This document shows, in pieces, positions 1 to 64,000 of a stretch of 64,000 bases of DNA. The DNA lies in contig NC_018212.1 in the NCBI RefSeq assembly GCF_000219625.1, positions 1,816,501 to 1,880,500 on the forward strand, read 5' to 3'. The position numbers and the translations under genes are program-made. Each line of letters opens with the position of its first letter. Within the stretch, counting starts at the first letter, position 1. The notes beneath the pieces were generated by a model, which was given only the letters and a program-made list of their open reading frames with translations, was not told the origin of the DNA and made no database searches. This DNA comes from Zymoseptoria tritici IPO323 (Eukaryota; Ascomycota; Dothideomycetes; Mycosphaerellales; Mycosphaerellaceae).

Positions 1-857
1 TCTCGTTAACAGCACGCTAATACTGCAACACCGACTGCTTAATCTTAGCAATAGTAGCCTTCGACTTGCTACGCACATTATTAACCTTATCTATAATCTC
101 CTTAATTAGCTTAGCCTTAATCTTAGCCTTTAGCTAACCTCTTATGCCCTTTAAAACTCCGTTCTTACGCTTTAATTCCGACACCTCCGACTCTAGCGTA
201 GCGATCTTATCCTGCGCCTTATTTATCTTACTACGCATGCTGCTAACAGCCTCCTTTAATACACTCTTCTTTTCTACCGGCTCCTCCTTAATCTTTACCT
301 CCTCTCTAGCAAAACACGGAGGCTTGCCCTTATAGTAGTAGTAAGCGCAGGTAACCGTAGTCTTAGAAGTCTTATAGTCGAGTCCGCGATCCTCGTACTA
401 GCCGTACTTAGTAACTGCCGGAATGCCTATTTTTTAATATTAGCCTACGAGCCTTACTACGTACCTTACGAGCTACATTACCTTCGTCCGTTTCTATAAC
501 TCTACGTGCATAATTATATCTCCTAAGTATCTAACGTCCGCTCTTCTTCGTATTCTTGTCTGCGCTCTGTACCTTAGTAAGGGAGTCGTTCTATAGAATG
601 TCGGAGATGTACTAGAAGTCGTTAGAGGTAGCCGTAGTAGACTTAGTAAAGGCGAGGAGGTCGGCAGGCAGCTAAGATGTAGGAGCGATAGCTAGAAGGG
701 ATGTAGTCGCTAGCTTAGAGTCGCTGCCGTCGGTAGCGCTGTCGTCGTCGGAGAGAGAGGAGAGTAAGGAGTCGTCTTCGGACATAGAGAGACCTTATAG
801 GCGCTTAGGGTCGCGAGCCTTACTAAGTTCCGTATTAAGTGCCGTAAAACCAGCCAT
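1..857 (-). pseudogene. RIP-degraded ORF1/gag-like protein, truncated by window edge
   Basis: Reading the minus strand from an ATG at 857 gives a continuous protein-like frame interrupted only by TAG/TAA where Gln (CAG/CAA) or Trp would be expected, which is the RIP signature. It starts MAGFTALNTELSKARD. An acidic Ser/Asp-rich stretch follows, then a short Cys-containing segment (CAYYYYKGKPPC, resembling a damaged zinc knuckle), then a Lys/Glu-rich coiled-coil region running off the window. Length and composition fit the first ORF of a retroelement. No catalytic domain is visible, so the class is unknown. Confidence 0.5.
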
Positions 858-1115
858 TTTCACGTGCGAGCGGTGTGTATTGTGTGACGAGCGAGCTGCG
901 AGCGCGCGCGGTGGAGTAGTGGAAGTAGTAGTGTTAATAAGAGGTTTAAGAGTCGAAGAAAATAACACTTATCTAACTAAACGGCGTATTAGCGCGCGCG
1001 CACTTATATGTAATTGTCGATATTGTCGATAGAGTAACTCTGCTGCTGTATAGGTGACAATACAAGCAATTAGCGACAATAGTGGTGGTGGTGTTGTGAT
1101 TGTAAGAAATAAGAA
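1..1115 (-). mobile_element. Edge of a RIP-degraded transposable element
   Basis: The sequence is poor in CA/TG and rich in TA, the pattern left by RIP, from the window edge to about 1115, where composition becomes normal. It holds a minus-strand reading frame (1-857) with its upstream region at 858-1115. The element continues beyond the window, so its class cannot be settled. I saw no terminal repeat or target duplication at the right edge. Confidence 0.6.
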
Positions 1116-2971
1116 TTGAGGTAGTGACCTAAACTGCCATATAGGACACGATCCCAGCCTCATCAGAGACACGACCATCAATCCAGATATTCATCATCTT
1201 GTCCATCAATTCATCCGTATTGCAAGGAATCAGCTCAGAGGCCGAACCTGGAATGGCACTCTGCGTGTATGTCATCAACGCCGCCGCCACTCCACTCCGC
1301 TGGCCGCCGACGCCGACGTCAGCATGTTCATGAGGACCCATCCCATCGCGTTCGCCCTCCAGGATGAGTTCGCGATCCATCGACGGCGACGGTAAGCATT
1401 GCACAGTCCATCCAAAAGAGGACTTGATCTTCAATCTTCGCTTGCAACTTTCGTTTTACTGCAAGCCTGCAATTCCCGCGGCGCTGCTGACTCACCCACT
1501 GCTACATAAACAATGGAAGCCAACGTCCGGAACTCGCGTTCTATGTCTCCGGCCAGCATTCCAGGAACCATTTTCGCATCTTGCCGTGTCTGGCAGAGCT
1601 TCATGTCGGCATCGGAGCTGGCTCGCCGTCTCTACCACAATCTGCCGCGCAGTGATCTGACCTGGTCTGCAGTGCAGGCGGTGCTGGTGCGGCAGCGCAA
1701 CCATCGTCCTCTCACAGTTCCACGCGTTGTTTGGCTTGGAGACGCGATTCTCTCGCACTGATGGTTCATCAGAGGGCTCTTTCGCGCTCGGTCTTGTCGT
1801 CAAGTGGTCGAACTCCGATTCCTTGACGGTCTCTGGTTGCCTGACGTAACACGAAAATTGCTGGCTCTTACGTTCTACCTCATCGACCACGCCTGTCACC
1901 GTTCGCTCTCTTCACGCGAAATGCTTCGAGGGACTCGCCACTTGCTTCGATCGAACGAGGATTCTACGCCTCCCTTGAGACCCGCCCTTGCCAGTGGAAT
2001 CTATCGTCTTCGTCTGACAGACGTTTCGAACCATTCTTTCAAGGACGCGATCAATGCCGTGGCTGGACTATGGGGGTTCGACATGATCTTCCATGTTCCA
2101 AGACCAGATCATCTGGCTGGGTCTTCGCAAGCGCATGAACTTGTACCATGACGCTCATAGCCCACGTGGAAGCGCCATGAATGATGACTGTCTGGGTCTG
2201 GCCCGATGCAACGTGCTGCATGCAACGGTAATAAGTGAACGTCCACCTTTGCTGGTCTCGTCTCCGGCACCACGATGCGGACTCTGCGTCTCCGCACGGC
2301 TTCATCCGTCATGTGTGACGTTACGATCTGCTCTGAGGGAACATAACAGCATCGCTCGTGCCAACTCCTTTCATCTGCCGATCGTTCATTCGTGGCAGTG
2401 TGGTGATAAGGAGCCCTCCGCGCCTTCCGCGCGGCCTCGCCGTCTCTAACATAGCTGCACCGACACAAGAAAGACCACTTACCGGCAGATGTATCACGAT
2501 CTTCGGTACCATTCACGACAGCCAGCTGGCAATCATTGCCTGGACACTTTCAAGCTGATCACATTCACAACAATGGCACATCAAGGTTGGTGGCTCGCGA
2601 AGAGTCCGAGCTTTCGATGTCTAAGTACGAGCGACCGATGTCTGAAGCAATTGATAATAGAAAGCCAGAGAGCCTCACACCACCCTGGCAACGAAAAACA
2701 CAGCCCAACAACAATTTGTTCTTCAGCCATCTCATCTCATTCCTGCTCAAATACCTCTCCTTCTTCCCCCCGTCGGAACTTCTCTTCGTCCAAGTTGGTT
2801 CAATCTATCTCCGCGATCATATCATTCCAATTCTTGCACGGATACCCATTCTCCATTTGGCAATTTCGAAACCGTTATGGACGCACAGCGCGCAGCAGCA
2901 AAGCAAAGCAGAACCCATCCTCCACCAACGCGGAAAGGAAAGGTCGTAATTTCGTCGGAGCTGACACGGCT
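1116..2971. other. No supported gene
   Basis: Normal-composition DNA between the degraded element and the coiled-coil gene at 2972. Several open frames of 60-320 codons exist on both strands, but they overlap each other, lack recognisable domains and show no convincing splice structure. The lower part probably contains the 3' flank of the neighbouring minus-strand gene. Confidence 0.5.
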
Positions 2972-4088
2972 CTAGATCCTGGCCACCTGCTTCCTGCGTT
3001 TCACCATTTGGCCATTCTCATTGATGATCCGAACGTCAATGTCGACCCAGAATGGCATTCGCGACATCCTCACCGCCTCGTTCTTGCGCCAGGCATCAGC
3101 AGGCTTCACTGCATGTTCGAGAAACTGCCGCACAGCTTTAGTCTTCATCTCTTGCGCCGCAGCGAGGTCAGGAACGAAACCAGCCTTCTGGACTGTCCAT
3201 GTATCTGCGGCGGTCAAGATCTCGATGGTGAAGCGGAAAGGGCGGGGAGTCATGACCGTGGCTGTACCGTTTTGAGTGCTGGGTGCATTGCCAAATGCTT
3301 TGTCGAGGGCCTCGCATTGAGTGGTGAGCGGAACGGAGTCGAATGGTACCATTGCGAAGGTCAGACGGAGGCCTTGCCCCGGCAGGCTTCTCCTTGCTGC
3401 AGGCACTGCTGTCTGCGCTCCCGATCCCGCACGATATACAGCTGCAGCTGACGATGCCGCGCGCGCAGCTGCCGCAGCTTGAAAAGCCGCATTGGCACGA
3501 GCAATGTCATGCCGAGCTGCCATATGCATGACCTGCTGAATCTGCACGAAGTTGGCACGGAATTCCTCGTGGTACAAAGGTCGATGGTCTGCCGGGATGG
3601 TGCGAAGCTTTTCCACGCGAGCTCTGATACCATCGACGAGCGGCTTGAGGGCTGGGATGCGCTCAGCTATGGCTCCGAGGCGGGTTTGAATGTTCAGCTC
3701 GTTCGGCTGAGCAGTAGGAGTGATGCCAGCTTGGCGCAGTTGCATAATTCGGGCGGCGGTGTCGGCCACTTGCCGTGTGAGGGCATCGATTTGAGCCTGC
3801 CGTCTGAGGGCACCGATTTGAGCCTGCCGTCTGAGGGCCTCGATTTGAGCCTGCCGGCGATCTATGACGGCTCGGAGGGCCTGCGCCTGAGCTCGGAGCC
3901 GAGTCAAAGTGGCGGCGTCTGAGCTGGGTGGTGTCTGGGTCGCGTTGACCCTGACGATAGTTCCGACTGCACGTGGGCGGACTGTTGATGCCCTGGCTGA
4001 GGCTGGCATGAGACCTTGCCTTTGAGAAGTTAGTACGACGATGTTATGGAAGGTGTGAGTTGTGTTGGGTCGGTACGTACGCTGCCAT
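2972..4088 (-). CDS. Hypothetical coiled-coil protein with 9-residue repeats
   Basis: Two-exon model: exon 1 at 4081-4088 (ATGGCAGC), intron at 4020-4080 and exon 2 at 2972-4019. The intron (61 bp) has a GTACGT donor, a TACTAAC branch site and an AAG acceptor, and it keeps the frame, extending the 345-residue open frame to about 351 residues. Near residues 50-80 a 9-residue unit (RRQAQIEAL, RRQAQIGAL, RRQAQIDAL) is repeated three times in a Gln/Arg/Ala-rich segment predicted to form a coiled coil. The C-terminal half is globular and ends in a basic tail. No family is recognised and no function is assigned. It lies alone between two transposon blocks. The main doubt is whether an unspliced start at 4009 is used. 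Confidence 0.6.
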
Positions 4089-4735
4089 TGTGCGGCGAAG
4101 GTAAGCTAGATTGCTGAAAGTTGGAGCCCTTCGGCGGGAGTTCTTGTCGGACTTGTTTGGGAAGTTGGCGACCATCTTGGTAGTTGACGGAGGGGTGTTG
4201 GACGATGCGTAGTGTGTTCACGTGGTGTGATTGCCTGTAAACGCAAACGTCCAAGCAAGGCGAGGTTGTGATGCGAGAAGAGTATCGTAGTATAAAGCGG
4301 TGTTTGGCGTTGGTGGTAGGGTGTCGGAAGTGGTTGGTGGCTGGCGTCGGTCGTTGCTGTTGTGGTATATCTTCAACGAAACACCTTCGCAACGTCGAAT
4401 AATTTTTTGAACGAACAGGACACTCGTCGATCGAATGATCAGAGGAGCATGCAGGAGCAGGATGCTTTCCAGAAAAGTGGCCGTCGTCGAGGCCTTTGTG
4501 CGACGAAGGTATACGGCGCTAGGCAAGCCACTAGTCCCGAATGCAGACAGGAAAAGCGGGGCAGAGAGGGTGTCCAGCAACGAGATAACTAGATAACTAA
4601 GGTTCTGTGCAAGTATAGTAGAGTATTCTTTGGTAGGTGGGTAAAGACGAGTCGAAGGTAGTAGATAAAGGAAACTAGAAATTCTAGGAGGGCGGGGGAG
4701 CTTATATAGGTACTATATACCCCTTACCCGGTAAG
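4089..4735. other. Upstream region grading into RIP-like flank
   Basis: Position 4089 to about 4580 is normal-composition DNA upstream of the coiled-coil gene. Open frames here look accidental. From about 4590 composition changes to TA-rich, CA/TG-poor DNA, so the gypsy element at 4741 was inserted into, or mutated together with, already repetitive sequence. Confidence 0.45.
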
Positions 4736-4740
4736 CGTAC
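4736..4740. repeat. Target-site duplication, left copy (CGTAC)
   Basis: CGTAC directly abuts the left LTR. The right flank at 18812-18816 reads CGTAT followed by A, which is the same pentamer after a CpA-to-TpA RIP change. This 5-bp duplication fits Ty3/gypsy integration. Confidence 0.75.
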
Positions 4741-5042
4741 TATAATAATAAGTAGTAGGGATGTATGAACAAGCGTACTACTCGGGTGTGCAACAGTGTA
4801 AGGATACCGTACTATCTGGTGCAAGAGTAATTCTTGCCCTTTCGATCCGCCTACGGCGGCTACCTATTTAACCCTCGAGAGATAGGTACGAGTCGGTACG
4901 GAATAGGTACGGTACGCCTACGACTCGCTACGCGACATCTGACTCGTACCCGCATATGTATACCGCAACGATACCGTAGGGACTTCGCAATGACCTTTAG
5001 GTCCCTACGGTCCGCCTACGCTTAGCCTTAGCGCCTTTTATA
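4741..5042 (-). repeat. Left LTR (3' LTR in element orientation), 302 bp
   Basis: Collinear over its full length with 18510-18811, with no gaps. All 13 observed differences are C/T or G/A. It begins TATAATAATA and ends CGCCTTTTATA. Confidence 0.92.
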
Positions 5043-5906
5043 TACGCCTCCCCCTTATACTAATGTCCTCAGTAGTAGAGGTTATAGCTATCCGTATGCG
5101 CATCCTTGCGCTCTATAGTTCTAACTCTTATAGTATTTATTTTTTATTCCTCTCGGATCCCTTACGATCCGCTACCGTTTACGTGCCTTTAGTTATCTCG
5201 GTTTAGTCGTTACGGAGCGTCTACGTAGCGACGGTCGCTAGGCGTAGCCCCGCGTTGTTATTCCGAATTTTTATTAACACTCTAGTTAATCCTTAGCGGA
5301 ACGCCCGCGAATTTATGCCTTAAATATTTTCCTTACGAACGACTTTTTCTCGATAGGACATCTTCTTTCTATACCGCATTCGTAACTAAACCGCAACCGA
5401 TCTACAACTAATATTACTAACTAATATTATTACCCGTACGTAAGCGTACTATACGCCTCTATAGCTATAGGCTACTAGAAGGGCGCTATAGCGGACTTCG
5501 TATATCTAACGGATCTACTAGAAGAAGCCGTCTATAAGTAGAGCGTAGGCGACATAGCTCCGGACGCTCCTACTACCTAGATCGATTGTTATAGGTGCGC
5601 AAAGTCTATTACGGTTAGTAGGGAATATAAGAAGCTACTAAACAAGGCTTATAAGTTTTGTAACTCTAATAACCGTAAAGGTTGCTATTAGGTACGTATG
5701 CGCTTCGCTATAACTTGTTAACTTTAGCTAACTATATCGTAGGTGCTCGGCGGTATATAGGGTAGAGTTAATAAGATCTATTCCCTCTTTAATATCTACC
5801 GCGAGGAAATTAACCGTATCCGTCGCGAGATAGAGGAGGAGAACATCCCTCTAGATAACTTAGAGGAGTATGTCCGCGAGGATAACGTAGCTTTTACGGC
5901 CGGCCT

Positions 5907-5921
5907 TAACCTGTCTCTAGC
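5907..5921. repeat. Target-site duplication of the Tad1-like LINE, left copy
   Basis: TAACCTGTCTCTAGC occurs here and again at 11517-11531, directly after the ACAA-rich tail of the LINE. The 15-bp exact match defines the insertion. Confidence 0.9.
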
Positions 5922-6885
5922 CACATCGACATCCGCACTTCCATTGCACACCCAATATTGACCTGATCATCACCAAACACGCACCATTCGAAAGCCCTTA
6001 TCAAGGCCGTTCCAACGAACCCGCATTCACCTCGCTGCCCTCAAAACCCACGCCGCTACTGGAGTTTAAAGATTCACCTTGCTGCCCCCTTTAGGGTGCA
6101 AATTTTGACCCTGAACTCCGGGATTTGGCCCCCACCTCCGAAACCTTATTCCGACCTCACCTCCCCCACACTCGAAATATTCCCTGTTTAGGGCATTGCA
6201 CAAGGAAGGTTTACAACCTGTACCACAACACAACACTACAACACTTCAACACACCACAACACAACTAATACGCCGCCGATTCGGACGCCGTGTAGCCCGT
6301 TTGAAAGCCCTCGACGAGAGCTTTCATTCTAGCTATCAAACGCCTGATTTGGTCGAATTCTGAAAGAGCCAAAGGCCAAACAAGAGCAGTGTCCCTAGGA
6401 TACACAAACATACATATACACTTAGTTCTCTCTACACTAGAGTTACCTGTTGTCCTACGCCGCCGAGAGAGGAAGCTAAAGGAGCAGTGTGGTTTAGTAA
6501 GGACGAATTTGCACCTCTAGGGATTAGAGTAGTGGTACTAGCTGTATAGCTAGATACTCTGTATAGAGTATAGGCCTACCTTTCCCTAGAGACAAAGGTT
6601 GTCCCGAACCTGCTACAGCTACCCGCAGAACGCCTCTAAAGCCTGCTACAAAGACGCACGTTGCTGCAGGCCAGAGTACTTCCTAGAAGCAGAGGTATAT
6701 TTATATATCTCTTCTCTCCTCTTTAAAGTATACCTTCTCCCACTTTGTATAGTAGGAAGAAGAGTGCCCTAGTGTCGTAAGTAGGCTAGGACCCGAACGC
6801 GATTGGAAATAGAGACGAACAAGCAGCCCTCTCGGCGTAAGACTGCTGAGCCTCTTTTCAAACAACAAACAACAACAATAAGACA
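5922..6885 (+). promoter_or_regulatory. 5' UTR / putative internal promoter region of the LINE
   Basis: This 964-bp leader precedes ORF1 and has no long open frame in sense. It includes CACAACACAAC-type runs near 6223-6265 and a CAA-rich tract just before the ORF1 ATG (6862-6883). LINEs normally carry their promoter in this region. That role is inferred from position only. Confidence 0.4.
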
Positions 6886-7424
6886 ATGTCTACCGAGACG
6901 GAAATGGAAATGACAGACGCAAGCTCAACCCCTCAGACTCCAAAAGCTACGGCTAGAGGGGACGAGGAAGTTACGTTTGAGTCTCTCAAAACCCTGCCGT
7001 TGCCGGAGGAACTACTGAAAAGAACCGGCATTCCTTTTATACCTAGGAAAAGGCAAAACCCCTTCGAATTTAGTATCTCCCCGACTCGCAGCCCTTCTCT
7101 CGGAAAGAAACAAACACTCTCTTACACGCCCGCGAACGAGAAGATCCTACAAGCCCGACAGCTACTAGTCGAAGCGGCGGGGGATCTAGTCGGGTTTCCA
7201 GGAGAACAAACCCGGGTTCTCGACCTTCTCGAAGTCTTTCGGCACTTTACCGAGCGTATAGACTTTAGGACAACGTCCCAAATCCTCGCAAAGCAAGTCT
7301 CGAACCTAGAAATGACAACAAAGAAACTAGCAGCACAGGCGAAGAAGCCCACTTTCGCAGACGTTGTTAAGGGAGACAGCGGATCCGCTACCTCTACCTC
7401 TACCTCCTCGACAACAAAGACAAC

Positions 7425-7457
<33 letters not shown>

Positions 7458-8064
7458 GTGGACGACCGTCTCCCGGAGGGCTAGCAAGCCGAAAGAACAA
7501 GCAGAACCGATGCCTCTTATCCTTGTACCAAAGGATAAAGAGAAGGAACTCGACTAGATCGCAACCCGAGACAAAATCAACGACGCTCTTAAAGGCGAAG
7601 ACCAAGAGCTAGCTGTCCTTGCGATAAAGAAATCATTTCGGGGTAACATTGTCCTGAACTTTGCAACAGAGAAAGCCCGCTAACGAACGATCGATAGCCT
7701 TACTAAGGTTACCGATATCGTAGGCGAGGCACGGGTAATAGAGGACTCTCTCTGGCACAAGGTCGTAGTCCACGGCGTCTCGACCGCGAACTTCAACACG
7801 CCAATAGGCCTACAGGACATTCAACGAGAAATTGAGACCTTTAATAGAGGTCTTAAACTCGCAGGCACCCCGATTTGGCTAACAAACGAAGAGAGAAGAA
7901 GGACTCTTACTGGGGCGACAGTTCTAGTAGGTTTTGCCACCGAGGAGGAGGCAAAAAGGGCTATTCAAAACCGTCTATACGTAGGCGCGGACAGCCTAAG
8001 AGTCGAGAAGGCGAAGGATCGTATACAACAGAAAGGGAGGCCCCTAGAACGTTCTACATGTTAG
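6886..8064 (+). pseudogene. LINE ORF1: RNA-binding protein with RRM-like C-terminus, two premature stops
   Basis: The frame of 393 codons begins MSTETEMEMTDASS and is interrupted by TAG at 7555 and TAA at 7681, both best read as Gln codons hit by RIP. The middle has an 11-Gln tract encoded by CAA repeats (7427-7459). The C-terminal part reads like the RNA-binding module of Tad1-type ORF1 proteins, with the segment GATVLVGFATEEEAKRAI followed by a VRVEK-like strand (here LRVEK). It would coat LINE RNA in the retrotransposition particle. The stop TAG at 8062 overlaps the ORF2 start at 8058. As it stands the product is truncated to 223 residues. Confidence 0.8.
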
Positions 8065-11000
8065 AACACTCTCTACGGATTTTCCACGTCAATCTTAACC
8101 GATCTATCGAGGCTACAGAGTCTACCTTAGACGTCGCGGTTAAGCAGAAAGCCGACCTTCTACTAGTCCAGGAACCGTGGACTATAGAAGACCCGATAAC
8201 AGGCTACAAAGAGACAAGATCTATCGCACACCGGGAGTACAACCAGCTATTCCCAACGACTACGGATTCGACGATCCGGCCAAGAACAATGCTATATATT
8301 AGCACAAGACTTAACGTCAATATCTCTCCTATTTTATTAGACGACAGCGACATACTTTCCTTTGTTATTTCAGACAAGAAGGGCAACAAGATCCAGATAG
8401 TTAATCTCTACAACGAGAAGGACCTTCGGGATACCGAGAACCTGCAAAACCGACGAACAACAGAGAGAAGCCTCTACTCTCTACGCAACACGTTCCTTCC
8501 AAACACTCTACTAGTAGGAGACTTTAACCTTAGACACCCGTCCTGGGATCCGAGGGGAAAGGATACTACTAGCGCCCGCGAATTTATAGAGTGGATAGAA
8601 GACCAGGGCTTTACTCTACGTAATACGATAGGTGTCGGGACCTTCTATAGGCCGCACCTAGACGCAGAGTCGGTCCTAGACCTTACGTTCACAAGAGGAT
8701 CCTTATCTACGAAAGAAATCGACTGGAGAACGATTCCGACAGGCTTAGACCATAAGGCTATATCTATAGACCTTATTGGCGCGCAAGATCGAGCCCAACA
8801 GAAGAAAGTAGTTCTAGACATAGCTTCCGCGGATTGGGAACTGTTTACAGATCTCCTAATAAGCAAGGCGACGTCTATTGACTATACGAACTCCCTCGAC
8901 GACATCGCAGACTCCTTTACCTCGTGTATTACCGAATCGATGCGGGGAGCAATCCCAGAGAAAGTAGTACACGCCTGCGCAAAACCTTGGTGGAATAGAG
9001 AGCTACGCACGCTACGCCGCACAATGTCTAGAACATATAGACAGACCTTTACCTGCGGACGTACGCCGACGCTAGACGAGAAAGAGGCGTATACGAAAGC
9101 GAGAAACGAGTACTTCCAAGCTATTAAAACAGCTAAGAAGAACCACTAGAACGCCTTCCTCGAAAAAGAAGACTCGAAATCTATCTTTAAAGCTATGTCC
9201 TATACTAGGAATAGCAGCCGAAGACAGATACCTACGATAAACAACGAAGATTCTTTCGAGGGGAAATGTAAGGCCTTCTCCGAAGCCCTATTTCCGCGCC
9301 CTCCTGCCGAGGAACCTCTACCTAGCCGTTGGGAAGCGTATACAGCCGGGGATTGGGGCTGGACTACGCTAACCGAAGAGGAACTCGCTGCCGCCTGTAG
9401 CACGAAGATAGTAAAAGGAAAAACGCCGGGCCCAGACGGCATTACGCAAGCTATTATTAGTAAAGCGTACGGCGCTATTCCTATTACCTTTCTACGTATA
9501 TACAGAAGGCTACTCGACGAAGGACACCACCCCCGATGCTGGAAAGTTGCAACAGGCGTAGTTCTAGCAAAGCCGGGAAAACCAGACTATTCGGTCCCTA
9601 AGGCCTACCGAGTTATCTCTCTCCTAAACTGCCTCGGCAAGATTAGCGAGAGAATACTCGCAAAACGCCTAGGGATTATCGCAGAGACGAAGCCCCTTCT
9701 ACACGACTCGCAGTTAGGAGGGCGAAAGAAGAAATCGGCTATCGATACGGTGCTTCTCTTAACGAACGAAATCGAGGAGAATCGAAGAAAGAAAAAGAAG
9801 ACTTCGGTTATCTTCCTCGACGTAAGAGGAGCATACGACTACGTTGCAAAGAACCGACTGTTAAGAATAATGATCCAGTTAAGGCTTCCGCACAGCCTTA
9901 TACGTTGGGTTCAGTCGTTTATGAGCAATAGACGCCTACGAATAGCATTCGACGGACAGATACAGGAATTCCAGGACGTAGAGATCGGCGTTCCGCAAGG
10001 TAGCCCGATGTCTCCTATCCTCTTTCTTATCTATACGCGCGACATATTCTTCTCGCTACAAGGAGTTACTCCTAGTTCCTACGTCGACGACATTAGACTT
10101 TCTACCTCGTCTACGTCCCTTAAGAAGAACTCTAAGGTACTAGAACGTGAGGCAAGAAGGCTAATAGACCTAGGAAAGAAGAACTCGATTGCTTTCGACC
10201 TAGCAAAGACAGACCTAGTACACTTCTCGAAAGGGAAAGGGTCCGATTGCCCGGTAATTCTTCCAAACGGCGATATTGTTCGCCCGGCAAAGAAAGCGAT
10301 AAGGTGGCTTGGGATTTGGCTAGACGCCGGTCTTACCTTTAAGGAGCACATTGCAATAAGATCGGCACAAGCACAAGCAGCATTCTATCGATTAGAAAGA
10401 CTAGCAAACACCGAACGCGGTCTATCTTCTATATCGTTAAGAAAGATCTACCTAGCCTGCGTTACTACAATAGCAGACTACGGGGCCCCGGTTTGGTGGC
10501 GGTCGAAAAAGAGCATAAAACCTCTAGTATCTCTACAAAGTAAAGCTTGTAGAAAGATCCTAGGCGTTTTCCGTACCGCCCTAAACGTCCCGTCCGAGGT
10601 AGAGTCAAATCTCTTCCCCCCGGATCTACGCCTAGAGAGACAGTCAATTTTATACTCTCTACGCGCAGCAAAGCTACCCGAAAACCACCCCGTAAGACTC
10701 GCTATCTAAAGCGCGCCTTCGGATACGCGAGAAGTCCGACACGAGGACTCGAGAGAGATACTTCCGCAAAAACGACAGAGAATACAGATACAACTACTCT
10801 GTTATCGACTCCGACAATACAAGCATTTCGTAGAACACGAGAGGGCTAACTACGCAAAAGACGATCTCTTTAGCGTCTGGAAAACCCGATACGAAATAGC
10901 AAGACAACGGGAGATTAACAAGGTACCTAGGAATACAAATAGCTACCTTAGTCGATTTCTATGGAGCTCGCTAGGAAAACATAGAATAGGAGGTAGACGC

Positions 11001-11303
11001 GCTTTAACTAGTGCCTTCTATACTATCCTATTAGGACACGGATACCTAAAGTCCTATCTCTATCGCTTTGGACACGTAACGACGCTAGACTGCCCTTGCG
11101 GACGACGAGAAACAGCAGAACACCTCGTATGTAGCTGCCCTATCTACGATGTATTTAGGCTACTACCGCTACGACAAGCACAATCTCTACTAGAAATAGT
11201 AGAAGATAAGGAACTCCGGAAACACCTTACTACCTTTCTCTCGGATACAAAGATTGCTTCTAGGTCCTGGCACCTAGCAAGAGGCGAAGACGAGACCGTC
11301 TAG
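8058..11303 (+). pseudogene. LINE ORF2: endonuclease-reverse transcriptase, two premature stops
   Basis: This 1,082-codon frame starts at ATG 8058. Residues about 1-240 form an apurinic-type endonuclease (LLLVQEPW, LVGDFNLRHPSWD, LDHKAISID). The reverse transcriptase follows with FLDVRGAYD, GVPQGSPMSPILF and catalytic YVDD at 10080-10091. The C-terminal part has a Cys/His finger (CPCGRRETAEHLVCSC). Two stops break it: TAG at 9147, where a Trp is expected after Lys-Lys-Asn-His, and TAA at 10707 replacing Gln. I see no RNase H motif between the RT and the Cys finger. Homologous Tad1 elements often have one. Intact versions copy the element by target-primed reverse transcription. Confidence 0.85.
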
Positions 11304-11490
11304 CCTACACTCCTTTTACTTTTCCTTATTTGTCTTTCTTTAAAGTCCTTCGATACTAGCTGGCTACTATCCTAGGCACGGGTCTTTCCCTAAGGTCAAG
11401 AGATACGAGAGAACAACGATTGTACATAGATAGACTGCTGTCGCGAGACAGCCGTCCTACATAGTCATAGACTCCTACAGGACGTAAATG

Positions 11491-11516
11491 GAACAAACAA
11501 ACAAACAAACAAACAA
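11491..11516 (+). repeat. LINE 3' tail, (ACAA)n
   Basis: Five to six ACAA units end the LINE immediately before the right target duplication. This simple-repeat tail marks the point where target-primed reverse transcription began. Confidence 0.8.
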
Positions 11517-11531
11517 TAACCTGTCTCTAGC
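11517..11531. repeat. Target-site duplication of the Tad1-like LINE, right copy
   Basis: Exact copy of the 15 bp at 5907-5921. The coding frame of the interrupted antisense ORF continues after it. Confidence 0.9.
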
Positions 11532-13429
11532 TACAAAGACGTATAACTCCGAGATTTAGTAGATAGAGGCGAATGCGTCTCGCTAGGGACACCGGTTGTT
11601 TAGCCTAACTTTAAAGCCTCGCTCTAATATAGAGGCTACTCTCCTCGCTAACGAGGCCGCTACGCGCCTTAATAGTATATACGCCTCGTAGGTAGCTAGC
11701 ATGTTTTCTTCTAGCGCGTCGCGCGTATATTATCCCGCAACTATACTATAACGACCTTTTACTAACTTTTCGCTTTCTTTAGACTCCCCGCTCTAACGGA
11801 GTAATCGAACTATATCTCGCCGTACGCCCTTTCGCCTCTAACGAGTAGGGTGCTATTACCTTCGGCTCCGGCCCTACCGACATACGCCTCCTATCTAACC
11901 GCGAAGCCCCTAGTACCCCTTCGACCCGCGTTAACGACCGTAGCGCGTCTAGCGTAACCGCGGCTGCCGGTAGCGACTCTAAGGAAGAGGAAGATAGAGA
12001 CTATAATAAGGACGCCGGCTTAAGTAAGATTTCCGACACCGAGGAATCGTCCGAGGACGAAGAGGAGGAGGATGTTATATACTCCCCTATAGCTCGCTAT
12101 AGTCGCCGTCGCCCCTCTTCTAACAACGGCGGGGCTTCTAGTAGCCGCGTACTAAAGAGTAAGTCGCCTCGTAAGGGCGGTAGTGCTCTCCGCCTCGTAA
12201 AGGAGAAGCGTACGAAAGTAGCGCGTAAGGCGGCTCGCTAGGAGTAGCGTGCCCGTTATAAGGAGGAGCGCCGTACTATCCGCTCGGCTAATAAGCGTAA
12301 CCGCTCCCGTAGCGGTAGTGTCTCTGTTCCTACTACGTAAGGTAGCCGTACCGGTGCCGCCGGTAACGACTTTATTCGTAACCGCTCTATTAATCGTATT
12401 ACCTTCGACGAGAACACCCTCCTAGGTAGCCTAGAAGGTACTCCTACGCGTAACAACCGCGGTCGTTAGCCCCTCGCTAAGCTCGACCCTACTATAATAA
12501 GCGGTGCTCTTCCTAACCTAGTCGCTAAGTAGGACCGCATTCGCCGCTAGATCGCCGACAACTAAGCTAAAGCTTAGCGCCTTAATTAATAGCTTACGGA
12601 GCGCACCTAAGAGGACTTCGATCGTTAGGCTAGAATCTTTAACGGCACCGCCGGTAGCCGTCCCGCTACTCTATTTAATCGCGGCTCGGCCGATCTACCT
12701 TAGAACCTCGCTACGCCTACGGCTCGTACTAACTCTACATTAACTCCCTAATCGGCCCGTCTTACTATCCTTCGTAAGCGCTAGCGCATTCGCGAGGAAT
12801 AAGTCTAAGAGACTCGCTAGCGTAAGATCGAGCGCACCGCTATAATCTAGCGCGAGCGCGACTAGCGTTAAGTATAAGAGGAGTAGGCCCGTTTAGCGGA
12901 GGAGGAGTCCCGCGAGATTACCCGTACCGCTGTCGCTAATATAGTTCTTCGCGTCGAGGCTAACCGTAACGTACCCGCAGGCACTCCGTTAAGTAGCAAC
13001 TACATCCTCGGAGGTCTTTAGACTCCTAGGAATCGTAGCGACCCGATAGCGGCAAACACTAACCTACTGCCTCGTTCCGTTCGAGAGGAGGTGTACATTT
13101 AGTTCCCGGCTAATCCTAACTACCGTAACTAAATTATGTAGGCTTGCCTAGCGGACTACCTAGAGGATCTAGCGCGTAAGAACGACGCTCTATAAAGAGT
13201 GGATCTCCGTACCGACTCCGCACCTATCTCGCAACGACTTATTATCGTAACTATAACTCGTAGTTACTACTATAATAACTTCTCTTCTTTAATATAGCGT
13301 ATTTTCCGGGCGCGGGCAATTAGTTAGATTAGAGTCTCGAATGCGATACGTATAGGACGACACCGATTCGGTAGTTCGATAATACTAATATGTTTAATTA
13401 TAATCTATGTTTTCCTAGTCTTTCGCCGT

Positions 13430-16400
13430 AACTTCGTAGTAACTTCCTATTCTTATAATAGCTCGTCTATATCTTTAAAGTTATCGGCGGTTTGCTATGT
13501 ATTACAAGTCTTATTATAGTCTTTCTATCTTAATCGATACTGCACCTCGCCGCCGCGAGTCCGCTAGTCTACGATTCTTTTAACCTTATATATCTCGTTG
13601 CTATCCGTAGTAACGTCCGGTAGCTTAACATTCTTTAGCTCGAAGCTAGGTCTAACATAGTACGGTTGTAGCAGTAAGATATAGAAGACGTTATGGATCT
13701 GCTATAACGAAGGCAGCACTAGGCGGTACGCCTACGCCTTCTCTCTAATTATATCGTCTACTCGGAAAGGTCCTATAAACCTAGGTAATAGCTTCCGGCT
13801 TAGCTTCTTTAACTTTAGATTTTTCGCACTTAGCAATACTAAGTCGCCCCTACGGAACGTATAGTTGCGATGCTTCTTGTCGTACGCCCTTTGCTAGTAC
13901 TTCTAAGAGGTCTTAAGCTTCTTCGTAGCCGATTCGCGTACGCTTTGTATCTCCTCGAACCGCTCGATTGCTACCGGCGCCTCCCCTTTGTAAAGAACGG
14001 CCTCGTTTATATCGTTCTATCGCGGATTCTCTCTATATACTAGGAAAAAAGGTGTTTTCCTAGTACTTAAATAGTCCGAGTTGTTATAAGCGAATTTAGC
14101 GTATAGCAACAACTTAGCCTAATTATTCTATCTTTCGTTATAGAATGCTCTTAGGAATCCTTCTAGCGTCTAGTTCTAACGCTTAGTTTAACTATCCGTT
14201 TGCGGATAGTACGCGGTACTTAGTCTTCTTCTTATCTAGCATTAAAAACATAGCTCTATTTAAAATGTAGATGTAAAGAGTGTACTACGGTCGGACATAA
14301 TGCCTTTAGGGAAACTAAACTTAGATGCTACTCGATCTATAAATACTTTAGCGAAGTCTGAAGCTTTCTAAGTTTCTTTTCCTAGAATATATAATGCTAT
14401 CTTTAATTGTCTGTCTACGATTACAAGTATAGAATCGAATATATTATCGTTACGCTTCGACAGCGGTAACTTTACGATAAAATCTAGGGTAATTTCTTCC
14501 TAATTCCTTACTAGAATTAGTAGGCTGGACAATTTACCTAAGGGCAACAATCTCGGAGCCTTTATTCGTTAGTAGACATTATATATCTTTACGAAGTGCT
14601 TAATATCCGCGTCTAGTTCGGGCTAGTATAAGGACCTCGCAATAAGCTTAATAGTCTTATCGGGGCCGAAATGTCCCGCAAGCTTAGAGTCGTAGTAAAC
14701 CGCTATAACTTCGTTTCTTACGGCCGGTTTATTCGGTATATATAACTTGCCGTACCTACGGAGCAAGTTGTCGTCTTCTAAGCTCTATGCTTAACTCCCG
14801 CGCTTCTTTCGACTCTCTATCTATACCTCTTCGCTAGATCTTTATCGCTTAATAAAGTCGTTACGATCCTATAGCGAAGATACTAGCTCGAGGAAAGGTT
14901 TTAAATCTTCCGAAGATACGGTTGCGCTAGTAAGTAGGACTTTTGCTACATAGCGTAGCACGATCTATATACATTTAGAAGTGCTAGCGACGGGGGATTT
15001 TGCAAAGACTACGTCGCTTTAGTCCGGGAGGTCGTTACGATCTCCCTACGGTGTATTACCGCAATCGGGTCCCTAATCCTTTTCGGTTACGATTCTAGCG
15101 AACGCAACCCTTACGCTCTAACTTACTAACTTCAGCTTGTTCTATAGAGTTAGAAGTAGTTCGTTTATAGCCGAATTTTTAGTCTAGTAATCCGGTCTAC
15201 GAGATAGTCTATCTACTAGGTTCGATTTCCCTACTTAATAGAAAATCTCGAAGTCGAATAAGCCTAGGTATAGTGCGTACCGCGCTTGCCTCGCATTTAA
15301 CTTCTAGACAGTCTAAATGCCTTTTAGATTGTTGTAGTCTGTATAAACCTAGACCGGGTTTTCCGAACTACTAAAATAGTGCCTCTATACCTTAAAGTAG
15401 TGCACTATTGCTAATAACTCCTAATCGTACGTCTAGTAGTTGCGCTCCGTAGGCTACATCTTTCGAGACGTAAACGCTACGGGGTGCTATTTACTATCTA
15501 GATGCAGCTGCGACATAATACCTAAGATACTAAAGTTAGAGGCATCCGTTTCTAGCTTAATCTTTAGTTTCGGATCGAAGTGCCTAAGAACGATATCGCT
15601 AGTAAACACCTCTTTTAGCTTTCTAAAAGCCGCGTTAGCTTCCCTGCCCTATACGAACTCCTTGTCTTTCTAGAGCAGGTCGGTAATCGGGCTACTAATC
15701 TTTACAAATCCTAATATAAAGCGTCGGTAGAAGTTTGCAAAACCTAGGAAGACCTAAACGTTATAGACGCTATTCGGTTGCGGCTATTCCTAGATCGTTA
15801 CGATCTTTTTAGGGTCGGTAGTTACACCTTTAGTCGTAATACGGAACCCTAAATACGAAACCTCCTATGCCGCGAAGGTACACTTCTTAAGGTTAACGTA
15901 CAATTCTACGATACGTAAGCGGTCTAGGACCTTGCGGACCGTAGCCTAATAGTCTTCGATGTCCTTACTATAGGTATAAATTAATATGTCGTCGAGGTAC
16001 ACTATATAAAGGTTATCGAGAAGGCCCGCTAGGGCACGGTTAATATAGGCCTAGAATATAGCCGGAGCATTAGTTAAGCCGAAGGGCATAACCTTATACT
16101 TATAATAGCTATACCGCGTACGGAACGTAGTCTTCTATTTATCGCCCTTACGAATGCGGATGCGATAATATACTTTCTTAAGATCGAGGGTAGTAAAGAA
16201 CTTCGCACCTATTAGGCGATCTAAGGTTTTATTAATTAAGGGTAGAGGGTATCTGTCTTTAACGGTAATAGAGTTAAGTGCTCGGTAGTCGACGTATAAG
16301 CGTAGCTCGCCGCCCTTCTTTAGAACAAAGATAACTAGTGCACCCGTAGGGCTAATACTATGTTATATACGACCCGAGGCTAACTCCTTCTCTAGGTAAT

Positions 16401-17225
16401 CCCGAAGGATACCTAACTCTTTCTCCGAGAGATTGTATAGGGAGCTATATAGTAGTTCCCGGCCCTCGACTAGGTTAATAGCATAGTCGGTAGCTCGATA
16501 CGTTAGTAACGTAGAAGCGGAGTTAGAGTTAAATACGTCGGTATAGTCTAAGAGAGCCGTAGGGATTTTAACTACCTTTACTTCGGCTAAGCCGACGGTA
16601 TATACGAGGCGCATAGATCCCGTAGGCGTTACTATAATCTACCCGACGACAATAAGCGGAGTCTTATCGTTCCTTAACTCCTTCTTTAATCTTTTGTACG
16701 AGATCCTGCCGATAGTTTCGGTCCCTAGACCCTATCGCTAGGTTCCCGCACCGACCTAGATATTAATTCCTTTCGTCGTTATAGTGTGTTGTCTAAAGAG
16801 GATCTCTAGTCTATCCTTATCTACCCTATACATAAGTATAGTATGTTCTTTAACGATACTATTGTCGTCTATTATCCGAACAGGAACATTATACGCGCCG
16901 TAACAGGTTATGCTTTGATCTTAAAGCTAAACTAGAGATAGGAGTTCGGCCTCGACCGTTGCGAGGTCGTAGCGAACCGCAAACTTCTAGTCGATTAGGG
17001 TGATTTGCGACCCTATATTAAACGTAGCGGAGACTATACGATGTCCCTACGACAATATAATATCGACCTGTCGAGTAATAACCTGTCTAGCTTCGATAGG
17101 CCGCACTAATTTCGGCTTCGTTATACTTTGTACGGTTACGACGAAGCCTATCCTTTTCCCGAACCGATTAGAGCTCGGTTTAGATTTCTACCTCCCTGTC
17201 CTTTCTAGGGACAGGTAGTTAAGAC
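13430..17225 (-). pseudogene. Gypsy pol polyprotein (PR-RT-RH-IN-chromodomain), RIP-degraded
   Basis: Read on the minus strand with TAG/TAA taken as mutated Gln/Trp. A protease-like segment (FNIGSQITLID, near 17000) is followed by the RT lead-in NLSEKELGILRDYLEKELA (16363-16614). The catalytic YLDD lies at about 15987-15998 and an RNase H region follows. The integrase has YWPELDADIKHF, ITLDFIVKLPLS, a MSDRS site and a STAYYPQTDSQT block (about 14640-14200). A GPFRVDDII linker leads to a C-terminal chromodomain-like sequence (KRIVD, GGEVQYRLRW-type, about 13600-13440). The chromodomain places it among chromoviruses. Stops throughout abolish function. Confidence 0.85.
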
Positions 17226-17229
17226 AGAA

Positions 17230-18464
17230 CTAGCCTTTCCGTATGTTTAGTAGCTAATAGTAGAGGATAAATCGGCGGGGCGCGAAGGGAGATTAGAGCC
17301 TCCTCTAAAGCCTCTACGATTTCCTCTACTACGATTGTTACCGTTGCCTCTCTAGCCTCCTCTACGGTTATTCCTATTAGAGTTTCGGCCCTAGCTATTA
17401 CTTCTTAGCTCGCGGTTACGAGGCGCTAGCGTCTTAGAAGGTTCTAGAGGTCTCTAACTAGTACTCGTAGAGGGAGCTTTTGCATCCTTAATGTTCTTCT
17501 CTATGCGAGACGTAAGGTCTATAAGCTCTATGCGAGTAGTTAGTATTATATTGTAATCTATAATCTTAATGCGAACATCCTTACGAAGTCGTATATAAAA
17601 CATATATAACGACTATTCCTCCGAAGGCAATAGTAGAAGCTAAGCTTCGATGCTTTCTAAGTATATAAGGAACGAGCGTACGGACTAATCCTTGCCTTAT
17701 ACCGCGACGCGATACTTCTTAAAGGACTCGAGCTTACGAGCGTCCGGATCGTCTAGCAGGTTGTTAAGGAATTCTATAAATCCTACCTAAGTTACTACGG
17801 TACGTAGGTTAGGGTTGTTAGCCTACTAGCTATACTAGCGTTCTCTCGGATCGTAAGAGTAAGCTAGGTATTATATAGACTATATAACCTTCTAAGAATT
17901 ACTACGGAACGACTACGGTGCATTAGTAAATATAAGCTCGTATTCGAAGCGCTAGTTACGCAGCTCCTTTACGCTCTTGCCCTTAAGGTCGAAAGGCTTC
18001 TTAATATTAATCTTAGCTCTTCTAACTCCGGTAAACTCTTTATCGGACCGCACCCTTTTATGTCCGGTTACGCGACCGTAGGCGATATCGTCCGCTAAGT
18101 TCTTATTAAGTTCCTTTATCTTTCTAAGCTTTTTCCGAAGGAAGGCTTTAGTAAGAGCCTCTTCCGCGGCGACGGTAGCCTAGAGGTCGACTATTTCGTC
18201 GATTTCGGTATTGTCGTCTTCGTTTCCCTCGGCGGGATCCGCCGGCGGAGTAGTTACGTGCTCTTCCTTAGAGAGTATCGAGGTAATATCGTTACCTTCC
18301 TCTTAGTCGGCAATAAGGTTATCTTAGTCGTTATTAACGACTTCCTTAATGCGACCCGCATCGGTAGTAGCTTCGGTAGCAATACCCTATTTATCGGGCA
18401 TAGCGCTACTTATAAGTAGCTCGTCTCTTCCTATAGCGACCCTAGTAGTTCGCTTAGGTAGCAT
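17230..18464 (-). pseudogene. Gypsy gag, RIP-degraded
   Basis: Starting at an ATG at 18464 just inside the right-hand LTR, the minus-strand frame begins MLPKRTTRVAIGRDELL. It continues through an acidic region, a capsid-like helical core (FIEFLNNLLDDPDARKLESF, about 17760) and an Arg/Asn/Gly-rich tail near 17300. Most interruptions are TAG at expected Gln or Trp positions. The order LTR-gag-pol and the basic C-terminus identify it as the structural protein. No clean zinc knuckle is visible. Confidence 0.75.
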
Positions 18465-18509
18465 CCTCGGACTATTACCCTTATAGTAAAGGTTAAGGAA
18501 GAATTACTA

Positions 18510-18811
18510 TATAATAATAAGTAGTAGGGATATATAAACAAGCGTACTACTCGGGTATGCAACAGTATAAGGATACCGTACTATCTGGTGCAAGAGTAAT
18601 TCTTACCCTTTCGATCCGCCTACGGCGGCTACCTATTTAACCCTCGAGAGATAGGCACGAGTCGGTGCGGAATAGGTACGGTACGCCTACGACTCGCTAC
18701 GCGACATCTAACTCGCACCCGCATATGTACACCGCAACGATACCGCAGGGACTTCGTAACGACCTTTAGGTCCCTACGGTCCGCCTACGCTTAGCCTTAG
18801 CGCCTTTTATA
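18510..18811 (-). repeat. Right LTR (5' LTR in element orientation), 302 bp
   Basis: Pairs with 4741-5042 over its whole length without gaps, ending TTTTATA. The flank 18812-18816 (CGTAT) is the RIP-changed second copy of the CGTAC target duplication. Confidence 0.92.
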
Positions 18812-19225
18812 CGTATAGCATCGTACCTAGCTTATTAACCGGTTTTAGGCTATTTTTCGGACACGCTAGGGTCTCTAGACTTACTGCCTAGTCTAGTAGG
18901 GATATCTTAGGCTATAGATAAGTATAGTTATATAATATCTATAAAAAAATCTAGTTCTCTTTATCTTCTTATAGAAATACTTAAGCTTTAAGTAATAATC
19001 TATTAATATATTTATAGAAAAACTAGTAGCTTAGATCTTTATATAGATTATCTAAGATTATATAAGGAATCTACCGTATAGACCTCTAACTATATCTATT
19101 TCTATTCTAGTTAGCCTTAGTAGCGAGATATATACTTCTTTCTAGAAGCTAGATAGATATACTTAATTAGCTTTTTATATACTAATCTTCTAAACATATC
19201 TTAGGTATTAGCTTTAGGTAGATAC

Positions 19226-19409
19226 TATTAGGGTCCGACCGGAGGTAGCTCTAGTTCGAACTAGTAACCTTAGGGTTTAGGGTAGGGCGCTTTACTACTA
19301 GGCTAAAAGTGCTAGAAGATAAGAATCTTAGAATACGGTTCTAAGATTACGCTCTACTTTTAAAGACTTAGCGCAGCCTAAGCTTATGCCTTAGGTACAG
19401 CCTATAATA
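19226..19409 (-). mobile_element. Short LTR-like element with tRNA-like boxes, RIP-degraded copy
   Basis: On the minus strand this 184-bp segment aligns from end to end with 26537-26710, with nearly all differences C-to-T or G-to-A plus about 10 extra bases internally. Its ends read TATTA...TAATA on the plus strand, the RIP-changed form of TGTCA...TGACA. It is flanked by an exact GATAC duplication (19221-19225 and 19410-19414). The A-box equivalent reads TAGCCTAGTAG and the B-box region AGTTCGAACTA, both altered by RIP. Confidence 0.8.
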
Positions 19410-19690
19410 GATACCTCTAAGATAGATATACTAGTATAAGTATTACGGGATAACCTCGGCTTATATACCTAAGATATTAGTTATATAATACGGACGCTCC
19501 TTTACTTTAATATAGTCGCATCCTTCCTAGCTACCTCTTACCTCTAAGTAGACAATGTCTTAAGTTAATTACGTATATCTACGCCTCTATACTAGAGCCC
19601 GTATTAATAAGATTAACTATAATAATTAATAGTTAGTACTAGAGTAGTAGAGTCTAGGACTTTTGCCTATAATTAGGTTTACTCTAAAAA

Positions 19691-19897
19691 GGTTCTAAAC
19701 CGCTAAAGTCCTAAACCGCTAACGTCCTAAACCGCTAACGTCCTAAACCGCTAAAATCCTAAACCGCTAATCTTAGTTCTAGACTACTAAAGTTCTAAAC
19801 TACTAGAGTTCTAAACGAAACCGCTAAGGTTCTAAGCCGCTAAAGTTCTAAGCCGCTAAAGTTCTAAGCCGCTAGAGTTCTAATCTACTAAAGTTCT
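19691..19897. repeat. Minisatellite, about 15-bp unit
   Basis: About 13 imperfect copies of a unit like CTAAACCGCTAAAGT, with later copies drifting to CTAAGCCGCTAAAGT and some variants such as CTAAACTACTAGAGT. The variants look like RIP or ordinary transitions. There is no coding potential. Confidence 0.8.
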
Positions 19898-20281
19898 ATT
19901 ATCTATAATCTAGAATTCTCTTTACGTATGTTCTAGCTTATAGTAGTACACTTAAGCTATAATCCGCGTTAGCCCTTATCTATACTAGTCTAGATCCGTA
20001 TAAGATACAGCTTACTAGCGCTGGCCCGCATTCCTCTAGTTTCATATTTTCTTCTAGTATTATATATATATGTACGTACGCCTCTATACATACATTCATG
20101 TACCCGCTATATAGCCGTAGTTGCTCTCTACCTAACACAAGAGTATATGCCCGAAGTAGTATGAATTAGAGTCTCTCTTTACATCCTTAAGATAGTCCCG
20201 AGTGCACGTATTGAATTCTGCTCGAGCGTTCACGTGTAGAAATAGGACGTCTAGTCTTTCTTTGCCGAGGAACTTATAGCT

Positions 20282-20297
20282 CGATGTACCAATGTTC
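20282..20297. repeat. Target-site duplication of the L1-like LINE, left copy
   Basis: CGATGTACCAATGTTC occurs here and exactly at 27363-27378. The 16-bp match, with RIP-degraded LINE sequence between, defines the insertion boundaries. Confidence 0.85.
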
Positions 20298-20999
20298 CCC
20301 TATAGAAGGGAGTTAATTCGACCTGTTCGCGGAGACGATTAATGAACGACTTAGGGAGCATTTAGATCTGCTTGTCGTCTGATGCTTCTAAGCGCATACT
20401 ATTGCCTCTTTATAGACGCTCTAAGGGATTAATTAGCTAAGTTTTTAACTAAGCAAAACGAATAGCACGACTTAAACTAATACTGTGCTAGGCTCTTAAA
20501 CACGACTTTATACTATACGTACGCCGCTAGCGACCTCGACAGACCCTCCGTCTCCGATACGTCTCGCGCGTAGCACTACGCTGCCCTCGACTTACTCCGC
20601 TCTAGGTTCCCTCCTCCGCCTAGCGGTAGTAGGGTTGCCTCGATACGAGGTCGGTTTAATAAGTAGGGCGATTAAGTTTCACCTACGGTGTAATAGTATA
20701 ATTCGGACCTAAGCGCTTAGCCCCTTATCGGGCCGGCGGATTAAGTAGACGTACTCGCCTATCGGTTTAAGAGAGGACCCGCTCGCATACCTTCGGGTAA
20801 TGCGACTTCCTCTTCTAACTACCGATTAGTACGAACATAACACCTAACCCTACTAAACCGTCTAGAGCTAGCGCGGCGCCTATAATAGGTTTTAAACATT
20901 ACGAACTACCCCTATTTTTTATAAAGAAGTACACCCGAAAAGTAACACCGATCTATAAGCCTATAGCGTACAAAGCAAATGCGATGTTTACGCGAGCCG

Positions 21000-22785
21000 G
21001 CGAAAATTCCTTATTAAAGAGTTATTCCTCTAGCTTTAAACCCGTTAATAGACACTACCGTAAGAATTAACTAAAGCCCGGGGAATGTAAGTTAGACGCG
21101 TCCGATATTAATGCTCTATTCGAAATAGATTACGATTTAGATGCTAACTAGTGTGCTCGTTAGCTACTTAGCTACGAGAAAGTTATAGATAAACTAACGC
21201 TATCCTCCTCCTCGAAGAAGATCGACTAGGCCGACGAGGCCAACGAGAAATAAGAGAAGATTAATGCGAAGGCACGTCGACAGGAGACTAAGAAGGGCAA
21301 GGGCAAGGAGAAGCGAGACGAGCGCGTTAAAGACGCGGGAGAGGCGAAGGAGCGTAGTAAAAAGCCGACTAAACTACACAGCGTATGTAGTACGGTCTAC
21401 TAGGTTAGTAAGCCTTACCCCGGCAAAGTTACTAAATCTAAGGCGGTTCCTAGCAAAGCTAGGGATAACACCGCGGCGGTTGCTAGCTCTGCCTTATCCG
21501 AGGGCGAGGACATTAATAGAGATGTCGAAATAGGGTCGGCGGACGATAAAGTCGTTAAGGAGACTGTTTAAGTCCCCTTATTAAACTTTACCGTACCCGC
21601 TACGCCGCACTTTAATCCCTTCGTCGATAAATCCGTAGTACTATTAAAGATATACGCGTTAGCGGTAAAGTAATTAGTGGCCTCTAAGTTAAGCTCCTCT
21701 AGCTTAGAAAGTGTAACCGGCAAGCGTAGGGTCGAGACCAACCCTACCTCGCCGGCTAAGGTTATTAGTAAGAAGGCTAAAGCGGACAAGAGTACGGTAT
21801 CGAAGCCTAAACCTACATTAAAGGGTAAGGACAACGATAAGGCCGGCCTATTAAAGCCGCCTACGAAGAAGGCTACAGCGAAGGCAAAGGAGCTAAAGGC
21901 ACTAATGTCGGCCCCGACAACTAAAGGAAAAGGTACGAAACGCCTAGGTCGCTCGACCGAGGTAGATTACTTATCTAGTTCGTTCCGTAACTTATTAGTG
22001 TTAGGATTATCTACTACCTCGACTCCCCTCCCGTCTTTTATACCTCCGAAGGTATCCTCGGCTCCTTGTATAGAGCTAAAGGTCGCCTTCTCGAGGAGTT
22101 ATAAGCGCGGCGAGGTAGAAGTCGCTCCTAGCCGATCTTAATACGGGGATAGCATGCACCTATATATTAAACTCGCACCAGCCCTTCGAGGTAGTAATAT
22201 TAAGCTCTCGCGTAAAGAAGTATTCGTTACGGTAACGACCTTAGTCCTTACTATCTCGGACCTTCTCTATTAGAGCTAGATAGATGCGAATAGTTAGGTA
22301 CTACAATGTAGTAGTGTAGAGGCAGCGTAGGGCGCCGAAGGACGACTAGTCGTTATTCGAGGGCATAAGTGCGTAACGTTAATCTTCCGAACAGGAGCAC
22401 TAAGGGCTTTTATTACTAATCGCCTTACTCGCGACGACGCGTATTTAATTGCTTGTGCTATTACGAGCATAAAGACGCGTAAGGACATCCCCTACTAGAT
22501 AGGTTAGCTGCGACTCGGTGTAGCCTAGTCGGACATCGTTGTCGTCATCTTTAATAGCGTTATAGGAATAACCTCCTTTAAGGTCCCGGTCGGTAAGCCG
22601 TATAGGAGACATACGAAGCTATTTATAGTTCGGTTTAGGGCGGTAAACCTAGCTAGCAGCAAGTGCGAGGCGTGCGGTAAGTCTTCTTATCGAGCGACCG
22701 AGTGCCCCGATATTATCGGTTACTAGTTCTCCGGTAAAAAGCTACTAGAAGGTTTAACGTAGACAAAACCAGTTATAGATTAATA
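21000..22785 (+). pseudogene. L1-like LINE ORF1, gag-like with zinc knuckle, RIP-degraded
   Basis: A Lys/Ala/Glu-rich protein-like frame with stops at Gln positions. The 21677-22141 stretch is still open (Lys/Ser/Thr/Pro-rich, probably disordered). Near the C-terminus there is a CX2CX4YX4C motif (cysteine codons at 22664, 22673 and 22703), a classic CCHC knuckle in which His has become Tyr by a CAT-to-TAT change, exactly what RIP would do. It would bind element RNA. The start is uncertain and the frame is approximate. Confidence 0.65.
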
Positions 22786-25700
22786 AGTTACACTAATATA
22801 GTCGTTCGTTCCCTTAATGTGTCTTTAATACGAAACCCCGCCCGGTTCCGTAGTTTGTTTGTTATAATAAGTGTAAACTATATTAATGTCCTCCTCGTTT
22901 AAGACACCCGTCTAACAGAGGATATCGTAGTAGAAAATGTGTCCGCCTTCCTATTAATTGCGATTACGAGCTATTTAGTCGAGACTAATAGAGCGTTCGT
23001 AGGGGGAGTCGCTATAATAATTAACTCTAACACTACCGCCTAGGACCCTAAAGACTACATTGTCTATAAGGACTACGTAGGTAAGTTGCTAGTAGTTAAA
23101 GTTGTATATAAGGGACGACCTCTAGTCGTCTCTAGCGTATATTGTCTAACTAATAAAGGCTAACGCCTTACTTAGTTAACTAATGTAACATAGAGCATTT
23201 AAGGGACTTAAGCAATTAAGGCCTACGATATTGTAGGCGGTAATTAGAACTAGGCCCTCCTTCTAATAGATAAGAGGACCCGTTCGAGTATACGAAGGTC
23301 GCTCGTAGACGCGAACAATGCCCTACTTACTACACTAGGTAGAAACGAGATCATACTAATTAACGGCTAGCGAGAAACTAACCCTAACATAGTAGAATTC
23401 TCGTTTTATAAAGGAGGAAGAGGCTGCTCGCGGATTAACCGTCTCTACGTACGAGACGATTAGCTCTATATAGCGAGAGATTAGGGGATTGTTTATTTAG
23501 GACTGCACACCGATTACTATAGTGTAGAAGTAAAGCTCCGATTCGAGACTAACGCCTAGCGTAGTCCCGGTCGATAGAGATTAAACCCGATACTACTCGA
23601 TAGGTAGTAGATACCGAATAGCCTAAACAACTCTATTAAAGTTCTACCCGGTATTAATCCTATTACCGAGTAGTTATCGTTCAAAGCGGCTATTCAAAAG
23701 GCGTACAAAGAAATAGCTACCGAAATGTATAGGAAACGGGGTAAGCTAGCGTACAACCTAATAAAAAGGCGCGACAATTTAGTAAAACAGCGTTCGATTG
23801 CTAAGCCCGACTTTAGACTCGAGGATCGTATAGCGGCGGTTGAAGTATAGTAGCAATGTCTAGCCGAATAGCAACACAAGGCATATTCGTACGCTACGTA
23901 TGCTAAGAAGTAGCTATATAACGAGAAGCCGATAAAGTAGTTCTACGCCCGCGCGAAGGTATTTAATATAGAACTTATTAAAGGCCTTAGCGGGCTAGAC
24001 GGTATAGTTAAGACAGACCCTACGGAGATAACTCGAATAGCGGCAGACTTCTACGGTTATTTGTATAATATAAAGCCGTTAGATAATAGCGTACGTAGGA
24101 TACTAATTAACTCGTATACAAAGGTAGTCCCCTAAGAAGACGCGGAGAACCTCGTTCGGCAGATTAGCCCTATAGAGGTGTTAGCATCGATACGACGTAC
24201 GGCTACAGGTAAGTCGCCGGGTATTAATAGCCTGCCTTATAAACTCTATAAGTCTCTTATACGCTAAATTAAAGGGGAACGAGATAGCCTAAGAGAGGGC
24301 AAGAAATTACGAGGAGAGGACGTAGAGTACTCTAGGTACGACGAAGAAAGGAATGCCTAAAAGGCGCCTAAAGTCTGCTATCGAATAGCTACTCTGTTTA
24401 ATTAAATTAATAAGGTAGGAACAACACCGGAAGGATAGACAGAAGGTGTCTTAACAATATTGTTTAAGAACAAGGGCGAACGCTCTAACCTAAAGAACTA
24501 CCGACCGCTGTCCCTAATAAACGTAGACTATAAGATCTATACCGAGGTATTAATGCAAAGGTTAGTTAAGGCGCTATTAAACGTAATTAGGTTACATTAA
24601 ACTACGTTCCTTCTAGGACGTTTAATTAACGACAACGTCTATACGATTTAGTACCTTATCGACCTGCATGCCCCTAGTAACAACGGCGCGCCGCCTCTAG
24701 AGGAAGAAGGCATAGCTATCCTCTTCCTTAATTAAGAAAAAGCGTACGACCGAGTTAGTTATGTATATCTATAGGAGTGCCTCTCGAAGCTTAGGATACT
24801 AGAGCGGTTTATCTAGTAGTTAAGAGTTCTCTACACAGATGCACGCATTAGAGTGTATGTTAATAGTTTCCTTAGTGAATTCGTTATAGTAAAAAGCGGT
24901 ATCCGACAGGGAGACCCGATTAGCTGTGTGCTGTTTATTGCGGCAATAGAGGCTCTGGCCCTTACGGTCCTTAAAGATCTAAGAATTAGAGGAACGACGG
25001 TTAGAAACATGCTTATTAAGATTAGACTCTTCGTAGACGATACTTAGATTATCTTGCGTAACTAGGCGGAAGCCGATGCAGCAGTTAAACTCCTTAATAC
25101 GTACAATTCTAGCTCGGGTGCTAGAATTAATTAGTCGAAATCCTTTCTACTTAAAGTCGGCAACGTACTACCTATATATATCCCTAGTATATAACTAGTG
25201 TCTACGGAGAACCTATACATTTACCTAGGTGTGCTAGTAGGTGTCGATACGAAGGAGCAGCTCGAAGCCTTCTAGCAGAGAATAATCTAAAAGTACGTAG
25301 ATAGGTCGGATATGTAGCTTAAGTTGTTCCTCTCGTTAAAAGGACGAGTAATAGTAGCGAACTTAATGCTTGTGTCTATTTTACGCTATTACGTTAAATT
25401 GCTTTATGTCCCCGCGGACGTCCGCAAACGGCTTACGAAGGAGTATTACCGATTAGTATAGAATAACCGCTTACGAGGAGCTATAAAGGGCCTGCACGCC
25501 TACTATGTCCTTAAACACAGAGGCATTAGTTGCTAGGACCTCGACTCGATAGTCGACGTATCTGTCGTATCTATAGCTATCCGCGCTTCGACTAACCCTA
25601 ACCTCCCCTAGGTTCGAATTGCGACGGAGATATTAATTCGGTGTATAAGGGGCAAGCTAATATCGGCGGCGTTAAAGTACCCGTAGTTTCAAAGGTAGTC

Positions 25701-26536
25701 GACAGCTATACGCGCGCTACTAGGCACATTCGGCTCCTACTAGCTCGCATAGAGAAAGATGCACGTCCTCTACCTAGAGGACAGCATATTCTAATTTAAG
25801 CCTCTAGCAACACGAGTAGACGTCCTAGGTACACCGATCTTCTATTACCTACTCGCTAGGTCGAGGGAAGGACATAGAGCGCCTAAGTAGGTAGCGCGAG
25901 TTTAGCTAATGTTTTAGGAAGTAGGAGTACGCTAATTAATTAATTTATAGGACGAGGAGGCCTAAACTTTTGTCGCACCGCTAACGTTTAATAGCGTATA
26001 GAGTAGACGTGCCCTCGTTGTAGTTCAGCGGTTTATTAATAGCCTTCTAATTAAGTACGCCTCTACGATACGAAGGCACCGCACTATTAGTAAGGTGTAT
26101 TATAAGCCTCTCTACGGCGGCGGTGTGCTAGTCGCAGCCCTTCGTTATAAAGGCGGTCTAAAGAACGAGGACGACCTAGTCGAACTAAGCCTATTTTAGA
26201 CCGGCTTCCGAACGATGTACTAAGCGTTCCTAGAACGACGGCTCTCGACGACCGACTTTACCTTTAAAGTCGTTAGCACGATAGCGGCATATAACAGGCT
26301 AGCTCCTAGTAGGGAGTTAACCGTAGAGAAACTGTAGCGTAGAGTAAGGGTGCTATACGGTGTCCTAAAGACCGGCGACCTTATCTAGCGTCTCCTTTAT
26401 AGGGAGGTTAGGACTAGCCGGCGGCTTAATTAGATACTAGAGGAGCAACAGTAGTGCCTAATTAACACGGCTAACCTTAAATGTTCCTACATTTAGATAG
26501 ACTATATAGTAGCGAAGTCCGTCTAGACGGAGGTAC

Positions 26537-26710
26537 TGTCACAGGCTGTGCCTGGGGCATGGGCTTGGGCTGCGCCAAGCCTTTAAAAGTGGGGCGCAAT
26601 TTCAGAACACCGTTCTGAAATTCTTGTCTTTAGCCCAGTGGTAAAGCGCCCCACCCTGAACCCCAAGGTCGCCAGTTCGAGCCGGAGCTACCCCCGGCCG
26701 GACCCTGACA
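26537..26710 (+). mobile_element. Short LTR-like element with intact tRNA-like pol III boxes, unmutated copy
   Basis: This 174-bp GC-rich insert in RIP-degraded LINE DNA starts TGTCA, ends TGACA and is flanked by an exact GGTAC duplication (26532-26536 and 26711-26715). It contains a perfect A-box match TAGCCCAGTGG (26631-26641) and a near B-box AGTTCGAGCCG (26674-26684), 32 bp apart. It is strongly self-complementary: ATTTCAGAAC/GTTCTGAAAT with a 3-nt loop (26599-26621), GTGGGGCGC/GCGCCCCAC enclosing it (26589-26597 and 26646-26654), and GGCTTGG/CCAAGCC (26562-26581). There is no poly(A) or simple-repeat tail. Candidate identities are a solo LTR of a TRIM-like element, a MITE or a tRNA-derived SINE. 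The ends and 5-bp duplication favour the first. Confidence 0.8.
26599..26621. repeat. Perfect 10-bp hairpin inside the short element
   Basis: ATTTCAGAAC and GTTCTGAAAT are separated by ACC. The hairpin lies just upstream of the A-box. Confidence 0.75.
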
Positions 26711-27276
26711 GGTACGCCTAGTATAGTAGCGAATCGCTAATAAGCTCTAGGTACTACCGTTCTTTAAGTTTACTACATTAAAGGAGTTAATTAGTCTACT
26801 AGCAATCGGACTACCCCTCCGAGGGCTAGATAAGAGGCGTTAGCTTACAATCTGCTAGGTCGCCTTCTAGTTACTATAGAAGTGCTACCTATCGGTACTC
26901 CTTTAGCGAGAGGGCGAACTATTAGTAGGAGGAGTTAGCGAAGGGTTACTTTATAGAATCGCTAAAACGCTATATCTTTACCGATAGGGCGGCAGCGATA
27001 TCGGAGGTTTATAATAGTAAGCAGTGTCCACCGGCAACCTTTAAAAAGCTATAGGGTAAGGAGGCTAAAGGCATAAAAGTATCAAAGGGCCTACTCTGCC
27101 TCTAGCATATAACATTAGACGCAACGAGTAAATTAGTGCCCTAGTTCCAGGGCGTACGTCTAACATAGGCGATTATACTGTGTTCGTGCTACGTAACGCG
27201 CCTACCTAATAGGGTGCAGAACGCGAGGCATTAGTTCACCCCTACCATAGGGTAAGACCGGCGCGTGTGGATATAT

Positions 27277-27293
27277 AAAGGTTCGATTCCTTT
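27277..27293 (+). promoter_or_regulatory. Perfect pol III B-box / tRNA T-arm-like hairpin at the LINE 3' end
   Basis: AAAGG, loop TTCGATT, then CCTTT: a perfect T-arm shape containing GGTTCGATTCC, an exact B-box consensus match. I could not fold a full tRNA around it because no matching acceptor or anticodon stem is visible, so it is not called as a tRNA gene. It lies 70 bp before the right boundary of the L1-like LINE. Confidence 0.4.
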
Positions 27294-27362
27294 ACCGTGC
27301 TCCTGGAGGCATATTACCACCGTCGGGGCCTCCGCCGAATAAACATAAACAACTGCACCGCA

Positions 27363-27378
27363 CGATGTACCAATGTTC
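27363..27378. repeat. Target-site duplication of the L1-like LINE, right copy
   Basis: Exact copy of 20282-20297. Normal-composition host DNA begins here. Confidence 0.85.
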
Positions 27379-27532
27379 AGGCTCAAGGAAAGCTGCGGTA
27401 GCAGCAGAGTGACCATGAGCTGCATTTCATTCAGAGAGGAATTGAACCAATCAGAAGATGAGGATCTTTGCATCCGCCGAGAAACGTTTCCCGACATCAT
27501 CCTTCAGTTCGAAAGCCATAGTATTTCGAGGC

Positions 27533-27921
27533 ATGCTAGGATTCAAGAAGACCGTTCTTCTCGCGTTCATCGCGTTCATCGCGGTCACCGTTACCGCACT
27601 GGATCCTGCTTCGGGCATGAGTCTTCCCAAAACGCCACATCTTCGTTGTACTGAAACAGCCTCAGACATACTCCGGTGGGTACTGTTCACACCACGACGG
27701 CTACCGGTCCTTCCAGCTTCCGTGCGACGCTGTAAGACATACTGGACGGTCCTGCCAGTGGTCTCCGCGCTGACTTGAACATTGACTTGAAGAGCGGTCC
27801 CTGCGTTGTCACAATGCAATGCACTTTCGATTGGAAAGCGGGCAACGCAGCTTACCACTATGATGTGGAGCAATGCGATGGCGGCGAGGAGCGACGGGTG
27901 AAGTGTGAGATCGGAAAGTGA
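27533..27921 (+). pseudogene. Possible small secreted Cys-rich protein, probably frame-shifted
   Basis: ATG at 27533 opens a convincing signal peptide (MLGFKKTVLLAFIAFIAVTV, then TALDPA) followed by about 25 residues. A second coding-like stretch in another frame ends at TGA 27919-27921 with several cysteines (GPCVVTMQCTFDW ... EQCDGGEERRVKCEIGK). No acceptable GT-AG intron joins the two frames, so either the gene is frame-shifted or my model is wrong. It lies 155 bp from the transposon boundary, a typical setting for candidate effectors. No family is recognised. Confidence 0.3.
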
Positions 27922-29555
27922 TAATAGCGACATCGTCCGAGTCGATCGCAATGATCATATAGTGGTAAGGGCAGGAATGTGGCCAGCGATTCTGTCACGC
28001 AGGACATCTTGCGAGCGAGATGAGGATCATGTCCGGAAGCATCTTCGGCGAATAAGGCATCATGATACCCATAGTTGACGAACTGCTGCCATTTTGAGGT
28101 CACATCACAAGTCGGCCCGTGGATGTCCTGGAAGGTTGCTCTTGTCAGGCTGTTGTTGCTAACGTTGCGATAGCCGCCGTGATGATGAACGGCGTGCAAA
28201 GATTGGATGACGGCTGGCCAGACTTCCGGATCTCTTCCAAGAGATAGTCGATGCATGCGATGTCAATCAACCGGTAGGCGTTCTCCGACTCTGAGTTCAA
28301 GTTGGTAATTGTACTCACCTGATCGTGTCCATCCAAGGAGGTCGCATAACCTGTGCGCTGGCAGCACGGTGCCGTCAATATTTAATTGAATGCCTCAGGC
28401 AAGAGGGCTGACGTAAGGATTCCGATTCCTCGGGCTCGGGCTTTTCGCGCAATTCTCCGACTCCTCCATCTGCACGACAACGACAGCGACCGACCGCTCT
28501 GGAGAGCAGCTCATACATGATAGCCTGCATGCGGCTTCAAAGCGACGTTTCGATTGCCCAAGCTGCCGACCGAGATAGGCGATTGCTCCGCGCCCCGAAA
28601 AGATGCAGTCCGCGAGGCCACTGCCGCCTTCTCGACGCACGCGAACAATTCTCGGAAGGCTCGCGACTCAAGAGATGGGGACGTGGACAGAGGTACAATG
28701 CGGAGGCTGGCGGCATTGCAGCGCACCTTCAGGCTCAAGTGCGGCCATCAACCCGAGCTTGCTCTACGGTGTGCTCAGTCGTTGTGTGAAGCTCGTATCT
28801 GCCTGAAGAGACGTGGTCCATAGCATGGAGCAAGAGTTGGTTTGGTAACGCAGTCGTGGACCTCTAGCCGATATGTCTGTCGGAGAAGATCTGGCCGAAT
28901 GCTGCACTATACCCTCGACTGTTGTTCGGGACCGGAGAGTCCTCATGGTGCTGGAGTCCTTCCCTTTGCAAGATACTGTACGGCTTGATGGCTCGCGACG
29001 GCCCCCGCTTTGTGCTCAGGTCAGCAGTCCACTGTAATCAACGGCGGGCCCCGTGGCGAAAGCTGCAGCCTTTCAAGGTGCAGAGAACCGGCGGTAGGTG
29101 GTCGCCTTTTCCACCCATCGAACTGTCACGACGTGACTTTGCATGAACGCAGGAAGTGCGTCCCTCTTCCGCAAAATCGCACGCTCGTCGAAGCAGGTAA
29201 ATGGGAAGCTGTCCACCCTTCAAGACGAGCCGGACGAGTGCCGCTGCAATGCTGCTTCGACAGAATAGGTAGGCACCGCGATCATGGAACTCAAGCGGTT
29301 GGCCACATGGAACTCAAGCAGTTGGCCAGTATGTGCGATTTGATGGTGCTGGAGGTGTAGGCAAGTAGGGTGCTGGAGGTGTAGGCAAGTAGAGGCCTGG
29401 CAGGAGCTGCTGATCGCTTCTCGGTAAGGTACTCCGACAGCCAACGTCCCGGCAATGGCATTGACTTTGAAACGGCGGGGTAATGTGGCGGGGTGATGGC
29501 TCCTAAAAGGCGATTGACAGACCGGTCAGACGTTCGACTCGACCTCACCTCCTTC
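27922..29555. other. No supported gene; short tandem duplications
   Basis: Open frames on both strands are short, overlapping and without domains. Two small direct duplications stand out: CATGGAACTCAAGC followed by G/A and GTTGGCC at about 29284 and 29306, and a 23-bp unit GGTGCTGGAGGTGTAGGCAA... repeated at about 29344-29391. Confidence 0.45.
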
Positions 29556-30860
29556 ATGGCGACCCAAGAAAGGCCCACTCCAGGCGACGACGGGGAAGTG
29601 CATGGTCCCGCCTTTCTTACCGGCTATCCTCACATCTCATACGGCCTCTCCTTTCCAGAAACGTGCTTGAAGCACGTAACAAACACATTCAGTGCCTCTC
29701 GAGTCTACATCATCGCATCGGCTTCTCTTTCCCGCAACACCGACTATGTCAAACGACTCCAGAAGGCTTTGAGTAACAAAGTCGTCGGGACTCGCTATGG
29801 CATGAAACCGCATACTCTCTGGTCAGAGATTCTTGAGGTCACGAAAGAAGCGATCGACCTCAACGTCGACCTGCTCATCACACTCGGAGCCGGATCTCTG
29901 ACTGATGGTGCAAAGGTTATCGCCCTCGTATGTATAGTTTTCTAGGCGACCGTTGAGTCCAGCGCTGAACCTAGCTCCCAGGCCATATCCAATAAAGCAC
30001 AAACCTTTTCTGATCTGGATGCTCTCCACGCCGGCGACGACTGGACCGCTCAGCGGCATGATCTTCGACCACCGACGATACCGATAATCTCAGTCCCGAC
30101 ATCCCTCTCCGGAGGCGAATACTCCTTCCTCGGCGGCGCCACCAATGACCAGACACATCACAAGCATGGCTTTGGTCATCCAACGAAAGGTCCGGCCCTG
30201 GTGATCCTCGATCCGACGCTCACAGCCACTACTCCGCCTTCTGTCTGGCTGCAGTCTGGCGTGCGAGCGATTGACCACTGCGTGGAGGGATTGTGCTCCC
30301 TCTCTTCCACACCAGCCAGCGACGAAGCGGCGGAGAAGGGTCTCAAGCAACTTGCACCTGGCCTACTGAAGTGTCACGCTGATCCTCAGGACGTGGAAGC
30401 TAGACTTGCGTGTCAAATGGGAGTCATCGATGCGATGGCCGTTGTGTTCCAGCATGGCGTACCGATGGGTGCGTCACATGGGATCGGACACCAACTAGGG
30501 CCCCTGGGAGTCGGCCATGGCGAGACGAGTTGTGTACTCTTGCCGGCAGTGTGCAGGTACAATCTGTCGGTCAATGCTGATAGGCAGGAGAAGGTTAAAA
30601 AAGTGCTTTGGGGAGAGAAGACTGTTGCAAAGCTGCTGAAGGCTAAAGGGTTGGTGCAGAAGGATGAGTTGGCAGCAGTGTTGGATGTTTTCATCCGAGA
30701 GCTGGGATTGCCGAGGACTTTGAAGGATGTCAATGTTGGGATGGACAAGCTGGACTTGTTGGCTGAGAACTCGTTGAAGGATCGCTGGTGCAGAACGAAC
30801 CCGAGGCCGTTGAGGGAGAAGAAGCATGTGTTGGTGATTTTGGAAATGGTAAAGGGTTGA
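29556..30860 (+). CDS. Iron-containing alcohol dehydrogenase, maleylacetate reductase-like
   Basis: Two exons, 29556-29927 and 29982-30860, with a 54-bp phase-0 intron (GTATGT donor, GCTGAAC branch, CCCAG acceptor), giving 416 residues. Family hallmarks: LLITLGAGSLTDGAK (NAD(P)-binding GAGS motif), IPIISVPTSLSGGEYS, TNDQTHHKHGFGHP, and the metal-site region GASHGIGHQLGPLGVGHGET with its histidines. Maleylacetate reductases convert maleylacetate to 3-oxoadipate in hydroxyquinol/resorcinol breakdown. Fungal paralogues act on various substrates, so the exact substrate is inferred. An upstream in-frame ATG at 29496 would add 20 residues; 29556 is preferred because the family starts close to the HGPAF segment. 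No pathway neighbours are adjacent. Confidence 0.88.
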
Positions 30861-31864
30861 AGAGGGTGGACCACAGGAATGGACGAATGCTGTCGATCAA
30901 TTCCGTCAAGGTACTTACCTCCGTGCTTCCGCTCAAACTGCACCAACTAAGCTAATCAACTAAGCTAATCGAGCGAAGCATGTAAGGCGAGGAGTGCGCG
31001 GAAGGTTGGTGAGCTCGGCATTGAAATCCGTTCTACGACAACGACACGGTCCCATCGGTACTTTGGTTCCTTGTTATCGCTTGCATTTGACTATGCAAAG
31101 TGCACCTAGGTACCTGTGCAGTTTGAGCGGAAGCACGGAGGAACCACGCCATGCTTCCCATCCTCCCCATTTTGCTGAGACCTGCTAATTGACCAGTATC
31201 TGCCGGTAGAGCGCCTTCCAAACCTACCCGTTCTCTTAGGAGGCCGGTGTTGTAGGCATGCAGCGCCATCCTACCATCGAAGACGCACAGCATGCTTTGC
31301 TAGCATAACCGCTCTGCCACCAGCATGTCCTGCCGCACGCACATGCTAATCGCTGATCAGGTTCCACACTTCCAGTCTGGGTCTTCCGATCTAGCAGACA
31401 TTGTAGTGATCTCCCGAAAATACCCTTGTCTTCAGGAGCAAGCAGTGCCATTCAAGCTGGTCTAAACAATAGCTCTGTTGGCCACAACAATGACCACCGG
31501 GACTCGACAAAGGCCATGCCCTACACTGCAGACTCCTTTCTCTTGTGCCTCTTTGTCAATGGACTATAATGCCAATGTTCCTTGTCAAGTAACGCACAAG
31601 CGTCTTGTGTCCATCTGTTCTCACCATTCGCTGTTTGGCATTAATATGACCGCTTCATCACCAACAAATCTTCTTCTCTCCTCATCTTCACTCTACAGAC
31701 CATCTCGAACACCAAGTCCTCACCAAGACCTCCAACTCACAGCTTTCTGGCAAAGCTACAACCTTGTTCACCACATCCAACAAGTTCTGTTCCGGCATCA
31801 GATCTTCTCCTCCACCACGCTTTCCGGTAAAGCTCAAACCCCACCCCAATCAAACAACATCGAC
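30861..31864. other. No supported gene
   Basis: Intergenic DNA. The distal part (31478-31864) is open in frame with the next gene, but its composition (CT/CA-rich, ending in a CAATCAAACAACATCGAC leader) looks like a 5' UTR. Confidence 0.45.
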
Positions 31865-32296
31865 ATGGTCAATCCAGCTGCAATTGCTCGCGCCGAGCGC
31901 TGCATGGTCCAGTACGATCACGCATACGATGCAGTCGTCGACATGCGGATACTCGTTGACCAAGACGAGCAAGTCCTCAACACAACTTCCCAGGCGTGGG
32001 CTGCGGAAATGAGCCTCTTGGAAACCGCGATCGAGGTCTTTCGCAGCTCTGACGATGGCATCCGCAGTACTACACAGGACTCCCTCATCGCGCTGGCTAC
32101 ACGAACCAGCCATCTTGAAAATACCATGGCTGTTCTTAACAATCGTTGGGAGATTCGCGTGGCTCTTCTGGAAGACCTCGAGGCCGAACTCGACGTTGCT
32201 ACAGTCCGCATGGAGTACTTCATGAATCTAGCGGGAGGCGGCGACGGCGGCAATGACGATGCGCAGTTCGATCCTGACCTCCAGGACGAGGAATGA
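31865..32296 (+). CDS. Small hypothetical helical protein
   Basis: Single exon of 143 residues beginning MVNPAAIARAERCMVQYDHA and ending in a Gly/Asp-rich acidic tail (GGGDGGNDDAQFDPDLQDEE). The body is mostly helical with heptad-like spacing of Leu, Ile and Val, so a coiled coil is likely. The ATG at 31865 has a good fungal context (ACATCGACATGG). Upstream in-frame ATGs, as far as 31478, would add low-complexity sequence and are less likely. There is no signal peptide or membrane segment. I do not recognise the family. Confidence 0.55.
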   Translation: MVNPAAIARAERCMVQYDHAYDAVVDMRILVDQDEQVLNTTSQAWAAEMSLLETAIEVFRSSDDGIRSTTQDSLIALATRTSHLENTMAVLNNRWEIRVALLEDLEAELDVATVRMEYFMNLAGGGDGGNDDAQFDPDLQDEE

Positions 32297-33782
32297 TCGA
32301 ATCTACTTGGAGATCGGCCCTGAGCATGGCCTTAAACTGCTCCAAGCATCGCACTGCCTGGTTGCAGTGTGAACAATGATGCGAAACTCCTGCCTGGAGC
32401 GGGAGTTATAGCCCGGTACATGGCTCAAAACTGTTCCAAAATCGCTTGCTCGGTAAGCGTCCACATGACGAGAAGTCCTGCCTGGTTTGCAGTGACTAGA
32501 TCCTCACCACTCACGATGTATATACACAACACACAACGAATTATACACAACAACACCAACGAGGTGCTAGTCCCACAAGGGCTGCGACATTCTCATGCCG
32601 GTTCTCGGTGGTCTTGCCGCTCTCATGCACGAGGTCGATGAGATGCTCGACCCGACTCCCGCCGAGGAAATGAAGATGATCATCTCTCGCCCCGGCCAGG
32701 GCCGCACAAACATGACCGGCCGAACATGACTCGGCTCGGCCAATCCCACAAGAGCATTATCCTCGCCGAGATGTTCTCCGCTACCTTCAAGCCGGCTGCT
32801 GGGTCTTCGATGAGTCGCCCTGATCGCTCGCCCGGCTATGGGCCCTGACCAGGCCGGTCGCACAAGAACATGCGTCTGGCTCTGGCTGTGGGAAGAGAGA
32901 TGATTACCATCTTTCCGGCCATGAAGACTTGCCACGCCGCGCTGAAGACATACTATGCGTTCCGCGCCGCACTCAATACGTACTATGTGTTCCGTGCCGC
33001 ACTCAACACATACTATGTGTTCCGCGCCACGCTCAATACCTACTATGGGTGGTTTTGTCGCTGGAAGATATCGGCTAAGAAGACCGCACTCTCATCTTCT
33101 GCAACTCCACGCTTGCCTCGACTTCCTCATAAACATCGAGGAGAAGGGCCGCACTCCCACAGCTACTTTCCGGCTATCTACCAGGACCACCGGTAAGTCT
33201 ACATCGGCCATAGGTATGGTTTCTCGCTCGAAAGGCCACGATGACGGCTACCAGCGTGGAGATAATGGACACGACTATATCGAAGAAATCTTCGTCCGTG
33301 GAGGCATGTGGCCTTGTTCAAGTATGTCATCAACTATGCTCTTGCGTTCGTGCTCGGGGTGTTTAGGTCGCTTATTGGCTCTCTCACCTGTAGCATATAT
33401 CAGATCAACATATATCTTCAAACTCACCGTCTGCTCCTAATTTTCACTTCTCACATGATTATACCTTTCATGTTGTATTGAATTCTCCACGTCTCCTGCT
33501 AGTCCATTGCTGGTTTGCCTTTGACTTCCGTGGGCGGGTGGCCCTTCCCGACGATCTCACAGGCGAACGAGAGACTCCCGATCGTGCTGTCGTTCCAGGC
33601 GAACGAGAGACTCTCCAACGTGCTGTCATTCCAGACTATCTCATATCTCAGAACGCCGCCAATCGCCTGTGAGGCTCGCAACCACTCATCAGTAAGTCGC
33701 ATTCACCAATTTCATGTCTCTCTCCCGCGAGACCAGACCGAGAAAGTCTTCTGCTCGCACTCCCATTCCTCGCCCTGCTCGC
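32297..33782. other. No confident gene; contains short tandem repeats
   Basis: Open frames are short and interrupt each other. A 30-bp tandem repeat lies at 32941-33050 and a roughly 33-bp duplication at about 33565-33635 (CGAGAGACTCYC... twice). A coding-like stretch at 32594-32728 (MPVLGGLAALMHEVDEML...) ends in a stop and could be part of an unrecognised or broken gene. Confidence 0.4.
32941..33050. repeat. 30-bp tandem repeat, about 3.6 copies
   Basis: The unit is like CTCAATACGTACTATGTGTT plus CCGCGCCGCA, with scattered substitutions. All copies keep the same phase, so in one plus-strand frame it would encode a repeating LNTYYVFRAA decapeptide. Confidence 0.7.
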
Positions 33783-34392
33783 TCATCCTCCTCGCACATA
33801 CATCGCAGGTCTCGCCCTCTTTCGATCCATCCGCGCCCAATTCCCGATCAAATATGCCGTAAGCAAACTCACAATCCCTCCGATGAACTGAAACCCTGTA
33901 TCAATTTCGAATTTCGTGTCGCGGATGTTGTCCTGGGTGTGGTAGAGCACTATGAGATTCTGCGATTGCAGGTCAGCATTCCTCCAACCATCGTCTCAAA
34001 GTCACATCCAAGGGCGGTGGTACTTACAATCCCGCCAGCAACATAAAAACAAGCAGCCAGCACATCAAACGCCACGACCACCAGAACATGCACGTCAAAC
34101 CACATGTCCAGTGCACCGACCGCGAAGTCCAGCATCCCGAATGCGCCCGCGAAGATGGAGTAGATGAGAGACGGCGGGAATCGACCAGACGCACAGCGGT
34201 AGCCAGCCGCGGCACATTCGTCGAGCTGCTTTTCAACGCGCCAGTAGAGCCACGAAGATAGGGCGATTACTACGCTTGCGCAAAGGAACTTGAAGCCTTG
34301 TCGTTAGATGGCGATCATTTTGTTGATAGTTTGACTGATGAGTTTGGTGGGCTACATGCCTGGATAAAGCGGGCGCCGGCGTCGCCTTGCAT
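33783..34392 (-). CDS. MARVEL-like four-helix membrane protein (copy 1)
   Basis: Three exons: 34356-34392, 34028-34296 and 33783-33959, giving 160 residues. Introns of 59 bp (34297-34355; CTAAC branch, ACAAG acceptor) and 68 bp (33960-34027; GTAAGT donor) join in phase. Without the first intron an in-frame TAA would follow a nearby ATG, so splicing decides the start (MQGDAGARFIQACFKF). Four hydrophobic segments are visible: FKFLCASVVIALSSWLYW, SLIYSIFAGAFGMLDFAV, VLVVVAFDVLAACFYVAGG and FQFIGGIVSLLTAYLI. This architecture fits fungal MARVEL/Nce102-type plasma-membrane proteins, which are linked to membrane domain organisation. The assignment rests on topology and on likeness to the neighbouring copy. 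Function is inferred. Confidence 0.7.
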
Positions 34393-35109
34393 AATGAGGG
34401 AAGGGTCCGGACGGCGAAGCTAGCGTGGTTTGGACTTCGAGTGAGTCTTTGAGGTGAAGAACGGACAAAGGTTTGCGATCTTGTGGGTCTTCAGCAGCTC
34501 TGGTGGTGGACCAGGTATCTTGGCAGGAAGTCCAATATCGAATGTCGGTGAGATCGCAAGAGAGTTCAGATTGCAGTGCAGCCAACTTATCAGGTCGTAC
34601 CGTAGAAGGGATGATTAGCTGGTCAAGGCTGTGCATGTGAGCAGCAATGCAGGTGTCTTCACCAGCCAGAAGGATGAAAGGAGGTCGGAAGAGACAAAGA
34701 AGGAAAATGCAGATCACCTGCCTGTATAGACACCTCAAGCGAATTGAGGCCGCTTGAGACCAGCTTGGCACACAGCCACACCGAGGTCCACAAAAGGCGT
34801 CGCTCTGCTGCCTCGAGATGAGTGCAACGATCTGGCGGAGAATCGTGAAGTTATGAGTATGTTGAAGTCGTTGCAGGATCATGCCGCTTGTGGGTGGCAT
34901 GTCGCTAGCGCTGACGTTGAATTTGTGGTATGACTGCAGACCGCAGAGCAGAATGAGCAGCGCCAAGGCCAGATCGAGTGTGTTCTCACAGAAGCGCTTT
35001 GACATACATTCGCTCCGCCCTCCCTGCTTTCCGATGCGTCCCATGACCACAAGCCACTATCCATTGCGCCGGTGTGTTTCGCCGTGTGTCTTGACTGCTT
35101 CACTTCACC
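34393..35109. other. Spacer between the two MARVEL-like genes
   Basis: A 232-codon minus-strand open frame (34352-35050) covers most of this spacer and overlaps exon 1 of copy 1 in another frame. It has one hydrophobic stretch but no domain, and I regard it as accidental. Confidence 0.4.
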
Positions 35110-35743
35110 TCAGATGGCGCTGACGCTGCGACCGGAGGAGCGGCGCAGGAGGAGCACCAGAGCCACGGCGGCCAGGGTAGCGATGAGGCCGATGAAGTGG
35201 AATGTGATGTTCGCTTCGACCCGAGAGCTGCGTCCGCAAAGGAAGTCCGGATCCAGCGAGTTGCAATTGACGAAGGGATGGCGCTTGGTCGAGTCGGAGT
35301 AGAGGACGGCGAGGTTCTGTAAGAGTGTGTCAGTTTGAGAGCTCCTCAAGAAGCGTCGAATTGAACCTACGGTACCGCCCGCGAAGTAGAAGATGGCGGC
35401 AAGCGCATCGATCGCGAGCATGATGTAGGTGGCTTCGCGAGCAAAGACCAGAGCGGCCATGCCGAGAAGCGAATCGAGGATGCCCAAGGCGCCGACGAAG
35501 ATGGAGAAGCGGGTGGAGGATGGGTAGCGACCGAGTGCATTGTTGCACCCTTCCCAGGACGTGGTTGTATTTGCAGCGCGCCTTGAGTGGGCCAATCTCG
35601 CCCGCGAGTGAGATCGAGGTACCGATGATGACGGCGGCGGAGATGAGCTGCGCATGTCTGTCAGATGAAGTTGAGGGTGGCGGTCTCTGCAGCCATACCT
35701 GGAAGATGCGCGCAATCCATGCGCCGAGTCGGAAGCCTTCCAT
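35110..35743 (-). CDS. MARVEL-like membrane protein (copy 2), apparent frameshift
   Basis: Same strand and exon layout as copy 1: exon 1 35699-35743 (MEGFRLGAWIARIFQ), a 51-bp intron, exon 2 35371-35647, a 54-bp intron (GTAGGT donor, TTACAG acceptor), exon 3 35110-35316. The first transmembrane segment (LISAAVIIGTSISLAG) lies in one frame. The rest (FSIFVGALGILDSLLGMAALVF, IMLAIDALAAIFYFAGG, ITFHFIGLIATLAAVALVLLL) lies in another. Exon 2 is 277 bp, one base more than a multiple of three, and no GT-AG pair resolves it. The shift falls about 35550-35600. Either the gene is recently disrupted or one base is a sequence error. The expected product is about 175 residues with four helices and a basic tail. 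Confidence 0.6.
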
Positions 35744-36978
35744 GGCGAGTTCGAGTCGATGAGTGGTCTGATGTTTGGAGGTTTGAGGGAAAGTGTTGAT
35801 GTTTGTCTGAGGTTGGCAGATGACGGACGAAATGAGAAGGGAGGAATTTGGGAATCCGAGCAAACGAAAGCGTTGCCGCCGACCTGGAAATACTCAAATC
35901 TTGATGACTGCCCTGTCCCGCACATGAAGCCGTGCAACGCAGTGACACGTGCCAACTTGAGGACAGGCAATCAACTTCTACTGTCATAGACAAAGACCTT
36001 TGGTTGGTCGACCGTCGACGGCGCAGCTCGTGCTGCCTGGGTTTGGACAGTCGAGTGGCACAATGTTGTTTCAGTAGCCGCGGAGCAGATTTACCACAAG
36101 TCGCCGCGGTTTACGGCACAGGCATTGTAGAGCCTGACGGGTCTGGCGCGCGGGAGAGACATGGCGATAGTGAGATGTGCCTTTGCCATCGCAAAGGACG
36201 GTCGCATGTCTTGTACCCGACGACACCTCTCTCTTGCATCACATCCACGAACCTCTCCAACTGTGAAACTTCTCCCTGGGCAAAGTGTGGCCTCTTACGC
36301 TGTGCGTAGCGCCCTCGTGCTGTCTACCGATCGTCCGCCCTCGGGCTTGCATCCTGCCCGAGCCGTCCTTCTCCTATGCATTCCTCCACCTTTGTCATGT
36401 TTTGAAATTTGTCTTGCTCACATATGCCTTGCGGTACTGGGACGGCGAATGTCGACTGCACCGGCAATCATCAGATTCGTTCCAGTGGCAGTTCTGACCG
36501 TAAGCGAGGCTCCCAGCAATCCTCTTTGACGTGGCTACGTCGCCGCAGATTGTGCCGGGCCATCGAGAGGCTCCTGGATCCATACGATATCGCTGTGCGA
36601 TGGTGTCATGACCGACCGAGCATGCTGGACAGCCAGCGGAACGGAGAGTCGCGATAAGTGGAAGCAGCGGAGACGATGAAGTTGTTGAGAGTTGAGCGTG
36701 AGGACCACAGACGAAAGACGGGAGCTCTCGGTGGACTCCGAAATCTCGTGGCTCAGCAAATTCGGTAAGGGGTCATCAATATGTCTCTTGTGATTGGCTG
36801 CTCCACAAAAAGCCGTCAAGATAAGGCTTAAACCGGCGCCGGAATAGCATCTCGCTGGGGCTCACCCGACCGACATCACAGTGCATTGACTTTTCGGTCC
36901 TCGAGAATTTCCTTCTTTTATTCATATACCATCACACCTCCTCGCTCCTCCTTCCTACTCTCACACCATTTCGCCGAC
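35744..36978. other. No supported gene
   Basis: Intergenic DNA between divergently oriented genes. Short open frames lack domains. The segment just before 36979 is a CT-rich leader (TCATATACCATCACACCTCC) typical of a fungal promoter/5' UTR. Confidence 0.45.
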
Positions 36979-38015
36979 ATGCATGCGATCGCACTCACCT
37001 GGAACGAAGCTCTCAGCGGCGTCTGGGGCTCCGTCTCGCTCGCAGCCTGGATCTTCCTGCTCGTGCCGCAGCTTATCGAGAACTACCAGCAGGGTCACGC
37101 GGACGGCATATCGCTCACATTCCTCTTCATCTGGGCTATTGGCGATGTCTGCAACCTCGTGGGCGCTCTCTGGGCTGGTCTCGTCCCCACCGTTATTGCT
37201 CTCGCCATCTACTTCTGCTTCGCCGATACCATCCTGATCCTCCAATGCCTGTACTACAATTCCAGAAAGAGCCGAGCACAGAAAGAGACGAGCGGAGGAG
37301 TGATCGCATCCACGGGAGCGAGCGAGCAGTCGCCCCTACTCCAGGGAGACACAAACAAGCACGCCGCCCGGCCCAGCCGTCGCTTGACCGATGTCACAGA
37401 AGAGAACATGGGCCTCCCGGGAAGCCGGCGTCGCAGCAGTGCTTTCTCTTCTCGCCGCCACGACCACAATGACAGCCTCTCCCGCGTTCTCGAAGAGCCC
37501 ACGAAGACTCACTCCACTGTCAAGAACACCGTCTCCATCTTCCTCGTCATGGCCGTAGGAGCCGCAGGCTGGGCGATCGCATGGAAGACGGGTGCATGGA
37601 GACCTTCGACAGTGAGTGGAGATGGAGGTGACGATCACACACCGATTGGAGCCGAGATTCTTGGATATGCCAGTGCTGTGTGCTACCTCGGAGCTCGCAT
37701 CCCACAAATCATCAAGAATCAGAGGGAGAAGAGCTGCGATGGGTTGAGCTTGCTGTTCTTCTTGCTCAGCTTGTTGGGCAATTTGACATATGGTGCAGGA
37801 GTAAGTGACACAAATTCGAAGTACCTGCGTTCGGGAGGAGTACAATGGCTGACATGCGTACACAGATTCTGTTCCACAGCGTTGAGAAGCAGTACATCAT
37901 CACCAATTTGCCGTGGCTGATTGGATCTCTTGGAACCATGGCTGAGGATGCGATCATCTTCATCCAATTTCATGCCTTCGGGGAGAAGAAGCAAGATACC
38001 AGTGCTGTGGCTTGA
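36979..38015 (+). CDS. PQ-loop repeat protein, vacuolar basic amino acid transporter-like
   Basis: Exons 36979-37800 and 37866-38015, with a 65-bp phase-0 intron (GTAAGT...CACAG), giving 323 residues. Two PQ-loop repeats are clear: LLVPQLIENYQQGHADGIS (Pro30-Gln31) and GARIPQIIKNQREKSCDGLS (Pro242-Gln243). Each lies in a bundle of membrane helices, giving about seven in total. A long hydrophilic loop (about residues 95-190, Ser/Arg-rich) separates the halves. The exon 2 product (SVEKQYIITNLPWLIGSLGT) completes the last helices. Yeast Ypq1-3 and animal PQLC2 of this family export cationic amino acids or cystine from vacuole/lysosome. Transport of lysine/arginine across the vacuolar membrane is the likely role, inferred from family. 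Confidence 0.88.
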
Positions 38016-38761
38016 GAAACCTACACACATGCACACACAACCCTCGAAGAGTCAGAATTGGAGCGAGCCGGCGAAAAATCCAAAGTCTGGAGCCATGCAA
38101 AGGCAAGTTGCGCGACGAACGATCTATGGCATCCAGGTCTCAGAGCACAACCTCAAACGGCGATGCCCGTACGCTCGGACGGCTGCCCTGCCCAGCACTC
38201 CCAACGCGCCGACTCTGCATTCTGGACTACTCTACAGCCATCATGTTGAACAGCCCTGCTGGCTCGAGAGGTCTCAAGCAAGCTTCCGTGTCCTGATGCA
38301 CAAAGTCGAGCGCATGCGGACAGCAGCCCTGTCTTTCGAGGAGGCTGCTTCCCGACTTTTCTGCATACAAAGCTTGCTGCATTCCACATCAGTTGTCGCG
38401 GCTGCTCTGAATTTCAGCGCTTTCCACGCCTTGTTAGCGAATGCCATTGATGCCGAGATCTTCCGCAGCGCAACGTTCAGGCCGAAGTTCAGAATCCGCA
38501 CGGCTGCACCGCGTTCGGGCTACATCACTCTTGAGAATTGTATAAGGTCAGGCTGAGTGGCATATGACGACCGCAAACTTGAAATGGCACACTTTGTCGA
38601 GATCGTTCGGCGCAAGAGCACTCTCATTCCATTTTAGGATCTGCCGCATTGGAAAGGCGCGCTTCCGCAGGCTACTCGTCCCAGTCCCAAGAGTACCATG
38701 CAGACAGGCTCGAACGTGTCAAAGACTTCATTCATTCACGCTTTTGGGGACTTCTCCCGGA
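38016..38761. other. Convergent intergenic region
   Basis: Lies between the 3' ends of the PQ-loop gene and the NMP kinase gene. Nothing recognisable apart from accidental open frames. Confidence 0.45.
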
Positions 38762-39570
38762 TCAAATCACAAATTCTGCCTCCGTTCTTCCTTCGACCAT
38801 AGCCCTCTGCCACAGGCCGCTTGCCTGCAACGTCTTCCTCATCTGCTCGAGATTCTCCTCCTTCGTGCCGTTCACATCCAGCTGCAACTGCGTTAGCATC
38901 CATTCCTCGACCCGCAGCCACGCCAGCAAACTCACCTCGATCAACACGCCACGGTCTCGATACGCATCCTCTACCGCCCTTGTCTCGGCCTCGTATTCCG
39001 CGAATCGCCTCTCGAACTTCTCCCTGCTATCGTTACTGTCACGCCCACGACCCAAATACCGTGCCTCTGCATTCTGCTTCGTGACTCGCAAGCACACCAC
39101 AATGTCTGGCTTTGGGAGCACGCCTACATCTCCTCCATCGGGCGCCGCGAGCGGCAATTGATCCTGAAACGGCCACGAATCGAAAGTCTCCAGCTGCTCG
39201 ACGCATCTTGGAAAGCCATCGACCAGGATACCTCTCAACTTCGGGCCATCCTTGGTCAGAGCGTCCTTGATGGCCTGCTCGATGAACGGATTCAGATCGT
39301 CAGAACTCAGAAATCCTTGATTGTCCAGCTTGTCCTGAATTTGCACGGCGAGCGGTGAAGTGCGATTTTCACGCATCCAACTGCGCAGCCCATCGCCGAC
39401 AGAGTAGTGGGAGAGCTGATATGTCTCGCCGAGGTGGCTGCAGATGGTGCCCTTACCGGCGCCGGGAGCGCCTGAGAAGATTGTCAGCGATTGCGAAGTG
39501 TGCCATCAAATGGTGGGGATTGAAACGGACCAAGCACGAATATGACTGCGAATGGGCGTGTTGCGCTCAT
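38762..39570 (-). CDS. Nucleoside monophosphate kinase (adenylate/UMP-CMP kinase family)
   Basis: Two exons, 39531-39570 and 38762-39471, with a 59-bp intron (39472-39530; GTCCGT donor, GCTGAC branch, CTCAG acceptor), giving 249 residues. Splicing builds the P-loop exactly: FVLGAPGAGKGT, residues 11-22, with Lys20. The NMP-binding signature DGFPR is at residues 98-102. A short LID region (RYLGRGRDSNDSREKFERRFAEY) resembles UMP/CMP kinases more than long-LID adenylate kinases. It phosphorylates an NMP to NDP using ATP; which base is used cannot be read from sequence. It starts 346 bp from, and divergent to, the viperin-like gene, which consumes a nucleoside triphosphate, suggesting a supply role. 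It has no organelle-targeting sequence that I can see. Confidence 0.85.
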
Positions 39571-39916
39571 TTTGAGTTGAAGTGTTGATGTGGGCTTGCT
39601 TGCGATGCCGGAGTGAACAGATATGGAAAAGTGATATGTTGACTCGCGCACACCGCTTGTTCCCTGCAAGCCAAACGCTGCCTGCCGCCAAACTTGCACG
39701 GACAATGCCAGCAAGCGCAAGAACGAAACAGGCAGCAGCCAATCACTGGACGCTTCTTTCTTGCTGTCAGCAGCAAACGCGAGCAAATACCAAAATGCGG
39801 TCAAGTCAAAAGCTCAGATACCTCAACAACCTCACTCACTTCCTCATCTTGCAAACACTCCTCACATCTCTTCCAGCGAGTCAGGCTTACGAATCTTTAC
39901 CGCTACGAACCTCAAG
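39571..39916. promoter_or_regulatory. Shared divergent promoter of the NMP kinase and viperin-like genes
   Basis: 346 bp separate the two start codons. A CCAAT box (39739-39743) lies near the middle, in the CAGCCAATCACTGG context. The viperin side has a CT-rich leader (CTCACTCACTTCCTCATCTT). Head-to-head spacing this short allows co-regulation. No inducible element can be assigned from sequence alone. Confidence 0.5.
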
Positions 39917-40990
39917 ATGGCCGTCTTGTTGGCGCACGGAACAACGGTGGTGTTGACTTTGATTGCCATTATTTCCATCGTGTTCGCACTCAAATGGCTC
40001 AGACGCCCTCAACCAGGCACAGTCCCGAAACGGAACCGTGACAGCACTTTGGCTCCATTGAGCGGCTCCTCGGACAAGCCACCCGCCCCAGTGTCCGTCA
40101 ACTACTTTCCATCTCGCAAATGCAACTACACCTGCGGCTTCTGCTTCCATACCGAAACCTCCTCATACGTCCTACCCATTTCAGAAGCGAAACGCGGCCT
40201 CCGCCTGCTCGCCGAAGCCGGAATGCTCAAGCTCAACATCGCCGGTGGAGAACCTTTCCTCTACCCAAAGCTCCTCACCGAACTCCTCCGCTACTGCAAG
40301 GAAGAACTCCGCATCGAAAGCACATCCATTGTGACCAATGGCAGCAAAGTCACGGAGAAGTGGCTGCGCAATAACTGCCATTGGCTAGATATCCTTGCCG
40401 TGTCGTGCGACTCTTTCAACCCGGAGACGAACAAAAAAATCGGTCGTGGCGATGACGGAGGAAATGTGATCCGGCTCTTCCAAATCGCAGAGTGGTGCCG
40501 AGAGTACGGCATCAAATTCAAACTCAATACCGTCGTCAACATCCATAATTGGGACGAAGACATGGTCGAGGAGCTCGAGCGCGTGGCACCATTTCGATGG
40601 AAGGTCTTCCAATGCCTGATCGTCGCCGGCGAGAACGATGATGCGACCAGGAAGAGGGATGCAAGGAACTTCTTGGTGACCGAGGAGCAGTGGCAGACGT
40701 TCTGTGAGAGGCATCGACACTTGCCGTTCTATGTTCCGGAGGACAATGCTTCCATGGCAGGAAGCTATTTGCTTTTGGACGAGTACATGTGCTTTCTGGA
40801 CAAGGGTGAGGGCATGATGGTGAAGAGTGAGTCGATCCTGGAGGTTGGAGTGGAGGAGGCAATGAGGCAAGTCGTTTGGGACACGAAGTCGTTTGTAGAC
40901 AGAGGAGGGATTTATGATTGGGGAAGGGAGGATGGGTCGCAGCAAAGTGGATGCGGAGGTGGTGAGAAAGCCAAGAAACTCGATTGGTGA
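39917..40990 (+). CDS. Viperin-like radical SAM enzyme (RSAD2 family)
   Basis: Intronless, 357 residues, close to the 361 of human viperin. Residues 9-27 form a membrane helix (TTVVLTLIAIISIVFALKW), replacing the amphipathic helix of animal viperin. The radical SAM CX3CX2C motif is CNYTCGFC with Cys69, Cys73 and Cys76, ligating a 4Fe-4S cluster. GGEPFL (110-115) contacts SAM. Viperin-specific blocks follow: EAKRGLRLL, VTNGS, LDILAVSCDSFNPETN, IGRG, RWKVFQCL, a LLLDEYMCFL segment and the C-terminal KLDW end. Viperins convert CTP (some fungal or bacterial ones UTP or others) to 3'-deoxy-3',4'-didehydro nucleotides that terminate viral RNA synthesis. The start at 39917 is chosen because upstream frame sequence is leader-like. 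The divergent NMP kinase supports a nucleotide-linked role. Confidence 0.93.
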   Translation: MAVLLAHGTTVVLTLIAIISIVFALKWLRRPQPGTVPKRNRDSTLAPLSGSSDKPPAPVSVNYFPSRKCNYTCGFCFHTETSSYVLPISEAKRGLRLLAEAGMLKLNIAGGEPFLYPKLLTELLRYCKEELRIESTSIVTNGSKVTEKWLRNNCHWLDILAVSCDSFNPETNKKIGRGDDGGNVIRLFQIAEWCREYGIKFKLNTVVNIHNWDEDMVEELERVAPFRWKVFQCLIVAGENDDATRKRDARNFLVTEEQWQTFCERHRHLPFYVPEDNASMAGSYLLLDEYMCFLDKGEGMMVKSESILEVGVEEAMRQVVWDTKSFVDRGGIYDWGREDGSQQSGCGGGEKAKKLDW

Positions 40991-41864
40991 TTGGGCACTG
41001 TACGGCCAGCAAGCTTCCACTCGGAGGTGCGGCGAGGGACTGATGTATGCCTTGTCGAAGGCTGGCGCTGTCAGCATGCCGCGAAGGGCTGAGAAAGAAT
41101 GTTTTAAGCAACCTGGCCTCTTCCGTGATCTCGCTCACATTTCTCTCCACGACTCCGACCTTGGTGACTTGGACTTTGCGTTCGAGCTTGTGAGCGACAT
41201 GATCATCAGGAAGTGCGACAACCAGTCACTGGACATGTTCTCGTGCCTACAAACGAGGCGACCACTCCTGTGCGATTGAGACCTTTGAGCCTGGCTTCAA
41301 GGAGATGAAACCAACCGAGGCCGGTAGAACTAGGTGTCCCTGCCTTGCAAGTTGCAACTTTTGCTGCGCTCACCTGCTGTATCCTGCATACAGGAATAGA
41401 CACTCGTCATCGAGAATTCAAACGTTGACCTTTTAAGGCAGTAATCGAGGCAGTGATCGAGGCAGTAATCAAAGGCTTCGCGACGAGCTGACATCGGCTT
41501 GGACGGGTCGGAGACTGGGATCAAGGACTGGTCACTAACTGAGGGACAATGCTGGAAATCGAGGGGTCTATTGATATCCTCTCTCTGGACAGCAACAATC
41601 GACACTGCCTCAGATGTGCGTCACCGTCGCCGGGATGCATTGATGCCAGGTGAGATTTCGTCAGCGTCATCTCTGGCGTGGTACAAGATCCTCGATTCTG
41701 TCTGTCGTCTCCCCTTTCTCTTCCCACGGTTTTCCACCCTTGAGTTTCCAACACACGAATTTCCACGCAACGACTCTTCACCACCTCTTCACCACTTCCA
41801 TCAACCACCAGGACGATCCACCCTCTCAGACACGATACGGCATCATCAACGTCACTCCACCAAC
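40991..41864. other. No supported gene; short 13-bp repeat
   Basis: Three copies of a unit like GGCAGTAATCGA at about 41437-41472. The region from about 41690 is CT/CA-rich leader sequence of the following small gene. Confidence 0.45.
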
Positions 41865-42062
41865 ATGCAGCTCCTCGCCTTGGGTACCCTCATCACCATG
41901 GCACTTGCCGCAGCCGTCCCTGATCCCAACCCGAAACCGTTCCCGTCAGCCTGCACGATTTGGGACTGCGCACCGGAATGCAACCACGTCTGCAGCGACC
42001 CTCAAGGTGCAAATGGAGGTGGAGGGGACTCAGGAGGTGAAGGAGGTGGACCTCCCGCTTAG
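41865..42062 (+). CDS. Tiny secreted four-cysteine peptide (copy A)
   Basis: 65 codons with good start context (CACCAACATG). Residues 1-17 form a signal peptide (MQLLALGTLITMALAAA), followed by VPDPNPKPFP. Then comes a cysteine core C30-x4-C35-x3-C39-x3-C43 (CTIWDCAPECNHVC) and a Gly/Pro-rich acidic tail (GGGGDSGGEGGGPPA). The same cysteine spacing and the same pre-region VPDP-P occur in the peptide at 57698. The DNA after both stop codons is also similar. It could be an effector, antimicrobial peptide or small cell-surface peptide; I do not recognise a family. As a short gene it would be missed by length-filtered prediction. Confidence 0.6.
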   Translation: MQLLALGTLITMALAAAVPDPNPKPFPSACTIWDCAPECNHVCSDPQGANGGGGDSGGEGGGPPA

Positions 42063-42811
42063 GTTCATAACGACTTTGCCACCGCCGTAAGATTCCTCTG
42101 TTCCGCCACTGCCTGGAGAAGAAACCCGTGCTGACGTTGAGGATTGTATAGGACGAGCCGTGTTGCTGCCGCTGACAACGACCGTGGCTTTGTCCACCTT
42201 TCACTCGTAAGCTCTTTCCCAGTCCTTGATCCGATCAAGTAGACTGGACAGCCGCTGACCTCGGTGAGGCGTTGCAGATTTGGAATCGATCCTCACCCAC
42301 GTCGCTCGCTTGACGCCATCTGTTTTACAAAACGCAGCGTTCAATGCTGCTTTTCCGTCCTTCGCTTCGATGTCCGCCTACGGGCGTGTCCTAGATTTCT
42401 TTTCAACTCCGGCCCTGGATGTGTATCGGATTCCCTCTTGTTCAATTGCACCCCACCCGGCGAGAAGGAGAATGAAATGGGGAGTCTGCGGCGCGCGAAA
42501 AGCTGGCCACTACAGATCCACGACGAATCTGCACAACGGGGTTTCTATACGACAGTCGCAGACATTGCAGCTCGACGACTTCGTATCATCAAATACTACT
42601 CTCTTTTTCAGGTGCACATGTCGCCGACGCCGGTGCTTCTGCTTCGCCTCTGAAGCTGCTGACGGACTTGCGAAGCTTCTGCTTTGTATGGTCGATCTCA
42701 TTCACCCTCCTTGCGTTGCATATCTGCCATGCCATTGATATCGAACTGATGCATACAAAGCAACAGTCCCAAATCGCATCGGAGGACCAGTGGCGTGTTC
42801 GCTGAAGAGAC
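42063..42811. other. No supported gene
   Basis: Intergenic. The first 60 bp resemble the 3' flank of the small peptide gene at 57698 (GATTC...TCTGTTCCGCC). Open frames beyond are accidental. Confidence 0.45.
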
Positions 42812-43867
42812 ATGGTAGAAGTCTATCAACCATGGATTCGAGTTTGGTTCTGCCGCTCAATAATTTCCGGTAGCTTTTTCGAGCAGCGTCAGCAAACTCT
42901 GGCACTTCTGCAGAATACAAGGTATGCCCCACTGATGTACGCCTCGAGCGTCCGTACAGTATCTACATGCTCGCGGAGGATGTCCACAAGCATGTCTCCC
43001 AGTCATGACGACGGCGATACCAGGCAGCCACTCCTCGCCGAGACCGAGACCGGGCCAAGGACTTCCTCTCATCTCGAAAAGTTGGCATGCGATCGCAAAG
43101 AACGTCTGCGTCGCTTCCTCTCATTTTGCATGGCCATAGACTATGGCATCACTTCGGAGACTCCTGATCAGCTCACGAACGAAGACTTCTGCTTCTTCGT
43201 GAATCTCGGACGACGATGCTTCCTCCGCCGAGGCCAAGATCGCCCTCTACTTAAAGCAGACGGTCTGGGATATCTTTACTTGACGCCCGTGGATATCACA
43301 GTCGATGATCCTGTAGTCCAAAACGGACTGATGCAGCCCTCCATGGAACTCGGCGTGCCATGCTCAGCCGTCGTCGTGACGCTGCGACTGTTCCTCCGGT
43401 CGATCAATTTCTGGCGCACTGGATACACATCACAGATCGAATGGTTGGCCTGCAAGACAGGAATGGATAACCTAGCCGCTCGATTCTGGATGGAACGATG
43501 GGTCGTGCTGTCGGCGCTGTACAAACAGGCTCACACCACGCAGACATTCTGCGACTTCCTGTGCGACCGTATACTAAAGGTTCAGCGGCTTTATTTCAGC
43601 CAGATCCGCAGCCCGCAGGAATACTACTTCACCCCTCGCGGGAGTAGACTCAGAATGAATGAGGTCTTCTGCCTGGACGACGAGCGCATGGCAGGTCAGA
43701 AGCCGCTGGACGAAGAAGGCGGGCCTGGCACTGTGAAGGATCTTCGGCGAGCGTCGTTGATGGCGGACCGGTTTTCACCAGCCATGGAAAGTGATCCGTT
43801 GAGCCTCAAGTTGGTCAGGTTTTGGACGAAGACACGGGACGGTCGCCGGTACGATAGCGTAGTATAA
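42812..43867 (+). CDS. Hypothetical protein, intronless
   Basis: A 351-codon frame. The part from about residue 57 (MSTSMSPSHDDGDTRQPLL) onward has good coding character: an acidic, disordered N-terminal segment, then a helical domain (LEKLACDRKERLRRFLSFCM, DQLTNEDFCFFVNLGRRCFL, VVVTLRLFLRSINFWRT, MDNLAARFWMERWVVLSALY) ending in RRYDSVV. There is no signal peptide, and I recognise no catalytic motif or family. The true start may be Met at 42980 rather than 42812, because the first 56 residues are unlike the rest. Such single-copy hypothetical proteins are common in Pezizomycotina. Confidence 0.55.
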   Translation: MVEVYQPWIRVWFCRSIISGSFFEQRQQTLALLQNTRYAPLMYASSVRTVSTCSRRMSTSMSPSHDDGDTRQPLLAETETGPRTSSHLEKLACDRKERLRRFLSFCMAIDYGITSETPDQLTNEDFCFFVNLGRRCFLRRGQDRPLLKADGLGYLYLTPVDITVDDPVVQNGLMQPSMELGVPCSAVVVTLRLFLRSINFWRTGYTSQIEWLACKTGMDNLAARFWMERWVVLSALYKQAHTTQTFCDFLCDRILKVQRLYFSQIRSPQEYYFTPRGSRLRMNEVFCLDDERMAGQKPLDEEGGPGTVKDLRRASLMADRFSPAMESDPLSLKLVRFWTKTRDGRRYDSVV

Positions 43868-44154
43868 GGCTTGATCACCGCTGCCCACGATGGTTTATGA
43901 AGGTGCATGCTTCGAAGTGGTATTTGTGGTGACTCCGGGCAAGGGCTAACGGATAACGTTGGCCCGGCGGATCTCGAGCTGGTATTGTGTCTGGCGGAAT
44001 CGGACATACGGACAGCGCTCACGAAGCGGAGAATGGATCCCTGGCACGCTTGGGATAGTGAGGCATCGAGTCGTATATGCAGGTGCTTCAATCATGCGTT
44101 ATCGCATCCCTTCATTTTCTTCCTCTCATACAACTTTCGATCTGATCATCAATG

Positions 44155-46552
44155 CTAGACTTTCCTTACCCAAACAACTTTACTCTGATAATCCTCCGTC
44201 TTCCACCTCGGACTCAGTCCCTGGCTCATGTACGTCGCACCAGTATACGTCGCATTGTCCCAGTCATTCGTGTACCTCGCCCCAGCATCTAGTCCCACCA
44301 ATCTGACCGGTGGCGGAGACGGCTTAATTTTCGCTTGTTGTTGGTACATGAACACCGCCGACTCGGACTTGTCCTTGCTGACGAATTGAACCGCCGGCCA
44401 GTTCGATTCCTGCGGGATGGCGAGGCGGTAAAAGTCACCTGCGATGACGAGAGGATTGAGTTGACGCCATTGCTCCATGATGCCTGGGATGGCGGCTGTC
44501 TCTTCAGCGGAGAGTTCATCTGGATTCAGCTCGAAACCGAAGGATCCACACATGAGTGCGACATCCGCGCGATACTCGATGGAGATGTTGCGGTGGGTAA
44601 GACCATTTGGTACTGCGGAGATGTGACAACCCATGGCCGAAGGCGGATAGACGACTGACATGCCCAGCTGGATGGTGAGGCGGTCGGAAGCGTCGGTGTT
44701 GTCGGACGTCCACGATTGCGGCCAGTAGTGGAGGATACCAGGGTCGAAACGACCGCCACCGGAGGCGCAGCCTTCGAAGAGGACGTCTGGGAATGTGGTG
44801 GTGAGATTATTGAGGATGTTGTACAGGCCGAGCATGTAGGTATGCTCGGCGGATGGGGTTGGGAGCTCGTGCATGCCGCGGTTGTTGTCCCATTTGACGT
44901 AGGAGATCGGTGCGGAATTGAGGATGCGGGAGACGGACGTGATAATGAACTCTTGGACTTCGGGGAGGCCGACGTTCAGGACGAGTTGGGAGCGAGTGAG
45001 AGAGCGAGTATAAGAGCCGGAGTGCAGGGCCCAGTCGGGATGTTCGTGGTAGAGAGTGGAGTTGGGTGAGATCATTTCCGGTTCGACCCAGAGACCAAAA
45101 CGCATGGAGGAGGAAGAGGAGGAGGCGTTGGCGACTGTGATGTTGGAGGTGATTTCGGTGATGAAAGGGTTGAGGCCGACAGGGAATTTTGCCGGGTTGG
45201 GAGTCCAGTCGCCTAGGCCGAGGGTGTCGTTGTTGCGAGGATATTCCACGCCAAACCATCCGTCGTCCATGACGAGGAGTTCGATGCCGAGATCGGCAGC
45301 CTCACCGGCGAGAGTCACCATGGCGGTGTCGTTTATGCCGAAGCCGAGACCCTCCCAAGAGTTGAGGAGGACCGGGCGAGTCTGGTTAGTTTGCTTCGCG
45401 CGGGAGAGGTGGTTGCGGTACAGATCGTGAAAGCTACGGGACATGCCTCCGAGGCCTGTGGAGGAGTAAACGCCGACTGCTTCCGGTGAGGTCCAGCTTT
45501 CACCGGGCTGTACGTGAAGGCTGCTGTGGAGAGGATTCATTCCGAGAAGGACACGCACGAGGCCACTGGAAATGCGCTCAACGGTGGCGGCAAAGGAGCC
45601 GGTGTAGATGAGATTGAATCCCCAGGCTTCTCCGGTCGTCTCGGTAGTGGAGGGCGACATCAGAGCGAAGAATGGGTTGTACAGATGAGAGGAGTATCCC
45701 AGGGAGCTCCGGAATCCAGTCTCGCCAAAGTCCACCTTTCGCTTGATGCGATTGCCCTCATGGGACCAATCTCCATGAAGCTCGAGCATTTCAAGATCCA
45801 AGTTCGGCAGATCCAGACTGAAGCTGGCCGCACGCTCGATGATGATCTCGCCGGAGCCATTATTGGTTATCTGGAAGCTACGTGCGATGGCGTTGTAGGC
45901 AGGAAAGACGGAGTAGGAGAGAGCTGCTCCAATGTCCGAGACGTTGTCGTAGAGTTGAACGATCAAGGTGGAGACATCGCCTGCTTCGCCGTATGTTGCG
46001 GGAAGACCTGGAAGGTCTGGCTTTCCCTCAACGATCCGGTGTGATTGGTAGCGAAACTCGGTGACTGTGGTTCCGTTGGAGTGTTGAATGTGGATGGCCG
46101 GTAGCCGCACGTCGCTGCTGCCGATGTTGGGGAATTCTCTTCGCTTGATGCTGAGGCCGTCCAGCCAACCCTGAGTAGAGATCCAGCCGGGAGTGACGAA
46201 GTCAGTGGAGGGACCGCCAAAGTGGTCCGAAGTGAGGTCCAGAGTCTCCGGGTCGACGTGGAAGAGGTAGGAAGCGTTGTCAGCTGTGAGGGTGAAGTTG
46301 GTGCCTTGGGCGTTGATGGCTGGAAGATTGAGTCAGTCAGGTATTCACCAAGAAGATATATGCGTGTGCGAAGCGGACGGCAGCGGTCAGAAAGTGGTTC
46401 TTGGTCCACGCCGTCGTCTCGTCCATGCCGTTGTCTTCAAGGCAATATGCTCATTCCCGCCTCTCCGCAAGATACTCACCACTCTGTCCCAGCACGCCAC
46501 CCACCAGTACCGCACCCGCCACAAACGTCGTCGCAGTCGTCGTAGGCCACAT
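44155..46552 (-). CDS. Secreted alpha-galactosidase, glycoside hydrolase family 36
   Basis: Exons 46480-46552 and 44155-46319, with a 160-bp intron (GTGAGT donor, CTGAC branch, TTCCAG acceptor), giving 745 residues, normal for fungal GH36. Exon 1 encodes a signal peptide (MWPTTTATTFVAGAVLVGGV, then LGQS) with cleavage near Ser24-Ala25. The beta-sandwich domain is followed by the (beta/alpha)8 barrel with VMDDGWFG, LWVEPEMISP, nucleophile Asp502 in YVKWDNNR and acid/base Asp564 in SWTSDNTDA, plus EGCASGGGRFD. Many N-glycosylation sites (NST, NNT, NAT) fit secretion. It releases terminal alpha-galactose from raffinose-family sugars and galactomannan. Earlier in-frame ATGs (46813) would give an odd N-terminus, so 46552 is chosen. 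Confidence 0.92.
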
Positions 46553-48985
46553 GATTCCCGCGGTATAGAACAGGAAAATGCAAACGAAGAAAGCACATCC
46601 AGCAATAGTAGCAGCGACCCTCCCGGCTATATACTTTGTGCCGTGTTGGGTCGCGCTACCTCGTTTTCCACCGCCGGCCGGAGCGGTCAACCATGCTTGT
46701 TCTGCTGCTTCTTCCGAACTCGTGCGCCGGCCTGGTTCGTCTCCACTGTTCTCCGCGCTACTCCTCTGGGGTCCCCGCTTTGGAAGCTGCGAGAGGATAT
46801 GCCAAGTCGGCATGTGGAGGAGACATTGGCGCTGAATGAGGTTCGTTTGCGGCTTTGGTTCGACGGCATTTCCATCGTGGTGCTGGAGACTTGACGAAAT
46901 ATTGACGAGTCAGGATCCCTGCCACAGAATGTTCTTCGCTACAACAAGGATGCAGTGCCGTCACAGAAATTACGATTCATCGATGACGCTGTTGACCCGA
47001 AAAAGGGATTTCCTCAGCAGGCCGGGATGTGGAGGCGGAGTCGAGCGGAAACTCGAGAGAAAACTGCGGAGAAAACCCCTGTTCAACTGGAGGAATGATT
47101 CGAGAAGAAATGGGTGACACTACGGATTTCCCCTCTTCAACAACAAAGCTACGTTGGGTCCGTTCCAATGACTTCCCGCTGCCCTGGTCATATTGCAAGA
47201 TCCTTGCATGGCAAACAGGGCGGGAAGGGCTGTCGGCAGCAGACTCCCTTCTGCACCTCGCCGTACTCCCACCAGAATGCTTCCGGAACGGGTAAAGTTC
47301 GTGGCAGAGCTGAGCTTGAGATCATGGCGATGGTTCCCAACGAAGGGGCGCAATCGAACGAAAGGCGTAGCCAACGGTATTGGATCGACAGACCGAGCTG
47401 TTCTCCACCGACGAGCATCAAGAGTCCAAGACCAAGGATCCGACTTCACATATCCACCAGCCAAGATCGCAGAGCTCACCAGCAGTCGCAGCCCTCCACC
47501 TCGATGCAATCCAAAGCCGGAAAGTGGAGGTGCATACAACAGGTTGACATCGACTAGGCTCAAGACGACTGCTAGCCGAAGACCACTCCACAGAGTGGCT
47601 TAGTAGATGGAAAGTCAAGTCAAGATGGTGAAGAACTGCACTCGTACTCTCTATGTCTGTCGTTCCGCAACCGAAAAAGACTGACAAGACAGCAACGAGG
47701 TGGTCTCCATTACAGGACCAGTCAGAAAACGTAGGCATCTACTCTTTCGTCGTCCACCAAGTGCTCTTGGCTCCTCACCTCTTCTCCTCCTGCACGTCTC
47801 AAGCAGCCAAAAGTTCAACGGGCATTGTCCGCAGCAACTCAAGATCTCTCAACTCACTCAGCACGGGCGAGCTCGGGGGCTGACGTCATCTAGGCACGGT
47901 GTCGAAGCTTCGCTAGAGGAGGTGAGTTGAACATGAGAGCTGCACATCAGACTCGCGAACAGGTAGGCGCACGGAACAGAGGAGATGAGTTTGGAGTGCT
48001 GTCGAAAATCGGTGCTGGCAAAATCTTCGCAGTGAGCTTACGGTTTTCTGGTTGTTAGTCGAGGTCTGCGGTGTCTCCCTAGGACTACGGCAGGTAGAGC
48101 CAGAATATAGCAGCTGAAGGCATCAGAGCTCGTGCAGAGATAAGGAGTCTGTGGAAGAGCGAGAGAGATATCCTAGATTCCCAAGGCGTCAGTCGGTCGC
48201 GATGTGTGTGAAATGTTAAAGTACAGATAAAAGCAATGCATTGTCTGCGACTGTCGAACGGCGGACTCTGCTAGCTTCATTCCACCCAGTTGGGTGGGTG
48301 AGCAGTTGGGTGGATGAGGTTGAAAAAGGGAAATCCGAGAGACAGGCCAAGCCAGCATGAAGGAGTCCCATGTAGCCAGAATCGAAAGCAGTCCAAGACA
48401 CGCGCAGACATGCGACTGAAAGAAGAGAACGATCGAATGCAATCGTGAAAGATGCATAGCTGAAGGCCGAAACGTAGCGCCATTCAGAGATATCGCCATT
48501 TCCGTCGCAGGCCACAGGCTGTACGGCGCATCACCGTATCGGAGTGGTCGTCTTGCCTGCCCGCCACAGGGACAAGCCCAGGACTGATTGCCGCACTTCC
48601 TGCCATTCAGGTGTCCACCTCCGGCTGAGTCTGAATGATGACCACTCCGAGGCATTGGCGTACTGTATCTCAGGCAAACGCATGCGAGGGGTCTTTGCAG
48701 GACACGGACAACTTTGTGAGGCAGTCGATGACCAGGTGTGGGATATGGGCGGAGTCTCCACAGCAGGCCAGCGGGTGTTAGGGGCGAGGTGTGCTTGCTC
48801 GTCGTAGTCTTGTGACTTGAGATCTTCGGACCTCCCAGGCAGTGCGGTAAGCAGAAGCGCCTCATCCGGCAGCTGATCTGCGCGTTGACAAGAGTAGAAG
48901 AAGCACGACGGTGTTGCATTCTGAGTGGGAGATGACCTCGATACTGTTGCTCGTGATGCTTGATCTTCCCGAAGACATCATTTGC
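46553..48985. other. No supported gene over about 2.4 kb
   Basis: Normal-composition DNA with many overlapping accidental frames. The longest (minus 48173-48919) has no domain or splice logic. The left part is the promoter of the alpha-galactosidase gene. Confidence 0.45.
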
Positions 48986-50558
48986 TCACGCCGAAGCCTC
49001 AACATCAAACTCCACATCCGTACGAATCACATACTTTGCTCCCTCACCGACCCCAGTTCCTTCGTGCAGCAGAGCTCCCTCCGCTTCGCCGTGCGGGAAG
49101 ACCGCCACGCTTCCCTGCAATGGTTTCACGGGATAGGCGTTCATCACGCCTTCTCTCTGACTCGGCAAGAAGAATGTGGTTTCGCCGCCACGAAAGTCGT
49201 CGGATAGATAGATGAGGAAGGTGAAGAGGGAGGATTGTTTGCCACCTGGGATCAGAGGGGTGGGTGTGGATGGGGACGAGGAAGAAGCGTCGTAGATGTA
49301 CTGGCCGCGAGGGTGGGTGGAAGTCGGAGGTGAGATGGCTGAGGGAGGCCATGCGCCGTCTGTTGTTGTGATCATAGTCAGCGAGGTGGGAGGTGGAAAT
49401 CAGCTAATAATAAGGGTAGGAGCACGAACCGATATGACATCTATACTCCGCGCCGGGAACGTAGCGATAGACTCTGAACCTTCGATTCAGACCACGAGCT
49501 CTTTTGCCGCTGATTTCTGCAGGTATGAAGGGCACCACTCGCTCCCACAACGCATCGTGGAAGGCTTGATCGACCACCCAGTAGAAATTATGGGCGAGCA
49601 CGGAGATGTCCTCTCCTTCAGCCTTGATCGGTGCGTCAGGTATAAATTCGACGGTCTCGCCTGCTGCGATGATGGATTCGCATTCAGTGGGCGTGAGAAC
49701 ATCTTTGATGAAATGTAGATTTGGGACTGTCGGATGCGTATGGTAGGTTGGAGGCCGCGGTAAGGGTTCGAGAGGGATGGTGTTATTGTCTGATGTGAAG
49801 AGGACTGCAGGATGGTGGTTGGGCGGTTTGCGGTCTGCCCCGGATATTGTTTCCAGGATGTGAAGTCTGTCTTTGAGTGTTGATGGAGAGCTGCGGAATA
49901 TCGTTTTGTCCAGAACACTGGCGCGAGTTTGTCGTTGAGGAGTGTTGGGGTCTCGCAGATCCCACACCTTTTGCCGGGAGATGGGACCATTGCGCTCGCC
50001 CGGGATGGGATTCTCATCAACAGGACCAGTGACTCGCAGAATAGCATCGAGGACGCGGAGAAGCTCCTGATTTTGAGCGGATCGTGCTTGTGCGGCGTTG
50101 CTGGCCTCCTCGGGCTGGGTGGAAAGGCCGCTCACGACGTCGAGACAGCGGACCCACCGGCAGAGAGCGCCGAGAGATGGAGTTTCTTTACGAATCCGCA
50201 TTTCTGCCAGAAGGATCAGAGCGTCGGTATGCTTGCCATCGGTCAGAGCGGCGGAAATGCGGGCGGTAAGGTTGTTGCCTTCGGCGGCATTCAATCCTGT
50301 TGTACATGCTTGACGGAACTCGTACACGGCCGTCCGGAGGTCCTTGCAGGCCTTGGACTTGATAATGTTGGGGTACTTGGCCAGCGTCTCCAGCGTCTCG
50401 ACGGCGATTTCGATGTCTTCGGGGAGGACCACGGAGCCAGCAGTGGTTGGATCATGGTCAGAGGGCGGAGATGGTATTCCTCCAGTGGTGGCAGTCGCGG
50501 ACTTCTTGGCATTGGACAATTGCGCCACAGCGTTGTTGCGTTTCCTCTTGTTGCCCAT
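48986..50558 (-). CDS. 2-oxoglutarate/Fe(II) oxygenase, prolyl 4-hydroxylase-like
   Basis: Exons 49430-50558 and 48986-49359, with a 70-bp intron (GTTCGT donor, GCTGAC branch, AACAG acceptor), giving 500 residues. Splicing joins YRCHI to DGAWPPS and so creates the iron-binding HxD (His375, Asp377). The distal His475 is in ALLHEGTGV and Arg489 in YVIRTDV binds 2-oxoglutarate. FLIYLSDDFRGGETTFF is the typical core strand. The catalytic domain is C-terminal. Residues 1-260 form a long helical, partly basic region (start MGNKRKRNNAVAQLSNAKK), with no signal peptide, so a cytosolic or nuclear location is likely. It would hydroxylate a protein or small molecule; the substrate is unknown. Confidence 0.85.
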
Positions 50559-53500
50559 CTTGGTGCCAATATGTCGACGTCAGTGAAGTTGTCGAAGTGA
50601 TGTTGTCGATTGAGGAAGATCTTGGAGGATTTCCTGGACCCTGTGGCGATGACGGAGGCTTGGCGTGGAGAGAGAGCTGTGTTGGCTGTCTCGAATCTCT
50701 CACAGAGCTTCTTCTCCTCTCACGCTCCAACATCGAACGACAACGTCAACGAGTCCACAATCCACGCCATCTGTCCACCCTGCACTCATATTTCTTTGCT
50801 AGCATAATTCGCAGCCTGAGGCCGGCGAGCCTGATGAGCGACACTGGACCCACGAAGGGACGATCGCGTTGTGGTACACGTTCTCCCGATTCGATCCAAG
50901 GTAGTATACAATTTCATTCATCTCTCGGCATTCTCCTGGGCTCTCTGCCAGATATATTCCTCTGCAAGAGAGACGATGCCGCCGTGCGTCTCATTGCGCT
51001 TCGCCTACTTGATTGCATTTCGCAGAACCAGCCGACTCCCACGCCAGGGACCTGCGTCGTACCGAATTTGCCGACCTACGCGCCGTCTCTTCGTCAGTCT
51101 CGCTGTCCCCATCATGCTCGATGCTCTGGCTCGATCGCAGCGATTAGCTAACTCCGGACTTCGCATCGACCACACTCGCAGTACCGAGTGTCAGACCGGA
51201 AGAATCCAGTATGGGAACAGGAAGAAGAGGAGGATAACAACTTGCTCACTATGCCTATTGCGTTGGCAGGGAAGCGCGTAACATCACGCCTATGACAAGG
51301 CTGTTCGGACGAACTGGGCATTGGAAAAGCTCGGGATCTGAGTTACGCAGTCGGGCTTTCTGCAAGGTGCCTTGTTGGGAAATACGGGCAACAGCAGAAT
51401 GGAGAAGTCTCGTCACATCAGCGAAAAGCCGCGGACTCAACCGCCGTGCCATGGTTCCCTTGCGACTTGGTCATCTCGTCGGGTTCCTTGGTTTGCAATC
51501 GGGAGATGCAAAACTCGGCACGATGGGCCGCTCGTATGTCAGCAGTGCTGCACGTGTTCCGGGACATGCTACTTGCGAAGCCCCGTAATTACCCATCGGC
51601 AATCGTTGGCTCGAACGCGATTCCAAGATATTCCAAATCAAAGAAGGTCTAGGGCCCGTCTCTCCTCTGCAGGCCTGTGGTCAATATCACGTCGACCGTG
51701 TGAGTCTCACACGGCATGCAGCTACTGACTTCATTGACTTGCGCGAGAAGAACGTCTAGGGTCAATGCTCGAACCCCACGCCGCGCTGATGCCAGCCGAA
51801 CGGATTCGCACGAACGAAGTCTGCGAGAGTCCCATCTCACACGCCGGCTGTTTCTTTGCATGTGGTCGCCCAGGTGCTCAATCGGCGACGTCGTTAATGG
51901 GACGTTGATCGAGGCCGGGATCAAGCGAACATTACTGAGAGTGGCACAAGAGAAAGACGAGAGGTCGGATGTGGTCGATGATCGGTGAACACTGATGGAT
52001 GGTGACCAGAGTGAGGCTACGCGTCGGACAACAATACTTGGAGGAAGCTTGCACACGGCCGGCTGATCCGACAGCACAACACTCGCTGCGCTGTACACGC
52101 GCACCTGCCTGGCGATCGACGAATGGCTCCACTGGTGTGCAATTCGAGGTAATGAAGTGCGAGAAGCGCGATATTGCAGCAGATGCGACAATGCGGAAGA
52201 CGCGAGTGCAACAAAGAGTCAATCGGTCCTGGCGGCACGCTCCGTGGTCTGAGTGTTCATCATTGTCACATTGTCACCTTGAACGAAGAAGGAGAATCGC
52301 GAATTGCTCGGTCGCACGATCTTCACGCAATCCTTTCACTGCGAGCCGGATACCTCCTACTGTGACTCGCCCATCCAATGGGCCACCGCTGGTGAGACAT
52401 TCTTGCGTACGGTCTCGGAACCCCGCCGCCCACACGCCATCTCGCCTCGCCATGCAACGAATGTACGCCACGGCTGTCCCAAAGTGGAACATGGCTCATT
52501 GGTGGATGCTCTCCATTGCGCAACATACATCGAGCAAGAGAGTGCTGCTGGAAAAACACAAGAAGAGACCGCAGAAGGCAAAGACCGCACGCAAAAGGCC
52601 TGTGTGGTTCGTGCTAGACATTGATCGTGTTGCGAGCATGTCCATCTCGAAGAGGCATTCCTTCAGATGCCATCGGCGATGGAAGCAACCTCTCATGACC
52701 GTCTACGGATAGGATCTGCACGAGGCTGGCGTGTTTTCATGGCGCAATCATAGCAAGGGGCTGAAGACATGCTACGCGGGCGATGTGGTGCGAACGAAAG
52801 TTGCGTCAAGGCGGTTTCGCGCTACGACCAGCCGCGCCTATTTCCTGGCTCACTTGTTCCCCTCCTCGTGCGGACCGAACACAGAACAGTGCGTCCGCAA
52901 TCAATGCGCGGTAGATCGCTTCGTGGCAACATCACATATTGCATGCAGAAGGAGGCGTAAATTTGAACAACAACAATAACAACAACAACAACGCGTTGAT
53001 GACCGGGAAGCCCTCCACCCGGAGATTCATGTGCTGATTGAACTCGCAAGCCACCAAGAGAAGGGGTCGACAGCAGGGTCTCGCCTTTCAGCGGCCGTGA
53101 GGCAGGGCTGGAAGCGAGCCGTTGCGCGGTGGATGTGGACATGAATTTTGATGAGAAAATGTGACCGTTTCGCCACATACACCGTTGAGCACGGAAAGCT
53201 GGCTCCGGTCAGCCCTCGCTCGACAGCAAATTCAACACAAACAACATTGAAGGAAAGATCATGATTTTTCACGGCGGGCGAGATGAACGCGGAGATTCGT
53301 GACCGATGTGCCAGCTGCGCGTCTGCTCGTCGCCAGCTTCACAATACTGCGAGGGGAAGTACCACAACTCCACTCGCATTGAGACCAGTCGATGGTCGTT
53401 ACAACGCTATCCTTCCGCAATACACGAATGGCAGAGGTCGGTTGCAGCTCACAGTCTCACCGAGACCGTTTGGTAGTCTTGCAATCGAGCGAAGGAACGG

Positions 53501-54480
53501 AGCGGAGACCGTTGCATGCCTGATTTAGCACATCATCCAAGTCATCGCTACACTGAAATGGCGCACGCGACGAAGGGAGCAGCTCCGTGCGGTCGCCATT
53601 GGCACGCCATGCGTCTTCAGCCTGAGGTCCACTGCCGATTCTGGAGCGCGAGGGCCTACTTCATGGCCAATTGCCAAGACAAGCAACCTGCGTTGTGGCC
53701 AAATTTGGGCCAATGTACCAGATATTGACTTTGATGATATTGATGACGATCACACAATTGACGCAACAGGCGACAACCACGATATGTCTTGCGCTGAACC
53801 AGGATCCCACAAGAATGACTCCAGTGAATATTGCCCAAGCGAGAGAAAGGAGGTCTTGCATCTCTAAGCGATCGGCGACGCCGGCCAAGAGAGACAGCCA
53901 TTGGCTGAACAAGCTCGAAAACAACCCACTTGGACCGGAACCTGGCAAACAATCCGACGTTGTCAACCAAGACATTTCTCGTTCAACGACCGATGAGGAT
54001 GATGTATTTGCCCGCTTGCCAATCACCCTCGCGACTTCTTCAGGAGGAATTCAACATGTCGCATCGGATCCATGGTCCGGGTGAACCGCAAAATTGACAA
54101 AACGGTTTAGACCCAGGCACGACGCAGGTACGACGCCGCAGAATTGGGCCGACTTGGCCGACATTCCGGGGAACGCAACCTCTTGGATCCAAAATTCGCT
54201 AGCCCACCCAACATCTCCTCCGCATGTCGTTCCCATAGCCGCCATACTTTGTTCGTTGTGGGATCATTTGATCTTTATTGAAAGGATCCAACGGATACTG
54301 GTATACCATGGTTCCAAGTACGAAGCAATAACGTTGTCTTAGATTTGAGGCCCACGATTGCTCGAGGACGAAGAGGTACAAGTATCTTTGTTTCTTCGCT
54401 CGTTCTTGAGAATTGCATCTCATCACACATTCACTCGTTTTCTACAACCACTTCCTTCGTTTACCAACCTCCAATTCAAT
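50559..54480. other. No supported gene over about 3.9 kb
   Basis: Overlapping open frames on all strands, none with a domain. A minus-strand frame at 53661-54026 contains a hydrophobic stretch and could be part of a membrane protein, but has no supporting structure. An AAC microsatellite lies at 52967-52993. The last 100 bp are the leader of the next gene. Confidence 0.45.
52967..52993. repeat. (AAC)n microsatellite
   Basis: About nine AAC units with one AAT interruption. Confidence 0.85.
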
Positions 54481-56512
54481 ATGAAGTTCTCCACCGTCCT
54501 CCCCTTCGCCGCCGGCGTCCTCGCCCAACTCGAAACAACCAGCATCGACCTCGGGTCCGCGACCTCCGCCCTTGAGTCTGCTGCGTCAGCTACCTCCGCC
54601 CCCGAGTCCAGCTTGACTTCTCTGGATGTTTCGGCTACCTCCGCCCCCGAGTCCAGCTTGACTTCTCTGGATGTTTCGGCTACCTCCGCTCTCTCCTCCG
54701 CTCTGGAGAGTCTGAGCTCCGCCACTGGCGACGATTCTTCGTCAACTACCGCCACCGAGGCCTCGACGACTGACTCCAGCTCTGCCTCTGACGCCTCGAG
54801 CACTGACACCACGTCCACGGATTCCTCAGCCACGGAGACTACCTCCACTGAGTCGTCCTCGGAGACTGTCACGACCACCACCGACGGCGCCACCGACCCT
54901 ACGGATATCTCGACCACCTTGCCCGTCGTTATCACCACCTCCACGTCGGCAGGCCTCAACACGAGCAGCACTACCATCTCTCCCAACGGTACTACAACCT
55001 CCACCTCCGCGTCATCCGCAACCACCACTACCGCAGCTCCCCTAGCCACTCTCGCGACCTTCACTCTTGAGATTGAGGGCATCATTGGTCTTGACGGTGC
55101 CATCGGCGCTGTTCGCCTTGGCTTCTTCCAGTTCGCCATCGACTTCACTGCTTCCATCCTGGCCCTTCTCGAAGACGGAAGCGTTGTCGACGGCGCCGGC
55201 CTCGCATTCAGTGTGCCCTCCAGCCGTGGACTCCGCAGGAGACAAGAGTCTGCCGCTGGATCCAGAATCTTCCTCATTGACCCAGCCGATGCCGACTACG
55301 AGACTTGTGTCTGCTCTTTGTCTGATACCAACGAACTCAACTGCGACTGCGACGGACTCACTGGCTTCCAGGTCGGTACCACGGATCCATACGTCGGCAT
55401 CCTCGGCATCGGTGATGTTGACGCTGATGGCTTTGTCGACTTCATCCCCGTTGTTGTGATCGATGAGGACAACACTTCCACCACTACCACAGGCACAGCA
55501 GGCGGCGATGCTACCCTCACTGCACCAATCTACGGGTCTACCGGAGGCGCGGGCGCTCCGTCTTACTCCACAGAAGTCGTCGACCAGTTTACTACTTACT
55601 GCCCCCACCCGACTACCCTCACATATGCCAGCCAGACCTACGTCGTGACCGAGGCTACTACCCTTACTGTCACCAACTGCCCATGCACCATCACCAAGCC
55701 AGTCGAGAACGGCGCAGTTGCAACTCACCCTGCTGGAGGCAATGCTGGCAATGGCGGTGCGGCGAACGGCGGAGATGCTGCCAACGGCTCGGGCTCTGCC
55801 TCTGGATCGGGCGCTGCTCCCGTCTACCCTGCCGGTGGCAACAACGGCGGAAGCGGTGCCGACCAGGCTCCCGCTGCAGGCAGCGGAAACGGTGCTCAGA
55901 CCGGAGCCGCTGGCGCGTCGGGCTCAGGAGATTCCGCAGTTCAACAGATCGGGTAAGCCATTTTCCTTGCATGCCTATTCTTCAAGACAATTGCTGACAT
56001 CTTCCACAGTGACGGGCAGATCCAGAACCCAGCCAACGGCGGTGCGGCTTCCCCTGCTGGCGGTGCTGGATCCCCTGCTGGCGGTGCTGGATCTCCTGCT
56101 GGCGGTGCGGCTTCCCCTGCTGGCGGTGCTGGATCTCCTGCTGGTGATGCTTCTCCCGCGTCAGGCAACGCTATTCAGCAGATTGGGTCAGTTGACATTG
56201 CTTGCATCCCTTTTCATCAAGACGATTGCTAACGCCCTCCACAGTGACGGACAGATCCAGAACCCAGCCAACGGCGGTGCGGCTTCCCCTGCTGGCGGTG
56301 CGGCTTCCCCCGCTGGCGGTGCGGCTTCCCCCGCTGGCGGTGCGGCTTCCCCCGCTGGCGGTGCGGCTTCCCCCGCTGGCGGTGCTGGATCCCCTGCTGG
56401 TGGTAACTCTGGTGCATCCTCCTCCACCCCCGAGGCCTACCAGGGCGCTGCCTCTTCCATCCAGGCCAGCTTCGGGTTCGCCGTGGCTATGATGGCCGTC
56501 GCCGCTTTCTAA
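54481..56512 (+). CDS. GPI-anchored Ser/Thr-rich repetitive cell-surface protein
   Basis: Exons 54481-55952, 56010-56186 and 56245-56512 (introns 57 and 58 bp), giving 638 residues. Signal peptide [15 protein letters not shown]; two tandem 15-residue units ([15 protein letters not shown]) at about residues 37-67; then a long Ser/Thr mucin-like region. A globular domain follows with [18 protein letters not shown] and [15 protein letters not shown]. Next is a CPHPTT...TNCPCTI segment like those of fungal wall proteins of the MAD1/clock-controlled type, then Gly/Asn/Ala-rich sequence and heptapeptide repeats (AASPAGG). The C-terminal hydrophobic [13 protein letters not shown] is a GPI-attachment signal. 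Introns 1 and 2 and the exon starts after them ([18 protein letters not shown]) are near-identical duplicates. A wall or adhesion role is inferred. Confidence 0.85.
54590..54679 (+). repeat. 45-bp exact tandem duplication in coding sequence
   Basis: CTACCTCCGCCCCCGAGTCC... occurs twice back to back (54590-54634 and 54635-54679), with a third degenerate start on each side. It encodes the 15-residue surface repeat. Confidence 0.85.
56037..56145 (+). repeat. 21-bp coding minisatellite, exon 2 array
   Basis: Five units of GGCGGTGCGGCTTCCCCTGC with T, alternating AASPAGG and AGSPAGG. Confidence 0.85.
56272..56402 (+). repeat. 21-bp coding minisatellite, exon 3 array
   Basis: Six units, the first five almost identical (AASPAGG). 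The arrays of exons 2 and 3 differ in unit order, so they have changed independently since the exon duplication. Confidence 0.85.
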
Positions 56513-57697
56513 ATCATTGGCGCGCAGCTTGATGACTTGATTTGAGGGGAAGAGAAGGAGAAATTGAAGAACAGGAAGAAGAAGAGAGACGAGTCTGTGG
56601 ACGATTAATGTATATCCCGTCCCTGCTGTAGACGGATGTGGTGTTGGATTTCTTACCTTTCTTATTCATTCGACTATTTTTATGATGCAGTATAGTCTAT
56701 ACTTCTATATACATATACTTACTGCTGAAGATTTTTAGTCACATTCGTGGAGGATGTGCGATATCCTACAAGTTCTTGTTCATCTCATCGTTCGTGATCG
56801 GGCTCGTCGGGGTGCCAATGCAGTTCACTACCGCTTCATGGCAACTTCACTGACGACTGGAGAGGAATACGAGCAAGGATGTTCCAAGACGGCTCGTAAA
56901 TCGGTCTTCTCAGCGATTTGACAATGCTCAAGTTGCTACGGCTTTCCTAGAAACCTTCCGTGAGAGAACGACGAAGCAAAGCCAAAGTCCCGTGCGGCAT
57001 GAATGGGTAAATCTGGTTCGCTTGACAGCTTCACTGGGAGCGATGATACAGATGGGACTGGGAAGAAGTACTGTATTGTAATCCGGACCTGCCATACCGT
57101 GTCGGCAGCTTGCTCGGCCCAGAGATCGACTGCTATCTCGGTACGTCCGTATCAGGCGACGCTGTTCTTGATCATGTCTCCACGTGGACACGCTTTGACC
57201 GTGTCACGGTTGGTAGATTTGTGGTCCTGTCTGTGCACCCAGCACTCGAGCGTGGGCGTGTGGAGCAGAGAGTCTCAAGGATTGCGGGTGTCTTGAGGGT
57301 AAAGAGATGGAACGGTGTCCCGGCTGACATGAAAGTGCCTCCTGACTTCATCTCATCACCAAGGCTACTCAAGCGATTCCCAGTCTCGCCATGGCTGTCG
57401 AGTCGACTCGTGGGCATCGTCGCTTCGAAGGACCAGCAGAAACGCAAGGGCCTGCTGGCGTCGTCGACTGAAGACTGTCGCTCGTATGACCATGTTCACC
57501 AATACAGTCCCTGCTGACAGCAGGAGCTCTGGCGATGCCAGTGTGCTGACGAATGAGGCGGTTAACATGCAATCGCCGTCGTTCTTGCTCATCGTCTCTC
57601 CAATATCGATCAAAGCAAATTCTCCTCACTGCTGTCCCAAAATCAGACTGCAAATCACCTGTACCAATACCCATTCCAGCACAGCAAGACCGCCATC
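56513..57697. other. 3' flank and unassigned sequence
   Basis: The first 200 bp are the AT-rich 3' region of the surface-protein gene. A plus-strand frame at 57110-57517 (136 codons, beginning MLGPEIDCYLGTSVSG) has some coding character but no recognised domain and no clear start context. I leave it unannotated. Confidence 0.4.
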
Positions 57698-57853
57698 ATG
57701 CGATTCTTCGACAACGTGGAGCTCCTCGCCTTCGCCGCCCTCTTCACCATGGCTTTCGCCGCAGCCGTGCCCGACCCCAAGCCAGCCGCCGCAGCCCTGC
57801 CAATTATTTGCGTCCCGGGCAACTGTCCATCGTTCTGCGGCTCCCTCTGCTAG
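57698..57853 (+). CDS. Tiny secreted four-cysteine peptide (copy B)
   Basis: 51 residues: signal peptide at about 1-23 (MRFFDNVELLAFAALFTMAF, then AAA), VPDPKPAAAALPII, then a core C38-x4-C43-x3-C47-x3-C51 (CVPGNCPSFCGSLC) ending at the stop. Cysteine spacing is identical to the peptide at 41865. The run MA-AAAVPDP-P and the DNA just after the stop (GATTC...TCTGTTCCGCC...GCTGACGT) are also shared, so the two are paralogues about 16 kb apart. Start context CCATCATG. Function unknown; effector, antimicrobial or signalling peptide are all possible. Copy B lacks the Gly-rich tail of copy A. Confidence 0.6.
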   Translation: MRFFDNVELLAFAALFTMAFAAAVPDPKPAAAALPIICVPGNCPSFCGSLC

Positions 57854-60178
57854 TGGTCCCGCGTGCACGCTCGCGCCAAGTCAATGCAGTCTACGACGGG
57901 TTTCCTATCCTGTAGATTCGTTCTGTTCCGCCGCTTGTCGGGGCTTTCATGCTGACGTCGTGGGTTGCGCAGATTGTGCCTTCTTGATTGCGCGGACGAA
58001 TGACAGCGGCATCGTCCCATCTTCCACCTGTGAGTCCTTCCATACGCCGAAGTCTTGTTCTCGCAGAGGGAGGAGGATGACTGCTGACCGGCGTCGCATC
58101 AGATGTTCCATGCGATCGGCCTCACTTGCTCGGTCGGTCCCTTTCGCCATGTTTCGCGCACGACGCAGGATTCACACAATGCATTTCAAAGCTTTCTCTT
58201 CGATCGACCTCACTCGCTTGGTCGCCTTCGGCATCTCTCGCGCACAACAAGGCGTTCGATGATGCACTCTGGCTTTTTCTTTTCTCGGTTCTGGTCTTTA
58301 CTCGGAGGATAGATTGCGGGCAGGAGTCGTCAACGCCGGCGGCGACGGATACGGGCCAAGGATGGTGTTTGGCTGTCTGTCTTCAAGGTCAATGAGCCGT
58401 TGGACGATGAGGGGTCTGATATCTGTTTCACCTGTACTTTGTATCCGAAATTCGCTCGCTTCATCGCTCGTCCTCGTACGCTCCCCAAGTCTCCAAGACT
58501 CAGACTAAACCGCTTCGCAGGCTGGTATCTCCATGCTGTCCCATGGGATTGGTCTTTCTTGTGCGTTTCGTCTTCTGCGATATGACGCTAATGCTTCGCC
58601 TCGATGCGGCTTTGCATCTTCTTCAGCGGCTACTTGGTGCTAGCCTGCGCCGTCACTCTCGTATGCATTGTGCTTGCCCTTATTGCCACGCCCACGGCTC
58701 GGTAGGGGTCCGTTAGCCAGGCTACCAGCAGCGTCGACGATGCGATTCCGTCATTTTCGGAGCCTCGGAGATCCAGCAGGGACAGACTACTGCACATCAT
58801 ACGGAAGCATCCAATGACTTTGTTCGCACTCGGTGCATGCCCATCCCACCCAGCGTGTGACTACCATTGTACTGAGCGAGTCTTCGGCTCGTGCACGGGG
58901 TCCAGCGATCTCAAGCATCTCAGCTTTCGCTTGCGGAAGCGCACGGTACAAGGGCCGGCAAAGTCCAGGCCAGAGACTTGGACAGACGAATGGAAGATGA
59001 GGTCGATGGCTGGTCCATTAGTTCCTGCTCACTCGAGCAGTTCCTCGTAGTATATGGCGCTAGAGCTGGAGATCCACGCATACCCGCCCATCGGTACAGT
59101 TTGCAATCCTCGGGGATGTGGTCATGGAGGAGGCACTCATGCGCTCCGGTGACGCAGGAGATGTCTTCGATGTCCGATTCATGATCCGTGGACCAGTGGG
59201 CCCACGTCAGAGAGTGTGCGAGTGGTAACCAGGTCCTGGAGATGTGGCGAGTGGACCCACATCGGTTGCGGCCAGCGAATCTTTGCCTCGCCTGGCGAGT
59301 ACGCAGCAAAGAAGCTAGAGCAGAGGTCGTAGTCCCGAATCTCCGTCGTCCAGGTAAGAATGTGCCCGGCAAGTCGACCTCCACGATTGTCTCTTCAAGT
59401 CCGTATAGATCAAGATGATGAGGTCGGAGCAAGTAGAAGGCGAGTCTAGTAGACTATTTGATCCCGTCTGCTGAAGTCAACGATGGAGGTGATGCGTTGC
59501 TGGTCGATGGACGGTGATTCGAGGCCACGGCATCGTTGTATGAGACCGCGTCTCAGGCCGGTGTGAAATTGATATGTCGTGTGAGAGCAAAGAGATGGGA
59601 GCGAGCATGGGACAGCGAGTCGAGTCGGCCACGCTGGCACGGAAGAGAGCAAAGAGAGCGAATAAAGCCGCGAGAAAGGAATATGCTGTTGGCAATCACC
59701 GTATCGTCCGAGGAAACATTTTTCTCACGCGGAGATTCTCCTACCTTTCTTGCCGAGGAGAAGTAGTCAAGGGAAAGAGCCATCGCCATGGACGGAGTCG
59801 TGCAATTTGCAGAACAGTGACTGGACATGATTTTGACGTGATAGTTAATCAAATAGGATGTCCTGGATATGAGCGGAAAAGGAATCGAAACCAATGTGAG
59901 ATCCGGCCAGCCAGCAGAGGGTTGAGGAGGCTCTTGTCAAAATGGTAGTCATGCTCAAGACCATCCGGGACATCATTCCGGTTTGCTGTACAAAGCATGG
60001 AAACCGTGAGCGGAATCGCAGGTCGTCGCATCTGCCTATAAATCGTCAGATCGTAGGAAGTTGATTGGGTGGGGCACGCCAGCGAGCTCCCAATCACGAA
60101 GTTGACGGCCGTTGTCTCAGATCCATGGATGCAGTGTCCTCGTCTCGTCCGAGTTTTCTGGAGGCCCTCTCCAATCAA
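57854..60178. other. No supported gene over about 2.3 kb
   Basis: Overlapping accidental frames. A minus-strand frame at 58920-59432 (170 codons) is the longest without domain support. The right end is the 3' flank of ureG. Confidence 0.45.
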
Positions 60179-61017
60179 TCACTTCTTTACGCTCCCCTCT
60201 GCCGCTCCGCTTCCCCTCCATGCACTCAGTATGAGCGCAACGATATGTTCCACAGCAACTCCATTCTTCACCTGCGCGAAAATGGTCGGCCCTCCCTCCC
60301 TCATCTTCCTCGCATCCCTCTCCATGACTCCCAGATCCGCACCAATCAGCTCCGCCAGATCGGTCTTATTCACGACCAACAGATCGCTCTGCGTGATACC
60401 CGGTCCGCCTTTTCGTGGAATCTTGTCTCCTCCACTCACGTCAATCACGTAGATGATAAAGTCCGCCAGCTCCCTGGAGTAGTTCGCGGCCAGATTGTCA
60501 CCTCCACTCTCAATCAACAATATCTCCGTCTTGAATTCCCGATGCAAGTCCGTCAACGCGGCCAAATTCGTCGAAATGTCCTCCCTCACAGCAGCGTGCG
60601 GACAACCTCCCGTCTCGATCGCACGGATTCGTTCGGCGGGTAGAGCTTTATGCCGTGTGAGGAACTCGCAATCTTCCCGGGTGAAGATGTCGTTGGTGAC
60701 GGCGGCGATGGAGTGGGAGTCGCGGAGGGCGTGGCAGAGGGCGAGCATGAGCGCGGTTTTGCCGGATCCGACGGGTCTGGAGGAGCGTCTGCTGAGTACG
60801 GGTCGAGGACAGGGAGCTGGTTTGAGGCTTCTTACCCGCCTATGCCTACTGTGAAGGCTCGTTCTGACCAGTCTCGTCCTTCGATGATGGGCATTTCGCG
60901 GCCCAGATAAGAGCCTGGTCCCGTGAGGACTTCGTGAGTGTGGCCATGGTCGGCAGCGGCGGAGGAGGCGTGGTCGTGAGAGTGCGAGTGATCGTGTGAG
61001 TGGTCGTGTGAAGCCAT
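60179..61017 (-). CDS. ureG: Urease accessory GTPase UreG
   Basis: Exons 60836-61017 and 60179-60776, with a 59-bp intron (GTAAGA donor, CTCCAG acceptor) that splits the P-loop, giving 259 residues. The spliced product reads GIGGPVGSGKT (Walker A, Lys67), [12 protein letters not shown], the [13 protein letters not shown] metal-binding CPH motif, [15 protein letters not shown] and [11 protein letters not shown] (guanine specificity NKTD). UreG is the SIMIBI GTPase that delivers nickel to apo-urease with UreD and UreF in the cytosol. The N-terminus is unusually His-rich ([19 protein letters not shown] then DHGHTH), a nickel-binding extension known from plant and fungal UreG. No other urease gene is in the window, as is usual in fungi. 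Confidence 0.95.
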
Positions 61018-61952
61018 TGTGCGTATATGTGGTATTCAGGAGCTTATGTTGGAGGAGGGGAGATTCTTGGTGAGAGCTGTCATCCCACCCATTGCTGGTA
61101 GAGCGGTAATTCCGGTCAAAAGCCGAGGATCCTTGGTGGACGGCCGTCTGGAGGTATGTTATGCCTCAGGCAGAATCTGGTATCTCCAAGGGGCGATCGT
61201 CCATGTCGACGGTACGTACGATCTTTCCATTCGAGCATACGATGCAGCGCGGATGCCGGCTGGTGACAGTGGGCTTGTATGCGATGCTCGCTTTGGATGC
61301 TGAGTTAGAACTACCACCACCCAATTTCTCCAGGCCTGCTTAGATCGGAGGGGGTCAGTCCGTCCGCCCATGAATCAATCGACCTCTGCAGATACGCGAG
61401 TCACCAGTCACGGCGAACCACAAACCATAGTCCAGTGTCCGCCACACCCGGCCCGGGTTTCGTCTACGGCCACTGACTCGACTTTTGGGGATCATCATCA
61501 ACTCGACGGAGACAACCCCGTATCTCGACTCCAGTCCAAAGAGCGAAACATGGTAGTGAAGAGATCAAGGCTTTCAGTGGCTAGGGAATGAATGAAGCGA
61601 TGCGCGATACTGCCACCTCTCTGTTCCCGGACATGCCGACACGCTGCGAGGCACGGCGTTGCCTATGGAATCGCTGCGAGCGATCGGTTCATTGAGGTAC
61701 CTCGACCAGCTGTTCCTGACTCTGGAGCTACACATTGATGGCGCTGATGGTTTCAGACCGTGATGATTGTAGGACACGACTCGTCACAGCGACGACCGCA
61801 TCACTGCGTACTCGTATCCCGGAACTCAGTCAGAGCTTCAGGTGGAGGTGGAATCCTCGTCTTCATTATTATACGCTCGCTTCCCGCGCCTCTTCTTCTC
61901 TACCCCCGCGATATCGACCCTCGCGTTGCTTCACCACGAATCCCGGTCCACT
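61018..61952. other. Divergent intergenic region, no supported gene
   Basis: Separates ureG and the CFEM receptor gene, which are transcribed away from each other. No recognisable coding sequence. Confidence 0.45.
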
Positions 61953-63488
61953 ATGAGAATCTCTCTCTTCGCACTGGCCATCGGAGCCATCTCGCAGGTG
62001 CGAGCGCAAGCCCACATCAACCTGACCGCCGCTGCCGAGCTCCCACCATGTGTCATACAATGCGCTGTCGCCGTCTACCCAAGTCTCAACTGCACGCCAG
62101 CAGATCCTTGCTATTGCGCGAAAACAGGCCCCGTGGCCGATGCCCTCCTCGCATGTGTGACCCGCGCCTGCGACGGATTCAAAGAGTCTCTTCAGGGTCT
62201 TAGATTCCAGGCAGAGAGCTGCGGCTGGGAACGGGACCGCAACGTGGGACCGCAGACGAGGGATCTTGCCAACTCGCTGTTTGGCCTAGCGTCGTTCTTC
62301 CTCTTTGGTCGAATAGCTTCGCGTTGGCCACGCTGGGGTGGTGCTGGCTACTGGTGGGATGATCGTAAGTGTCTATACTCATCGGCAAAGCCTCGACGAA
62401 CTGGCTGATTTTGATTGGCAGTTGTGGTCTGTCTCGTCTATATTCCGGTCTTGGCCATGTTGATCTGTGGAAACTTGTCGACGACTTATGGTTTTGGCCG
62501 AGATTTATGGACGATTCCTACTCGGGATGTTGTGCGGTGGGCTAAGGTTGGTCATTATGTCGGATGGACACTGCCTATCCCTCTACTACTTACTAATCTG
62601 ACCGTGCAGATTTTCTTTTGGATGCAACCGCTCTACGTGTTGACCGCCTTCTTCACCAAGCTCTCTCTAGTCCTGCTTTACCTCCGGATCTTCCCGGCCG
62701 ATGTTGACAACCGCCAATTCCGACTCATATGCAAACTCGTAGGAGTTGTTCTGTTTCTTGCTGGCTTTTCCTGTGTTCTCGCCAACATTTTCGCTTGCCA
62801 TCCTATCTCATACGGTACGTCCCTGCCATCGTAACCACTTTACCCCTCCGATCGGAGTTCTCTAGCTGACCTCGTTGTGTAGCATGGCGCTACACCGGCC
62901 GTGCGGATGGAGCCTGCGTGGACCGCATTGCTAGTGCCTACGCCGTGGGGAGCATCAACGCCGTCTTAGACATCGTGGTCATCACCCTCCCTATCCCGCG
63001 GCTCTTCAAACTGAACGTAGCGCTGCGACAAAAGGTCGGGTACGTTATCTCCCGCTCTGCCTGCGTCGTTATCCTGCTCTAATCATCCCTTAGCGTCATC
63101 CTGTGCTTCCTCGTCGGATTCCTCGTAACGGGTGTCACCATCGTCCGGCTCTACTATGTACACTCGTTGATTCAGTACCAAAATGCCACATGGACCTGGA
63201 ACACCTTCGTCGTCTGGTGCGCGGTCGAGGTGTACTGCAGCATGTAAGCTACACATGTGTGAAAAGAATCAAGCCGTGTCGAATTGATGCTGACTGCCAC
63301 CGCCTAGGATCTGCGCCTGCATGCCGCCCATGATCGGATTGGTGAAGCGCACCTCCGCGTATATAGCCGGAAAGCTCCAGGGGCCAGTACGGAAAAGACT
63401 ACCGTCCCTCGACCACGCGCAAGACGAGAAGTCAAGCAAAGACGGCCTGACAAGGGTGGAGATCGTCGGCAAAGTATCGTCTCCTTAA
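61953..63488 (+). CDS. CFEM-domain seven-helix receptor (Pth11-like)
   Basis: Six exons: 61953-62364, 62422-62546, 62610-62814, 62883-63039, 63094-63243, 63308-63488. The five introns (54-68 bp) are all GT-AG and in phase, giving 409 residues. Signal peptide 1-19 (MRISLFALAIGAISQVRAQ) precedes a CFEM domain with eight cysteines starting at Cys33 (CVIQC, LNC, CYC, C, C, C). Seven membrane helices follow (VVCLVYIPVLAMLIC, VLTAFFTKLSLVLLYLRIF, LVGVVLFLAGFSCVLANIF, INAVLDIVVITLPIPRLF, ILCFLVGFLVTGVTIVRLYY and others), with conserved CHPISYAW and TWNTFVVWCAVEVYCSMICA. The cytoplasmic tail is short (about 60 residues). Pth11-like receptors sense surfaces or host cues in pathogens; the ligand here is unknown. 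Confidence 0.9.
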
Positions 63489-64000
63489 ACCGAGCGACGC
63501 CTGAGGAAATCAAGTCCTTTCGGCTATGCACGTCGGAGAAGAGGTCCAAGAGTGGTATCATTTGGATGCGGATTGTACGTACACGAGGCGAATCTCAGCT
63601 TTGGCTTCATGGCGTGTTCGCTGGCCGTCGGTAGTGTAACGCGCAATGAGGCCGGAAAGAAAGCCGTCATTTCATTGCTCTTCGACTCAAAGGACATGCA
63701 TTGCCATGACCAGCGTTTAGTCCCTGCAGAACATGATGCTATATAATCGGGAATGAATCTGACCGACCCCCACCCACCTAGAAACTGTGCTTCATGATTC
63801 CCTCCAACACAGACGCCATCTCTTGCGTTCTTTCTTACCTCGACTAAATCATCATCCTATGTAGGTGATGTGGTGGGTATGCAGACCAGACTCAGGCAGT
63901 GGAGACATAAATCGAGATAGTAGAATGAAAATGCCATATGGACCATGCTGCAATGTTCCAACAGGACGATCACCGCTGGACAATATCAGCGACAATGAAA
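63489..64000. other. 3' flank, no supported gene
   Basis: Downstream DNA of the receptor gene to the window edge. A 64-codon frame at 63552 has no support. Confidence 0.45.

Follow-up and report, generated by a model that had tools for sequence, protein, structure and literature searches.

Does a filamentous fungus keep the pairing of viperin with a nucleotide kinase, and does it keep the same kind of kinase? In vertebrates, the viperin gene RSAD2 lies divergent to the gene for the nucleotide kinase CMPK2; vertebrate viperin has a hydrophobic N-terminus and ends in LDW, and CMPK2 is thymidylate-kinase-like. The question arises on chromosome 7 of the wheat-leaf fungus Zymoseptoria tritici IPO323, where a viperin gene on the plus strand and a nucleoside monophosphate (NMP) kinase gene on the minus strand are arranged divergently. 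A preliminary description of this DNA proposed that the fungus retains the vertebrate two-enzyme logic, making chain-terminating nucleotides perhaps against mycoviruses or transposon RNA. Its observation of the two genes was right; the interest of the locus lies elsewhere than proposed, namely in the family of the kinase, in a single residue of the viperin and in the chromosome arm on which both genes sit. Throughout, ‘the window’ refers to the whole 64,000-nucleotide stretch analysed (G000:C7:1816501-1880500, from a genome of 39,686,251 bases in 21 contigs). The pair spans chromosome 7 positions 1,855,262-1,857,490, 19.5 kb past a telomere relic (Table 1).

Table 1 Features of the viperin-kinase locus (window coordinates).
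Feature	Position	Strand	Details
Degenerate telomere repeat TTAGGGTTTAGGGTAGGG	19270..19287	+	chr7 1,835,770-1,835,787; near the proposed accessory-chromosome fusion site
Kinase exon 3 to stop codon	38762..38881	-	
Probable kinase intron 2	38882..38935	-	54 bp, GTGAGT...GCTAAC...TTGCAG; 48-bp alternative ends at 38888
Kinase exon 2	38936..39471	-	P-loop GAPGAGKGT, SVGDGLR, DGFPRCVEQ, LID
Kinase intron 1	39472..39530	-	59 bp, GTCCGT...CTGAC...CAG; CTGAC branch-like
Kinase exon 1	39531..39570	-	MSATRPFAVIFVL plus first base of next codon; ATG at 39570
Common upstream region of the divergent pair	39571..39916	.	346 bp; single CCAAT at 39739
Viperin-family radical SAM enzyme gene	39917..40990	+	Single exon, 357 aa; hydrophobic N-terminal stretch; C-terminus KLDW
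Phe64 codon	40106..40108	+	His in 28/29 other natural viperins; exception T. virens enzyme 2 (9dfn)
CNYTCGFC, radical-SAM cluster-binding motif CX3CX2C	40121..40144	+	Cys69, Cys73, Cys76

The viperin is full-length, as described, and carries every motif that had been listed for it (CNYTCGFC, GGEPFL, SCDSF, VFQCL and the KLDW end). It scores 244.1 bits against NCBIfam NF038283 (cut-off 180) and 226.3 bits against the PADLOC pVip profile; its CX3CX2C and GGE motifs and its family profile score place it in the viperin/SAND (RSAD2) family, and the protein conforms to the viperin fold. With TIGR04278, a profile of animal-type viperins, it reaches ~370 bits and thus stays below the curated cut-off of 450. 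The hydrophobic N-terminal stretch was judged by reading. One family feature that the earlier motif list had left out is absent: the His that follows VN[YFW] at the end of strand 1, in whose place stands Phe64. Whether this His defines the family is a matter of our own reading; the second enzyme of Trichoderma virens is called viperin-like without it.

The kinase was likewise identified correctly as an NMP kinase with intact P-loop and DGFPR, the P-loop being joined across intron 1. A second intron lies in frame and was therefore missed by open-reading-frame (ORF) reading. Its removal eliminates an insert that is absent from the URA6-like kinase of the same genome and raises the BLAST match to that kinase from 64.3 to 71.6 bits, so that the protein probably comprises 231 aa encoded with two introns, as opposed to 249 aa when intron 2 is retained; the TIGR01351 score rises in parallel from 87.0 to 94.4 bits. 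In its 249-aa reading, the protein scores 74.2 bits against Pfam ADK (PF00406; cut-off 26.8), and this profile match, the P-loop and DGFPR assign it to the corresponding superfamily. Its Pfam matches are confined to PF00406, AAA_17 and AAA_18; PF02223, the family of CMPK2, is not among them.

Within the superfamily, the protein is by its sequence an adenylate/UMP-CMP-type kinase that falls below both subfamily cut-offs, with 76.7 bits for TIGR01359 (UMP-CMP kinase; curated cut-off 207.6) and 94.4 bits for TIGR01351 (adenylate kinase; curated cut-off 168). The URA6-like gene of the same genome, our positive control, passes TIGR01359 with 237.5 bits, and the window kinase is therefore an extra, diverged member besides the URA6-, ADK1- and ADK2-like genes. 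It shares family, P-loop, DGFPR and LID with fungal URA6/UMP-CMP kinase and ADK1, but is only ~24-26% identical to the URA6-like protein of its own genome and remains far under the curated cut-offs. Its best PDB matches are 1aky (adenylate kinase) and 1tev (UMP-CMP kinase), which we take to be the yeast and human enzymes, respectively. Val in the SVGD of the window kinase corresponds to Thr in 1aky and to Ala in both 1tev and the URA6-like protein; within DGFPRCVEQ, it shares Gln with the URA6-like protein, as opposed to Asn in 1tev. We presume these to be specificity sites, and neither singles out AMP, UMP or CMP as the substrate. A CMPK2-like kinase was also sought elsewhere in Z. tritici and not found, the single PF02223 match among the best candidates scored sitting on contig C8.

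In compact fungal genomes, adjacent genes often point away from each other. The two starts are indeed 346 bp apart on opposite strands (ATG 39917, plus; ATG 39570, minus). The central CCAAT box that had been pointed out in between is present, but is not notable: at least one CCAAT occurs in 846 of 2000 dinucleotide shuffles of the 346-bp region and in 49 of 104 equal tiles across 28-64 kb of the window. A lone CCAAT in 346 bp is what chance yields, and we discarded it as a sign of co-regulation. Six ADK-family matches, read as four genes, were found in the genome among the best candidates scored. With ~12,000 genes, a total extrapolated from the chromosome 7 gene counts in the available text of PMC4589918, an ADK-family gene would be the immediate neighbour of a given gene with a post-hoc chance of ~6e-4, amounting to ~1e-3 for two viperins and to about half of that for a divergent arrangement. 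The pair was compared within one fungus only, so this adjacency is known from a single genome. Our limited literature search found no description of a fungal viperin-kinase pair, nor any earlier record of a viperin arranged head-to-head with an ADK-type kinase, or of an accessory-like arm that carries a viperin of the Phe type.

Pairing of viperin with a kinase had been put forward as an established theme, and it is one. According to the available text of PMC11249213, 15% of bacterial viperin genes adjoin a CMPK2-like kinase. Among the prokaryotic viperin loci we inspected, 12 of 24 had a P-loop kinase-like ORF (EG[LIV]D[GA]xGK type) nearby or fused, which is a lower bound because flank lengths differ (~4-6 kb, less than 1 kb on one side of L036, and ~1.5 kb or less for the last six loci), and is not a rate because the loci are few and many are cyanobacterial. 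The 24 loci comprise six of 16 plasmid records, 12 of 22 loci from a prokaryote scan (ten, L041-L046 and L048-L051, were dropped as weak or partial matches judged to be other radical SAM proteins) and six new loci, left from eight genomes over the cut-off after setting aside two repeats of earlier loci. No ADK-type kinase was detected in the flanks of these 24 loci; 18 of them were checked by a motif scan and by BLAST with the window kinase as query, the other six by the motif scan alone. All five neighbouring kinases scanned with Pfam passed PF02223, and three of the five passed PF01712.

The fungal pair thus resembles its counterparts in part. As in prokaryotic viperins (pVip, PADLOC PDLC02903-PDLC02905), a radical SAM enzyme lies near or is fused to a P-loop nucleotide kinase; unlike there, the partner is not thymidylate-kinase-like, and the viperin has Phe64 where all 24 prokaryotic loci encode His. 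With vertebrate RSAD2-CMPK2 it shares the hydrophobic N-terminus, the LDW end and the divergent nucleotide kinase, but departs from it by the ADK family of the kinase, by Phe64 and by its position on an arm reported as silent. Of the proposal that the same two-enzyme logic is kept, the head-to-head viperin and NMP-kinase families stand; the kinase, belonging to PF00406 and not to the CMPK2-like PF02223 family, does not fit. Since the kinase is not CMPK2-like, the fungus would at most follow the same logic with a component taken from a different family, and would not have retained the same pair. A second, His-type viperin, on a contig without an ADK- or TMPK-family match among the best candidates scored, further weakens the idea of a retained pair. 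For animal CMPK2, the available text of PMC11249213 gives the view that it came from bacteria independently of viperin.

Fungal viperins as such are already on record (PMC9642334 and PMC10732462, in their available text), including that of Thielavia terrestris (TtRSAD2), a viperin/SAND enzyme and, like the window protein, a fungal viperin, which dehydrates CTP and UTP according to the former. The available text of PMC11218377 mentions fungal viperin-like genes in general terms only, and PMC11185175 makes no mention of fungi, kinase or UTP. Among viral contigs, eight stretches fitted a pattern, none of them a relative.

Closer inspection of the window viperin singled out residue 64. Across positions 57-357, it is the sole departure of the protein from 90%-conserved columns in an alignment of the window protein, a second viperin of the same genome on contig C1, 18 prokaryotic viperins and the T. 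virens structures (columns filled in at least 15 rows; consensus excluding 9dfn, with 9dfu, an engineered variant, as one of the 21 His rows). His is found in the C1 copy, T. virens enzyme 1, mouse, Nematostella (the two animal proteins being compared over a 59-residue stretch only) and the 18 plus six prokaryotic loci; Phe recurs in T. virens enzyme 2. In the structural model, strand 1 comprises residues 60-63, Phe64 follows directly and Pro65 comes next. Because it lies two positions past the near-invariant Asn62 (Ser in L059) and just past strand 1, residue 64 may point toward the active site.

A Phe-type enzyme was known before from PDB titles, which present 9dfn as the second viperin-like enzyme of T. 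virens with bound CTP and SAM, and 9dfu as its F40H variant; since it is 9dfu that carries the F40H title, Phe is the natural residue of T. virens enzyme 2. No paper on 9dfn and 9dfu was found in our literature search. The window protein is 54.9% identical to 9dfn over 293 columns, shares its natural Phe at the same position and is equally close to T. virens enzyme 1 (7n7i; 55.5%). Because the paired viperin does not have the near-invariant His, formation of a ddh-nucleotide is not to be assumed, and the enzyme may make a different product. Two sources argue against an altered product: by the available text of PMC8124187 (2021), the viperin orthologues tested until then all seem to turn CTP into ddhCTP, and by that of PMC11249213, eukaryotic viperins are confined to CTP or UTP derivatives.

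The other viperin emerged from a genome search with TIGR04278, which returned, besides the window gene (369.9 bits), one further match at C1:730230-731087 (348.4 bits), on a contig that is presumably chromosome 1. This copy is a full-length open frame of the His type, ends in GLDW and departs, in the same alignment test, at two other conserved columns (Tyr317 and Ala322). Genome-wide profile searches placed no ADK- or TMPK-family kinase on contig C1 among the best candidates scored, and visual inspection of the ORFs flanking the gene on either side revealed none.

Did Phe arise once or twice? In trees built without animal viperins, for which the program warned of long branches, the four fungal viperins formed one clade (100/100) and T. 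virens enzymes 1 and 2 were sisters, both with 22 rows (92/87) and with nine rows and the His/Phe column masked (98/97). With 22 rows, a tree constrained to unite the Phe-types was not rejected (AU p 0.188); with nine masked rows it was (p 0.008), as was joining the C1 copy with 9dfn (p 0.008; nine rows, masked). Among 19 informative columns in the four fungal rows, nine unite the Z. tritici copies, eight unite the window protein with T. virens enzyme 1, and two, the His/Phe column among them, unite the Phe-types. Since the T. virens enzymes are sisters, the comparison leans towards two independent origins of Phe, in the window gene and in T. virens, and away from a single Phe-type lineage common to both fungi.

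The pair lies on an accessory-like chromosome arm. The repeat TTAGGGTTTAGGGTAGGG falls exactly on the imperfect telomere repeat (n = 3) that PMC4589918 (Schotanus et al. 2015) reports, in its available text, at nt 1,835,770-1,835,787 of chromosome 7 in Z. tritici IPO323. The same text describes a segment of ~865 kb from 1.8 Mb as enriched in H3K27me3, nearly devoid of H3K4me2 and without expressed genes; it proposes that an accessory chromosome was translocated or fused here, the site of fusion lying near 1.83 Mb. By its position past this site, the pair belongs to the accessory-like segment. In the portions available, PMC7448473 reports the same hallmarks for sister species and puts the arm at ~0.6 Mb, PMC13059725 finds it syntenic with separate accessory-like unitigs, and PMC5844332, PMC6510446 and PMC13221638 likewise treat it as accessory-like. 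In the available text of these six reports neither gene is named, nor is chromatin or expression shown at the two genes themselves, and the words viperin and radical SAM do not appear in the available main text of PMC13059725.

The reading we prefer, while holding it to be evenly poised, is that the two genes form a two-enzyme nucleotide-modification module with a common upstream region. Such a module would most likely have been put together independently of the CMPK2 pairing and would usually be silent. The kinase, of ADK/UMP-CMP type and, since it has no N-terminal extension, probably cytosolic, would phosphorylate nucleoside monophosphates and thereby raise or restore the NTP pool. The radical SAM viperin-family enzyme, probably membrane-anchored, would take up the NTP (CTP being the ligand crystallised with its Phe-type structural relative, by the title of 9dfn) and release a ddh-nucleotide or, owing to Phe64, a different radical product. 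On the proposed former accessory arm, the pair would probably be off in axenic culture and on under particular conditions. Several points count against the module: the adjacency comes from one genome and its chance estimate near 1e-3 is post hoc, divergent genes are frequent in compact fungal genomes, the kinase falls short of both the TIGR01359 and the TIGR01351 cut-offs that would point to its substrate, and the C1 viperin has no such kinase neighbour.

The strongest competitor, which we rate as a real but lesser prospect, is chance: in a compact genome, a viperin paralogue happens to lie divergent to an NMP kinase that is diverged and unrelated to it, and the two have no joint function. This would agree with a pairing drawn from one genome, with the absence of ADK- and TMPK-family matches from the contig of the C1 viperin (among the best candidates scored), with a kinase of another family than at prokaryotic viperin loci and with a CCAAT that does not exceed chance. 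The surroundings agree as well: among ten ORFs scanned with Pfam around the pair, which cover part of the local genes, two are the pair itself and matched as expected, four have no match and four encode a PQ-loop protein, a GH36 alpha-galactosidase, an Fe-containing alcohol dehydrogenase and a CobW protein, a set without a nucleotide theme. Such coincidence, however, has a post-hoc probability of ~1e-3 for an ADK-family neighbour, and a nucleotide kinase is the partner class of viperin that was known in advance.

Antiviral or anti-transposon defence, in which the kinase feeds CTP or UTP into the production of an ordinary ddhNTP that halts viral or transposon RNA synthesis, appears rather unlikely to us. 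It would accord with the family function in animals and bacteria (PMC11249213, available text) and with the substrates of the T. terrestris enzyme (PMC9642334, available text). Phe64 stands against it, and so does the segment, reported as unexpressed and H3K27me3-rich, into which the pair falls by coordinate (PMC4589918, available text), which speaks against a constitutive role of either kind. Nor does the transposon target, for which the transposon-rich window had been invoked, gain from the local context. The window does contain a block of RIP-like composition at about 4-28 kb (TpA/ApT 1.53-2.25, GC 0.39-0.50), but composition is gene-like from 28 kb onward and the pair lies more than 10 kb inside, at 38-42 kb, where no RIP signature was seen (TpA/ApT 0.34-0.36). 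A link between fungal viperins and the response to mycoviruses was not found in our limited literature search.

Less probable still is a decaying or reduced viperin paralogue, in which Phe64, with Pro65 after it, impairs or prevents dehydration and dispensable, silenced DNA still carries the gene. The accessory-like segment (by the partial reports above) and Phe64 itself, where 28 of 29 other natural viperins have His, would suit such decay, as would an end branch of 0.71 in the 22-row tree, the longest of the four fungal rows (the others 0.33-0.44). In the nine-row tree, by contrast, the window branch (0.61) does not exceed the C1 branch (0.63). The frame is open, no other position conserved in at least 90% of rows is changed, and T. 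virens retains a Phe-type enzyme that, by its title, crystallises with CTP and SAM. Very improbable in our view is a small biosynthetic role, with the modified nucleotide serving as precursor of a nucleoside natural product during infection or competition and not as an intracellular chain terminator: PMC9642334, in its available text, reports an earlier hypothesis of antiviral natural products from the fungal enzyme, and PMC4589918, likewise, conditional-type chromatin at this location, but no biosynthetic-cluster gene was recognised in the ten ORFs scanned near the pair.

Going beyond the module, we put forward, as a conjecture that is on balance doubtful, that a Phe-type viperin with changed radical chemistry on a nucleotide has arisen more than once in filamentous fungi, in Z. 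tritici and in T. virens, each time from a duplicated His-type gene, and that in the Z. tritici lineage an ADK-type kinase of another family was recruited head-to-head with it. If true, a viperin-kinase module would have been assembled independently once more, following the bacterial and animal cases, and would now be carried on accessory-chromosome DNA. Viperins are among the clearest immune enzymes common to bacteria and animals, and no statement of their purpose in fungi was found in the available text of the literature searched. Two viperins in one genome that differ at a near-invariant residue beside the active-site strand constitute a natural experiment on that residue, and the Phe-type copy adjoining an extra nucleotide kinase offers a testable pairing. 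That this copy lies on an arm of accessory type invites the thought that defence-type enzymes may travel on fungal accessory chromosomes.

The genome of Z. tritici holds a second viperin, of the His-type, and among the best candidates scored in genome-wide family searches there was no ADK- or TMPK-family match on its home contig, C1. Among the prokaryotic viperin loci, L057 (G026:C99), whose host belongs to the same phylum as the prokaryotic locus L038, carries a 574-aa ORF combining a P-loop kinase-like part (GLDASGKSK) with a viperin, an apparent viperin-kinase fusion. The genome of a further such locus, L037, contains a second viperin match (G003:C67:21142-21959) in two pieces with a single internal TAA, apparently an interrupted copy.

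Features of the Z. tritici genome
Feature	Position	Strand	Details
Second viperin (L020, L023)	C1:730230-731087		one exon; C-terminus GLDW
Small ORF, 65 aa	window 41865-42062	+	start resembles signal peptide; 4 cysteines; MQLLALGTLITMALAAAVPDPNP...
AT-rich block	window 4001-28000		strongly RIP-like
Telomere repeat	window 19270-19287		degenerate

The small ORF possibly encodes a small secreted protein. The telomere repeat falls, base for base, at the coordinate published for the chromosome 7 relic that lies close to the proposed fusion site (PMC4589918). Within the AT-rich block, where TpA/ApT reaches a maximum of 2.25, the sequence presumably represents transposon relics at that site.
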